From NCBI GenBank assembly GCA_947625965.1, contig CANQQO010000004.1:1-50022 (forward strand): DNA of 50,022 bases, read 5' to 3'. This stretch comes from an uncultured Oscillospiraceae bacterium (lineage in GTDB: Bacteria; Bacillota; Clostridia; Oscillospirales; Oscillospiraceae). Within the stretch, counting starts at the first letter, position 1; every line of letters begins with the position of its first letter. The notes under the pieces were generated by a model, which was not told where the DNA came from, ran no database searches, and worked only from the letters and a program-made list of their open reading frames with translations. The position numbers were made by a program, and so were the translations under genes. This document shows, piece by piece, positions 1 through 50,022 of the stretch.

Positions 1-213
1 CAGCGGCAGCAGGCCTCCGCCATTGTGGACGCCCGGAAGCTGATCGTGGACGGGGCCGTGGGCATGGTGGAGATGGCTCTGGAGCGGCTGAACGAGCGGA
101 ACACGGTCCAGTTGGATGAGGAGCGGAAGGCCGCCATGGTGTCCAATCTGCTGGTGGTCCTCTGCGGCAACCGGGACGCCCAGCCGGTAGTCAACTCCGG
201 GAGCCTGTATTGA
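1..213 (+). CDS. SPFH/Band-7 family protein, C-terminal fragment (5' truncated by window edge)
   Basis: Open frame from base 1: [30 protein letters not shown]...; resembles SPFH-protein C-termini. Confidence 0.55.
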
Positions 214-392
214 TGGCCGACCAGAAGAAGCAGGTCCCCCTGCGCCTGAGCAAACGGCTTTACGACGACCTTGCCGCCTGGGCCGAGGAGGACTTCCGCT
301 CCCTCAACGGCCAAATCGAGTTTCTGCTCACCGAATGTGTCCGCCGCCGGAAAGGGACAGCGTCCGCCGGCAAGGAGCGCGAAGATCCCTGA
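210..392 (+). CDS. small Arc/ribbon-helix-helix-like protein (60 aa)
   Basis: [31 protein letters not shown] pattern typical of Arc-like DNA-binding domains; overlaps the preceding stop codon. Confidence 0.6.
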
Positions 393-510
393 AATCGCTG
401 TCCGCCTTTTGGGTCCCCTCTATTTTCCGACGGGTCCGCGCCCCGTCCAAAGGAATGAAACAAAGCTCCCATTGCCGGCTTTTCTCCGGCAATGGGAGGG
501 ATAAGGAGTT

Positions 511-708
511 TTGATGCAGAATTTCATTTTGGAAGCGGCGCTGACGGTTTTACTGACTGTGCCGGCCTATCTCGTCACGATCCTGATCATCGCGGCGGTA
601 CGGGCGCTGATCGCTCTGAGGAAGGGAACAGGCTATGCAAAGCAAGCCTTTCAAAAGACCTTTTGGAATCTGTTTACGGAAATGCTGAATCCTTTGAATT
701 GGTTCTGA
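511..708 (+). CDS. small membrane protein, hypothetical (65 aa)
   Basis: Good RBS (ggagggataagg region) and one hydrophobic segment. Confidence 0.45.
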   Translation: MMQNFILEAALTVLLTVPAYLVTILIIAAVRALIALRKGTGYAKQAFQKTFWNLFTEMLNPLNWF

Positions 709-751
709 CCAACGGGAGGCCCCCAAACAGGGCCTCCCTTATTTTTTGGCC

Positions 752-1183
752 TCATGGCTCCGCCGCCAGGCTCCACTGGGTGTACTGCACGTCCACGGCG
801 CCTTCCCGGACAGACGTGGCCCGGGACAGGAGCAGGATCAGCAGGTCCAAGGCCACGAAGCCGATCAGCACCGCCGCCACGATTCGCCAGACGCGCTTCG
901 CCCGGCGGTTTTTCTCCGCAAGCTGCTCGTTCAGCCTGGCCAGCTCCTCCGCCACATCCCGCCGGGGCGCGTCCTCTGGGAGCTTTTCCCCCAGCAGGGC
1001 GCTGACGGGGACCTCCAGCACCTCCGCCAGACGGCGCAAGGCGTCCGCGTCGGGGACGGAGAGGGCCTTTTCCCATTTGGAGATAGTCTGCCGGACCACG
1101 TGGAGCCGGGCGGCCAGCTCCTCCTGGGAGAGGCCCCGCTGTTTGCGAAGGGCCTTCAAATTTTCACTGAGCATTTCCGCCAC
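752..1183 (-). CDS. XRE-family HTH transcriptional regulator with C-terminal TM segment
   Basis: ENLKALRKQRGLSQEELAARLHVVRQTISKWEKALSVPDADALRRLAEVLEV. Confidence 0.85.
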   Translation of the reverse strand: MAEMLSENLKALRKQRGLSQEELAARLHVVRQTISKWEKALSVPDADALRRLAEVLEVPVSALLGEKLPEDAPRRDVAEELARLNEQLAEKNRRAKRVWRIVAAVLIGFVALDLLILLLSRATSVREGAVDVQYTQWSLAAEP

Positions 1184-1255
1184 TTCCTTTCCGCTCCCAG
1201 TGTATCACAGGAGCGGAAAAAGGGCAAGCAACGCAAAGAAACATCCCCGCAACGG

Positions 1256-2245
1256 CTACCCATTCAGGCTGTCGATCGCCTCCGCCAGGGGCTCCATGGC
1301 CGCCAGGGCCTGGGACAGGGTGTTTCCCGCCCCGCCCACCTCGATGAGCAGGGCCCCGGGACTCAGGTCCTGATTGAACCGCTGGGCGCACAGGTCCAAC
1401 GGCCTGCAAATGCCGGGCCAAAGGCTTTCCAGCGTCGCCTGGAGCTTCACCGCCAGGGCCAGATTTTCCCGCCAGGCGGGGTAGTTCAGCCCTCCGGCGT
1501 CGGAGCCCATCACCAGCATGAGCTGGGCCGCCTGCGTTCCATTTCCCTGGACGGTATGGGCCACCTGATCGCCGTTGGCGTCCTCCGCCGCGTCTCGGTG
1601 GAGGTCCAGCACCAGCCGGATGGTGGGATACTGGGCCAGATACCCTTCGATGGCCTCCCGGGCGTCCTCGTAGGAGCCGTTGTAGGAGGGGTAGTCGTGG
1701 ATGGACCGGTCGTGGATTACCGCCACCCCCCGTTCTTCCAGCAGCTCCGTCAAGCGGTCCCCCACGGAGAGCATATTGTATTGTTCCTCCAGGCTGTGGA
1801 AGTCAGAGGAGGGGGTGTACTCCCGGCCGGGCTCCTCGGTATAGCTCTCGGTGGTGTGGGTGTGGAGGATCAGCACCCTGGGCGCCGGACCTGTCAGGTC
1901 CAGGTCCAGAGGGGAGAGCAGCAGGGCCGCCAGATCCGGGTCCGCCCCGATCTCGTCCTTGATCTCCACCTTTTCCGCGTCCTGGGCGGAGAACACCGGC
2001 GCGGCCCTGGAGGGGGCGGCGGTCGTGGCCGCCGGCGTGGGCGTGGGTACGGTGGCCGTGGCGGTGGGGATCTCAGCGGGGCGGACCACTCTCCCCGTCT
2101 CCAAGTAGGTCACCAGGGACAGCACCTCCGGCCTGGCCAGCGCCAGGGTCAGGGGGGAGAAAAACCCCGTGGCCGCCAGCCGCAGGACCACAGCGCAGAC
2201 AATGATCGCCGCCCCCAGCCGCAGGCTTCTCCGCTCCTGATCCAC
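1256..2245 (-). CDS. spoIIP: stage II sporulation protein P
   Basis: VLILHTHTTESYTEE motif, N-terminal TM and SpoIIP-like core; GTG start with GGGAGGAGG RBS. Confidence 0.85.
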   Translation of the reverse strand: MDQERRSLRLGAAIIVCAVVLRLAATGFFSPLTLALARPEVLSLVTYLETGRVVRPAEIPTATATVPTPTPAATTAAPSRAAPVFSAQDAEKVEIKDEIGADPDLAALLLSPLDLDLTGPAPRVLILHTHTTESYTEEPGREYTPSSDFHSLEEQYNMLSVGDRLTELLEERGVAVIHDRSIHDYPSYNGSYEDAREAIEGYLAQYPTIRLVLDLHRDAAEDANGDQVAHTVQGNGTQAAQLMLVMGSDAGGLNYPAWRENLALAVKLQATLESLWPGICRPLDLCAQRFNQDLSPGALLIEVGGAGNTLSQALAAMEPLAEAIDSLNG

Positions 2246-2732
2246 CGGTATCCTCCTCCCTTCGCTCCCGCCAGGCCGCCCTGGGCGTCTCCCGGAGCCG
2301 GCGGAAAAACGTCCGCAGCTCCCCGGCGCACTCCTCCGCCAGCACGCCCCCCTCCACCGCCGGGCGGTGGTTGAAGGGAAGCTCGAATAAATTGCACACC
2401 GACCCGCAGGCCCCGTTCTTGGGGTCCGCCGCGCCGTATATCACCCGGGGGATCCGGGCGTTGATGATGGCCCCGGCGCACATGGGGCAGGGCTCCAATG
2501 TCACGTACAGGGCACACTCCCACAGCCGCCAGCCCCCCAGGGCATGGCAGGCCTGGGAAATGGCCTCGATCTCCGCGTGGCCCAGGGCGGTCCGGCCCGT
2601 TTCCCGCCGGTTCCGGCCCCGGCCCACGACATTTCCCTGGCAGACCACCACGCAGCCCACGGGGACCTCCCCGTCCCGGGCCGCCTCCCTGGCCAGAGCC
2701 AGGGCTTGTCTCATATACTCCCGATCCTCCAT
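2073..2732 (-). CDS. tadA: tRNA-specific adenosine deaminase (C-terminal tail overlaps spoIIP)
   Basis: GHAEIEAI...TLEPCPMCAGAIINARIPRVIYGA deaminase Zn motifs. Confidence 0.85.
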   Translation of the reverse strand: MEDREYMRQALALAREAARDGEVPVGCVVVCQGNVVGRGRNRRETGRTALGHAEIEAISQACHALGGWRLWECALYVTLEPCPMCAGAIINARIPRVIYGAADPKNGACGSVCNLFELPFNHRPAVEGGVLAEECAGELRTFFRRLRETPRAAWRERREEDTGGSGAEKPAAGGGDHCLRCGPAAGGHGVFLPPDPGAGQAGGAVPGDLLGDGESGPPR

Positions 2733-2849
2733 GGCGCGCGCCTCCTTTGGGTATCATCATACCCCAAGACGGCCTGTCCGTCAAGGCGTCCCGGCGATCC
2801 TTCCCAAAAAAGCGGCCCTTCGCGCAGTCTGTTTTCCGTGGATCTCGGG

Positions 2850-3188
2850 TCATTCTATCAGCATGGCAGCCAGCAGTACCGCCAGCTCCTGCCGGGTCAG
2901 GGCCTCGGCCCCCCGGTCCGCCGCCAGCCGGCGGGCGGCCCGAAGCCTGTCCGCCACCAGCTTTTCCAGCAGATCGTCCTCCGCAGGTTCCCGGGTCCTG
3001 CCGGTGAGCAGGAAGTCCACCGACACCCCCAGCGCCCCCGCCATTTCCACCAGCGTATCCGCCGACGGCTCCCGCCGTCCCTGTTCATACATTCCCACCG
3101 CGCTGGGGCTGAGCTTCAGCCGCCGGGCCAGCTCCGCCTGACTCATACCGGCTTGCCGCCGCAAGGCCGCGATCCGGGGACCAAGCAT
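2850..3188 (-). CDS. XRE-family HTH transcriptional regulator
   Basis: MLGPRIAALRRQAGMSQAELARRLKLSPSAVGMYEQGRREPSADTLVEMAGALGVSVDFLL; RBS aaaggaggtg upstream of ATG at 3188. Confidence 0.85.
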   Translation of the reverse strand: MLGPRIAALRRQAGMSQAELARRLKLSPSAVGMYEQGRREPSADTLVEMAGALGVSVDFLLTGRTREPAEDDLLEKLVADRLRAARRLAADRGAEALTRQELAVLLAAMLIE

Positions 3189-3342
3189 AAGCGGCACCTC
3201 CTTTTCCGAAATCACCATTCGATTGTCAATAGAATAGCACAAACCGGCGGCAAAATGTGGTGGAATTTGGGCCCCTACACACTTCGCGGGGAAAATGTCC
3301 CGCCCCCGACGGGAACCGCCGCCCTTCGACGCTCTGCGTCCC

Positions 3343-3371
3343 TTGACAAACCACGGTCCGTGTAGTATACT
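3343..3371 (+). promoter_or_regulatory. consensus sigma-A promoter with palindrome GTAGTATACTAC over the -10 box
   Basis: TTGACA - 17 bp - TATACT; perfect 12-bp palindrome at 3362-3373. Confidence 0.7.
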
Positions 3372-3634
3372 ACCCCTGGAAATAGATGGCGCAGAAACAA
3401 AATAAGGGCAACGCCGCATCGTTTTGATGGCGCGATCACGCTGTCGGATTTTTCGTCAGGCGAACCAAAAACCCAGGGGATCCTCCGTGTATTCCCGAGG
3501 GTTTGGGGAAGTGTGGCGGGAAAGCTGCAAGTAGGCGCCCCATCAAGGCGACCGCCGCAAATCGTTCGGCGCTGCCCAAGATATTCTAATTCGGCTCTTT
3601 TCTCCGGGGCAAACCGTAATACTCTCTGGAGAGG

Positions 3635-3781
3635 ATGCTGGAAATGCAAACGACCATCGAACAAACTCTGTACCCCGACCCTCAGGCCCAGACCGCGGCG
3701 GGTTTCTGCCCGATCTGCGGCGGCGAGGTCTACGCCCCGGGTATGTACTGTGCCCGCTGCGAAAGGGGGGCGGCCCGATGA
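3635..3781 (+). CDS. 48-aa zinc-ribbon-like protein
   Basis: MLEMQTTIEQTLYPDPQAQTAAGFCPICGGEVYAPGMYCARCERGAAR; two CxxC pairs; ATGA overlap with next ORF. Confidence 0.5.
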   Translation: MLEMQTTIEQTLYPDPQAQTAAGFCPICGGEVYAPGMYCARCERGAAR

Positions 3782-4011
3782 CCCTTCTGGAGATCAGCGA
3801 GGGCTATCATGCCGCCGCCGTGCCGCTGCGCGCCCGGCTCAAGACGCTCCGGGCGGAGCTCGGCCGCGAAACGGACCCGGAAGCGGCCTGGCGCCTGCGC
3901 CGCCGCATCGCGGAGCTGACCCCCATGCTCACGCAGATGAACGAACTGCGGGAGCTCACCGCCCATTACTATGAGAGGGGGTACTACCGCAGTGAAAAAT
4001 ATACGCTATGA
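3778..4011 (+). CDS. hypothetical helical protein (77 aa), phage/mobile-element style
   Basis: Translationally coupled ORF between the zinc-ribbon and sigma-like ORFs. Confidence 0.5.
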   Translation: MTLLEISEGYHAAAVPLRARLKTLRAELGRETDPEAAWRLRRRIAELTPMLTQMNELRELTAHYYERGYYRSEKYTL

Positions 4012-4234
4012 CGGATACCTTGGTCCCCGGCTGCCCCAATCGGTGCAGTTGAAGCGGGTCCAGCGGGTGATCCGGGAGGAGCTGTCCGAGCTTCAACGAC
4101 AAACTCTCATTGCCTACTATTTCCAGGAGCGGACCATTCCTCAGATCGCCCGGGACCGTGGCGTGAACAAAAGCACCGTCAGCCGTACCCTCCGCCGGGC
4201 GGAGGAGAGGCTCCGGCGCTATCTGAAATACTAG
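3971..4234 (+). CDS. sigma-70 region 4-like HTH protein
   Basis: LSELQRQTLIAYYFQERTIPQIARDRGVNKSTVSRTLRRAEERLRRYLKY; GTG at 3992 may be the real start. Confidence 0.7.
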   Translation: MRGGTTAVKNIRYDGYLGPRLPQSVQLKRVQRVIREELSELQRQTLIAYYFQERTIPQIARDRGVNKSTVSRTLRRAEERLRRYLKY

Positions 4235-4235
4235 A

Positions 4236-4285
4236 AAAAATAAAACCGGGCAGCGCGGCTCCACACCGCGGCCCGGTTTCTTTTT
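4236..4285 (+). terminator. intrinsic terminator (possibly bidirectional)
   Basis: AAACCGGGC...GCCCGGTTT hairpin flanked by A- and T-runs. Confidence 0.7.
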
Positions 4286-4291
4286 GGCCGT

Positions 4292-4555
4292 TCACGGCAA
4301 AGCGGGGACGTCGGCCTCGAATGCCTCCCGCAGCTCCGCCAGGAAGGCCGTCGGGTCGTCGCAGAAATAAATTAAAAACAGCGCCAGAGTCACCGCGCTG
4401 CAGGACGTTTTTCCGTGGTCCAGGTCCACATAGGTCCTGGTCGCCATCGCCAGCCGATGGGCCATGCTCTCCTGGCTGTACCCCAGCTTTTCCCTGGTCC
4501 TGGCCAGCTTGTTGCAGAAAAAGGCTTTTAAGATTTTTTTGTATCGTTCTCTCAC
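4292..4555 (-). CDS. XRE-like HTH protein (87 aa)
   Basis: LARTREKLGYSQESMAHRLAMATRTYVDLDHGKTS. Confidence 0.6.
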   Translation of the reverse strand: MRERYKKILKAFFCNKLARTREKLGYSQESMAHRLAMATRTYVDLDHGKTSCSAVTLALFLIYFCDDPTAFLAELREAFEADVPALP

Positions 4556-4712
4556 GGTTTCCTTCCCCTTCTGTCACATTTTGACACGATTTTATCAGAC
4601 ATAGGAGGTAAAAACCATGAGATATATCTCAGGATTTTGAAATATTTTCCGTCCCTCTCTGATTTTTCTTGCAGGGATCAGAGAGGGGCCTTTTTATTTC
4701 TCGCGGAGCAAA

Positions 4713-5498
4713 TCAATGAATGTCTTTTTTACTGTATCGCCAATATGCCGCCGCAATACCGACGCAGGCAAACAGTATCCCGACTGCGATATATCCTGCA
4801 TTCAGCCTTCCTTCCGCTATGATATCCGCACCTTCGCAATATCCAAAGGGGGTGATGTACTTCAAAAACTTCCCATGATCTGTCATATTGGCGATCAGAT
4901 TCAGAAAGTACATCATTGCCGATAAGCCTATACCAATGCCAATGCCGCTGCGGCGCAGGAATGCGGATATGCCAAAGCAGGCCCCCGCTGATTCAAGCTG
5001 GAGCAGAAAATAAGCTCCGTGCAGCAGCATGACCTCTTTCCAGGGAATGTCCTCTCCGATTAGCCGCATCGACAGCAGGGAGAACGCAAGGATCATCAGA
5101 TCCATCACGGTGATCTGTATCAGCAATGCCGCCAGCTTTTCAGTGACAACACGTGCTCTGGAAACGGGATGGGTCAGAAGAAACTCCGCAGTCTTCTCTC
5201 TTTCCTCTTTTGAAAGAATGGAAGCACCGGCAAGCGAGGCAAAAAACGCGCCGCCAAGTCCGAGAATATTGCCGCACTCAACGGCATAAAATCCGATCAG
5301 CGTACCAATATTCAGCCGATCCATGCCGAAAGCGGCCGTAAAGCTGCCCATAGAGGCGAACAATTCACCCATTGCGTCCATATCTCCCCGCATCTCGGGG
5401 AATAGGAAGATACAGATCATGAGCAAAAACGAAATTGCCGCCGTCCAGATCAGGAAAGCCGTTTTGCCCTGACGCAGTTCATGTTTTACAATCGTCAT
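4713..5498 (-). CDS. ABC transporter permease (ABC-2 type)
   Basis: Multiple TM segments; overlaps the ATPase gene stop codon by 4 bp. Confidence 0.8.
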   Translation of the reverse strand: MTIVKHELRQGKTAFLIWTAAISFLLMICIFLFPEMRGDMDAMGELFASMGSFTAAFGMDRLNIGTLIGFYAVECGNILGLGGAFFASLAGASILSKEEREKTAEFLLTHPVSRARVVTEKLAALLIQITVMDLMILAFSLLSMRLIGEDIPWKEVMLLHGAYFLLQLESAGACFGISAFLRRSGIGIGIGLSAMMYFLNLIANMTDHGKFLKYITPFGYCEGADIIAEGRLNAGYIAVGILFACVGIAAAYWRYSKKDIH

Positions 5499-6376
5499 AT
5501 CCCGCCGCCCCCTCTCTCGTAATAGTGGAGGAAGACCTCTTCTAACTCCGGCTCAGTGACGGTGATGTCCTGGATGTCACCCTTTGAAAGTGTCTGCAAC
5601 AGAGCATTCATATTCCCGTTGTACAGAAAATCAACGCTCCCCGGTGTACTGTGGGGATCTTTCACACCGGCAAGGGAGCCGAAGTCAACGAACCCGCAAA
5701 TGCTGACCCGTTTGGCCCCCGTTCTCGAAAGCTCCGCAATACTTCCCTTGGCGATGATCGTTCCGTCTTTGATCATGGCGGCATTTGTACAGTTGTGCTG
5801 GATCTCTGATAAAATATGGCTTGATAAAAAGATGGTCGTTCCTTCTTGATTCCGCTCTCTGAGTATCTCAAAGAACTCCCTTTGCATCAGTGGATCAAGC
5901 CCGCTTGTAGGTTCGTCAAGAATGAGCAGCTCAGGTTCATGCTGCAAGGCGCAGACAATGGCGGTTTTCTTGCGATTTCCAAAAGAAAGCTCCTCCGCCT
6001 TTCGCGTCGTGTCCAACCGAAGCCTCTCACATAGCAGGCGGCTCGTTTTCCCACAATCGCGCCTCCGCAAATCGGCGGACAGCTTCAAGATATCCTTTAC
6101 CCGCATACCCGGATAGAAAGAAACTTCTGAGGGCAAGTACCCCACCCGAGCCAAAATCTTCTCCCGCTCCTTTATCGTGTCCAACCCCAATATTTGCGCC
6201 TTGCCTCCGCTGGGCCGGATAAGCCCCAGCAGCGTGCGGATCGTGGTGGACTTGCCCGCGCCGTTGGGACCGATGAAGCCGAAGAAATCGCCCTGCCGGA
6301 CAGTCAGATCGATATGTTCAATGCCCCGCCTTTTACCGTAATATTTTGTCAGGCTGTCTGTTCTGATGGCATCCAC
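5495..6376 (-). CDS. ABC transporter ATP-binding protein
   Basis: GPNGAGKST Walker A, ELSFGNRKK signature region, LLILDEPTSGLD Walker B; GTG start inferred just after the TetR stop. Confidence 0.9.
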   Translation of the reverse strand: MDAIRTDSLTKYYGKRRGIEHIDLTVRQGDFFGFIGPNGAGKSTTIRTLLGLIRPSGGKAQILGLDTIKEREKILARVGYLPSEVSFYPGMRVKDILKLSADLRRRDCGKTSRLLCERLRLDTTRKAEELSFGNRKKTAIVCALQHEPELLILDEPTSGLDPLMQREFFEILRERNQEGTTIFLSSHILSEIQHNCTNAAMIKDGTIIAKGSIAELSRTGAKRVSICGFVDFGSLAGVKDPHSTPGSVDFLYNGNMNALLQTLSKGDIQDITVTEPELEEVFLHYYERGGGGI

Positions 6377-6381
6377 ATTCC

Positions 6382-6993
6382 TTACTCCTTCCGCAGATAA
6401 ATGTTTTTCCAAAATTCCAAGAGCTTCGTAAAATCCTTCTCCATCTGCTTCATGTCGACATCCCCACGCTGCACCATTTCCCAAAGGTATCCCTCCGAGG
6501 CCCAGTACATTTCCCGGTACATCATGGAGATATCCAGCCCGGGGATAAACTGCTCCGGATTGAGATTTAATCGGACTTTATCCGCTTTGAAGTTAAAATA
6601 TCTGTGATAACTCTCCTGAATAGCCGCGCTTATTTCCGCATCTTTTTCATAGAATGCCCTGATCGTAAAATTCGCCATATCGGGATACCGGCGAATGATC
6701 TCCATCTTTGCCCGCATCCCCCGCTCCATGCTTTCAAAAAGCTCCCTCTGCTCGTAGCACCCATACCGCGTCAAAACCGCTATGGTCAACTCGGCGCATT
6801 TGTCCCAAAGGAAGAGATACAGCTCTTTCTTATTCCGAAAGTAGTGGAAAAGCAGCGATTTGCTGATACCCGCCTCCGCCGCGATTTCACTCATGGGGCT
6901 GTTTTTATAGGAATTTTGTGAAAACACGCGGTAACCCGCATTGATGATCGCCTGCCGCTTTTCCTGCGGCAGGGAAAAGAACTTTTCGTTCAT
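6382..6993 (-). CDS. TetR/AcrR family transcriptional regulator
   Basis: AIINAGYRVFSQNSYKNSPMSEIAAEAGISKSLLFHYFRNKKELY. Confidence 0.9.
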   Translation of the reverse strand: MNEKFFSLPQEKRQAIINAGYRVFSQNSYKNSPMSEIAAEAGISKSLLFHYFRNKKELYLFLWDKCAELTIAVLTRYGCYEQRELFESMERGMRAKMEIIRRYPDMANFTIRAFYEKDAEISAAIQESYHRYFNFKADKVRLNLNPEQFIPGLDISMMYREMYWASEGYLWEMVQRGDVDMKQMEKDFTKLLEFWKNIYLRKE

Positions 6994-7382
6994 GACCCAC
7001 CTCCGTTGACCCTTCGGTCAAGCAAATTGTATATCCGTTGACCGATTTTGAGAAGACCCATACAAAAGAATTTCGAAAAAGCAGGCGTTGTTGTATAGAT
7101 AGCCTCCGTCTCCCGGAGCGCCCGCTCGTCCCGGGCAATATAGAGTTCGATAATCGCCTCGTCCTCCACGCCTTCACCTCCTGTTCCTTTCAGGGCCCTT
7201 CACCCTATAAGTACCCTTTTCTCCCTCCCCGGTTGCGGAAAAGGGAGAAAAAAAGTAATTTTCATCAAAGCCTTTTTAGAAATGAAATGGCGACTTGACT
7301 GGGAACACAAAATCGAATTGGGACGATCAAAAAACGCCGCAGAACTGCGCGTTCCACGGCTTTGTGCTGCCCATTTACAAAT

Positions 7383-7418
7383 AAAAGCCTCGATTTTGTT
7401 CTTAAAATCGAGGCTTTT
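7383..7418 (-). terminator. intrinsic terminator downstream of tRNA-Val
   Basis: AAAAGCCTCGATTTT / AAAATCGAGGCTTTT inverted repeat. Confidence 0.75.
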
Positions 7419-7419
7419 G

Positions 7420-7495
7420 TGGTGGACGATAACGGACTCGAACCGCTGACCCTTCGCACGTCAAGCGAATGCTCTACCAGCTGAGCTAATCGTCC
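7420..7495 (-). tRNA. tRNA-Val (GAC), CCA encoded
   Basis: Cloverleaf on minus strand: GGACGATTAGCTCAGCTGGTAGAGCATTCGCTTGACGTGCGAAGGGTCAGCGGTTCGAGTCCGTTATCGTCCACCA. Confidence 0.95.
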
Positions 7496-7533
7496 GGGAG
7501 CAGTTGCTATTATACGGCACGGTTTGCGATTTG

Positions 7534-8478
7534 TCAAGGGTTTTTTCCAGATTCCTGGGGGGAAATCACCGTGTATTCTCCGCCGGACAGGGCCGCGCCG
7601 GGAGTGGCGTAGACGCTCCCGTCTGTCAGGAGGAACACCGCCTCAAAATCCCGGCTCTCCCGCCAGAGATCCGCCCCGGCTTCCAGGCCCAGGACAAACA
7701 GGGCCGTGGACAGGGCGTCAGCCGTCATGCCGTCGGCGCAGATCACCGTCACCGAGGCCACGCCGCTGTCCGCCGGACAGCCGGTCTTCGGGTCCATGAT
7801 GTGGTGATAGCGGACCCCGTCCACTTCAAAATAGCGCTGGTAGTCCCCGGAGGTCACCACCGCCATGGCGCCCGTCACCTGGACCGTCAGCTCCCGGCCC
7901 TGGTCCCGGGGGTCCTGAAGGGCGACGACCCAGGGCTCGCCCTCCGGCTTGCTGCCGTAGGTCTGGACGTTGCCGCCCAGATTCAGCACTGCCCGGTCCA
8001 CGTCCAGCCCGGACAGAAGCGATACCAGCTTTTCTCCTGCGTAGCCCTTGATGACCCCGCCCAGGTCGTATTTTTTCACCGCCAGGGCGGAGGCGATCTC
8101 CGCTTGGCTGGGGACCCGGTAGTCCCCCGAGAAGAAGCCCCAAGCCTCCGTCACGGCGTAGAGCTGGGGATCGAAGGCGCCGCCGGTCCGCGCTTTCAGG
8201 GCCAGGGCCCGGTCCAGGACCGACTGGACCTCCTCGGAGACCGGCTCCCCCGCCTCCAGGGCGGCCAGGGCCGAGGCCGGCGAGGAGGCGTTCCAGGTCC
8301 GGTCCAGATCCAGAAGCGCCTCCTCCAGGACCTGGGCGGCCTTTTCCGCTTCCCGGCCCCAGATCCGCAGGTCCATCACCGTGTCCATACAGAAAACCGT
8401 CTTCTCCGCCGGCGACTGGGGGGCGCAGCCGGTCAGCAGCGCCGCCAGAAGGAGCAGCGCCAGAATCCTCTTTTTCAT
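7534..8478 (-). CDS. apbE: FAD:protein FMN transferase (ApbE), lipoprotein
   Basis: LLTGC lipobox; MDTVMDLRIWG, DLGGVIKGYA, NLGGNVQTYG, YHHIMDPKTGCPAD, SGDYQRYFEVDG. Confidence 0.92.
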   Translation of the reverse strand: MKKRILALLLLAALLTGCAPQSPAEKTVFCMDTVMDLRIWGREAEKAAQVLEEALLDLDRTWNASSPASALAALEAGEPVSEEVQSVLDRALALKARTGGAFDPQLYAVTEAWGFFSGDYRVPSQAEIASALAVKKYDLGGVIKGYAGEKLVSLLSGLDVDRAVLNLGGNVQTYGSKPEGEPWVVALQDPRDQGRELTVQVTGAMAVVTSGDYQRYFEVDGVRYHHIMDPKTGCPADSGVASVTVICADGMTADALSTALFVLGLEAGADLWRESRDFEAVFLLTDGSVYATPGAALSGGEYTVISPQESGKNP

Positions 8479-8525
8479 CCTTCCCTCCCAACAGACGGAC
8501 GGCCAGGCAAAGCGCCTGGCTGTGT

Positions 8526-8760
8526 AAGGCTGTCAAAAACGAAAGTTTTTGACAGCCTTCCAAATGGAACCCGCTTCGCTGGGCTTCCATTTGGAGGGGA
8601 TTGCAGGCTGAACCGCGCACTCGCCGGGGGCCTTGCCCCCGACTCGCACACTCTCAGCCTGATAGGTATTTTTTGCCAGGTACACGCCCTGGCAAAAAAT
8701 GATTGAAATGGATTTGCCGTCTGCGGACGGCAAACTCTGCGAGGCTTTTTGACAAGCTGG
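8526..8760 (+). mobile_element. Family-1 MITE-like multi-hairpin repeat, copy A
   Basis: ggctgtcaaaaacgaaagtttttgacagcc...tttttgacaagctgg; flanked by 28-bp duplication of GACGGCCAGGCRAAGCGCCTGGCYGTGT at 8498-8525 and 8761-8788. Confidence 0.8.
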
Positions 8761-8796
8761 GACGGCCAGGCGAAGCGCCTGGCCGTGTGCGTTTTT

Positions 8797-9723
8797 TCAG
8801 CGCTCCCAGAGGCCCCGGGGGTACTTTCCCTGGGCCGTCAGGTCCGCCAGGGCTTGGATCACCTGGGGCTTGTCGGCGGCGTAGGTGACGCCGAACCAGC
8901 GGTCCGCCGAGTGGAGGACCTTCACCCGGGCCTTCCCCGCCGTCAGCAGCGCCTCCACCGCCAGGGGCAGGAAATACTCCGCCTTGGCCGGATTCGCCGC
9001 CGTCTTCAAAAAGTCCGGGAAGCGGGCCTGGGCCTCGTCCAGAAAGCTGGGGGTGAAGCCCCACATATTCATGGAGACCGTGGTGTCCGCCGGAACCTCC
9101 ACCCAGTGCTCCCCGTCCTCGGTGAAGTGGATGCCGCCGGGGTACTTTTCGATCCGGGTCCGCTCCTGGATCTCCGTCAGGCAGTCGTTTTCGTCCACCT
9201 TGCAGATGCCCCGGGCCACGGAGCCGTGCTCCGTTACCGTGTTGCCCAGACGGTAGCCCACCATGCAGTAGTCATAGAACGCCCCGTCCTGAGCCACCTT
9301 CAGGGCGTCATAGATGGTCTGAAAGGCGGACTGACCATAGTAATCGTCGGAATTCACCACGGCGAAGGGCGCGCCATCAATGGCCTCCCGGGCACAGAGG
9401 ACCGCGTGGGTGGTGCCCCAGGGCTTGGTCCGGCCCTCGGGAATGGCGACGCCCTCCGGCAGGAGGGAGTCCAGCTCCTGATAGGCGTAGCGGATCTCCA
9501 GGGGGCACTTTTTCAGCCGCTCCCCCACATAGGTCATGAAATCCGCCTCGATGGCCTTTTTAATAATAATGACCGCCGTCCGGAAGCCGGCCTTCCAGGC
9601 GTCATACAGGGAAAAATCCAAAATTGCCTCGCCCTGGCAGCCCACGGCGTCGATCTGTTTCAGGCCGCCGTACCGGCTGCCCATGCCCGCCGCGAGAACC
9701 ACCAGAACCGGTCCTTTGTTCAT
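8797..9723 (-). CDS. NTP transferase domain / sugar nucleotidyltransferase
   Basis: VLVVLAAGMGSRYGGLKQIDAVG; ATG at 9723 with RBS. Confidence 0.8.
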   Translation of the reverse strand: MNKGPVLVVLAAGMGSRYGGLKQIDAVGCQGEAILDFSLYDAWKAGFRTAVIIIKKAIEADFMTYVGERLKKCPLEIRYAYQELDSLLPEGVAIPEGRTKPWGTTHAVLCAREAIDGAPFAVVNSDDYYGQSAFQTIYDALKVAQDGAFYDYCMVGYRLGNTVTEHGSVARGICKVDENDCLTEIQERTRIEKYPGGIHFTEDGEHWVEVPADTTVSMNMWGFTPSFLDEAQARFPDFLKTAANPAKAEYFLPLAVEALLTAGKARVKVLHSADRWFGVTYAADKPQVIQALADLTAQGKYPRGLWER

Positions 9724-9849
9724 GGGATGACCTCCTTTTTTTACCGCTTGATGCGTGATTTTTATTATATGACAAAAAAACGAAATACGCAAGATGAAAA
9801 TTGTCGTTTTTGCAAGGAATTTCGGAAGAAATCTGCGGGGAGGCCGCCC

Positions 9850-11031
9850 TCACAGGACCCGCAGGATGCAGCCCTTGAGATAGCTGCTGGTTTCGCTGGA
9901 CAGCACCGCCGGATGGTCCCGGCTCTGGGTCAGGGTCTCCAGCAGCAGGGCCTCCCGGCCCACGTCCGCCGCCGCCTCCCGGAGCATTTTCAGAAACAGC
10001 GGCGCGGTCATGTACTGGCTGCACGAGAAAGTGGCCAGCACTCCGCCGGGCTCCAGGAGCTTCATGCAGCGCAGATTCAGCTCCTTATATCCCCGATAGG
10101 CCCCCTCCAGGGCCTTCCGGTTCTTGGCGAAGGCCGGCGGGTCGCAGATGATCAGGCCGTAGCGCTTCCCCGCCTCGCTCTCCCGACGGACCAGATCGAA
10201 GACATTCTCCTCCTGGGTGGCGATCCGCTCCGCCACGCCGTTGCGGCGGGCGTTTTCCATCACCATGGGCAGGACCTCGGCGCTGATGTCCACCGCCTTT
10301 ACCGTTCTGGCCCCGTAGATGGCGGCGTGGACGGCGAAGCCCCCCGTGTGGCAGCACAGGTCCAGCACGTTCCGGCCGGGACTGTAGGGCTTGATCCGGC
10401 CCCGGTTCTCCTGCTGGTCCAGGAAATGGCCGGTCTTCTGGCCATGGAGCAGGTCGGCGGACATCCGGGCGTCGTGCTCCCAGAATTCCACCCGCTCCGG
10501 CAGTGTCCCGTAGACCACCCCGGCCCGCTGGGGCAGACCCTCCAGCTCCCGAATGGCCAGGTCGTTCCGCTCCACGATGCCCTTGGGGTCAAAGAGCTCT
10601 CCCAGGAGCACCACGATCTCCCGCTGAAAGGCCGCCATGCCCAGGCAGGTGATCTGAAAGCTGAGGTAATCCCCAAATTTGTCCACAGTCAGCCCCGGCA
10701 GGCCGTCGGCGTCGCCGTAGACCACCCGGCAGGCGTTGGAAAAGCCCAGCTCCCGCCGCATCCGCCAGGCGGAGGCGATCCGTTCCCGCAGAAGCCGGGA
10801 ATCCACCTCCACCCGCTCCCGGGCCAGGAGCCGGACCAGGATCTTGGACCGACTGTTGAAAAATCCCCGGCCCAGAAACGCCCCGTCGGACCGGGTCACG
10901 TCCACCACGCCCCCGTCGGCGCAGTCCTCGTCCACCCAGGCGGCCTGATTATCATAGACCCACCGCCCTCCGGCGGCCAGGCCCCGTTCCTCCCCCCGGC
11001 GGAGGCGCACTTCTCCGATTGCCATGGTCAT
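9850..11031 (-). CDS. PUA-domain class I rRNA methyltransferase (RlmI/RlmK-like)
   Basis: VLDLCCHTGGFAVHAAIYGARTVKAVDIS...YGLIICDPPAFAKNRK. Confidence 0.88.
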   Translation of the reverse strand: MTMAIGEVRLRRGEERGLAAGGRWVYDNQAAWVDEDCADGGVVDVTRSDGAFLGRGFFNSRSKILVRLLARERVEVDSRLLRERIASAWRMRRELGFSNACRVVYGDADGLPGLTVDKFGDYLSFQITCLGMAAFQREIVVLLGELFDPKGIVERNDLAIRELEGLPQRAGVVYGTLPERVEFWEHDARMSADLLHGQKTGHFLDQQENRGRIKPYSPGRNVLDLCCHTGGFAVHAAIYGARTVKAVDISAEVLPMVMENARRNGVAERIATQEENVFDLVRRESEAGKRYGLIICDPPAFAKNRKALEGAYRGYKELNLRCMKLLEPGGVLATFSCSQYMTAPLFLKMLREAAADVGREALLLETLTQSRDHPAVLSSETSSYLKGCILRVL

Positions 11032-11957
11032 CCTCCCAGTAATTGTAAAAAGGTATCCGGATCCAGGGTCACCGCCTCCCCCTTGAGGCGGTCCCAGGAA
11101 AATTCCCCCGCCAGCTCCCGGGCGGAGACGGGCTCGCTTCGGTCGATCAGCCTCGCCGCCTTGGCCAGGGCGCCCAGCAGAGCCTCCGGCGTCGTCCTCT
11201 GCCGGAGGGCCCCCAGATCCAGGTCCCGATCCCGCTTGCTCAGCCGGCGGCCGTCGGGAGCCAGAAGCATGGGCACGTGTCCATAGCTTGGATGGGGAAA
11301 TCCCAGCAGCTCCTGCAAATACATCTGCCTGGGTGTAGAGGACAGCAGGTCCGCGCCCCGGACCACCTCCGTGACGCCGGCCTCCCCATCGTCCACGGTG
11401 ACAGCAAGCTGGTAGACGAAGACTCCGTCGGCCCGGCGGACCACGAAATCCCCACAGTCCCGGGCCAGGTTTTGGCGGTATTCCCCCTGGGCCAGGTCCG
11501 TAAACGACCACTCCCGGTCCGGCACCCGGACCCGCCAGGAGGGGGCTCTCCGGAAGGCCGCCCGCTGAGCCTCCGTCAAGTCCCGGCAGGTGCCAGGGTA
11601 GACGTAGGTCCCGTCGGACAGGTGGGGCGCGTTGGGGCTGTGGAGCAGGCTGCGGGTGCAGTAGCAGGGGTAGAGCAGCTCCCTCTCCGCCAGAATTTGA
11701 AAATAGTGTTCATAGGTCCCGCTCCGGCGGCTCTGGGCCTCGGTCTCCAGGTCCCAGTCCAGGCCCAGCCAGGTCAGGTCCTCCCGGATGGACTGGGCAA
11801 ATTCGGCGCTGGTCCGCTGGGTGTCCAGGTCCTCCATCCGCAGCAGGAAGCCCCCGCCCTGGGACCTGGCGGAGAGCCAGGCGGTCAGGGCCGCGAAGAC
11901 GTTCCCCAGGTGCATCCGTCCCGAGGGGGTAGGGGCGAAGCGCCCCAGGACCGTCAC
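11028..11957 (-). CDS. gluQRS: glutamyl-Q tRNA(Asp) synthetase
   Basis: GRFAPTPSGRMHLGNVFAAL...LLRMEDLDTQR...LSKRDRDLDL; GTG start. Confidence 0.88.
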   Translation of the reverse strand: MTVLGRFAPTPSGRMHLGNVFAALTAWLSARSQGGGFLLRMEDLDTQRTSAEFAQSIREDLTWLGLDWDLETEAQSRRSGTYEHYFQILAERELLYPCYCTRSLLHSPNAPHLSDGTYVYPGTCRDLTEAQRAAFRRAPSWRVRVPDREWSFTDLAQGEYRQNLARDCGDFVVRRADGVFVYQLAVTVDDGEAGVTEVVRGADLLSSTPRQMYLQELLGFPHPSYGHVPMLLAPDGRRLSKRDRDLDLGALRQRTTPEALLGALAKAARLIDRSEPVSARELAGEFSWDRLKGEAVTLDPDTFLQLLGG

Positions 11958-12283
11958 GCCCGCCCCCCGGCGGCCAGATACCACACCAAAAGGCCGATAA
12001 TAAAGGCCAGGAGAATGACCGCCGCGATGAGCAGCGGACTGACGGGCTCGTCCCGGTTGGGCGCTTCCTCCCGCTCCTCCGGCACTTCCTCCTCCAGCTC
12101 CGGTTCGCCGTCCTGCCAGTCCTCCTCGGAGAAGAGGGCGTCCAGGTCCAGCGAGCTGTCCCACTCCGGCTCCGGCTGGGGCTCGTCGTCTTCAAAATTG
12201 TAAATCTCCTGCCGTTCCGTCTGCTCCTCTTCCAGCAGCGCCCGGTTCAGCCGGTCCAGCTCCTGATCCCGGTCCCGAAACAT
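11954..12283 (-). CDS. small acidic single-TM protein, hypothetical
   Basis: Acidic N-terminus and C-terminal TM; 4-bp overlap with gluQRS. Confidence 0.6.
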   Translation of the reverse strand: MFRDRDQELDRLNRALLEEEQTERQEIYNFEDDEPQPEPEWDSSLDLDALFSEEDWQDGEPELEEEVPEEREEAPNRDEPVSPLLIAAVILLAFIIGLLVWYLAAGGRA

Positions 12284-12415
12284 AGGGGACCCTCCCTTCC
12301 GTTTTTTGACCATTATAGCAGGTCCCGGCCCAAAGGTCAAGAATTCTCCGGTCCGGCGGTGATATTCCCGTCTCCGGCGAATAGACTTGTCTCACTAAGG
12401 CATTGGAGGGATGTT

Positions 12416-13588
12416 ATGAAACGGGCCGTTTGGATGATGGTTTTGTGCGCGATGGTGATCTCCCTGCTCCCCGGCAGGGCCCACGCGGTAGATTTGAATG
12501 TGGCGGGGAAAAGCGCGGTACTCATAGACATCGCCACGGGGACGGTGCTCTACGAGTCCAACTCCCATGAACCCCTGGCTCCGGCCAGCGTGACCAAGGT
12601 GATGACCATGCTGCTGATCATGGAGGCGGTGGACTCCGGCCGCATTTCCTGGGACGACATGGTGACGGCCTCCGAGGCGGCCAGCGCCAAGGGCGGCAGT
12701 CAGATCTACCTCAAGGCAGGGGAGACCATGACCGTCCGGGAGATGGTCAAGTCCATCGCGGTGTCCTCCGCCAACGACTGCGCCTGCGCCATGGCGGAGC
12801 ACATTGCCGGCAGCGAGGCGGCGTTTGTGGAGATGATGAACGCCAAGGCCAAGGAGCTGGGCATGGCGGACACCAAATTCGTCAACTGCACCGGTCTCGA
12901 TGACGACGACAGCGCCAAGGAGCATCGGACCTCCGCCTACGACATTGCCCTCATGTCCCGGGAGCTGCTGAAAAATCACCCGGACATCACCCAATTCACC
13001 ACCATCTGGATGGACACGGTCCGAAACGGGGCCTTCGGTCTTGCCAACACCAACAAGCTGATCCGTTTCTACTCCGGCGCCACGGGCCTGAAGACGGGCT
13101 TCACCTCCGGGGCGGGCTACTGCCTGTCCGCCTCCGCCGAGCGGGAGGGCCTTGGGCTGATCGCGGTGGTGATGGGCTGCGCCACCAGCCAGGACCGCTT
13201 TTCCGCCTGCAAATCCATGCTGGACTATGGCTTTGCCAACTATGCCTTGGTATCTCCGGAGCTGACGGAGGAAGCGGCGGTGCCGGTCAAGCTGGGGGCG
13301 GAGGAGACGATCCGGGTCAAGCTGGGGGAGGACCCGACCCTGCTCATTGACAAGGCCCAGCGGGCCAGCGTCTCCACGGACATTGTTCTGGACGAGTCGG
13401 TCACGGCGCCGGTCAGCGAGGGCCAGCGCTTGGGGACGATGACGGTCCGCTCAGGGGAGCAGATACTATCGCAGGTGCCCCTTGTGGCGGAAAAGGCGGT
13501 CCCCCGGCTGACCTGGGGAGACCTGTTCTGGAAGGTCCTCCGGCAGACTGCAATGGGCCGGCAGCCATCGGACGCGGACAACGCCTAG
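12416..13588 (+). CDS. D-alanyl-D-alanine carboxypeptidase (DacF-like)
   Basis: Signal peptide; LAPASVTKVMTMLL (SxxK), SSANDCACAMAE, LKTGFTSGAGYC (KTG). Confidence 0.93.
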   Translation: MKRAVWMMVLCAMVISLLPGRAHAVDLNVAGKSAVLIDIATGTVLYESNSHEPLAPASVTKVMTMLLIMEAVDSGRISWDDMVTASEAASAKGGSQIYLKAGETMTVREMVKSIAVSSANDCACAMAEHIAGSEAAFVEMMNAKAKELGMADTKFVNCTGLDDDDSAKEHRTSAYDIALMSRELLKNHPDITQFTTIWMDTVRNGAFGLANTNKLIRFYSGATGLKTGFTSGAGYCLSASAEREGLGLIAVVMGCATSQDRFSACKSMLDYGFANYALVSPELTEEAAVPVKLGAEETIRVKLGEDPTLLIDKAQRASVSTDIVLDESVTAPVSEGQRLGTMTVRSGEQILSQVPLVAEKAVPRLTWGDLFWKVLRQTAMGRQPSDADNA

Positions 13589-13716
13589 GCGGGCGGCTGA
13601 ATCCTTCGGCCCTGTGTAGAAGCGCGGGCAACGGTGGGTCCGTACCCTTGCCGGCAGGCAGGAATCGGACGCGCGCGGGATTCTAACGCCCCCGGTTGGC
13701 AAAACCGGGGGCGTCT

Positions 13717-13930
13717 GAGGCTGTCAAAAAAGCCCTTCCGAGTTTGCCGTCCGCAGACGGCAAACCCATTTCAATCATTTTTTGCCAGGGCGTGTACCTG
13801 GCAAAAAATACCTATCAGGCTGAGAGTGTGCGAGCCGGGCGAAAGACCGGCGAGTGCGCGGTTCAGCCTGCGATCCCCTCCAAATGGGAGCCCAGCGAAG
13901 CGGGTCCCATTTGGAAGTCTGTCATTCCGA
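13717..13930 (-). mobile_element. Family-1 MITE-like multi-hairpin repeat, copy B (inverted, one end decayed)
   Basis: Reverse-oriented match to copies A and D; adjacent hairpin ACGCCCCCGGTTggcaAAACCGGGGGCGT at 13686-13714 present on one side only. Confidence 0.75.
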
Positions 13931-14413
13931 AAGTGGGACCCGCTTTACCAAATATCCCGCCAGAGCCCCCACCGCAATGCCAAAGAGGGTCCCGCTCAGG
14001 ATCAAATAGGGCAAATAGTAGACGATCGCGCCGGTCCCCAGCAGCAGCCAGGCCATCAGGATTTGCCCCAAATTATGGAGCACGCCCCCAACCACACTGA
14101 CCGACACGGCGGAAAACCCGCCGATTCGTTTCAGGCCCGCCATCCCCGCCAGACTCAGGCACGCTCCGGCCAGGCTGTAAAGAAAGCTGGCCCCGGAGCC
14201 AAAGAGCATCGCGGTCACGACGACCCTGACTCCCGACACGGCGGCGGCCTCCCAGCCCCCCAGCGCGTAGAGCGCGAAAACCACGGCGATATTCGCCAGA
14301 CCGATCTTAATCCCCGGAATGGCCACAAAGGAAGGGATCTGGCTTTCCAAATAGGACAGCACCATGGCCAAGCTGGCGCAGAGGGCCAAAACCGTCAATT
14401 TTCGACTTTTCAC
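13922..14413 (-). CDS. Gx transporter family protein (ECF-type membrane component)
   Basis: IPSFVAIPGIKIGLANIAVVFALY...GVLHNLGQILMAWLL; GTG start inferred. Confidence 0.75.
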   Translation of the reverse strand: MKSRKLTVLALCASLAMVLSYLESQIPSFVAIPGIKIGLANIAVVFALYALGGWEAAAVSGVRVVVTAMLFGSGASFLYSLAGACLSLAGMAGLKRIGGFSAVSVSVVGGVLHNLGQILMAWLLLGTGAIVYYLPYLILSGTLFGIAVGALAGYLVKRVPLSE

Positions 14414-14424
14414 CCCACCGTCTC

Positions 14425-14781
14425 CTACAAATAAGCGTCCACACCGTCCGCTTGCCCATAGACCGTGACGGTGAGCCGGTTTGGCAGGCAGGTGATGACC
14501 TGCCCGTCCCGGGACACCCGTCCCTGCTTGACGCACAGCTTGTCGGGGCAGTTCGCGTCTGAGAGATAGGCGCAGCCGTCCTCGATGACGAGCACATTGG
14601 ACCCGCCGTTCAGGGGATAGACGCCGTCCGCGTCCAGCGAGTACCTTCCGACCTCCATCCCATCCACCCGCACGACCACGAAGGTCCCGCTCTGCCGAAG
14701 GCAGGACAGGCCAAACAGGGCCAAGCTCAGAAGCAGCAGTCCCCCGATCAAAAACAGATCCCGCCGCCGCAAAGGGAACAC
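14425..14781 (-). CDS. NusG domain II-containing protein
   Basis: TM + VDGMEVGRYSLDADGVYPLNGGSNVLVIEDGCAYLSDANCPDKLCVKQGRVSRDGQVITCLPNRLTV; start uncertain (14781 or 14832). Confidence 0.85.
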   Translation of the reverse strand: MFPLRRRDLFLIGGLLLLSLALFGLSCLRQSGTFVVVRVDGMEVGRYSLDADGVYPLNGGSNVLVIEDGCAYLSDANCPDKLCVKQGRVSRDGQVITCLPNRLTVTVYGQADGVDAYL

Positions 14782-14980
14782 CCCCCCGAAAAAAGGTACT
14801 CCTATTATACCTTCCCGCCGGCCAAAAAGCAACCTTCCGCCCGAAAAAAGGAATTTTGCTGTTTTGGACGAGGAGAAACCTTATGAAATCCAAAAAATGA
14901 CGCCGCTTTCTTGCGATATAAAAAGATTTGAACCGTTTTCAATTGACGTATCTGTCGACCCAAACAAATAAGATAAAAAA

Positions 14981-15016
14981 ACAGCCATACCCGGATCTCT
15001 CCGAATATGGCTGTTC
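14981..15016. terminator. intrinsic terminator
   Basis: AACAGCCATAccc...TATGGCTGTT hairpin preceded by an A-run. Confidence 0.6.
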
Positions 15017-15105
15017 TCATTGCCGCACCCCTGTTTGGCGGCTGCCCTTTGTCAGTATGGTTTCGATACTGCCTTATTGGAAGCTGCCCGAAGGGGAGCG
15101 GTTTT

Positions 15106-15540
15106 TCAGCGGGCCTGGATCCGGCGGATCCGATTGGCGCCCTGGTTGGCGGAGCCGTTGCCGCCGGTCATGCCGCCGTTGTCGCCGGAGCCGCCGGTCA
15201 TGCCGCCGTCGTCGCCGGAGCTGCCGCCGGTCATATCGCCGTTGTCGCCGCCGGTGCCGTTCTCAGCGCCGCCGTTGCCGCCGCTGGGGTCCATCTGACC
15301 GCCGCTGGGATTGGTCCCGCTGGGCGTGGTGCCCTGAGAACCGCTGGGCGTGGTGGAGCCGCTGCCGCCGGTGGCGGAGCTGGGCGTGGTGGAGCTGGAG
15401 CTGGGCACGGAGCCCGAGGGCACCACCGTGGACTGACTGCTGGAGCTGGGAGTGCTGCCAGCGGACATCCCGTTGCGGCAGCCCGCCAGGCAGAACGTAA
15501 GGACAAGGGCCAGGGCAATGGCTGTGGTAAATGCTTTCAT
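15106..15540 (-). CDS. low-complexity Ser/Thr/Gly-rich lipoprotein
   Basis: LTFCLAGC lipobox then GGMTGG-type repeats. Confidence 0.6.
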   Translation of the reverse strand: MKAFTTAIALALVLTFCLAGCRNGMSAGSTPSSSSQSTVVPSGSVPSSSSTTPSSATGGSGSTTPSGSQGTTPSGTNPSGGQMDPSGGNGGAENGTGGDNGDMTGGSSGDDGGMTGGSGDNGGMTGGNGSANQGANRIRRIQAR

Positions 15541-15647
15541 ATCTGATTCCTCCTCATTTTTTTGCCGCAAGGCTATTATCTCCCTTTGCGGCCGGTCTAC
15601 CCAGGAAAAATGCGGAAAAAATGGGAATCAAAAAATGGGATTTGCCA

Positions 15648-15676
15648 TTGCTTTTTTGACGTATTTCTAGTATAAT
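15648..15676 (+). promoter_or_regulatory. sigma-A-like promoter for ferredoxin gene
   Basis: TTGCTT - 17 bp - TATAAT. Confidence 0.6.
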
Positions 15677-15711
15677 GAGCCAAGACTACGAAAAAAGGGG
15701 AATCTCCTGTT

Positions 15712-16098
15712 ATGAAGAAACTCACCGTCAAGAAAAATGTGGAATGTATGGCGTGTCTGGCCTGCGTTCAGGCCTGCTCCAACGCCTTTTACAAGACCTT
15801 CCATCAGGACCTGGCCTGCATCCGGGTGGTGGCGAAGCCCGGCGGGGCCAAGCCCGTGACCTGCATTCAGTGCGGCAAGTGCGCCAGGACCTGCGAGCAT
15901 GAGGCCATCACCCAGAACCCCAAGACCGGCGTGTACATGATCAATAAGAAAAAGTGCGTCTCCTGCGGCAAGTGCAAGGAGGTCTGCCCCATGCAGGTCA
16001 TCGTCCTTCCCACCGAGGGACCCGCCTCCAAGTGCATCGCCTGCGGCATCTGCGCCAAGGCCTGCCCCATGGAGCTGCTGGAGGTCGTGGAGAAGTAA
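15712..16098 (+). CDS. 4Fe-4S dicluster/ferredoxin-like protein
   Basis: Multiple CxxCxxCxxxC motifs: CMACLACVQAC, CIQCGKCARTC, CVSCGKCKEVC, CIACGICAKAC. Confidence 0.92.
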   Translation: MKKLTVKKNVECMACLACVQACSNAFYKTFHQDLACIRVVAKPGGAKPVTCIQCGKCARTCEHEAITQNPKTGVYMINKKKCVSCGKCKEVCPMQVIVLPTEGPASKCIACGICAKACPMELLEVVEK

Positions 16099-16124
16099 AG
16101 GCTCGCCGCCCGGAAGGGCGGCGG

Positions 16125-16309
16125 GAGGCTGCCAAAAACTTTCGTTTTTGCACAGCCTCCCCAATGGGACCCGCTTTCCTGGGCGCCCATTTGGAGGGGA
16201 TCGCAGGCTGAGAGGTATTTTTTGCCAAGTACACACCCTGGCAAAAAAGGATCGAAATCCATTCGCCGTCTGCGGACGGCAAACTCTGCGAGGCTTTTTT
16301 CAAAAGCTG
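16125..16309 (+). mobile_element. Family-1 MITE-like multi-hairpin repeat, copy C (short form)
   Basis: Flanked by identical 22-bp hairpin TCGCCGCCCGGAAGGGCGGCGG at 16103-16124 and 16310-16331; lacks hairpin 3. Confidence 0.82.
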
Positions 16310-16349
16310 TCGCCGCCCGGAAGGGCGGCGGATTTTTAGAAAAAGGAGG

Positions 16350-17648
16350 ATGGTCATGGTCAGTTCCGGTTGGGAATGGATCTTATATCTGCTGCTCTAC
16401 GCTTTCTTTGGGTGGATGGGAGAAGTGCTCTGGCACGCGGTGACGGACCGGCGCTTCGTCCACCAGGGCTTCCTCAATCTGCCCCTGGATCTGCCCTACG
16501 GCATTTCCTGGGCGATCATGATCCAGGTCCTGCCAACTATGGGCAGGAATTACCTGATGCAATTTGTGTTTACCACCGTGGTGCTGACGGTGGTCCGAAG
16601 CCTGTCCGGCTTCCTGCTCCGCCGGATCAGCCATATGGACCAGTGGGAGAGCCAGCGGACCATACCCCAGTCCTGGATGGTCTGGGCCGGGCGGCTGCTC
16701 ATCGCCGGCGGGATGCTGCTGTGCTACCATGTGTTCCACCCCCTGCTGGCGGCGCTGGTGCTGCTGCTGCCCAAGCTGGTGGTAAAGCTCCTGGCGATTG
16801 CCTTGGGGAGCCTGACGGTCCTGGATTTTGGCCTCATGGTCTACGCCCTTCGCCACGGCGTCCCGGCCCAGGCGATGGAGATCCGGAGCCAGACCTCCGC
16901 TCTGGCCCAGCGGCTGACGGACCGGATCTGGCGGCGGCTTCAGCGGGCCTACCCCGGCATCGAGGCCGACCCAACGCTGGAAAAGCACTACACCTTTGCC
17001 CAGGGGATGTGCCTGGACAAGCTGGTGTGGGTCTTTGTGATCAGCGCTCTGCTGGGGGATATTCTGGAGACGCTCTACTGCCGCCTGGTGGGCGGAAACT
17101 GGATGAGCCGGTCCAGCGTGCTCTATGGACCCTTCAGCTTTGTCTGGGGCCTGGGGGCGGTGGTGCTCACGGTGACGCTGCGGCACCTGGCCGGGAAATC
17201 GGACCGGTGGGTGTTCCTGGGGGGCTTTGTCATCGGCGGAGCCTACGAGTATTTTTGCAGCGTGTTCACCGAGCTGGTCTACGGCGTGGTGTTCTGGGAT
17301 TACAGCAGTATGCCGCTGAATATCGGCGGCCGGACCAATGTGCTGTTCTGCTTCTTCTGGGGCATTTTGGCGGTGGTGTGGATCAAGGTCCTCTACCCGC
17401 CTATGGAGCGGAGCATTGAAAAGCTGCCGGTGGTGGCGGGGAAGGTGCTGACCTGGGCGGTCGTGATCTTCCTCCTCTGCGACGCGGCCCTGACCGGGGC
17501 GGCCATGCTGCGCTACGACACCCGCCAGGACCGTCCGGAGGCGTCCAACGCGGTGGAAACCTTCCTGGACAGCGCGTATGACGACGACTATATGGAAAGC
17601 CGCTGGCCCAACATGAAGGTGGCGCGGACAAAAGACCAGACGGAATGA
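16350..17648 (+). CDS. putative ABC transporter permease, CmpB-type (PF06541-like), internally duplicated
   Basis: Multi-TM; two similar segments (FFGWMGEVLWHAVTDRRFVHQGFLNLPL / LLGDILETLYCRLVGGNWMSRSSVLYGPF). Confidence 0.75.
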   Translation: MVMVSSGWEWILYLLLYAFFGWMGEVLWHAVTDRRFVHQGFLNLPLDLPYGISWAIMIQVLPTMGRNYLMQFVFTTVVLTVVRSLSGFLLRRISHMDQWESQRTIPQSWMVWAGRLLIAGGMLLCYHVFHPLLAALVLLLPKLVVKLLAIALGSLTVLDFGLMVYALRHGVPAQAMEIRSQTSALAQRLTDRIWRRLQRAYPGIEADPTLEKHYTFAQGMCLDKLVWVFVISALLGDILETLYCRLVGGNWMSRSSVLYGPFSFVWGLGAVVLTVTLRHLAGKSDRWVFLGGFVIGGAYEYFCSVFTELVYGVVFWDYSSMPLNIGGRTNVLFCFFWGILAVVWIKVLYPPMERSIEKLPVVAGKVLTWAVVIFLLCDAALTGAAMLRYDTRQDRPEASNAVETFLDSAYDDDYMESRWPNMKVARTKDQTE

Positions 17649-17698
17649 CCGTCAAGCCGGCAAAGCACATCAACTGTCCGCCCTGCGCTCCGCAAATG

Positions 17699-17741
17699 CA
17701 AAATCCGCGCCTTTTTGGGATGAAAAAGGCGCGGATTTTTT
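17699..17741 (+). terminator. intrinsic terminator
   Basis: AAAATCCGCGCCTTTTT...AAAAAGGCGCGGATTTTT. Confidence 0.85.
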
Positions 17742-17805
17742 ATGTGTGTTTGGGCCGGGGCACATTCCCTGCGGGGCGTGTCCGGGACCCGCCTGGCATA
17801 GCGCG

Positions 17806-18320
17806 TTATCTTTTGAGGGCCTTGCGCACCTCGTCGGCCAGCGCGTCTACGGACTGCCCCATCGATGGGATTCGGATCACGTCGGAAAACGCCGCCTGCC
17901 TCTCCAGGCAGAAAGGAATGTGCTCCATGCACCAGCAGCCCTCCTCCTCCCCCCGGGCGAGGATCCGGGCGTGGACGATCTCGTAGGTGGATTCCAGAAG
18001 GATGTGTTCCACCCGGACGCTTTTTTTCGCAGGGGCCCGGCGATTTTTCCGAAGGAGTCCGGCAGGGCCAGCGTCATGGGGACGAAAACGGTCCCCGAAT
18101 AGCTTCCGGCGATGTCTCCCAGCAGCGCGGCGCACATTTGAAACCAGAGGGGATACGACTCGTAGAGAGGGCCGCGATACAGCTCCTTGGGCAGATTGTC
18201 CCGCACCGCGTCGCCCACTCCCTCTGCGTCAAACAGGAAGCTGTCCGGGATCCGGGCGTGCAGCGTCTCCGCCAGGGCAGTTTTTCCCACGCCGTAGGGG
18301 CCGTTGATCTAGAGGATCAT
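17806..18320 (-). pseudogene. P-loop kinase/AAA-type NTPase remnant: TAG at codon 4 plus a frameshift
   Basis: ATG ATC CTC TAG ATC AAC GGC CCC TAC GGC GTG GGA AAA ACT (Walker A GPYGVGKT after stop); second half (KKSVRVEHILLESTYEIVHARIL...) continues in another frame. Confidence 0.75.
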
Positions 18321-18321
18321 C

Positions 18322-19758
18322 TCAGTACGCGACTCCCCAGTAGAGCATCTTCTCCGCTTTTTTCCCGCAGATGGCGCAGGTATCGCCCAAATGCTCCTGG
18401 GCAAAGGGGATGCACCGGGAGGACATTCCGGCCTCGTCCTTCATCCGGTTTTCACATTCCACGCTGCCGCACCACATGGTCTTGATAAAGCCGCCGCTGC
18501 GCTTTTGCAGCTCCCGGGCCTCCTCCAGGGTGGAGGCGGCGAAGATGTGGCTGTCCAGATTGGCCTTGGCCTTGGCGTAGAGGCCGTCGTGGACCGCCTG
18601 GAGAGTCTCGGCCAGAGCCTTCTCCAGCTCGTCCAGGGAGACCACCCGCTTCTCCCGGTTGTCCCGGCGGACCAGGACGCACTGGTTCTGCTCCAGGTCC
18701 TTGGGGCCCAGCTCCAGGCGGACGGGGACGCCCTTCATCTCGTATTCGGCGAATTTCCAGCCGGGGCTCTGCTCCGAGTCGTCCATCTTTACCCGGAAGC
18801 CGGCTTTTTTCAGCCGGTCCCGGACCTGGGCGGCGGCGTCCAGGACCCCGGGCTTGTGCTGGGCAATGGGCAGGATCACGCACTGGATGGGAGCCACCTT
18901 GGGCGGCAGGACCAGGCCGTTGTTGTCCCCATGGGTCATGATGATGCCGCCGATGAGCCGGGTGGACAGGCCCCAGGAGGTCTCGAAGGGCACCTGAAGC
19001 TGGTTGTTCTTGTCGGTGAAGTGGATGTCGTAGGCCCGGGCGAAGCCGTCGCCAAAGTAGTGGGAGGTGCCGGCCTGGAGGGCCTTGCCGTCGTGCATCA
19101 TGCACTCGATGGTGTAGGTCCGCTCCGCGCCGGAGAACTTCTCCTTGTCCGTTTTGACGCCCTTGATGACGGGCATAGCCAGGTAGTTTTCGCAGAAATC
19201 GGCGTAACATTCCAGTTGGCCCTCGGTCTCCGCGATGGCCTCCTGAGCGGTGGCGTGGAGGGTGTGGCCCTCCTGCCACAGAAATTCCCGGTGCCGCAGG
19301 AAGGGCCGGCTGGTCTTCTCCCAGCGCAGCACGCTGCACCACTGGTTGTATTTGACGGGCAGGTCCCGCCAGGAGTGGACAATGTCCTTGAAATGGTCGC
19401 AGAACAGCGTCTCCGAGGTGGGCCGGATGCAAAGGGGCTCCTCCAGCTCCTCGCTGCCCCCTCTGGTCACCCAGGCGCACTCCGGGGCGAAGCCCTCCAC
19501 ATGGTCCTTCTCCTTCTGCAAAAGGCTCTCGGGGATCAGCAGGGGCATATAGACATTCTCATGGCCCGATTCCTTGAACATCCCATCCAGAACGCGCTGA
19601 ATATTCTCCCAGAGTGCGTAGCCGTAGGGCCGGTAGACGAAGACACCCTTGACCCCGGTGTAGGCGATCAGGTCCGCCTTTTTGCACACGTCGGTGTACC
19701 ACTGGGCGAAGTCCTCCTCCATGTCCGTGATCTGGGCTACCATTTTTTCCTTTGCCAT
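18322..19758 (-). CDS. proS: prolyl-tRNA synthetase (short/archaeal-eukaryotic-like type)
   Basis: GVKGVFVYRPYGYALWENIQ, RPTSETLFCDHFKDIVHSWRDLP, FLRHREFLWQEGHTLHAT, LIGGIIMTHGDNNGLVLPPKVAP, CGKKAEKMLYWGVAY C-terminus. Confidence 0.95.
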   Translation of the reverse strand: MAKEKMVAQITDMEEDFAQWYTDVCKKADLIAYTGVKGVFVYRPYGYALWENIQRVLDGMFKESGHENVYMPLLIPESLLQKEKDHVEGFAPECAWVTRGGSEELEEPLCIRPTSETLFCDHFKDIVHSWRDLPVKYNQWCSVLRWEKTSRPFLRHREFLWQEGHTLHATAQEAIAETEGQLECYADFCENYLAMPVIKGVKTDKEKFSGAERTYTIECMMHDGKALQAGTSHYFGDGFARAYDIHFTDKNNQLQVPFETSWGLSTRLIGGIIMTHGDNNGLVLPPKVAPIQCVILPIAQHKPGVLDAAAQVRDRLKKAGFRVKMDDSEQSPGWKFAEYEMKGVPVRLELGPKDLEQNQCVLVRRDNREKRVVSLDELEKALAETLQAVHDGLYAKAKANLDSHIFAASTLEEARELQKRSGGFIKTMWCGSVECENRMKDEAGMSSRCIPFAQEHLGDTCAICGKKAEKMLYWGVAY

Positions 19759-19861
19759 AGTATTTCTCCTCCCTTTTTCTGTATTTTTTATTGTATCACA
19801 CCTGTCAAGGCCCCGCATAGGATGGGGGGAAGTTTTTTTCAGTTCTTCTAGGGAGGCCCTT

Positions 19862-20044
19862 ATGATACAGGTGACGCTTACGCTGGAACCGGCCTTGGTA
19901 CAATTCTATACCCGCGTGGCCCAGGCCTCCGGCCGGACTCTGGAGCGGGTCCTCCAGGACGCCCTGTTCAAGCTGGCGGGGGAGCTTTCCCTGGAGGCCC
20001 TCCGAGCGGCGGAAGACGGGGATTTTTTGAAAAAACCGTTGTAA
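19862..20044 (+). CDS. small hypothetical protein (60 aa)
   Basis: MIQVTLTLEPALVQFYTRVAQASGRTLERVLQDALFKLAGELSLEALRAAEDGDF; RHH-like pattern. Confidence 0.5.
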   Translation: MIQVTLTLEPALVQFYTRVAQASGRTLERVLQDALFKLAGELSLEALRAAEDGDFLKKPL

Positions 20045-20093
20045 AATCCGGTCATTTTTGCTATACTGAAGAAAACGCAAGGAGGCGGAGGCC

Positions 20094-21317
20094 ATGAAGT
20101 CCATTCGGGAGGTCTACAAGATCGGGAAGGGCCCGTCCTCGTCCCACACCATGGGGCCGGAACGGGCCGCGAAGCTGTTTCGCGGGGAGCACCCCGAGGC
20201 GGAGGCCTTTCGGGTGGTGCTCTACGGCTCCCTGAGCAAGACCGGCGTGGGCCACGGCACGGACCGGGTCCTCCGGCAGGTCCTGGCGCCCGCTCCCACG
20301 GAGATCGTCTTCTCCCAGGAGCAGCTTCCAAACAGCCACCCCAACACCATGGATTTCTTCGCCTTCTCCGGCGGACGGGAGATCGGCTCCCTCCGGGTGG
20401 AGTCCATCGGCGGCGGGGACATCCGCATCCCCGGCCGGCCGGAGGTCCAGGGGCCGGAGGTGTACCCGGAGAACTCCTTCGCGGAGATCGCGGATTTCTG
20501 CAAGTGGCGCTATATCGGCTCCCTCAGCGAGTATGTGGAGATCAACGAGGGCCCGGAGATCTGGGACTTCCTGATGGAGGTCTGGCAGGCCATGAAGACC
20601 TCCATCGACGAGGGTCTGAAGGCCACGGGCACCCTCCCCGGGGGCCTGGGGGTCCAGCGGAAGGCCCGGTATCTCTACGAGCAGGAGCTGTCCACGGAGG
20701 TGCCCCAGGTCCGGGAGTGCCGCCTGATCTGCGCCTACGCCTACGCCGTCTCCGAGCAGAACGCGGACAACGGCACCATCGTCACCGCCCCCACCTGCGG
20801 GGCCAGCGGCGTCCTTCCGGCGGTGCTGAAATATTTCCAGGACACCCAAAACGCCACGGACGATCAGATCCTCCGGGGCCTGGCCACGGCGGGGATCATC
20901 GGCAGCCTGACCAAGCGGAACGCCTCCATTTCCGGTGCGGAGTGCGGCTGTCAGGCGGAGATCGGCACCGCCTGCTCCATGGCGGCGGCGGCCCTGGCGG
21001 AGCTCTACGGGCTGGATCTGGATCAGGTGGAGTACGCGGCGGAGATGGCCATGGAGCACCACCTGGGCCTGACCTGCGACCCCATCAGCGGCCTGGTGCA
21101 GATCCCCTGCATCGAGCGCAACGCGGTGGCGGCCATGCGGGCGATGAACGCCTGCAATCTGAGCTATTTCCTCTGCGGCACCCGGAACATCAGCTATGAC
21201 ATGGTCTGCAAGGCCATGTATGAAACGGGGCTGAATTTAGCCAAACAGTACAAGGAGACCAGCGAAGGGGGCCTGGCAAGGTTCCTGGGCCGGAGAAGGG
21301 GCGGAAGAGACGCCTGA
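20094..21317 (+). CDS. sdaA: L-serine ammonia-lyase (single-chain, Fe-S)
   Basis: IGKGPSSSHTMGPERAAKLF; APTCGASGVLPAVLKY; GAECGCQAEIGTACSMAAAAL; GLTCDPISGLVQIPCIERNAVAAMRA. Confidence 0.93.
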   Translation: MKSIREVYKIGKGPSSSHTMGPERAAKLFRGEHPEAEAFRVVLYGSLSKTGVGHGTDRVLRQVLAPAPTEIVFSQEQLPNSHPNTMDFFAFSGGREIGSLRVESIGGGDIRIPGRPEVQGPEVYPENSFAEIADFCKWRYIGSLSEYVEINEGPEIWDFLMEVWQAMKTSIDEGLKATGTLPGGLGVQRKARYLYEQELSTEVPQVRECRLICAYAYAVSEQNADNGTIVTAPTCGASGVLPAVLKYFQDTQNATDDQILRGLATAGIIGSLTKRNASISGAECGCQAEIGTACSMAAAALAELYGLDLDQVEYAAEMAMEHHLGLTCDPISGLVQIPCIERNAVAAMRAMNACNLSYFLCGTRNISYDMVCKAMYETGLNLAKQYKETSEGGLARFLGRRRGGRDA

Positions 21318-21429
21318 GAAACCGCCCCTGTCCCCAAAGGCGCCTCCTTGGACAGAGGGGAGCGGGATATTTTGTAAAAATGTCGCGGTGGACGGTCCTT
21401 CCGTCCGCTACGACGTGGGGACAAAGTCG

Positions 21430-21573
21430 GGCCTTGCCCGCGTTTTGCGCTGCAAAAAGGGTCCCGCCAGTGCACGCACTGGCCGCCGACAGCCTGCCGG
21501 GCTGTTGGATTTGATCTTTCAAGTCCCTCTACCAAAATAAACCCGCCCTAAGGGCGGGTTTATTTTGGCGAAT
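21430..21573 (-). repeat. Family-2 hairpin cassette, diverged single copy
   Basis: Shares ccagtgcacgcactggccgccgacagcctgccgggctgttggatttgatctttcaagtccctc and terminator-like CCAAAATAAACCCGCCC/GGGCGGGTTTATTTTGG with the 22.36-22.99 kb array. Confidence 0.75.
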
Positions 21574-21650
21574 AACCGTAATTTTGATACAAACGACCCC
21601 CCTTTTCGGTTAGGGGGGCACTTTTGCAAAAGTAGGTTCACATGGTGGTT

Positions 21651-22325
21651 TTAATGCCTCTTGACTACTGCGAACATCATTTGCGGAAAATCCGGCTCGA
21701 CTGCGGTCATGCCTTTTTTGACTACATCAAGACCATTTTGCGCCAGTTCTGCTTCAAAGGTTTGGAAATTAACAATTCTACAGGAAGTTCCGGCGATTTG
21801 TACGGTTTTTCCCGAGGGTTCATGGATTCGTTCATTGAGGTCGAATGCCGTGCGGACATCAGTCTGCCGCTCATAGGCACCGTCGCCCATAGTACAGATT
21901 AAGGCAGTTCCAAAGGGAGCTAAATGCTTATGAATGAAGCGATAAAATGCAGTTCGGTCATCGTCCAAAACAAGCATATGAAGAACAGCCACAGCGTAAA
22001 TAAAGTCGAATTTACTGTCAAGCTCTCCGGCAACACAATCAACGACCTGAAAATGCATTGCAAAATCGGGAAACGCTCTCCTGCAAAAACCAATCGCTTC
22101 CGGCGATACATCGGTCGCCAAAAGGTCAAATCCCTGCAAGAGAAGCGGATGCGCGTCGCGCCCCTCGCCGCAGCCGATCTCTAATAGCTTGCTATTAGGC
22201 GAAATGGAAAAGCTGCGAATCGTTTCCGCTACGATGGGGGACGGATCTTCGCTGAACCATTTTAGATCTTGTTCATGGATCTGCCTGAAACGGTCATCAT
22301 AGGCTTCGTAATATTTCCTCTCCAT
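21651..22325 (-). CDS. class I SAM-dependent methyltransferase (lower GC)
   Basis: LLEIGCGEGRDAHPLLLQGFDLLATDVSPEAI; ATG at 22325 with gggagat RBS. Confidence 0.85.
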   Translation of the reverse strand: MERKYYEAYDDRFRQIHEQDLKWFSEDPSPIVAETIRSFSISPNSKLLEIGCGEGRDAHPLLLQGFDLLATDVSPEAIGFCRRAFPDFAMHFQVVDCVAGELDSKFDFIYAVAVLHMLVLDDDRTAFYRFIHKHLAPFGTALICTMGDGAYERQTDVRTAFDLNERIHEPSGKTVQIAGTSCRIVNFQTFEAELAQNGLDVVKKGMTAVEPDFPQMMFAVVKRH

Positions 22326-22357
22326 TTCTATATCTCCCTTATACAAAGTGCTTTTTT

Positions 22358-22986
22358 GGCGGAGAAGGAGGGATTTGTCTCCGTTTTTGCTGCGCAAAAA
22401 CAAAGGACCGGCCAGTGTGCGCACTGGCCGCCGACAGCCCGCCGGGCTGTCGGATTTGATTATTCAAATCCCTCCTAAGGCCAAAATGAAACCGCCCTTA
22501 GGGAGCTTTGTTTTGGCGGAGAAGGAGGGATTTGTCTCCGTTTTTGCTGTGCAAAAACAAAGGACCGGCCAGTGTACGCACTGGCCACCGACAGCCCACT
22601 GGGCTGTCGGATTTGATCGTTCAAATCCCCCCTAAGGCCAAAATGAAACCGCCCTTAGGGAGTTCCGTTTTGGCGGAGAAGGAGGGATTTGTCTCCGTTT
22701 TTGCTGCGCAAAAACAAAGGACCGGCCAGTGTGCACACTGGCCGCCGACAGCCCACTGGGCTGTCGGATTTGATTATTCAAATCCCTCCTAAGGCCAAAA
22801 TGAAACCGCCCTTAGGGAGTTTCGTTTTGGCGGAGAAGGAGGGATTTGTCTCCGTTTTTGCTGCGCAAAAACAAAGGATCGGCCAGTGTGCGCACTGGCC
22901 GCCGACAGCCCACTGGGCTGTCGGATTTGATCGTTCAAATCCCCCCTAAGGCCAAAATGAAACCGCCCCTAGGGCGGTTTCATTTT
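22358..22986 (-). repeat. Family-2 tandem array: four units, period 157-158 bp, each with tRNA-Ser 3'-end fragment, terminator-like hairpin and four further hairpins
   Basis: ggcggagaaggagggattt recurs at 22358, 22515, 22672, 22829 and (true tRNA) 22987. Confidence 0.95.
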
Positions 22987-23077
22987 GGCGGAGAAGGAGG
23001 GATTTGAACCCTCGATACCCTTTTGGGGTATACACGATTTCCAATCGTGCGCGCTCGGCCAGCTACGCGACTTCTCC
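22986..23077 (-). tRNA. tRNA-Ser (GGA), CCA encoded
   Basis: GGAGAAGTCGCGTAGCTGGCCGAGCGCGCACGATTGGAAATCGTGTATACCCCAAAAGGGTATCGAGGGTTCAAATCCCTCCTTCTCCGCCA with long variable arm. Confidence 0.95.
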
Positions 23078-23178
23078 AGGTCCAGCCCGAATATAATACC
23101 TTATTCGGTGCCGTTTGTCAAGCCTTTTTTTCGGCTTTGACGAAAACCGCCCCGGACTTTTCGGCCCGGGGCGATCCG

Positions 23179-24195
23179 TTATCCTTCGTAACCGTTGGGA
23201 TTCTGCTTCTGCCAGTTCCAACTGTCCCGGCACATCTCCTTCAGGCTGTGCTCCGCCTGCCAGCCCAGGACCTCCCGGCTCTTGGCGGGGTCGGCGTAGC
23301 AGGTGGGCAGGTCCCCAGGACGGCGGGGGGCGATCTCATAGGGGATCGTGATCCCGGTGGCGTCCTGGAAGGCGTGGACCATGTCCAGCACGCTGTAGCC
23401 CTGGCCCGTGCCCAGGTTAAAGACCTCCGTCCCTGTGTGGGACAGCAGATACCGAATGGCCGCTACATGGCCCTTTGCCAGGTCCAACACGTGGATGTAG
23501 TCCCGGACGCCGGTGCCGTCGGGGGTGGGGTAGTCGTCGCCGAAGACATTCAGATGGTCCCGCTTGCCCACGGCGGTCTGGGTGATGAAGGGCATCAGAT
23601 TGTTGGGAATGCCGTTGGGATGCTCGCCGATGCGTCCGCTTTCATGGGCGCCCACGGGATTGAAGTAGCGCAGCAGCACCACGGACCAGGCCGGGTCGCT
23701 CTTGGCGGTGTCCCGGAGGATCTGCTCGCCCATGTACTTGGTCCAGCCGTAGGGATTGGTGCAGCCGCCGGTGCGGGAGGTCTCCTTCAGGGGCATCTCG
23801 TTGTCCCCGGAGTAGACCGTGGCGGAGGAGGAGAAGATAATGGCCTTCACCCCGTGGCGGGACATGACCTTGCACAGGGAGATGGTGGCGCCCAGGTTGT
23901 TTTCATAATAGGTAAGAGGGATCTGCACAGACTCGCCCACGGCCTTGAGACCGGCGAAGTGAATGACGCAGGAAATGGTGTGCTCCGTGAAAATGCGGTC
24001 CAGCAGGGCCTCGTCCCGGACATCTCCGGGATAGAAGGGGATCTTTCCGCCGGTGAGGGCCTCCACCCGGGCCAGGCTCTCCGCGCTGGAATTGCAGAGG
24101 TTGTCGATGACGATGGGCTCCATCCCCGCCTCCAGCAGGGTCAGGCAGGTGTGACTGCCGATGTAGCCGGCGCCGCCGGTGACCAGTACCTTCAT
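23179..24195 (-). CDS. galE: UDP-glucose 4-epimerase
   Basis: VTGGAGYIGSHTCLTLLEAG; YYENNLGATISL; SSSATVYSG; NPYGWTKYMGE. Confidence 0.95.
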   Translation of the reverse strand: MKVLVTGGAGYIGSHTCLTLLEAGMEPIVIDNLCNSSAESLARVEALTGGKIPFYPGDVRDEALLDRIFTEHTISCVIHFAGLKAVGESVQIPLTYYENNLGATISLCKVMSRHGVKAIIFSSSATVYSGDNEMPLKETSRTGGCTNPYGWTKYMGEQILRDTAKSDPAWSVVLLRYFNPVGAHESGRIGEHPNGIPNNLMPFITQTAVGKRDHLNVFGDDYPTPDGTGVRDYIHVLDLAKGHVAAIRYLLSHTGTEVFNLGTGQGYSVLDMVHAFQDATGITIPYEIAPRRPGDLPTCYADPAKSREVLGWQAEHSLKEMCRDSWNWQKQNPNGYEG

Positions 24196-24404
24196 AAACG
24201 CTTTCAGCTCCTTAGAATTATTGGAAAGATTTGATGTCTCCTAATAGTTTAACCGATTTTTCTAAAAAAGCAAGCATTATTTCCGTCCGCCCATGTAAAA
24301 CAATCCGCCCCCTTCGCCCACGTCCCGCGGACGGCCGCAAGCGCCCTGTACACTTTGCCCGAAAACCGGAAAAAATCCTGTCGGATTTCGTGGGATTGTG
24401 GAAA

Positions 24405-24433
24405 TTGACAATCAAGCGAAAAGATTTTATACT
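24405..24433 (+). promoter_or_regulatory. consensus sigma-A promoter for esterase/ATP-grasp cluster
   Basis: TTGACA - 17 bp - TATACT. Confidence 0.75.
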
Positions 24434-24481
24434 ATATTTTACATTCTACAAAACTTTTTGCCTGTCAGGGAGGCCAGTTTT

Positions 24482-25237
24482 ATGGTAAAAGTCTGGGAAA
24501 CTACCATCCCCCAGCTATCTGGGGAGGAGACCCGGCGCGTCTATGTGTATTTGCCAAAGTCCTACGCCAAAAAGCCGGAGCGGCGATACCCGGTGATGTA
24601 TATGTTCGACGGACACAACGTCTTCTTCGACGACCACGCCACCTACGGAAAGTCCTGGGGAATGGGGGAATACCTGGACAAAACCGAGAAGGATCTGATC
24701 GTGGCGGCGGTGGAGTGTACCCACCAGGGGAACAACCGTCTCAGCGAATATTCTCCCGTCAGCTTCGCCAACGAGGTTCTGGGCAAGGTCCGGGGCCGGG
24801 GCCGGGAGTACATGACCTGGCTCCTGGGGGAGCTGAAGCCCCAGATCGACCGGGACTATCGGACATTGCCGGACCGGCGGAACACCCTGATCTGCGGCTC
24901 CTCCATGGGCGGGCTCATGGCCCTCTACGCGGCGGTGAATTATAACAATGTATTCCAGCGGGCGGCCTGCCTGTCCCCCAGCCTGTGGGTGGACACGGGG
25001 AAGGTCCTCTCCCTTATCGCCCGGGGCCGGATGAAAACGGATACCTGCCTCTACATGGACTACGGCAGCCGGGAGCTGTTCAACCACAACGCCAGCACCG
25101 AGGCCCTGGTTGCCGCGTCTCAGCTTCTGCTGATCAAACAGGTGAACCTGACGCTGCGGATCGTCCCCGGCGGGGAGCACACCGAGGCGTCCTGGGAGCG
25201 GCAGATCCCCGTGTTTCTGGAATGCCTTGGGATTTAA
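24482..25237 (+). CDS. alpha/beta hydrolase, esterase family
   Basis: RRYPVMYMFDGHNVFFDD; LICGSSMGGLMALYAA nucleophile elbow. Confidence 0.85.
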   Translation: MVKVWETTIPQLSGEETRRVYVYLPKSYAKKPERRYPVMYMFDGHNVFFDDHATYGKSWGMGEYLDKTEKDLIVAAVECTHQGNNRLSEYSPVSFANEVLGKVRGRGREYMTWLLGELKPQIDRDYRTLPDRRNTLICGSSMGGLMALYAAVNYNNVFQRAACLSPSLWVDTGKVLSLIARGRMKTDTCLYMDYGSRELFNHNASTEALVAASQLLLIKQVNLTLRIVPGGEHTEASWERQIPVFLECLGI

Positions 25238-25247
25238 GGAGGAAGAA

Positions 25248-26003
25248 ATGGAAGTACAATATCACCGCCATTACTCCGGCGCCCTGGGCCGGGATATGGA
25301 ATTCAAGGTCTATGGTCACGCCGGCAAGCCGGTCCTGTTCATCCCCTGCCAGGGGGGCCGGTTCTTCGACTTCGAGAATTTCCGCATGACCGATTATTGG
25401 TACAAGTGGATCGACGCGGGAATGTGCACGGTCTACTCCGTGGACACCGTGGACAACGAGACCTACGCCGACCTGGGCGGCGACCCCCGGCGGCGCATCG
25501 AGCGGCACGAACAGTGGTATCATTACATCGTGGACGAGATGGTCCCCACCATCCGCCACATGAGCGGCCTGCGGAACGGCTACGATCAACGGATCATGCC
25601 CTTTGGCTGCTCCATGGGGGCCATGCACGCTGCCAACCTGTTCTTCCGGCGGCCGGACCTGTTTGACAAGGTCTTCGCCATCTCCGGACTGTATGACTCC
25701 CGGCTGTTCTTCGGGGACTATATGGACGACCTGCTGTACCAGAACACGCCGGTGGTGTACCTGTCCAATATGCCCCAGGATCACCCCTATATTCAGATGT
25801 ACAACGAGCGGACCATCCTGATCGTGGTAGGCCAGGGGGCCTGGGAGGACGAGCTCCTGGGCAGCACCCGCTGGCTGGACACGGTGCTGGCCCAGAAGGG
25901 CATCCGCGCCCGGATCGAATACTGGGGGTACGACGTGGATCACGACTGGCCCTGGTGGTATAAAATGGTGGACTATTATGTGCCCCAGCTTCTCAGCGAA
26001 TAA
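25248..26003 (+). CDS. second esterase-family alpha/beta hydrolase
   Basis: MPFGCSMGAMHAANLFFRRPDLF nucleophile elbow; RBS ggaggaag. Confidence 0.82.
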   Translation: MEVQYHRHYSGALGRDMEFKVYGHAGKPVLFIPCQGGRFFDFENFRMTDYWYKWIDAGMCTVYSVDTVDNETYADLGGDPRRRIERHEQWYHYIVDEMVPTIRHMSGLRNGYDQRIMPFGCSMGAMHAANLFFRRPDLFDKVFAISGLYDSRLFFGDYMDDLLYQNTPVVYLSNMPQDHPYIQMYNERTILIVVGQGAWEDELLGSTRWLDTVLAQKGIRARIEYWGYDVDHDWPWWYKMVDYYVPQLLSE

Positions 26004-26021
26004 AGAAGGAGAGAGACGACT

Positions 26022-27218
26022 ATGAAAAACTTTATCTTCATTTCCCCCAATTTCCCAGTGACCTACTGGAAATTCTGCGCCGAGCTGAAAAACAACGGCC
26101 TGCGGGTCCTGGGCATCGGGGACTGCCCCTATGACCAACTGACCCAGCAGCTCCGGGACTCCCTCCATGAGTATTACAAGGTCTCCTCCCTGGAAAACTA
26201 TGACGAGGTCTTCCGCGCCGTGGCTTTCTTCACCTATAAGTACGGCAAGATCGACTGGCTGGAGTCCAACAACGAATACTGGCTGGAGCGGGACGCCAGA
26301 CTGCGGACGGAGTTCAACATTACCAGCGGCTTCAAGAGCGAGGACATGGAGCGGGTCAAGTGCAAGTCCGCCATGAAAGCCTACTACGCCAAGGCCGGCA
26401 TCCCCACCGCCCGGTATCACCTGGTGGAGGGCTATGACGACGCCGCCGAATTTGCCCACATGGTGGGCTACCCCGTCATTGTCAAGCCGGACAACGGCGT
26501 GGGCGCCAACAACACCTACCGCCTGAACAGCGACGACGATCTGCACTTCTTCATCGACACGAAGGACAGCAACGTCTATATCATGGAGGAATTCATCAAC
26601 GGCTACGTCCGCAGCTACGACGCCATCATCGACTCCCATGGCGACCCGGTCTTCGAGTCCGGCAACATCACGCCCAACTCCCTGATGGACATCGTCAACT
26701 CCCAGAGCAACTGCCTGTACTACCTGGTGCCCTACCTGCCCGAGGACTTCCGGCAGATGGGACTTCGGACGGTGAAAGCCTTTGGCGTCCGCAGTCGGTT
26801 CATCCACCTGGAGTACTTCGTTCTGAACCAGGACCAGGAGGGCCTGGGGAAGAAGGGGGACGTGATCGGCCTGGAGGTGAATATGCGCCCCGCCGGGGGA
26901 TACACCCCCGATATGTACGACTACTCCGCCGAGACTGACGTTTACAAGATGTGGGCGGACATGATCGCCTTTGACCGCTGCACCCTGCCCCAGGACAAGC
27001 CCCGGCACTTCTGCGCTTTCTGCGGCCGCCGGGACGGGAAGAAGTTCTACCTGGACCACAACGCCATCATGACCAAGTACGGTCCCAATATGCGGATGTG
27101 GGGCCGGATCCCCGACGCTCTCTCCGGCGCTATGGCCAATCAGATGTACGTGGCCGTATTCGACACGGAGGAGGAGATGTGGCGCTACTACCAGGATCTG
27201 CTGAACTGCGAGGAGTAA
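26022..27218 (+). CDS. ATP-grasp domain-containing protein
   Basis: KAYYAKAGIPTARYHLVEG...GYPVIVKPDNGVGANNTYRL...VYIMEEFINGYVRSYDAIID...GLEVNMRPAGG. Confidence 0.85.
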   Translation: MKNFIFISPNFPVTYWKFCAELKNNGLRVLGIGDCPYDQLTQQLRDSLHEYYKVSSLENYDEVFRAVAFFTYKYGKIDWLESNNEYWLERDARLRTEFNITSGFKSEDMERVKCKSAMKAYYAKAGIPTARYHLVEGYDDAAEFAHMVGYPVIVKPDNGVGANNTYRLNSDDDLHFFIDTKDSNVYIMEEFINGYVRSYDAIIDSHGDPVFESGNITPNSLMDIVNSQSNCLYYLVPYLPEDFRQMGLRTVKAFGVRSRFIHLEYFVLNQDQEGLGKKGDVIGLEVNMRPAGGYTPDMYDYSAETDVYKMWADMIAFDRCTLPQDKPRHFCAFCGRRDGKKFYLDHNAIMTKYGPNMRMWGRIPDALSGAMANQMYVAVFDTEEEMWRYYQDLLNCEE

Positions 27219-27417
27219 GTATAGATCTATCTCAGGGATGGTATGACAAACGTCTGCCATCCCTGTTTTGATCCCGGCCTTCCTCCGAAGATACCCGGCC
27301 ACGTTTTCAGACCCGAGAGCGGAGAGCGCTGTTCCCTTGGCGCGGCGAAAAAAAGATTGCGCGGCGGGAAAAATTACGGTATAATAGCGGTATCGAGACA
27401 AAAGGAGGGGGAAGCCC

Positions 27418-27711
27418 ATGGAACCCATGCCTGAAAAGGAGGTCCTGACCCAGATCGCGGAGCTGTTCAAGGGCTTCAGCGACGCCACCCGGGTGGAGAT
27501 ATTGTCCTTGCTGGTGGGGAAGGAGCTGTGCGTCAACGACATCGCCCAGGCGGTGGAGCTGAGCCAGAGCGCCGTCAGCCATCAACTGGGCCTGCTCAAA
27601 CGGATGCACCTGGTGAAAAACCGGCGGGAGGGCAAGAATCTGCTCTACTCCCTGGACGACAACCATGTTTTGACCATCCTGCAAACCGGATTGGAGCACG
27701 TCCGGGAATGA
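27418..27711 (+). CDS. ArsR/SmtB family transcriptional regulator
   Basis: LFKGFSDATRVEILSLLVGKELCVNDIAQAVELSQSAVSHQLGLLKRMHLVKNRREGKNLLYSLDD. Confidence 0.92.
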   Translation: MEPMPEKEVLTQIAELFKGFSDATRVEILSLLVGKELCVNDIAQAVELSQSAVSHQLGLLKRMHLVKNRREGKNLLYSLDDNHVLTILQTGLEHVRE

Positions 27712-27757
27712 TCTCTATGCGCGTTCGCCGCTCCCCCGAGGGGGAGCGGCGTTGTCT

Positions 27758-28732
27758 TTATAATCCCTGTTCCCGCAAAAGCCCCAACAGGTCTTGGCCC
27801 CAGGGGAGGGGGGACAGGCGGGAGGACAGCGCTTCCTCCGTCAGGCGGCAGCCGGTGAGGGCCCGCTCCGTCCGCTCCGAAAGGGTGAAATCCATGGCGT
27901 CGGTGTAGACACGGGCGCTTTGGACCCTCCCCGCCTCGATTTGGAGCAGAAGCTGGACCCCGCCCCAGGGAAAGCGGCCCCGGCAGTCCAGGGTGAAGGG
28001 CAGGTCCCGGCCGTAATTCCACTCCCAGCTCGCGTTGCGGGCCGCCAGAGCGGCCACCGTTTCCGGCTCCGGCGGGGGCGCGGGAAGGGCCTGACCGCCG
28101 TAGACCCGGGAGAAGGCGGCTTCCAGAGCCTCCGCCAGCATTTCCACCGTCAGATCCTCCTTTAGGTCCGCCAGATTGCCCACCCGGCTCCGGACCGAGG
28201 CCACGCCCTTGGCCTCCAGCTTGGCCTTGGCGGGGCTCAGATAGCGGCTCAGCTTTTCCATGTCCGCCCGGACCAACAGGGTGCCGTGGTGATAGGCGGC
28301 GCCGCCGCCGTGATAGTAGGCGTTTCCCGAGAATTTCCGGCCCCCCGCCATCAAGTCGTTCCGGCCGGACCGCTCCGTGGGGATGCCCAGGGCGGCCAGG
28401 GCGGACTGGATCACGGACAGTTGGCGGGGAATGTCAAATTCCGCCTGGGGGGTGAGGATGGTGAAATTCAGATTCCCCAGATCGTGGAACACCGCCCCGC
28501 CGCCGCTCTGGCGGCGGGCCAGGAGGCCCCCCTCCCGCTCCAGCAGTCCGGTCCGACATTCCAGCCAGGGGTTCTGGTTCCGGCCGATGACCACCGTGTT
28601 CTGATTCTGCCAGAGGTAGAGGACCGTGGCCCCCGCCCCAGCCAGCTCCAGAAGGGCCGCCTCCACCGCCAGATTGTAATAGGGGTCGAAGGAGGTCCCC
28701 CGGTGGAGATAGAGGGTCACTCCGGTTGACAT
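27758..28732 (-). CDS. lplA: lipoate--protein ligase
   Basis: PYYNLAVEAALLE...LYLWQNQNTVVIGRNQNPWLE...LARRQSGGGAVFHDLGNLNFT. Confidence 0.9.
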   Translation of the reverse strand: MSTGVTLYLHRGTSFDPYYNLAVEAALLELAGAGATVLYLWQNQNTVVIGRNQNPWLECRTGLLEREGGLLARRQSGGGAVFHDLGNLNFTILTPQAEFDIPRQLSVIQSALAALGIPTERSGRNDLMAGGRKFSGNAYYHGGGAAYHHGTLLVRADMEKLSRYLSPAKAKLEAKGVASVRSRVGNLADLKEDLTVEMLAEALEAAFSRVYGGQALPAPPPEPETVAALAARNASWEWNYGRDLPFTLDCRGRFPWGGVQLLLQIEAGRVQSARVYTDAMDFTLSERTERALTGCRLTEEALSSRLSPLPWGQDLLGLLREQGL

Positions 28733-30117
28733 AATATAGGATTCCGGGCCGCCCGGACCTCGTCGGGCCGGCGGATCTGGGCGTGGTGAGGCGCCTCGTG
28801 CATATAGGCCGGGTCCTCGTGGGCCAGGTCGTAGAGCTTTAGAAACACCTCCGCCGCGTGGTCCAGGGTCTCCCGGCTCTCGGTCTCCGTGGGCTCCAGC
28901 ATCAGCGCCTCGTGGACGATGAGGGGGAAGTACATGGTGGGCGGGTGGATGCCGTAGTCGATGAGGGTCTTGGCCACGTCCAGGGCGGTGACGCCGGTCT
29001 CCTTCTTCAGCTCGCTCAGGTCCAGCACAAATTCGTGCATACACAGCCGGTCATAGGCGGGGCGATAGCGGGCCTTCAGCTTTGCCAGGAGGTAGTTGGC
29101 GTTCAGAACGGCGTTTTCCGCCGCCTCGGGGACGCCCTCCCGGCCCAGGGTCAGCAGGTAGGCCAGGGCCTTTACCACCACCAGGAAGTTCCCGGCGAAG
29201 GCGCGGACCTGGATGCCCTCTCCGCCGTCCATCAGGCGGGACTTGGGCAGATACTCCGCCAGGAAGCCCTTGCAGCCCACGGCCCCCGCTCCGGGACCGC
29301 CGCCGCCGTGGGGCGTGGCGAAGGTCTTGTGGAGGTTCAGATGGACGCAGTCGAAGCCCATGTCTCCCGGACGGGCCAGCCCCATGACGGCGTTCAGGTT
29401 GGCCCCGTCATAGTAGCACAATCCCCCGGCCCCGTGGACCAAACGGGTGATCTCCAGGATGTTTTTGTCGAAAATACCGACGGTGTTGGGATTGGTGAGC
29501 ATCAATCCGGCGATGTCCTCTCCCAGGACGGCCTTCAGCGCGTCCAGGTCCACGCAGCCGTCGGGCCCGGAGGGAATGTTCACGATCTGATAGCCGCACA
29601 TGGCGGCGGTCGCCGGGTTGGTGCCGTGGGCGGAGTCGGGGACCAGGATCTTGCACCGCTTTTTGTCCCCCCGGGCGTCGTGGTACTGCTTGATGAGCAG
29701 AACGCCGGTAAACTCGCCGTGGGCCCCGGCGGCGGGCTGGAAGGTCATGTCCTCCATGCCGGTGATCTCGCACAGGAGCTTTTTGGCCATGTCCAGGACC
29801 TCCCGGCAGCCCTCCGTGGCGGACCGGGGGGCCAGGGGATGGATGCCGGTGAAGCCCGGCAGGGCGGCCATTTCCTCGTCGATCCGGGGGTTGTATTTCA
29901 TGGTGCAGGAACCCAGGGGATAGAAGCCGCTGTTGACCCCGTGGACCCGGCGGCAGAGCTCGGTGTAGTGGCGGCTCAGGTCCGTTTCGCTGACTTCCGG
30001 CAGCTTGGGCGGGTCCGCGCGGCCCATGCCCTCCGGCAGGGAGACCTCCGGCACGTCGCACTCCGGCAGGTATTCCGTGCCCCGGCCGGGGACGCTTTTC
30101 TCAAAGATCAGATTCAT
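28717..30117 (-). CDS. gcvPB: glycine dehydrogenase (aminomethyl-transferring) subunit 2
   Basis: FYPLGSCTMKYNPRIDEE; PDSAHGTNPATAAMCGY; HLNLHKTFATPHGGGGPGAGAVG. Confidence 0.95.
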   Translation of the reverse strand: MNLIFEKSVPGRGTEYLPECDVPEVSLPEGMGRADPPKLPEVSETDLSRHYTELCRRVHGVNSGFYPLGSCTMKYNPRIDEEMAALPGFTGIHPLAPRSATEGCREVLDMAKKLLCEITGMEDMTFQPAAGAHGEFTGVLLIKQYHDARGDKKRCKILVPDSAHGTNPATAAMCGYQIVNIPSGPDGCVDLDALKAVLGEDIAGLMLTNPNTVGIFDKNILEITRLVHGAGGLCYYDGANLNAVMGLARPGDMGFDCVHLNLHKTFATPHGGGGPGAGAVGCKGFLAEYLPKSRLMDGGEGIQVRAFAGNFLVVVKALAYLLTLGREGVPEAAENAVLNANYLLAKLKARYRPAYDRLCMHEFVLDLSELKKETGVTALDVAKTLIDYGIHPPTMYFPLIVHEALMLEPTETESRETLDHAAEVFLKLYDLAHEDPAYMHEAPHHAQIRRPDEVRAARNPILCQPE

Positions 30118-31424
30118 GAGAGCACCTCCTTCACGATCTCCACGGCCCGGTCCAGCGCCTCCCGGGAGACCTTCTCCGTGGCGCACCAGAGCACGCCGCC
30201 CTCGATGGGCAGGCCCCCCAGGATCCCCGCGTCCTCCAGGGCGGAGAGGACCTCCGCCGTCTTGGGCAGGGTGGTGACAAATTCATGGAAGAAGGCTCCC
30301 CCGTGGACCCGCTCCACGCCGGGAAGGGCGCAGAGCTTCTCCGCCAGATAGTGGGCCTTGGCCATGGACTCCCTGGCCGCCTTGGCCATGCCCGCCGGCC
30401 CCATGGCCGCCATGTACACGCCGGCGGTGAGGGCGCACAGCGCCTCGTTGGAGCAGATGTTGGAGCTGGCCTTCTCCCGGCGGATATGCTGCTCCCGGGC
30501 CTGGAGGGACAGCACGTAGGCCCGCTCTCCGGCGGCGTCCACCGTCTGGCCCACGATGCGGCCGGGGAGCTTCCGCATATATTTGGCCGTGGTGGCCATG
30601 AAGCCCAGGTAGGGCCCGCCGTAGCTCAGGGGCATACCCAGCGGCTGGCCCTCGCCCACGGCAATGTCCGCCCCGGCCTCCCGGGGCGTTTGCAGGATCG
30701 CCAGGGCGATGGGGTTGCAGCCAAGGATATACATGGCCCCGGCGGCGTGGACCGCCTGACCGATCTCCTGGGCCGGCTCCAAAAGCCCATAGAAATTGGG
30801 CTGCTGGACGTAGACCGACGCCACCTCGGGGGTCAGCATGGCGGCGAGGGCCTCCAAATCGGTCCGGCCGTCCTTCTGCGGGATCAGACGCAGCTCCGCC
30901 CCGGCGGCGTAGCAGTAGGTCTTCACGGTTTGGATGGTGTCGGGATGGGCGGCGGCGGAGATCAGGGTCACCCGGCGCTTCCGGTCCCGGCACATGGCGG
31001 CGGCCTCCGCCGCGGCGGTGGCCCCGTCGTAGACCGAGGCGTTGGACACGTCCATCCCGGTCAGGCGGCAGATCATGGTCTGGTATTCAAAGATGGACTG
31101 CAAAATGCCCTGGCTCATCTCCGCCTGGTAGGGCGTGTAGGCGGTGAGGAATTCCTCCTTGGCGGGGATGTACTTGACGATGCTAGGGATATAGTGGTCA
31201 TAGGCCCCGGCCCCCCGGAGGACTGTGGGGAACACCCGGTTTTTCTCCGCCATGGCGGAAAGGCTCCGGGCCACCTCCAGCTCGCTTTTGCCCTCGGGGA
31301 GGTCCAGCTCCGGCCGGTACATTTCCTCCGGCACGTCCCGGTACAGCTCCCGGAAGGAGGCCACCCCCACGGCGGAGAGCATTTCCTGCCGCTCCGCCGG
31401 GGTGGAGGGGATGTAGCTGCCCAT
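30114..31424 (-). CDS. gcvPA: glycine dehydrogenase (aminomethyl-transferring) subunit 1
   Basis: MGSYIPSTPAERQEML; FLTAYTPYQAEMSQGILQSIFEYQTMICRLTGMDVSNASVYDGATAAAEAAAM. Confidence 0.95.
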   Translation of the reverse strand: MGSYIPSTPAERQEMLSAVGVASFRELYRDVPEEMYRPELDLPEGKSELEVARSLSAMAEKNRVFPTVLRGAGAYDHYIPSIVKYIPAKEEFLTAYTPYQAEMSQGILQSIFEYQTMICRLTGMDVSNASVYDGATAAAEAAAMCRDRKRRVTLISAAAHPDTIQTVKTYCYAAGAELRLIPQKDGRTDLEALAAMLTPEVASVYVQQPNFYGLLEPAQEIGQAVHAAGAMYILGCNPIALAILQTPREAGADIAVGEGQPLGMPLSYGGPYLGFMATTAKYMRKLPGRIVGQTVDAAGERAYVLSLQAREQHIRREKASSNICSNEALCALTAGVYMAAMGPAGMAKAARESMAKAHYLAEKLCALPGVERVHGGAFFHEFVTTLPKTAEVLSALEDAGILGGLPIEGGVLWCATEKVSREALDRAVEIVKEVLS

Positions 31425-31425
31425 A

Positions 31426-31803
31426 TCAGCCCTCCTGCTGGCAGTAGACCTGATAGTCCTCGGCGGACATCAGGTCCTCGCTGTCCGTCACGTCCTCCAC
31501 CTGGATGATCCAAGCGCCGTAGGGGTCCTCGTTGAGGCTCTCGGGGGCGTCCTCCAGGGCGGTGTTCACCTGGCACACCACGCCGGTGACGGGGCTGATG
31601 AGATCGGAGACCGCCTTGACGGACTCCACGTCCCCAAAGCTCTCCCCGGCAATGACGGTGTCGCCCACGGCGGGCAGGTTCACGAAGACCACGTCCCCCA
31701 GGGCGTCCTGGGCATAGTCGGAGATGCCGACGACGGCCACGTCTCCCTCGTCCCGCAGCCATTCGTGGGAACGGGTGTACTTGAGATCGATCGGGTAATT
31801 CAT
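31426..31803 (-). CDS. gcvH: glycine cleavage system protein H
   Basis: YTRSHEWLRDEGDVAVVGISDYAQDALGDVVFVNLPAVGD...GESFGDVESVKAVSDLISPVTG. Confidence 0.95.
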   Translation of the reverse strand: MNYPIDLKYTRSHEWLRDEGDVAVVGISDYAQDALGDVVFVNLPAVGDTVIAGESFGDVESVKAVSDLISPVTGVVCQVNTALEDAPESLNEDPYGAWIIQVEDVTDSEDLMSAEDYQVYCQQEG

Positions 31804-31833
31804 GATAGTTTCCTCCTCAAAAATGTCTGTATT

Positions 31834-33009
31834 TTAGATCAGTTCCGCCCGGCCATAGGGGGGCAGATCCTGGCGCATATGACGTTTGACGATCCGGGCG
31901 TTCAGGAGTTTGCCCCGGACATTGACCTGGACCGTGTCTCCCACGGTCAGGGCGCTGTCCACATAGGCAAAGGCGATGGCCCGCTTGCCGGTGGCGTCCA
32001 AAGGCTCCCCGGCCTGGTCGAAGCGGTAGTAGGGGACCATGGTGCCGCTGGTGACCCAGCCGGCGGGGGCCCCGTCCCGGAGGACCTCCATTCCCGCCCG
32101 GATAACGCCCCGGTCCTCCAAGGCAATGGGGACGACCCGTTTGGCGGTCCCGCCCTTCTGGGCTTCCAGAAGCTCCCGGGCCACAAAATCCCCCTTCTCC
32201 GGGGCGAAGCTGACGGCGAACCGGGCCAGGGGCACCGCGAAAATGGGGATCTCCGCCCCGCCGGGATCCGTCCCCAGCTCGTGGCCGTAGAGGGGCAGGC
32301 CCGCCTCCAGCCGGAGCGTGTCCCGGGCCCCCAGGCCCGTGGGACGGGCCCCCTGGGCGATCAGCAGGTCCCAGAGCCACACCGCGTCGCCGGCGGGGAG
32401 GAAGACCTCGTAGCCGATGGGGTCCCCGGTGTAGCCGGTCTTGGACACCCGGACGGCCCTGCCCTGAATGGTGATCTGGCCCAGGTCGTTCTTTCGGGGA
32501 CCGGTGATGGTCTCCGCCCCGGAGAGGGCTTTCAGAATAGCCTCCGCCTCCGGGCCCTGGACGGCGATGGAGGAATACCGGTCCGTGATGTTTGTGATTC
32601 GGCAGTCGTACTCCGGCAGATACTTGGCGAAGTGGGCCAGGTCCTTGTCGGTGTTGGAGGCGTTGACGACCAGCATATACCGCTCCGCCTCGAACAGATA
32701 CACATAGGCGTCGTCTACCGCGCCGCCGGTCTCCGTGGGGATCATGCAGTACTGGGCCCGTCCAGGCGTCAGGGCCGCCACGTTGCTGGTCAGGACCCTC
32801 TGCAAAAAGGCCAGCCGGTCCGGCCCCTCCACCAGGAGGCGGCCCATGTGGGACACGTCGAAAATACCGCATTTCCGCCGGTCATACAGATGCTCCGCCA
32901 CGATGCCGGTGGGGTACTGGATGGGCATTTCCCATCCGCCGAAGTCCACCATGGCAGCTCCCGCCGCCAGGTGGGCCGGATAAAGGGGGGTGCGCTTCAA
33001 TTCACTCAT
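31834..33009 (-). CDS. gcvT: aminomethyltransferase (glycine cleavage T protein)
   Basis: RTPLYPAHLAAGAAMVDFGGWEMPIQYPTG; FDVSHMGRLLVEGPD; TGYTGDPIGYEVFLP. Confidence 0.95.
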   Translation of the reverse strand: MSELKRTPLYPAHLAAGAAMVDFGGWEMPIQYPTGIVAEHLYDRRKCGIFDVSHMGRLLVEGPDRLAFLQRVLTSNVAALTPGRAQYCMIPTETGGAVDDAYVYLFEAERYMLVVNASNTDKDLAHFAKYLPEYDCRITNITDRYSSIAVQGPEAEAILKALSGAETITGPRKNDLGQITIQGRAVRVSKTGYTGDPIGYEVFLPAGDAVWLWDLLIAQGARPTGLGARDTLRLEAGLPLYGHELGTDPGGAEIPIFAVPLARFAVSFAPEKGDFVARELLEAQKGGTAKRVVPIALEDRGVIRAGMEVLRDGAPAGWVTSGTMVPYYRFDQAGEPLDATGKRAIAFAYVDSALTVGDTVQVNVRGKLLNARIVKRHMRQDLPPYGRAELI

Positions 33010-33964
33010 GGTTACCTCCTTCTGAGCTTGCCTCCGCCCGGGGGACGGGGGCGGTTTCTTCACAGATATGGACGCCGGCCATTTCCAGCAAACCGGGAAC
33101 GCTTTTTTCCGCGCCGATGGCCATGATATGGACCCCGGCACACAGCTTCCGCTCCCGCAGCTCCGCCACCAGCTCCGCCGCCATGGCCAGCCCCAGCCGG
33201 GCTGGGCTGCCGCCGGCGGCCTTCTCCGCCGCCAGGGCGTCGATCTGGCTTTGGGGCACCGCGATGCCCGGGACGTGCTCGTTCATGAATTTCGCCATGC
33301 CGGCGGATTTCAGCGGGATGATCCCGGCCAGGATCGGGACCCGGATCCCCGCCCGGTCCACCCCTTCCAGGAAGGGAAGGAGGCTCTCCGCGGAGAAGAC
33401 CGCCTGGGTCTGGAGGAACCGGGCCCCGGCGTCCGCTTTCCGCTTGAGTCTGGCGATCTGCAGGGGCAGGGGGTCGTACACCGGCGTGGCCGCCGCGCCT
33501 CCAAAGAATCGGGGGGCCTCCCCCGTCAGGGGATTTCCGCCGCAGTCCCGGCCGGCCTCCAATTCCCGCAGCAGCTCCAAAATGCCCACGCTGTCCAGAT
33601 CGTAGACGGGCTTGGCGTCCCGGCAGTCCCCCACGGCGGGGTGGTCCCCCGTGAGGCAGAGCACCGTGTCGATGCCAAAGGCGGCGGCGGTGAGCAGATC
33701 GGCGGCCAGGGCCATCCGGTTCCGGTCCCGGCCCGTCATTTGCAGGATGGGCTCGAAGCCCGCCTGCCGGAGGGCTGTGCAGAGCCCCAGGCTGGAGGCT
33801 TTGAGGCAGGCGGACTGCATATCCGTCACGTTGAGGCTGTGGACCTTCCCCCGGAGGACCTGGGCGGTTTCCAGGGCGGGCCGGAAGTCCGCCCCCTTGG
33901 GTGGAGCCATCTCGGCGGTGACGGCGAATTGGCCCTGCTCCAGGGCACGCTGAAGCCGGCTCAT
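33002..33964 (-). CDS. metF: methylenetetrahydrofolate reductase
   Basis: FAVTAEMAPPKGADFRPALETAQVL...HSLNVTDMQSACLKASSL...ILQMTGRDRNRMALAADLL. Confidence 0.9.
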   Translation of the reverse strand: MSRLQRALEQGQFAVTAEMAPPKGADFRPALETAQVLRGKVHSLNVTDMQSACLKASSLGLCTALRQAGFEPILQMTGRDRNRMALAADLLTAAAFGIDTVLCLTGDHPAVGDCRDAKPVYDLDSVGILELLRELEAGRDCGGNPLTGEAPRFFGGAAATPVYDPLPLQIARLKRKADAGARFLQTQAVFSAESLLPFLEGVDRAGIRVPILAGIIPLKSAGMAKFMNEHVPGIAVPQSQIDALAAEKAAGGSPARLGLAMAAELVAELRERKLCAGVHIMAIGAEKSVPGLLEMAGVHICEETAPVPRAEASSEGGNHE

Positions 33965-34611
33965 TTCCGCACCTCCCGCAGATTCAAGTGGGCCGGATGG
34001 GCGGCGGGACGCCGGCCGCCGGTGGGGGAGAGGAGGGCGTCCAGCTTGCCCAGCTTTTCCAGGCGGCGGTAGATCAGGACCCAGGCGCAGTCGTTTTCCG
34101 GGTCCACCTCGCATTTGCCGTTCCTCTGGCCGCCGCAGGGGCCGTTGACCAGGCCCTTGGCGCAGCGGGTCACGGGGCAGATACCCCCGGTAACGCCCAG
34201 GACGCAGTCCCCGCACATCCGGCAGTACTCGTGGAAGATGCCCACCCGCTCCACCTGGCCCAGGAACAAGGTGTCGTTGGCGGGGTAGACGGGCAGGTCC
34301 ACGTTGTCCGCCACGGTCTGGACCCCGTCGCCGCAGGCCAGGCCCACCACGGCGTCCACGTCCAGGCCCCGGAGGACCTTCAGATCCCGCTTCACCAGCA
34401 TTTTGTGGCAGCACTCGTCGGGCAGGACCGTGGCGGCCACCTGGAAGCCCCGGGCCTCCAAAAAGGCTTTCATTTCCCCGATCTCCTTCTCTCCGCCGGT
34501 CTGGCAGGCGGCTGCGCAGCTTCCGCAGCCCACGATGGCCACCCGTTTGGCCCCCTGGAGCATGGACAAAAGAGCCTCCTCCGGTTTCTTTCGGGTGATG
34601 ATCACGCGCAT
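33961..34611 (-). CDS. methylenetetrahydrofolate reductase C-terminal domain protein (MetV-like, Fe-S/Zn cysteine motifs)
   Basis: VAIVGCGSCAAACQTGGEKEI...DECCHKMLVKRDLKVLRGLDVDAVVGLACGDGVQTVAD...CAKGLVNGPCGGQRNGKCEV. Confidence 0.85.
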   Translation of the reverse strand: MRVIITRKKPEEALLSMLQGAKRVAIVGCGSCAAACQTGGEKEIGEMKAFLEARGFQVAATVLPDECCHKMLVKRDLKVLRGLDVDAVVGLACGDGVQTVADNVDLPVYPANDTLFLGQVERVGIFHEYCRMCGDCVLGVTGGICPVTRCAKGLVNGPCGGQRNGKCEVDPENDCAWVLIYRRLEKLGKLDALLSPTGGRRPAAHPAHLNLREVRK

Positions 34612-34624
34612 TCTCCTTTCCGCA

Positions 34625-34672
34625 AAATAAGACGGAGGCACGGCGGGGGCGAAATCCCCCGCTGTGCCTCCG
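34625..34672 (-). terminator. riboswitch expression-platform terminator
   Basis: GGAGGCACAGCGGGGGATTTCGCCCCCGCCGTGCCTCC followed by T-rich tract on minus strand. Confidence 0.8.
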
Positions 34673-34674
34673 CT

Positions 34675-34835
34675 GAATGTACCTGAGAGATTCCCCGCGA
34701 GAAAGCGGGTTGCACCTTCGGCGTGGGGGCAAGCCCCACTCTACGGAGTATCGTCCTGGCCCGGTCCTTTTGCCTGAGAGTTTCCGCGTTCCCCTTCGGC
34801 GCCAAATCCGGTCTCTCCCGGGCCATTCATCCGAT
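34675..34835 (-). promoter_or_regulatory. tandem glycine riboswitch
   Basis: Minus strand: GGGAGAGACCGG...GCCGAAGGGGAA...AAACTCTCAGGCAAAAGGACC (aptamer 1), ...GCCGAAGGTGCAA...AATCTCTCAGGTACA (aptamer 2). Confidence 0.93.
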
Positions 34836-34862
34836 ACGAAGCTATGGAGTTGTTACGTCGCC

Positions 34863-34891
34863 ATTCTAGCACAGCCCCGGGGAAAAAGCAA
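34863..34891 (-). promoter_or_regulatory. promoter of gcv operon
   Basis: Minus strand TTGCTT - 17 bp - TAGAAT just upstream of the riboswitch. Confidence 0.5.
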
Positions 34892-35012
34892 GTGATAATT
34901 GTGAAAAATTTCTGATTTTTTCCATGAAACAGGGGACAAGTCTGTGGAATAATGCCAAATGACAAGCTCCCGTCTCGGAATTATAATAAGGTGCGGAAGG
35001 GAGGCGCGGAAA

Positions 35013-35387
35013 ATGGAGCGGTTTGTCGTCCGTAAAACCCCGTCGGGATACAAATTTGACCTCCGGGCCGCCAACGGGGAGACCGTGGCCTCCTCCCAGG
35101 TCTACGCCACCCGGGCGGCCTGCCTCCGTGGAGCGGAGGGCCTGATCCGGGCGGCCCTGGACGCCCGGGTCTGGGACCGGACCGGTGCCGACGCGCCCGC
35201 CCGGAATCCCCGGTTTGAGATCTACCGGGACCGGGCCGGGGCCTGGCGCTTCCGCCTCCGCGCGCGGAACGGCGCCGTGGTGGCCTCCTCGGAGCCCTAC
35301 GCGGGCCGCGCCGGCTGCGAAAACGGCATCCAAAGCGTGCGCCGCCTGATCACGGAAGGTTTTTCCCCGGAAGTTTTGGGGGAATGA
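35013..35387 (+). CDS. DUF1508/YegP-like tandem-domain protein
   Basis: KFDLRAANGETVASSQVYATRAACLRGAEGL and RFRLRARNGAVVASSEPYAGRAGCENGIQSVR repeats. Confidence 0.85.
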   Translation: MERFVVRKTPSGYKFDLRAANGETVASSQVYATRAACLRGAEGLIRAALDARVWDRTGADAPARNPRFEIYRDRAGAWRFRLRARNGAVVASSEPYAGRAGCENGIQSVRRLITEGFSPEVLGE

Positions 35388-35454
35388 TTGACTTTTTTCC
35401 CATTTTATGAGACAATACACCAAAGAATCCAACAAAAAAGAGAGGTTTCCATTT

Positions 35455-37227
35455 ATGACCCAATCCAGGACCCATACCTGTGGGGAGCTGCGGCTCTCCG
35501 ACGTGGGCAAGACCGTGACCCTGTCCGGATGGCTGGAAAACATCCGGGAGGTGGGGGCCAACTTCGCCTTTCTGGTGCTGCGGGACTTTTACGGCACCAC
35601 CCAGGTAGTGGTTCAGACCCCCGAGCTGATGGCTGTCGTCAAGGGCATCAACAAGGAGTCCACCATCTCCGTCACCGGCGTCGTCCGGGAGCGGGAGAGC
35701 AAGAACCCCAAGCAGCCCACCGGCGAGATCGAGGTGGAGCCCACCGCCATCACGCTGCTGGGCCGGTGCCGCTTTAACGCCCTGCCCTTCGAGATCAACA
35801 AATCCCGCTCCGCCGACGAAAACGTCCGCCTCAAGTACCGCTTCCTGGACCTGCGGAATCCGGCGGTCAAGGCGAACGTCGTTCTCCGCAGCCAGGTGGT
35901 GGCGGAGCTGCGCCGCCGGATGACGGAGGAGGGCTTTTTGGAGATCACCACCCCCATTCTGACGGCGTCCAGCCCCGAGGGGGCGAGGGACTACCTGGTG
36001 CCCTCCCGGAAGCACCCCGGCAAATTCTACGCCCTTCCCCAGGCGCCCCAGCAGTTCAAGCAGCTTCTCATGACCGCCGGCTTTGACCGCTATTTCCAGA
36101 TCGCCCCCTGCTTCCGGGACGAGGACGCCCGGGGCGACCGTTCCCCCGGGGAGTTCTACCAACTGGACATGGAGATGGCTTTCGCCACCCAGGAGGACGT
36201 GTTCTCCGTCATGGAGCGGGTCCTGCCCCCCATTTTCGCGAAATACGGCGCTTACAATATCGCCTCCCAGGCCCCCTTCCGCCGGATCCGCTTCAACGAC
36301 GCCATGGATCTCTACGGCACCGATAAGCCGGACCTTCGCATCGACCTGACCCTCCGGGACATGACGGCCCTGGCGAAGCAGACGCAGGGCTTCGCCCCCT
36401 TCGAGGAGGCCGCCATGGTGAAGATCGTGCCCTGCTCCGGCGCGGCGCTGACCCGGAAGCAGATCGACAAGCTCTGCGACGAGGTGGCGGTCCAGGCGGG
36501 ACAGAAGCCCTACTGGGTCCGGATGGACGAAAACGGCGCCCTGGCGGGAGGCGTGGCTAAGTTCCTTGCCGGCCATGAGGAGGAGCTGAAGGTCCTGGGG
36601 ATGGTCCCCGGCAGCCTGGCCCTCATCGCCGCGGGAGATCAGAACGGGGCCCGGAAGACCGGCGGCGTGGCCCGGAAGATGCTGGGCGCGGCGGTGCCCG
36701 GCCATATGGATGAGAAGCGGTATGAATTCTGTTGGATCGTGGACTTTCCCATGTTCGAGATCGGCGAGGAGTCCGGCGAGCTGGAATTCTGCCATAATCC
36801 CTTCTCCATGCCCAACGGCGGCCTGGAGATCCTGGAAAAGGCCGAGCGGGGGGAGGCCGATCCTCTGGACATCTACGCCTACCAGTACGACCTGGTGTGC
36901 AACGGCGTGGAGCTGAGCTCCGGCGCGGTGCGGAACCACGACCCGGAGATCATGGTGAAGGCCTTCGAGCTGGTGGGCCTGGGGGAGGCGGAGGTCAAGG
37001 CCAAGTTCCCGGCCCTGTACAACGCTTTCTGCTACGGCGCGCCCCCTCACGCGGGCATCGCCCCCGGTGTGGACCGGATGGTGATGCTCCTGGCGGGGGA
37101 GGAGTCCATCCGGGAGGTCATTCCCTTCCCCATGAACAAGAACGCCCAGGACCTGATGATGGACGCCCCCAGCGCCGTCACGGAAAAGCAGTTGGAGGAA
37201 GTACACATCCAGATTCGGAAGGAGTAA
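35455..37227 (+). CDS. aspS: aspartyl-tRNA synthetase
   Basis: RTHTCGELRLSDVGKTVTLSGWLENIREVG; ARDYLVPSRKHPGKFYALPQAPQQFKQLLM; APPHAGIAPGVDRMVMLLAGEESIREVIPFP. Confidence 0.97.
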   Translation: MTQSRTHTCGELRLSDVGKTVTLSGWLENIREVGANFAFLVLRDFYGTTQVVVQTPELMAVVKGINKESTISVTGVVRERESKNPKQPTGEIEVEPTAITLLGRCRFNALPFEINKSRSADENVRLKYRFLDLRNPAVKANVVLRSQVVAELRRRMTEEGFLEITTPILTASSPEGARDYLVPSRKHPGKFYALPQAPQQFKQLLMTAGFDRYFQIAPCFRDEDARGDRSPGEFYQLDMEMAFATQEDVFSVMERVLPPIFAKYGAYNIASQAPFRRIRFNDAMDLYGTDKPDLRIDLTLRDMTALAKQTQGFAPFEEAAMVKIVPCSGAALTRKQIDKLCDEVAVQAGQKPYWVRMDENGALAGGVAKFLAGHEEELKVLGMVPGSLALIAAGDQNGARKTGGVARKMLGAAVPGHMDEKRYEFCWIVDFPMFEIGEESGELEFCHNPFSMPNGGLEILEKAERGEADPLDIYAYQYDLVCNGVELSSGAVRNHDPEIMVKAFELVGLGEAEVKAKFPALYNAFCYGAPPHAGIAPGVDRMVMLLAGEESIREVIPFPMNKNAQDLMMDAPSAVTEKQLEEVHIQIRKE

Positions 37228-37263
37228 AGCGGCCCGCCTGCGGCTCGGAAAAGAAAACCAGAA

Positions 37264-37316
37264 AAACGCGCCCCATTGCCGATCCCGCCGGGATCCGGAA
37301 ATGGAGCGCGTTTTTT
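37264..37316 (+). terminator. intrinsic terminator after aspS
   Basis: AACGCGCCCCATT...AATGGAGCGCGTTTTTT. Confidence 0.8.
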
Positions 37317-37377
37317 AATATTTTGAAAAAAATAAGGAATCTCCCGCCTGAGGGTTGTATAAGGAGTGCCCGCTCCG

Positions 37378-37782
37378 TCAGTCCGTCAGGGGGATGCCGT
37401 TGGCGTCGGTGTTGTACTTGCCGGTCAGGTAGAAGATCCCCTCCACCAGACCCCAGACCCCGCTGACGATGCCCAGGGTCCCGCAGCTCAGCACCGTGAT
37501 GAGAAGCTGGCCCACGGCCTTGCCGGTGTAGCCCAGGTAGAAGTTGTGAATGCCCAAACATCCCAGCAGGATGCCCAGCAGGCCCGCCGCCAAGCGGCTC
37601 TTGGCCTGACTGTTGACCAGACCCTTGAGGCCGCAGCCGCAGGCTGTGCAGACCACCGCCTGGGGCGAGGTGGGCTTGCCGCAGGCGGGGCAGTAGGAAA
37701 GGCCCGTGCCCTTGGCGCAGCCGCAGCGGACGCAGACCGCCGCGTTGGGGTCCATGGGGTTGCCGCAATTTCTGCAATACAT
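37378..37782 (-). CDS. TM2 domain protein with N-terminal zinc ribbons
   Basis: MYCRNCGNPMDPNAAVCVRCGC...; LLGILLGCLGIHNFYLGYTGKAVGQLLITV. Confidence 0.9.
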   Translation of the reverse strand: MYCRNCGNPMDPNAAVCVRCGCAKGTGLSYCPACGKPTSPQAVVCTACGCGLKGLVNSQAKSRLAAGLLGILLGCLGIHNFYLGYTGKAVGQLLITVLSCGTLGIVSGVWGLVEGIFYLTGKYNTDANGIPLTD

Positions 37783-37804
37783 CTTTTTCTCCTCCTCAAA
37801 AATG

Positions 37805-38167
37805 TCAAATGACGCTGTGCCCCATCAGCTCCGCCGTCAGGCGGAGGACGTAGCAGCCCAGCACCAGGGCGGCCAGGAGCAGGGCGAAAGCGGTGTTCTG
37901 GCTCCGCTTCGGGAACAGCTCGCCGTCGAACCAGACCAGCAGCCCCGCCGCCGGGACGGTCCAGAACATGGGATGGGCTCGGAACGCCCCCGCGATATCC
38001 AGCCGCAGCAGGGCCAGCCAGGCCCGGGACATACCGCAGCCGGGACAGATATGGCCGGTGAGCCGCCGAATGGGGCAGGGGAGGTCCAGAGCGACCCAGA
38101 GGCCCAGCACCGCCGCCGCCAGCAGAAAAACAGGCAGCTTCCGCTTCCACCGCGCCGGACGGTCCAT
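37805..38167 (-). CDS. DUF2752 domain-containing membrane protein
   Basis: CPIRRLTGHICPGCGMSRAWLALLRLDIAGAFRAHPMFW. Confidence 0.88.
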   Translation of the reverse strand: MDRPARWKRKLPVFLLAAAVLGLWVALDLPCPIRRLTGHICPGCGMSRAWLALLRLDIAGAFRAHPMFWTVPAAGLLVWFDGELFPKRSQNTAFALLLAALVLGCYVLRLTAELMGHSVI

Positions 38168-38259
38168 GCGCTCATCCCCTTCCATTTTTATTTTACCACA
38201 TCCGCCCGGGGGATTCAATAGGGCGATTCGGAAATTTACACACTGTTTACGCCCCATTC

Positions 38260-38288
38260 TTGACAGCCCGCCCGGCCCTTGCTATAAT
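38260..38288 (+). promoter_or_regulatory. perfect consensus sigma-A promoter for mntP
   Basis: TTGACA - 17 bp - TATAAT. Confidence 0.8.
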
Positions 38289-38324
38289 ACTTTCTAAGGC
38301 TGTTTCGTAAGGGGCGATGGGAAA

Positions 38325-38888
38325 ATGGGCTTGTGGGAGTTGATCCTTCTGGGCGTGGGACTGAGCATGGACGCCTTTGCCGTGTCCGTGTGCAAGGGTC
38401 TGGCCATGCGGGAGGCAAAATGGAAGGCCCAGCTCACCTGCGGCGCCTGGTTCGGCGGCTTTCAGGCCCTGATGCCCCTGGTGGGCTACTTCCTGGGCAG
38501 CCTCTTCGCCCAGGCCATCGCGGCGTTTGACCACTGGGTGGCTTTCGGCCTGCTGAGTCTCATCGGGGCCAATATGCTCCGGGAGGCCCTGAGCCACGAG
38601 GAAGAGGAGGCCGACGGGGACCTGTCCTTCGGGGCCATGCTGATCCTGGCGGTGGCTACCAGCATCGACGCCCTGGCCGTGGGCATCTCCCTGGCCATGG
38701 CGGGCCAGGTCAACATCTTCCTGGCCGTGGCCATCATCGGCGCGACCACCTTCTGCCTTTCCGCGCTGGGCGTCAAGGTGGGGTCCGTATTCGGCAGCCG
38801 GTATGAAAAGAAAGCGGAGGCCGCCGGAGGGATCATATTGATCCTGCTGGGCGTGAAGATCCTGCTGGAGCATATGGGGGTCCTATGA
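38325..38888 (+). CDS. mntP: manganese efflux pump MntP
   Basis: LGVGLSMDAFAVSVCKGLAMR; LAVATSIDALAVGISLAM. Confidence 0.93.
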   Translation: MGLWELILLGVGLSMDAFAVSVCKGLAMREAKWKAQLTCGAWFGGFQALMPLVGYFLGSLFAQAIAAFDHWVAFGLLSLIGANMLREALSHEEEEADGDLSFGAMLILAVATSIDALAVGISLAMAGQVNIFLAVAIIGATTFCLSALGVKVGSVFGSRYEKKAEAAGGIILILLGVKILLEHMGVL

Positions 38889-39334
38889 AGGGAAAGTTAA
38901 AACTATGCGTGGCGCTGCTCCTCGCCTGCCTGGTCTTTATCTGGGGCAACTCTCTGATGCCCGGGAGCGTTTCCGGGGCCATCAGCGACTTTGTCCGGAG
39001 AATCATCGGCAAGCTCCTCTTTTTCCTGCCCCAGAACGGGGACACGGGCCACGGCCTGCTGCGAAAGCTGGCCCATTTTACGGAATTTGCCTGCCTCGGC
39101 GCCATCCTTGCCTGGCTCCATGTCCTTCTGGGACGGCGACCCTGGTGGAGCCTGGCCTGGGGCTTCCTGGCCGCCTGCACAGACGAGACGATCCAGCGCT
39201 TTGTCCCCGACCGGGGACCCAGCTTCTTCGACGTGCTCATCGACACCGGCGGCGTCACCTTGGGTATACTCCTGCTTCTGGCGGGATTTGCCATACATCA
39301 GAAAATGCGTTTGAACGGAGGAAATGAGAAATGA
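38885..39334 (+). CDS. VanZ family protein
   Basis: LRKLAHFTEFACLGAILAWL...ACTDETIQRFVPDRGPSFFDVLIDTGGVTLG. Confidence 0.9.
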   Translation: MKGKLKLCVALLLACLVFIWGNSLMPGSVSGAISDFVRRIIGKLLFFLPQNGDTGHGLLRKLAHFTEFACLGAILAWLHVLLGRRPWWSLAWGFLAACTDETIQRFVPDRGPSFFDVLIDTGGVTLGILLLLAGFAIHQKMRLNGGNEK

Positions 39335-39999
39335 AAAAAACCATTGCGCTTCTTTTGGCCCTGGCGCTGACCGCCGCCCTGGCCGCCGGCTGTGCCCCTT
39401 CGGGCCCCGCCAGCACCGAGCCCAAGGGAACTACCACCGCGCCCCAGAGCGAGCCCACCGATCCGCCCACCCAGGCCCCCACCCAGGCCCCCACGGAAGG
39501 AAACACCCAGGGCACCGAGTCGGAGGCCAGCCCCCTGAGCGACCTGATCGCCCAGATCTATGAGGTCCATCCCGTGGCGCTGATGCTGGGCGACGTGCCC
39601 GACGATATGCTGGAGGGTATGATTCCGTATTATACCGGCCTGGAAAGCGACGCCGACCTGGCGGACATCGTGGTGTCCGAGCCCATGATGAGCTCCATCG
39701 CCTACTCCCTGGTGGTGGTCCAGGTGAAGGACGCTTCCAAGGCCCATGACATCGCCACGCAGATGAAGGACAACATCGACCCCCGGAAGTGGGGCTGCGT
39801 CAGCGGCGATGATCTGATGGTGGCCGGCAAGGGCGACATCGTCATTCTGATCATGATCGATCCCCAGTTTGCCGAAGGCGATACTCCCACCAGCGCCCAG
39901 GATATCGTGGACGCCTTCCAGCAGGTGATGGGCGGCGAACTGGACTTTGCCGAGAAAGGCGAGGGCAAACCGGGCGGCGTCGCCATCCCCATGCCCTGA
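39331..39999 (+). CDS. lipoprotein, hypothetical
   Basis: LAAGC lipobox; Pro/Thr-rich linker. Confidence 0.75.
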   Translation: MKKTIALLLALALTAALAAGCAPSGPASTEPKGTTTAPQSEPTDPPTQAPTQAPTEGNTQGTESEASPLSDLIAQIYEVHPVALMLGDVPDDMLEGMIPYYTGLESDADLADIVVSEPMMSSIAYSLVVVQVKDASKAHDIATQMKDNIDPRKWGCVSGDDLMVAGKGDIVILIMIDPQFAEGDTPTSAQDIVDAFQQVMGGELDFAEKGEGKPGGVAIPMP

Positions 40000-40038
40000 C
40001 CGATCCAACCGAAAAAGCAGCGGCCCCCGGCCGCTGCT

Positions 40039-40270
40039 GAGGTTGTCAAAAAACGAAGTTTTTTGACAACCTCCCAAATGGGACCCGCTTCGCTGGGCTC
40101 CCATTTGGAGGGGATTGCAGGCTGACCCGCGCACTCGCCGGTCTTTCGCCCGGCTCGCACACTCTCAGCCTGAGAGGTATTTTTTGCCAGGTACACGCCC
40201 TGGCAAAAAATGATTGAAATCCATTTGCCGTCTGCGGACGGCAAACTCAGAAAGGCTATCTGACAGCCTC
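40039..40270 (+). mobile_element. Family-1 MITE-like multi-hairpin repeat, copy D (best preserved)
   Basis: Ends GAGGTTGTCA... / ...TGACAGCCTC; flanked by identical 23-bp hairpin AGCAGCGGCCCCCGGCCGCTGCT at 40016-40038 and 40271-40293. Confidence 0.88.
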
Positions 40271-40339
40271 AGCAGCGGCCCCCGGCCGCTGCTTTTGGTA
40301 AGGGCTCCGCCAAACCGGCGGCCCATGTGAGAAGGGAGG

Positions 40340-41746
40340 ATGCCCATGCTGTTTTCCAGCGTTCCGTTTTTGTTTTACTTCGCCGTAGCCACGGCGCTGG
40401 CCTATTTTCTGGTGGCCCTGCTGCTGCGCAGGTGGATGCTGCCCCGCAACGCGGTGCTGCTGCTGTCCAGCCTGATCTTCTACGGCTGGGGGGAGCCCAA
40501 GTACCTGGCCCTCATGATCTTCTCCATCCTGGCCTTCTATGGCTACGGGCTTGCCATCTCCTTCTGTAAGTCCCAAAAGCTGCGGAAGCTGTGGCTGGTT
40601 TTGTCCATCGTGACGGGGGTGGCCCTGCTGGGGGTCTTTAAGTATGCGGATTTCTTTATCTCCAGCTTCAACGCCGCCACGGGCCTGGCGGTGCCTCTGC
40701 TCCGTCTGGCCCTGCCGATCGGCATCAGCTTTTACACCTTCCAGTGCATGAGCTATGTGGTGGACGTGTACCGGGGACAGGTGGACGCCCAAAAGAATCC
40801 CATCAGCTTCGGCGCCTATGTGTCCTTCTTCCCCCAGCTCATCGCCGGGCCCATCGTCCGGTATGTGGACATCGCCCGGGAGCTGAAGGAACGGTCCACC
40901 CACGCCGACGACCTGTATCTGGGCCTGCGCCGGTTCCTGACGGGCCTGGCCAAAAAAGTGCTGCTGGCCAACCAGTTTGGGGAGCTGACCGCCCTTTTCC
41001 GGGCCTCCGGGGAAAAATCCGTGGCGTTTTACTGGGCCTATGCCGCTGCCTTTACCCTTCATATCTACTTCGATTTCTCCGGCTATTCCGACATGGCGAT
41101 CGGCCTGGGCCGGATCTTCGGCTTCCGGTTCCCGGAGAATTTTAACTACCCCTACCTGTCCAAGAGTGTCACCGAATTCTGGCGGCGCTGGCACATGACC
41201 CTGGGCGGCTGGTTCCGGGACTACGTCTACATCCCCCTGGGCGGCAACCGGGTGGGCAAATTCCGCTGGGTGCTGAACATCCTGGCGGTGTGGATGCTCA
41301 CCGGCCTCTGGCACGGGGCGGCCTGGAATTTCGTCCTCTGGGGCCTGCTCTTCGCCGTCCTCCTGCTCATTGAGAAGTGGGTCCCCGCCCTGCAAAAGCT
41401 GCCAACGGTCCTCCGCCGGGCCTATGTGCTCCTGGCGGTGGTGCTGAGCTTCGTCCTGTTCAACGCCAACGACATGGCCCAGGCGGGGCAGGATTTTGCC
41501 GGGCTCTTCGGCCTGGCGGGACTGCCCCTCAGCACCACCCAGACGGTGTACTATCTGCGAAGCTACCTGGTCCTGTTCGTCGTCGGCGTCGTCGGCGCGA
41601 CGCCCCTGCCCAGGACGCTGGAGGCCAGGCTCCCGGAGAAGGTCCGGGCCTTCCTGGAGCCTGTGGGGATGATCGTCCTGCTGCTGCTGTGCAGCGGCTA
41701 CCTGGTGGATGGGTCCTATAACCCCTTCCTCTATTTCCGCTTTTAA
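40340..41746 (+). CDS. MBOAT family O-acyltransferase (AlgI/DltB-like)
   Basis: LPIGISFYTFQCMSYVVDVYRG; FPQLIAGPIVRY; TEFWRRWHMTLGGWFRDYVYIPLGGNR; LTGLWHGAAWNFVLWG. Confidence 0.95.
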   Translation: MPMLFSSVPFLFYFAVATALAYFLVALLLRRWMLPRNAVLLLSSLIFYGWGEPKYLALMIFSILAFYGYGLAISFCKSQKLRKLWLVLSIVTGVALLGVFKYADFFISSFNAATGLAVPLLRLALPIGISFYTFQCMSYVVDVYRGQVDAQKNPISFGAYVSFFPQLIAGPIVRYVDIARELKERSTHADDLYLGLRRFLTGLAKKVLLANQFGELTALFRASGEKSVAFYWAYAAAFTLHIYFDFSGYSDMAIGLGRIFGFRFPENFNYPYLSKSVTEFWRRWHMTLGGWFRDYVYIPLGGNRVGKFRWVLNILAVWMLTGLWHGAAWNFVLWGLLFAVLLLIEKWVPALQKLPTVLRRAYVLLAVVLSFVLFNANDMAQAGQDFAGLFGLAGLPLSTTQTVYYLRSYLVLFVVGVVGATPLPRTLEARLPEKVRAFLEPVGMIVLLLLCSGYLVDGSYNPFLYFRF

Positions 41747-41758
41747 GGAGGACGTGCC

Positions 41759-42865
41759 ATGAAAGAGAATCGCAAGTATCTTCTGGGCGCGGCGGCGGTG
41801 CTGGCGGTGTGGCTGGGTCTGGCTCTGGCGGCCTGGTTCGGCCCCAAGCAGGACGTGTCCGTCTCTGAGCGGCGGAAGCTGGAGCAGATGCCGGAGCTGA
41901 CGGCGGAAAACGTCCTGTCCGGGTCGTTTATGACGGATTTTGAAAGCTACAGCCTGGACCAGTTCCCCCTGCGGGACCAGTTCCGGCAGCTCAAGGCCCT
42001 GTTTCACTACTACTGCCTGGGCCAGAAGGACAACAACGGCATCTACATCGCGGGCGGCTATGCCGCTAAGGTGGAATACCCCCTGGATGAAAAATCGGTA
42101 AGCTACGCGGTTTCCCGGTTCCAGAATGTCTACGACACCTATCTCAAGGACACCGGGTCCAAAATCTTCTTCTCCATCGCCCCGGACAAGGGCTTCTATC
42201 TCTCCGAGGCCAACGGGTATCCGGCCCTGGACTACGCCGACCTGACGGACCAGGTGACCTCGAGGCTGCCCTGGGCGCAGTACGTGGACATCACGGGGGA
42301 GCTTACCGGCGGGGACTACTACCGCACCGACACCCACTGGCGACAGGAGCGGCTGCTCCCGGCGGCGGCGAAGCTGTGCCAGGCGCTGGGCGTCCCCGAG
42401 CCGGAGGCGGGGGACTACACCCAGACGGCGGTGGAAAAGCCCTTCTACGGGGTCTACTATGGCCAGGCGGCCCTTCCCATGGAGCCGGAGACCATCTACT
42501 ACCTCCAAAGCGACCTGCTGAAAAGCTGCACGGTCTTCAACTACGAGAACAACAAAACGACCCAGGTCTACGACCTGGAAAAGCTGGACAGCCGGGACCT
42601 GTACGACGTGTTTCTCTCTGGCGCGGCGGCCCTGCTGACCATTGAGAACCCCCAGGCCGCCACGGACCGGGAGCTGATCGTCTTCCGGGACTCCTTTGGC
42701 AGCTCCATGGTGCCCCTGCTGATCCAGGGCTACAAAACGGTGACAGTGGTGGACATCCGCTATCTCATGAGCAGTCTCCTGGGAAACTTTATCGACTTCC
42801 ATGGGCAGGATGTTCTGTTCCTGTACAGCACCCTGGTCCTCAACAGCAGTTCCACCCTGAAATAA
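41759..42865 (+). CDS. DHHW/AlgX-like family protein, partner of MBOAT
   Basis: Adjacent to MBOAT; YYRTDTHWRQERLLPAA; ELIVFRDSFGSSMVPLL. Confidence 0.85.
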   Translation: MKENRKYLLGAAAVLAVWLGLALAAWFGPKQDVSVSERRKLEQMPELTAENVLSGSFMTDFESYSLDQFPLRDQFRQLKALFHYYCLGQKDNNGIYIAGGYAAKVEYPLDEKSVSYAVSRFQNVYDTYLKDTGSKIFFSIAPDKGFYLSEANGYPALDYADLTDQVTSRLPWAQYVDITGELTGGDYYRTDTHWRQERLLPAAAKLCQALGVPEPEAGDYTQTAVEKPFYGVYYGQAALPMEPETIYYLQSDLLKSCTVFNYENNKTTQVYDLEKLDSRDLYDVFLSGAAALLTIENPQAATDRELIVFRDSFGSSMVPLLIQGYKTVTVVDIRYLMSSLLGNFIDFHGQDVLFLYSTLVLNSSSTLK

Positions 42866-42891
42866 GGACCGCTATCAGGCGGCGGAAAAAG

Positions 42892-42932
42892 CTCGGAGCG
42901 GCATGAATTTCCTCATGCCGCTCCGAATTTTG
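42892..42932 (+). terminator. intrinsic terminator
   Basis: CGGAGCGGCATGA...TCATGCCGCTCCG then TTTT. Confidence 0.8.
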
Positions 42933-43142
42933 CGCGGATGCGGAAAAGACCGCCCTTTCACCGGAAAGCCGGTGCAGAGGCGGTCTATTTTTCGGGATTC
43001 GGTTTGAATGGGCGGGGCGACAAAGGAAAGGGGTTCAAGATGCCAGCCCTTTTCCGAAGCGCGCACCTCCCCGCCGCCGGCCAGACCGGCGGTGGCACTG
43101 TCTTGGGCAGCCGTGCGCCCGACCGGAAGGACGCACCGGTTT

Positions 43143-43805
43143 TCAGCAGCAGATGTAGCCCCGACAGCAGAAGAGCTGGACCAGATAGCACATACACAGG
43201 GACGGACAGACCGAGCCCCCAGCGGAGAAGCCCCGGTAGGAGCCGGCCTGACGGCGGTAGGCCGCCTCGCCGTTTTCCATCTGCCGGAGGGCCTGGAGGT
43301 ACTCCATGTTGTCCGGGTCCATACTCACCGCCCGGCGAATGTGCTCCATGGCGGTGATCTGATTGCCCAGACCATCGTTGGCCAGGGCGCTGAGATAGTA
43401 CCAGCGGGCGTCCCGGTTCTGGGAGGATGCAAGAATGTTCAGCGCCTCCTGATACCGGCCGTAGACGATGTACTGATAGGCCCCCCGCTGGTAGCTGTCC
43501 TCCTGGCTGCCCTGGGTGTAGGTCCGCTGGTAGCCGCCAAAGGGACCGTAGCCGTAACCCCCGTAGCCGCCATAGCCGCCGTAGCTCTGGCCGTAGCCGC
43601 CCTGGCCGCCGGAGCTCTGGGACGCCTTCTCTGGGTTCTTGATCTGCTCGTAGGCGGCGTTGATCTCCTGCATCTTTTTGGCGGCGGCGGCATCGCCGGG
43701 GTTCCGGTCCGGGTGGTACTGCTTCGCCAGCCGCCGGTAGGCCGCTTTGATCTCCTCGTCGCTGGCGTCGGGGCTGACGCCCAATACCTTATAGGGATCA
43801 TCCAT
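43143..43805 (-). CDS. J-domain (DnaJ-like) protein
   Basis: [36 protein letters not shown]. Confidence 0.92.
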
Positions 43806-44631
43806 CGTTCTGCCCTCCCGCCTTGTCGCCGCGCCGGCGGCGGTACTCCGCCCAGACGCCGCTGTAAAGAATGTTGTTTAGAATCGCCTTGTCCTGGACC
43901 AGAGGCAGCCGCTCAAAGGCGTCGGCGCACCGGGCCATAGCAAGGACCAGGGATTCCTCCCGAGCGCTTTCGTCCCCGCCGCCCATGGCCAGGAAGGGAT
44001 TGTACGCGCCCCTCTTCGCGTCCCGGCGGAGGTCCACCGCCGCGTCGGCCAGGTAGATAAACCGGCCCAGAGCCATGCCCATCTGCCGCAGCGTAGGGGC
44101 CCACAGGTCCTCCCGCATCACCAGCAGCTCCGCCATGAGGCGGCCAAAGCACCCCGCCGGAAGATCCGGGTTAGGGCAGTTCTCCTTTTCCAGTTGGGAC
44201 AGGGCCTCCAGCGCCTCCTGGATGGCCTGACTCTGCCGGGGGTATTCCCGCCGGGCCTTCTCCCGACCCGCCTCCAGGACCCGCGCCAGGGCGGCGGCAG
44301 GCAGATTTTTATCGTCCCGCCAGTGGTCCTCGGCGCTGTAGCAGGCCAGGATCACGTTCATGTCCGCCGCGTAGCGGACCGCGTCGCTGTCCACCCAGGG
44401 CCGGGGCCGGAAGGGGTGGAGCCCGCAGGCCCGGCTGCCGGAGCTCTCCTCCGGCTCGTACAGGCTCATGTGCAGCAGGGCCAGGAAGGCCATGTCATAG
44501 CGCAGCGCCAGCCGGGAGAGAGAGGAGGCCCGAAGCCGGATCTCCCGGCAAATGCCGCAGTAGACAGCCCCATAGCGGTCCTTTTCCGCCTGGGTCAGCT
44601 CCTCTAAATTGGCGGCCACAAAGCCAAACAT
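43798..44631 (-). CDS. DUF5685 family protein
   Basis: [31 protein letters not shown]...[13 protein letters not shown]; upstream of and overlapping the J-domain gene. Confidence 0.8.
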
Positions 44632-44692
44632 GGTCCCACCTCCCTTTTTCCCCATTTTATCCGGGGAATGTGAACGGCGAATAAACGGAAGC

Positions 44693-45523
44693 CTACTTTT
44701 TCTTGTCCATCAAATAATAATTCAGAGCCCCGCCGTAAAAAACAATGGAAATGCAGAAGTAGAGCCACAGCATACTCAGCGCCACGGCGTACACCGAGCC
44801 GTAGATATTGGCGTAGCTGGGGAAGTGCTCCACGTAGACCGAGAAGATGTCCGTAAACACCAGCCAGCCGATGCTGGCCAGCAGCGCCCCGGGCAGGGAA
44901 TCCGGCAGACTGTTTCGCCGGTTGGGAAAGGCCATGAACATGGCGCAGAAAAACCCGGTCTGGACAAAGAGCAGCAGGAAAAACCGCAGATCCAGCAGCT
45001 CCCCCAGGACCCGCAGCAGGGCATTGTCGGCGGCGTGGAGCCACTCGATCAGCTCCGCGCCGAAGACATGGAGGCCCAGGGTCAGCATCACGACCATGAT
45101 GAAGAGAAAGGTATACACCACGCTGATGCCCCGGGTATACCAATACCCCCGGTCCTCGGACACGTGATAAATGGCGTTGAGCCCGGTCAGCAGCCCAAAG
45201 ATCCCCCGGCTGGCGGACCAGAGGCCCGTCAGAGCGGACAGACCCACCAGGGCCCGGCTGGTATTGGAATAGGTGCTGATGATGAGCCGTTCCGCCGCAG
45301 GCAGCAGAGCCGCCGGCAGCAAACCGGAGAGCATATCTGTCAGCATCTCCACCCGCAGTCCCGTGTAACGCAGCAGACTCAGAATGAGCACCAGCCCGGG
45401 AAACACGGACAGCACGATGAAATACCCCGCGTGAGCGGCGTGAAAGGAGATATGAAGCTCACCGACGGCCTCGAAAATACGGTAAATTTTTCCGAGCAGC
45501 CCGCCCTGGGGGAATCGTTTCAA
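44693..45523 (-). CDS. YihY/BrkB family membrane protein
   Basis: Multi-TM; AAHAGYFIVLSVFPGLVLILSLLRY; ALSMLWLYFCISIVFYGGALNYYL; TTG start inferred because the longer ORF reads through a terminator hairpin. Confidence 0.85.
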   Translation of the reverse strand: MKRFPQGGLLGKIYRIFEAVGELHISFHAAHAGYFIVLSVFPGLVLILSLLRYTGLRVEMLTDMLSGLLPAALLPAAERLIISTYSNTSRALVGLSALTGLWSASRGIFGLLTGLNAIYHVSEDRGYWYTRGISVVYTFLFIMVVMLTLGLHVFGAELIEWLHAADNALLRVLGELLDLRFFLLLFVQTGFFCAMFMAFPNRRNSLPDSLPGALLASIGWLVFTDIFSVYVEHFPSYANIYGSVYAVALSMLWLYFCISIVFYGGALNYYLMDKKK

Positions 45524-45553
45524 ACCCTCGCGTCCTTTCCGGAGAAAAAATGG

Positions 45554-45582
45554 GAAGACGTGCCGCGCCAACGCGCGGCACG
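45554..45582 (-). terminator. intrinsic terminator downstream of DAK2 gene and Family-3 array
   Basis: CGTGCCGCGCgttgGCGCGGCACG followed by TCTTCCCATTTTTT on minus strand. Confidence 0.7.
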
Positions 45583-45599
45583 CCCTATTCACAAATCAA

Positions 45600-46085
45600 G
45601 CCATTGCCCCCCTACTGCCCGCCTAAAGGGGCCTCCCTTCCGCCGCAATACCGCTACCGGTCAAAAAGAATCAGGTAACGAATCCAGACGGCCCTGTACG
45701 CTCTGTCAGCGGCGGCACGCCGCCCGCCGCCCTCGGGGCAAAGGATTGCCCCTTCCTCCGCAGGAACGACACCAAGCTGGTGACAAGGGTAACGACACCA
45801 GAGCGCTATCGCGCCCGCAGAAACGACACCGGGCAAAGGAATCGGGTGACGAATACAGAGGACCCCGTGCGCGTTGGCTGCGGGCCCTGCCCGCCGGCGG
45901 CACGCCGCCCGCCGCCCTCGGCAAAAGGGTTGCCCCTTCCTCCGCAGGAACGATACCAGGCTGGTGGCAAGGGTAACGACACCAGAGCGCTATCGCGCCC
46001 GCAAGAACGATACCGAGCGAGCCCGGGAGGTGTAACGATCTCCACCAGGCTCGCGCACGCATTGACCGCGGCGGCACGCCGCCGG
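45600..46085 (-). repeat. Family-3 hairpin/box array (about 185-bp tandem unit x2 plus partial)
   Basis: Repeated gggtaacgacaccagagcgctatcgcgcccgca (45788, 45972) and ggcggcacgccgcccgccgccctcgg (about 45711, 45897). Confidence 0.85.
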
Positions 46086-47711
46086 CTATTCGGCGGAGAT
46101 TAGGTAGTAGTAGACCGGTTGACCGCCTTTGAGGAGATTTACGTCCGCACCGGAGCAGATGTCGGTGAAGACGTCGGCGGCTGTCTGCGCCTGACTTTCG
46201 GCAATGTCCTCGCCATAGTAAATGGTGATGTACTCCTTCCCCCCGTCCCGGACCTTTTCTGCCAGGGATTGGAGCAGCACCTTGATGTCCCGGCTGGTGC
46301 CGAAGAGAGCGCCGCCGTACATGGCAAGATAGTCTCCCTCGTGGATCCGGTAGCCGCCAAAATCCGAGTCCCGGGCGGCGTAGGTGATCTGTATCGTTTC
46401 CACAGTGGACAGGGAGTCATTCATGGCCTGAGTGTTCTCCGCCTCGCTCAGATCCGGAGCGAAGTTCAGCATGGCCGTGACGCCCTGGGGCACCGTCTTG
46501 CTGGGGATCACCACCACGTGCTTGGGCGTCAGCGGGTCCACCTGCTGGGCGGCCATGATGATGTTCTTGTTGTTGGGCAGGACGAAGACCGTCTCCGCCG
46601 GTACCCGGTTCACCGCAGTAAGAATGTCCTGGGTGCTGGGATTCATGGTCTGCCCGCCGGAAATGATGCCGTCCACCCCTAAATTGGTGAACACATCCGC
46701 CAGCCCGTCCCCGGCGCACACGGACACCACGCCAAGGGGCTTCTCCGGCTCGGCGATCTTGGGCGCCATCTCCTGCTCGGTCATGACCTTCTCAGTGTGC
46801 TGAAGACGCATATTCTCGATCTTCACAGTGACGAAGGAGCCGTAGGTCAGAGCCTCCTGTAGGGCGGTGCCGGGGTTGTTGGTGTGGACATGGACCTTGA
46901 TGATCTCGTCGTCATCCACCAGCACCAGGCTGTCCCCCAGCCCGGAGAGGAAAGTACGCAGGGCCTCCGGGTCCTTCTTGTTCTCCCGGGAGACGATGAA
47001 CTCGGTGCAGTAGGTAAAAGTAATGTCCTCGGTGGCGAAGTCGGAAAAGCTGGCCTGCTCCTTCACCTCGACGGTTTCCTCGGGAACGGTGACGTCCTCC
47101 CCCCGGAGGGCGGAGAGCATGGCCTCCAGCGCCAGGACCCAGCCCTTGCCGCCGGCGTCGATGACCCCAGCCTTTTTCAGCACCGGGTTCTGATTCACGG
47201 TGTTGGCCAGGGCGGTCTTGGCCTCGGCCAGGGCGGCCTCGTGGACGTATTCCAGATAGTTGTTCTCCTGGGCGGCCTGGACAGCCTTCGCGGCGGCCAG
47301 ACGGGCCACGGTGAGGATGGTGCCCTCGGCGGGCTTCATCACCGCCTTGTAGGCCGCGTCCACGCCCTTCTGCAGGGCGTCGGCCCACAAAGCGCCGTCA
47401 CATTCCTGGGCCCCCTTGAGCTTCTTGGAGATGCCCCGGAACAGCAGGGAGAGGATCACGCCGGAGTTGCCCCGGGCCCCCCGCAGGGTGGCGGAGGCGG
47501 TGACGGCGGCGGCCTTCTCCAGGGTGGGATCCTCGGCTTTCCGCAGGTCCGCCGCGGCGGAGCCGATGGTCATGGACATATTGGTGCCCGTGTCCCCGTC
47601 GGGGACCGGGAAGACGTTTAACTCGTTGATCTCTTGCTTGTGGATCTCGATAGAGGCGGCCGCGCTGAGAATCATTCTGCGAAAATCGGCCCCGTTCATG
47701 GTCTGCCTCAA
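46086..47711 (-). CDS. DAK2/DegV-associated kinase-like protein (YloV/FakA-like)
   Basis: INELNVFPVPDGDTGTNMSMTI; GARGNSGVILSLLFRGISK. Confidence 0.93.
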   Translation of the reverse strand: MRQTMNGADFRRMILSAAASIEIHKQEINELNVFPVPDGDTGTNMSMTIGSAAADLRKAEDPTLEKAAAVTASATLRGARGNSGVILSLLFRGISKKLKGAQECDGALWADALQKGVDAAYKAVMKPAEGTILTVARLAAAKAVQAAQENNYLEYVHEAALAEAKTALANTVNQNPVLKKAGVIDAGGKGWVLALEAMLSALRGEDVTVPEETVEVKEQASFSDFATEDITFTYCTEFIVSRENKKDPEALRTFLSGLGDSLVLVDDDEIIKVHVHTNNPGTALQEALTYGSFVTVKIENMRLQHTEKVMTEQEMAPKIAEPEKPLGVVSVCAGDGLADVFTNLGVDGIISGGQTMNPSTQDILTAVNRVPAETVFVLPNNKNIIMAAQQVDPLTPKHVVVIPSKTVPQGVTAMLNFAPDLSEAENTQAMNDSLSTVETIQITYAARDSDFGGYRIHEGDYLAMYGGALFGTSRDIKVLLQSLAEKVRDGGKEYITIYYGEDIAESQAQTAADVFTDICSGADVNLLKGGQPVYYYLISAE

Positions 47712-47730
47712 TGGTTACACCTCCGAATTT

Positions 47731-48084
47731 TTATCCGATCATCATGGAATCGATATATACGTTTACCGCCCGGACCTGGGTGCCCGTGCATTTGGTGACG
47801 ACGTAACGCACCTCGGAAATAATGGACGTGCCCACAGCCCCCAGGTTCACCCCGTTGTCTACCATGATGTGCAGATCGATGGAGATGGTGTCGTCCTCAT
47901 GAAAATGGACGCGGACGCCCTTGGCAAGGGACTCCTTCCGCAGCAGGTGGTACACCCCGTCGGTGACGGACCGGGCCGCCATGCCCTTCACGCCGAAACA
48001 GTTGGTGGCGGCGTTGCCCACGATGTCGGTATACACGCTGGTGCTGACATTGACGGAACCGTTTTCATTGTTCAGCCGGATCAT
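47731..48084 (-). CDS. Asp23/Gls24 family envelope stress protein (YloU-like)
   Basis: NVSTSVYTDIVGNAATNCFGVKGMAARS; conserved neighbour of yloV. Confidence 0.9.
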   Translation of the reverse strand: MIRLNNENGSVNVSTSVYTDIVGNAATNCFGVKGMAARSVTDGVYHLLRKESLAKGVRVHFHEDDTISIDLHIMVDNGVNLGAVGTSIISEVRYVVTKCTGTQVRAVNVYIDSMMIG

Positions 48085-48107
48085 AAGATTCCCTCCTGAA
48101 AAGATTT

Positions 48108-49670
<1,563 letters not shown>

Positions 49671-49825
49671 AGGAATAACCTCCAGAACAGGAAAAACCTA
49701 GTTTTCCAGCCATAATATTGTTATTTTATTTTACATCATTTCTTCCCAAGTTACAACCCATTTTTGAAAATTTCCGTAACGCACAAAAAAGGGGACAAAA
49801 TCCCCCTCAAATTTCAGCAAAGCAT

Positions 49826-50022
49826 CTTGCAGGCGGCGGGCAGGGCCCGCTGCCAAAGCGTGCGCCAGCCTGGTGGGGATCGTTACACCTCCCGGGCTCG
49901 CTCGGTATCGGCGGCGTGCCGCCGCTGTCAATGCGCACGGGGATTGCGGAAATCGTTACCGACCCCCCTGTGCCCGGTATCGTTACTGCGGGCGCGATAG
50001 CGCTCTGGTATCGTTACCCTTG
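49826..50022 (+). repeat. Family-3 hairpin/box array, inverted second copy (runs off window)
   Basis: Reverse complement shares GGTAACGATACCAGAGCGCTATCGCGCCCGCA and CGATACCGAGCGAGCCCGGGAGGTGTAACGATC with 45.97-46.04 kb. Confidence 0.85.

Follow-up and report, generated by a model that had tools for sequence, protein, structure and literature searches.

The window, that is, the whole 50,022-nucleotide stretch of DNA analyzed here (an uncultured Oscillospiraceae bacterium, GenBank assembly GCA_947625965.1, contig CANQQO010000004.1), contains a minus-strand gene for tRNA-Ser(GGA), followed by four tandem copies of a short unit, a cargo gene, and an older, decayed relative of the units. TRF assigns the array a period of 157, with 4.2 copies and 94% matches over positions 22354-23006. 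The 19-mer AAATCCCTCCTTCTCCGCC has minus-strand starts at 23005, 22847, 22690, 22533, and 22376, corresponding to a spacing of 158/157/157/157, and the exact repeat in each unit comprises 21 nt, from C56 to A76 of the tRNA. Both measures bear out the original prediction of a four-unit tandem array with the 3′ end of tRNA-Ser in each unit. The array had also been taken to end at 22358, which does not hold, because a fifth, decayed module is found at about 21429-21565, behind a methyltransferase gene; this module, the cargo gene, and an inverted tRNA copy within the unit had all been overlooked.

The modules have a fixed order: the tRNA, a terminator hairpin (T1), an inverted copy of the T-arm of the host tRNA (IR, which reads GGRGGGATTTGAA in the array unit), the hairpins P2, P3, and P4, and a direct repeat of the final 21 nt of the tRNA, C56 to A76 (DR′, CAAATCCCTCCTTCTCCGCCA in the array). 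The apex of the P2 hairpin is CCRGYGG. The features of the locus are as follows.

22986..23077, minus strand: tRNA-Ser(GGA), host gene of the array (ARAGORN; Rfam tRNA, 55.2 bits)
22986-23006, minus strand: target repeat DR, the final 21 nt of tRNA-Ser(GGA), C56 to A76
22828..22985, minus strand: unit 1, 158 bp, adjoining the tRNA (from sequence; covariance model match 22841-22943, E 2.5e-20), with T1 at 22954-22985, IR at 22934-22946, P2 at 22902-22924, P3 at 22880-22901, P4 at 22854-22872, and DR′ at 22828-22848
22671..22827, minus strand: unit 2, 157 bp, same plan as unit 1 (model match 22684-22786)
22514..22670, minus strand: unit 3, 157 bp, same plan as unit 1 (model match 22527-22629)
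22357..22513, minus strand: unit 4, 157 bp, same plan as unit 1, with DR′ at 22357-22377 (model match 22370-22472)
21571..22356, minus strand: cargo segment between the DR′ of unit 4 and the T1 of the older module
21651..22325, minus strand: cargo gene for a class I SAM-dependent methyltransferase of 224 aa (Pfam Methyltransf_12, E 2.2e-13)
21429..21565, minus strand: older, decayed fifth module with T1, IR, P2, P3, and a P4 remnant, without DR′

The partial repeat CGCCAAAA occurs at both junctions of the cargo segment (22361 and 21570). The decayed module aligns by blastn at 82% to the tRNA end plus unit 1, and its model match covers 21429-21527 (E 3.4e-9). Elsewhere in the window, tandem glycine riboswitch aptamers lie on the minus strand at 34665-34830, near glycine-cleavage genes.

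No plausible gene was found in the 157-bp unit, which is tiny, non-coding, and structured, as first proposed. Folding in silico predicts a 12-bp pairing of IR with DR′ that closes the three hairpins into a four-helix junction. The predicted fold of one unit has an energy of -40.5 kcal/mol as DNA (z -8.2) and -69 kcal/mol as RNA (z -8.8), some 8 standard deviations below shuffled sequences. The 5′ arm of T1 is decayed in unit 2, for which a closed four-helix junction is predicted. Upon co-folding with the tRNA, IR is predicted to switch to pairing with the tRNA's own 3′ half. The original prediction was thus right about the tRNA 3′ end and the terminator hairpin, but counted four further hairpins where there are three, the supposed fourth being the long-range stem formed by IR and the next direct repeat.

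The fold is backed by covariation in a 55-row alignment of modules, in which 95.8% of the pair cells are paired, compared to 78.3% in shuffles. Changes on both sides are seen for 21 of the 26 pairs, with 228 double-change cells, and the covariation score is 0.488 versus 0.155 for shuffled alignments; none of 500 shuffles reaches any of these measures. Shifting the partner by 1-3 columns leaves 36-50% paired, a control that is favorable by construction because the structure was derived from the same 55 rows, although this does not explain the 228 double changes. G-U pairs make up 1.8% in P2-P4, as opposed to 5.9% in the acceptor stems and 12.4% in the T stems of the tRNAs at the same loci. This scarcity suggests that the palindromes are kept at the DNA level, but it could instead stem from template-switch repair rather than from a function of the DNA.

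The array unit belongs to what is apparently an undescribed family of tiny, gene-less, hairpin-folded elements at tRNA ends in gut bacteria. Within one Oscillospiraceae genus, nearly all tRNA types, as well as tmRNA, have family sites on their 3′ side. A covariance model (R1), built from 55 modules, has matches in 30 of 37 genomes of this genus, with up to 24 per genome; across the order, 9 of 298 genomes have a match in all, and the family is rare outside the genus. When 60 relatives were searched with the array sequence and with a short P2 pattern, the latter matched in 34 and its reversed form in none, which, like the fold energy of the unit, lies far outside chance expectation; the same plan was found at other RNA genes of these relatives, and a scan of 85,488 species genomes returned 107 stretches, of which those listed are nearly all from Oscillospiraceae/Clostridia gut MAGs, including Candidatus Faecousia. 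By script, 132 unique modules were assigned to the 3′ side of tRNA or tmRNA genes in same-strand orientation, with P2 at 60-90 nt from the tRNA end in most of them; those compared by sequence, a subset, represent 32 RNA-gene species, namely 31 tRNAs and tmRNA. A single origin by slippage with nothing similar elsewhere, which the original prediction had set against itself, is incompatible with these comparable modules at other genes. The recurrence of the hairpin module at other tRNA ends of the same genome, for which it had proposed to search, was found: the 11 model matches in the window's own genome comprise the four array units and the decayed module, four tandem copies with a Trp-type repeat (C52), one copy at tRNA-Pro (C22), and one at tRNA-Arg (C44). 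Tandem arrays also occur at tmRNA (L028), at tRNA-Ser(CGA) (L025, L182), and as the Trp-type repeats just mentioned (L026), but the genomes are nearly all draft MAGs, in which arrays may be misassembled. Related versions with a different outer hairpin are found at tRNA-Ser and tRNA-Tyr in other families (L320, L318, L321).

At gathering score, Rfam 15 detects tRNA alone in the region, and its sub-threshold matches are mostly terminator-like. Phage records gave no blastn match, and a pattern search of IMG/VR returned one contig (L091), on which the module, at 702-808, has no detected adjoining tRNA. Our queries of the open PMC literature, several of them narrow and with subscription journals and bioRxiv outside their reach, found no description of the family. 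Modules on short contigs labelled Lentisphaeria or Bacteroidales (L122, L175, L190) are probably Oscillospiraceae contamination.

Several other repeats were encountered. A second dispersed repeat (GTAAGCGAAGCGCAGTCGCGGTAGTGAATGACAG..CTGTCAGAGCCGCGACC) with the same CCGGTGG hairpin lies away from tRNAs (L072, L073, L082, L084); one factor may recognize both this repeat and the tRNA modules. A longer non-coding version (..GTGGGAGAGTCC..), ending GCAAAAGTCCTATAAGAACA..CGTACCA, is found at tRNA-Arg and tRNA-Leu (L077, L078, L080, L086), and the similar right end of the cargo segment in L191 hints at larger, cargo-bearing relatives. Yet another small insertion uses the same tRNA ends and has its right end near AAATATCTTTTTTATTGTGGTTAGCCA (L026, L087, L149, L169, L095, L036); a T-arm-like GGGTTCRA precedes that end, and no clear gene is present in the L087 and L169 copies.

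Comparison of occupied and empty spacers across genomes supports precise insertion, as far as sequence can tell. Between the tRNA-Thr and tRNA-Tyr genes, the spacer is 9 or 22 nt long when empty (L063, L166) but 134-150 nt when occupied (L286, L100, L167), in which case it consists of a module, a full tRNA-Thr DR′, and a residual spacer ending in TTCATAT or GAATAT, like the empty ones. Likewise, the Arg-His spacer is 39 nt in L067 versus 172 nt in L085, and the Ser(GCT)-Ser(TGA) spacer 35 nt in L052 versus 328 nt in L097, where an intact module is joined by a decayed one. Since the compared species differ in spacer sequence, the term "precise" refers mainly to a DR′ of full length with the expected type of spacer behind it. 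The modules within the Thr-Tyr and Arg-His clusters (L286, L100, L167, L085) are devoid of T1, which would there cut off the downstream tRNA. The module in the Ser-Ser cluster has a terminator, and so does its empty counterpart.

The flanking repeats follow the host tRNA. The single best match of DR′ is the host in 100 of the 129 modules with an adjacent tRNA, and where inspected, the clear exceptions proved to be contig ends or repeats that are truncated. With one mismatch allowed, the start of DR′ falls within about 1 nt of C56 in 96 of 107 cases, and A76 is reached in 64. IR scores 12.98 against the host and 8.05 against random tRNAs (maximum 8.48 in 200 trials), and has the host as its single best match in only 38 of the 129 modules, with about 16 clearly resembling another tRNA more. 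Bodies, on the other hand, recur at different tRNAs. Those at tRNA-Trp and tRNA-Pro are 89-94% alike, and two tRNA-Pro loci (L087, from the window's own genome, and L133) combine a Trp-type IR with a Pro-type DR′; a third locus, L088, has a Pro-type IR, a T1 much as in these two, and a similar flank. The SVLT01 genome has modules that are 87-92% alike at tRNAs for Leu, Arg, and Lys, and every one of them is bordered by the end of the tRNA at which it lies. Identities above 85% are seen for 11% of pairs at different tRNAs of one genome, 3.5% of pairs at the same tRNA in different genomes, and 0.5% of pairs sharing neither. The clear cross-type cases that point to a target-derived DR′ are few (Trp/Pro, Arg/Leu, and the one-genome Leu/Arg/Lys set), and because IR usually matches the host as well, both repeats could be altered by gene conversion. 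The repeats can thus be regarded as att-like marks of insertion at the tRNA 3′ end, as originally suggested, but the standard att mechanism is not clearly supported, since bodies that are nearly the same can occupy different tRNAs with a distal repeat that still corresponds to the host.

Within the array, 17 columns are variable, the units differ from one another at 5-11 positions, and three sites alternate in an ABAB pattern. The variants said to be shared by units 1/3 and 2/4 are therefore real, and duplication of a dimer is likely, although it was not recent and its trace consists of only three closely spaced sites. Two syntenic loci shed light on the history. L171 contains tRNA-Ser, one fresh module, DR′, and a decayed module, and at the fresh module a near-perfect palindrome spans the tRNA end, T1, and IR. 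In L041, a single module is accompanied by a cargo gene and a decayed module. The cargo segment at 21571..22356 is absent from both. This comparison indicates that the old module is common to the loci, that newer material lies nearer the tRNA, and that the four units probably arose by duplication in place. The array is thus probably one element amplified through its direct repeats by dimer duplication, as read from the sequence of the units. Arrays elsewhere mix clearly different modules (L106, L185, L142), so repeated insertion also occurs.

Most modules have no cargo. Where present, it may lie between the tRNA or DR′ and the next module (the window, L095, L100, L107, L191), or else just upstream of a module. 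The genes in these positions include AbiEi/AbiEii (L093), an endonuclease/exonuclease/phosphatase-family protein (L191), one for a protein of 1346 aa that matches LmuA weakly (L147), and others that have no assigned family. Because cargo junctions differ from module junctions, we read the cargo segments as separate insertions into the same hotspot, for which the DR′ copies may provide extra landing sites. An ordinary-looking larger element was also noted at tRNA-Ser in L054 (4169-7377), where a 3.1-kb insertion is flanked by a roughly 50-bp direct repeat spanning the terminator.

We searched for an enzyme that might drive the modules, and none of those considered correlates with them. Reverse transcription with a tRNA primer site is an attractive reading because IR can consist of TGG and the complement of the tRNA 3′ end, but it was rejected as the current driver, as PF00078 has no match in several module-rich genomes (G000, G008, G011, G012, G018). 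A Y1 transposase (PF01797) is present in 28 of the 60 relatives, with no match in the window's genome, G011, G012, and G022, and its presence does not follow module content. RAYT/Y1 was rejected accordingly; no modules or module-like hairpins were found next to the remaining RAYT genes that were checked, a similar hairpin in L249 being the sole exception. In L021, a RAYT (Y1 transposase) gene at 10853-11362 lies about 1 kb from a module. A Cas1-based, casposon-like driver was likewise discarded, since PF01867 has no match in many module-rich genomes (G000, G008, G011, G012, G018, G022, all incomplete drafts). Tyrosine recombinases were found in all 60 relatives by a general family search and, being everywhere, are uninformative on the driver. 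No autonomous transposon with the same ends as the module was seen among the loci compared.

Taken together, these observations make it probable, on sequence grounds, that the units are gene-less, non-autonomous mobile elements that insert 3′ of tRNA and tmRNA genes and have about 21 bp of target on both sides. In the mechanism that we propose, the body (T1, IR, and P2-P4) would insert 3′ of the RNA gene so that some 21 bp of target, C56 to A76, flank it on either side, and T1 would restore transcription termination and keep the tRNA usable. The element would move as folded DNA, recognized by a recombinase or transposase acting in trans. DR′ would be made upon insertion as a target duplication, which best fits a DR′ that is of host type while bodies switch tRNA types. 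IR would travel with the body and be converted afterward to match the new tRNA through hairpin-templated copying; this would account for the extended, almost perfect palindromes of L031, L088, L106, and L149. Older, decayed copies sit away from the tRNA, and in the window one element would have given rise to four units via its direct repeats, with the methyltransferase cargo and the older decayed module beyond. That such gene-less hairpins make up a new class of mobile DNA, moving among almost all tRNA genes as folded DNA, duplicating a fixed 21-bp target of whichever tRNA is entered, and then rewriting an internal inverted copy to match, is a more tentative proposal, which we consider plausible but somewhat less likely than not.

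The main rival explanation, which we regard as rather unlikely, invokes a tyrosine integrase encoded elsewhere that recombines in the universal T-loop, the element bringing in a tRNA 3′ end, DR′ being the displaced original, and the units being integrase-less miniatures mobilized in trans. DR′ starts in the T-loop, a classic sublocation of attB, as for Ms6 (PMC1762012), and tDNA islands are known to regenerate their target, the element supplying a new tRNA 3′ end and leaving the old one behind as a displaced fragment (Islander, PMC4383910). Tyrosine recombinases are available in all relatives searched, and ordinary larger insertions use the same sites (L054, L191). However, a switch of tRNA type by this route would give the new tRNA a wrong 3′ end unless it were later repaired, and the near-identical bodies at the Leu, Arg, and Lys tRNAs of one genome have matching ends on both sides. 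Moreover, the incomplete genome G008, with 14 modules, has a single weak integrase match, and no tyrosine integrase gene occurs in the module-adjacent cargo examined. Equating the tRNA 3′ end with attI and the module with attC, as in integron-like cassettes, would account for cargo genes in front of modules and would make the gene-less units empty cassettes; this seems improbable, as most modules lack cargo and the cargo segments have their own, differing right ends (L191, L087, L169), which makes them look like separate hotspot insertions.

Two further explanations dispense with mobility. A structured host RNA, co-transcribed with the tRNA and regulating its maturation, with arrays formed by recombination, would fit the conserved, covarying fold, the orientation that is always that of the tRNA, and the complementarity of IR to the tRNA 3′ half, with which it competes in predicted folding. 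It is nevertheless very improbable, given that T1 precedes the module and would stop transcription, that any given tRNA carries a module in only some relatives while distal copies decay, that G-U pairs are rare, and that the same plan recurs at unrelated tRNAs and tmRNA. Local slippage, a recent tandem duplication of no wider meaning, draws on the ABAB sites, which suggest in-place dimer duplication, but is hardly credible in view of the same architecture at dozens of other RNA genes and genomes and of the mixed arrays in L106 and L185. As a full explanation it is refuted, though it may explain how one or two units became four.

If insertion by gene-less elements at tRNA genes is confirmed, it would add a mobile element that lacks genes and yet apparently changes from one tRNA type to another, something not readily accommodated by standard tyrosine-integrase chemistry. 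One genus with up to two dozen tiny, structured elements at its tRNA ends, each marked by a copy of the host tRNA, provides a natural system for studying which enzyme recognizes DNA folded at tRNA genes, what influence additional att-like copies have on where later islands go, and by what means cells preserve the function of essential tRNAs despite constant insertion. It also carries a warning: when tRNA 3′ ends recur downstream of a tRNA, a lost genomic island is not necessarily the cause.

The 3′ ends of tRNA genes rank with the most common sites at which bacterial genomic islands insert. The modules resemble tRNA/tmRNA islands and prophages in their insertion into tDNA, direct repeats from the T-loop to the 3′ end, intact tRNA, and accretion at one site, but they are about 150 bp long, have no integrase or other gene, carry an IR that tracks the host and covarying hairpins, and use nearly every tRNA type with one module family. 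With REP/BIME sequences and their RAYTs they share short, non-coding, palindromic DNA spread genome-wide without a gene of its own, from which they differ in the fixed target (the tRNA 3′ end), the 21-bp repeat, and the lack of Y1 matches in the genomes named above. Casposons, which can use tRNA 3′ ends, and CRISPR arrays similarly duplicate a fixed target and grow beside a fixed, leader-like end, whereas the inserted unit of a module is conserved, not a spacer, and cas1 has no match in the window's genome or many module-rich ones. Integron cassettes (attC) are comparable in their arrays of units resembling hairpin recombination sites and the neighboring single-gene cargo, but the site of a module is a tRNA gene and the unit ends match each host tRNA. 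MITEs are also gene-less and structured and have a target repeat, in contrast to which the modules show a strict target, a cloverleaf-like fold instead of plain terminal inverted repeats, and no parent transposon among the loci compared. The family lacks defining features of islands, REP/RAYT systems, casposons, and retroelements, and to our knowledge no known mobile element combines its traits. In kind, it is a miniature non-autonomous mobile element whose target, host-tracking repeats, and fold are new at least as a variant, and possibly as a class.

Follow-up and report, generated by a model that had tools for sequence, protein, structure and literature searches.

Directly 3' of the tRNA-Ser(GGA) gene in the stretch of DNA analysed here (50,022 nucleotides from an uncultured Oscillospiraceae bacterium; hereafter, the window) lie four tandem units of 157, 157, 157 and 158 bp. 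They occupy the minus strand from 22356 to 22984, with unit starts at 22356, 22513, 22670 and 22827. What are these units, and what keeps their stems from changing? Units of 157-170 bp contain no gene, and the RNA-type fold z-score of the array region is -27, far beyond chance.

Read in the sense of the tRNA, the order of an element is: the tRNA, T, A', H1-H2-H3 and A, often with a second terminator after A. T is a terminator-like palindrome abutting the CCA of the tRNA, and A' (in the window array, GGATTTGAA..) is an inverted copy of the tRNA T-arm; T, T' and A' form one continuous palindrome with the tRNA end. H1, H2 and H3 are hairpins, in the window array GACAGCCC/GGGCTGTC, GGCCAGTG/CACTGGCC and TTTTTGC/GCAAAAA, respectively. 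A repeats the tRNA 3' end in direct orientation ~100 nt beyond A', and possible pairing between A' and A, termed P1, would enclose H1-H3. Altogether an element measures ~110-130 nt plus one tRNA-end copy. The features of the array are as follows, all on the minus strand:

23093..23121, minus: predicted sigma-70-like promoter, TTGACA-17-TATTAT, just upstream of tRNA-Ser(GGA) (consensus scan, 11/12)
22986..23077, minus: host tRNA-Ser(GGA) gene of the array, CCA encoded (ARAGORN and Rfam RF00005)
22954..22985, minus: T hairpin of unit 4, the tRNA-proximal unit, AAATGAAACCGCCC/GGGCGGTTTCATTTT, abutting CCA (sequence)
22838..22944, minus: unit 4 from A' to the start of the direct copy A (covariance model R1, 88.5 bits)
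22934-22944, minus: A' of unit 4, inverted T-arm copy (R1)
22902-22924, minus: hairpin H1 of unit 4 (R1)
22880-22901, minus: hairpin H2 of unit 4 (R1)
about 22853-22876, minus: hairpin H3 of unit 4 (R1)
22828..22848, minus: direct copy A of the tRNA 3' end in unit 4, CAAATCCCTCCTTCTCCGCCA (C56-A76; 21/21 identical)
22681..22787, minus: unit 3, A' to A (R1, 88.8 bits)
22524..22630, minus: unit 2, A' to A (R1, 85.1 bits)
22367..22473, minus: unit 1, A' to A, with the A copy ending at ~22357 (R1, 90.1 bits)
21651..22325, minus: methyltransferase-like gene separating unit 1 from unit 0 (Pfam Methyltransf_12/_23/_25, lowest E 2.9e-13)
21426..21575, minus: unit 0, a diverged fifth copy (R1, 51.7 bits; blastn E 2.6e-22)
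21377..21415, minus: putative terminator hairpin beyond unit 0, similar to native tRNA terminators of the same genome (CGTCGTAGCGGACGG..; sequence comparison)

The T hairpin is intact in units 4 and 0 only; in unit 0 it lies at about 21532-21565 and is preceded by a decayed tRNA end, TTCGCCA. The methyltransferase-like gene, located between tRNA-end copies, looks like cargo trapped in the array. Units 1 and 3 have variants in common (TTAT/CTCC), as do units 2 and 4 (TCGT/CCCC), suggesting duplication of a two-unit block.

The initial annotation, based on the four units, held that substitutions fall in loops or linkers and spare four stems, and called this direct evidence of constraint. The stems it quoted indeed do not differ among the four units, and the loops show just the variation described: over a 107-column alignment of the units, 2 of 80 paired columns are variable as compared to 8 of 27 unpaired ones (Fisher p = 2e-4). 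Two details had to be reassigned. The ggccgcc/ggccacc change, ascribed to a linker, affects the closing pair of the GGCCAGTG hairpin, where a G-U wobble is kept. The putative stem GGATTTGA..TCAAATCC is not family-wide: its first arm is A', the family-wide partner of which is A ~100 nt further on, and the hairpin pairs A' with a linker that fits by chance in this Ser version. While the conclusion of stem constraint was right, four units are on their own weak evidence, and one of the four stems was mispaired.

The larger fact, beyond the reach of a single window, is that the units belong to a dispersed tRNA-linked family. A blastn-type search of 99 relatives located the same layout behind other serine tRNAs, and the H1 motif (up to 3 mismatches) was found in 59 of the 99, with the reversed-pattern control almost empty. 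Copies lie behind tRNAs for Arg, Tyr, Val, Pro, Lys, Ala, Trp, Gln, Glu, Leu, Asp, Gly, Cys, His and Ser (at least 15 isotypes) as well as behind tmRNA, and the architecture shared among isotypes was recovered from tRNA-end repeats alone, in loci of related genomes. A sequence-only search yielded 68 core-motif occurrences, 48 of them with a tRNA or tmRNA gene directly upstream on the same strand; the rest include at least 4 behind another unit and 6 at contig or locus edges. Relatives carry up to about a dozen copies per genome, and the genome that contains the window has 11, located with covariance model R1 at four loci: tRNA-Ser(GGA) (4+1), tRNA-Pro(CGG) (1), tRNA-Arg(CCG) (1) and an array with tRNA-Trp ends (4). 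This last array (G000 contig C52, 11414-12036; loci L202 and L261) has four units with a period of 170, adjoins a recombinase gene with a Zn-ribbon recombinase domain, and may have been separated from its tRNA by an integrative element.

The distribution of the family is patchy. Exact motif matches in named genomes come nearly all from rumen or gut Oscillospiraceae MAGs. Among 297 genomes of the order with at least 90% completeness, matches were detected in 10, i.e. in 5 of 145 genera, and the strong ones fall in two genera of the same family; a stricter pattern matches 6 of 301 genomes of the family. Of the tRNA-Ser(GGA) loci read in the genus, no more than about half have an element, and different species have elements at different tRNAs. 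A second type of core, consisting of A', an outer stem around H1 (GGCGG..CCGCC), GTGG and a further hairpin followed by A, is seen at L083, L172, L198, L196, L197, L121 and L124 and reaches other families of the order.

Aligning these further copies bore out the contrast between stems and loops for recent copies: in ten sets, 14 of 740 stem columns (1.9%) and 51 of 372 loop and linker columns (13.7%) are variable (p = 2e-14), a contrast somewhat favoured by the structure having been folded from the same copies. Out of 13 variable base pairs, 11 are still paired via G-U, one has changed on both sides and one is broken (11 G-U versus 1 broken, binomial p = 0.003). In a plain MAFFT alignment of 51 elements, two-sided changes occur at 20 of the 22 consensus pairs. 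When 112 copies (108 distinct) are aligned to the model, 97.8% of cells are paired and two-sided changes are found at 21 of 22 pairs, with 439 two-sided cells as compared to 88 +/- 9 in shuffled and at most 65 in slid controls; since the model alignment is fitted to the structure, the plain MAFFT counts test this more independently. The initial annotation had named stems as variable as loops as the finding that would speak against it, and the wide family comes close to this, with a mean column entropy of 0.91 (paired) versus 1.07 (unpaired); nevertheless, the stem changes compensate each other. As judged by these alignments, stem sequence turns over almost as fast as the loops with pairing kept, and the constraint is therefore on pairing and not, family-wide, on the sequence of the stems. 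The core has a conserved GGTGG loop and conserved linkers. In tRNA-sense pairs, G-U exceeds A-C by 30:14 (p = 0.011), a modest excess that hints that the folded strand is the tRNA-sense one.

How closely do the arms follow the adjoining tRNA? An unanchored search of 167 tRNA loci returned 63 with both a direct (at least 11 nt) and an inverted (at least 9 nt) copy; the direct copies usually begin at the T-loop CGA or TCGA and the inverted ones usually end in GAA(C). In an anchored measurement on 75 elements, where the inner limit is set by construction, identity of A to the tRNA rarely reaches upstream of T55/C56. At the other side the match of A to the local tRNA extends into the acceptor strand (mean 8.6/11, often 21/21 overall), and in fresh cases the A copies repeat the tRNA 3' end directly over 21-22 bp. 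The match of A' is limited to the T-arm, usually over 9-17 nt: complementarity is ~97-100% at positions 54-62 (in part by construction of the search) and good over T54-C65, but poor in the CCA-proximal part, the acceptor portion scoring 4.0/11 versus a null of 3.2. A single A' copy, that of L022, is perfect over all 23 nt and starts with TGG opposite CCA.

The tRNA-Pro(CGG) element of the window's genome combines two tRNAs. While its A is identical to tRNA-Pro at 21/21 positions, its A' fits tRNA-Trp at 20/23 as compared to 16/23 for Pro, a fit to Trp with a chance of ~0.001 by tail shuffling. In its core it closely resembles the C52 Trp array, all 14 differences lying outside the stems, and a native-type terminator comes after the element. 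The Trp-like A' together with the related core indicates that T, A' and the core apparently moved from a Trp site and that A came from the target; this is the one clear case of such tRNA-Trp memory. T is borne by the element: its hairpins differ from those behind element-free tRNAs, the motif ACCY..RGGT being present in T of 27 of 75 elements and behind 2 of 83 element-free tRNAs.

No insertion was caught between near-identical strains; for tRNA-Val(CAC), a related locus (69% identity, same downstream gene) is without the element. Non-element genes between tRNA-end copies are found at L044, L130 and L137 in addition to the methyltransferase-like gene of the window, which indicates, as do the viral-contig copies described below, that element loci attract other insertions too. 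At the tRNA-Gln locus L130 (about 850-3250), the 2.4 kb between two elements encodes a 424-aa protein without a Pfam family, the C-terminus of which is similar to a restriction-endonuclease fold, making it a possible defence cargo. Several copies on viral contigs have the element behind an apparent prophage attachment-site copy of the tRNA end; such elements probably belong to the host side of these contigs, and carriage of the element by phage is accordingly disfavoured where the tRNA end is visible.

Patchiness, the Val locus without an element, tandem accretion and the mismatch between the Pro locus and its Trp-like A' suggest an insertion element. Taking them together with the anatomy, the tRNA association, the local tRNA match and the covariation, we infer that the array probably consists of tandem copies of a small insertion element that is non-autonomous and specifically targets tRNA and tmRNA genes at their 3' ends. 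Such an element would carry T, the core H1-H3 and an A' that complements the T-arm from T54 to about C65, and would insert directly after CCA, with the tRNA 3' end (C56-A76) recurring at the far side as A; since the tRNA end is recopied and the element brings its own T, the tRNA would stay intact and retain a terminator. In the tRNA-sense single strand A' would pair with A (P1) around H1-H3, and selection would maintain this folded strand; most likely, a recombinase supplied in trans would recognise it or use it as substrate, in the way that integron attC and CTX-phi attP are used as folded strands. Repeated insertion, or unequal exchange at the A repeats, could then generate tandems, and other DNA could become trapped between A copies. 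Within this explanation we lean slightly towards the fold working as DNA in mobility rather than as RNA. The order of parts would fit a hypothetical dumbbell or rolling-concatemer origin of A-T-A'-core. Against an insertion element stand the lack of a shared recombinase among the genomes examined, the failure to catch an insertion between near-identical strains, the restriction of the Trp memory to one clear case, the modest G-U excess obtained with an alignment fitted to the structure, and the usual local match of A', which an arm carried by the element does not explain unless through target choice or later correction.

A host regulatory or processing RNA, co-transcribed with the tRNA, the A' of which pairs with the T-arm and acceptor strand of that tRNA or with the downstream A and so controls folding, trimming or decay of the tRNA, would be in line with the near-complete complementarity to the local T-arm (again partly a product of the search), the strong covariation, the G-U preference on the tRNA-sense strand and the predicted tRNA promoter. 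We nevertheless deem it unlikely: elements are absent from about half of the genus's tRNA-Ser(GGA) loci read and sit at different tRNAs in different species, tandem copies and cargo genes between copies speak against it, and the element's own terminator lies upstream of A', so most transcripts should end before the core. Mutation bias is quite improbable as a substitute for selection. Template switching at quasi-palindromes would repair the arms and extend the terminator palindrome into the tRNA to yield A', accounting for the local A' match, the continuous T-T'-A' palindrome with the tRNA end and the perfect 23 nt of L022; it leaves unexplained a conserved core at many unrelated tRNAs, the conserved GGTGG loop and linkers, and the direct A copies. 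Moreover, template switching yields perfect palindromes, and the persistence of 11 G-U pairs over 1 broken pair in recent copies counts against it.

Two further readings depend on an enzyme. In a tRNA-primed retroelement A' would be the primer-binding site and copying from the tRNA primer would renew the matching arms; A' is after all the complement of a tRNA 3' end, the full-length A' of L022 begins with TGG opposite CCA, and the arms match the local tRNA. The CCA-proximal part is, however, usually missing from A', and no RVT_1 reverse transcriptase was detected in seven element-rich genomes (G000, G001, G054, G018, G011, G309 and G342; completeness 92-100%), while element-free genomes do contain it. 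We thus rejected reverse transcriptase as the mobiliser, and this very improbable reading is largely refuted, unless a divergent reverse transcriptase exists. Least credible of all is a REP-like or IS200/IS605-type element moved by a Y1 transposase: the units are small, palindromic, gene-free and dispersed, but a strict tRNA-end target with a 21-22 bp direct repeat is foreign to that class, and Y1_Tnp is absent from six of the seven element-rich genomes, for which reason, the one exception aside, this mobiliser was rejected as well. Tyrosine integrases occur in all genomes checked, with or without elements, and are hence uninformative; among the neighbour genes inspected for several elements, no integrase or recombinase was found consistently beside them. 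In G309, a gene for a 291-aa tyrosine recombinase (L255, 2247-3122, minus strand) starts ~120 bp beyond an element; seen once, it is a possible partner.

Returning to the insertion element, we tentatively, and with considerable doubt, propose a broader interpretation: a new class of mobile elements may use the universal tRNA T-arm as its address, with the inverted and direct copies re-forming the T-arm stem of the target tRNA in the folded strand, one element spreading across isotypes and tmRNA, the arms coming to match the new host tRNA, and tandem arrays and cargo islands being founded in the process. If true, target choice would be solved in an unusual way, by a gene-free structured element that is found behind most tRNA isotypes and has an arm matching whichever tRNA adjoins. 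Such an element would also offer a testable example of selection on a single-strand fold that belongs to no known RNA family, and may explain how tandem arrays build up at tRNA loci and later trap other genes.

Among known systems, the E. coli tyrT repeat with its rtT RNA comes closest. Tandem repeats reportedly lie there directly 3' of the tRNA gene, each with a copy of the tRNA 3' end, and these repeats are known at one tRNA. Tandem units directly 3' of a tRNA gene that contain the tRNA 3' end are thus common to both systems; our elements differ in occupying many tRNAs and in that each unit has a terminator and a core of three hairpins besides the inverted copy of the T-arm. The 178-bp tyrT repeats and rtT RNA (Rfam RtT) are attributed to Bosl and Kersten 1991, as cited in PMC11623569. 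With integrative elements and prophages that target tRNA genes by means of tyrosine or serine recombinases, the elements share insertion at the tRNA 3' end, an intact tRNA and a flanking direct repeat of the 3' end that begins in the T-loop; they differ in the lack of an integrase, a size of 110-130 nt, their own terminator, the A' arm and the many tRNAs used. The 3' ends of tRNA genes are classic landing sites of prophages and islands, where a direct repeat from T-loop to CCA is typical (integrase sublocations) and a given integrase is normally confined to one tRNA. Integron attC sites and the folded CTX-phi attP similarly have inverted arms that pair within one strand around a variable structured middle, and attC sites also form short arrays with occasional cargo in between, but the arms of our elements are tRNA T-arm sequence and not attC core sites. 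MITEs, REP/BIME and ERIC are likewise short, gene-free and dispersed with strong hairpins; the elements described here differ in that their target is nearly always a tRNA or tmRNA 3' end and their arms complement the local tRNA. Joining traits of dispersed palindromic repeats and tRNA-end insertions, they may deserve a class of their own.

We found no description of such elements in the openly accessible literature, and the family is apparently undescribed so far. Rfam searches at the gathering threshold (window) and with permissive E up to 5 (eight element loci) returned no family for the element, and the RtT model in particular had no match at these settings in either set. Matches above threshold were to tRNA and riboswitches only and lie outside the element; at 34665-34830 on the minus strand, the window carries tandem glycine riboswitch aptamers, with two RF00504 matches of 65.1 and 38 bits.
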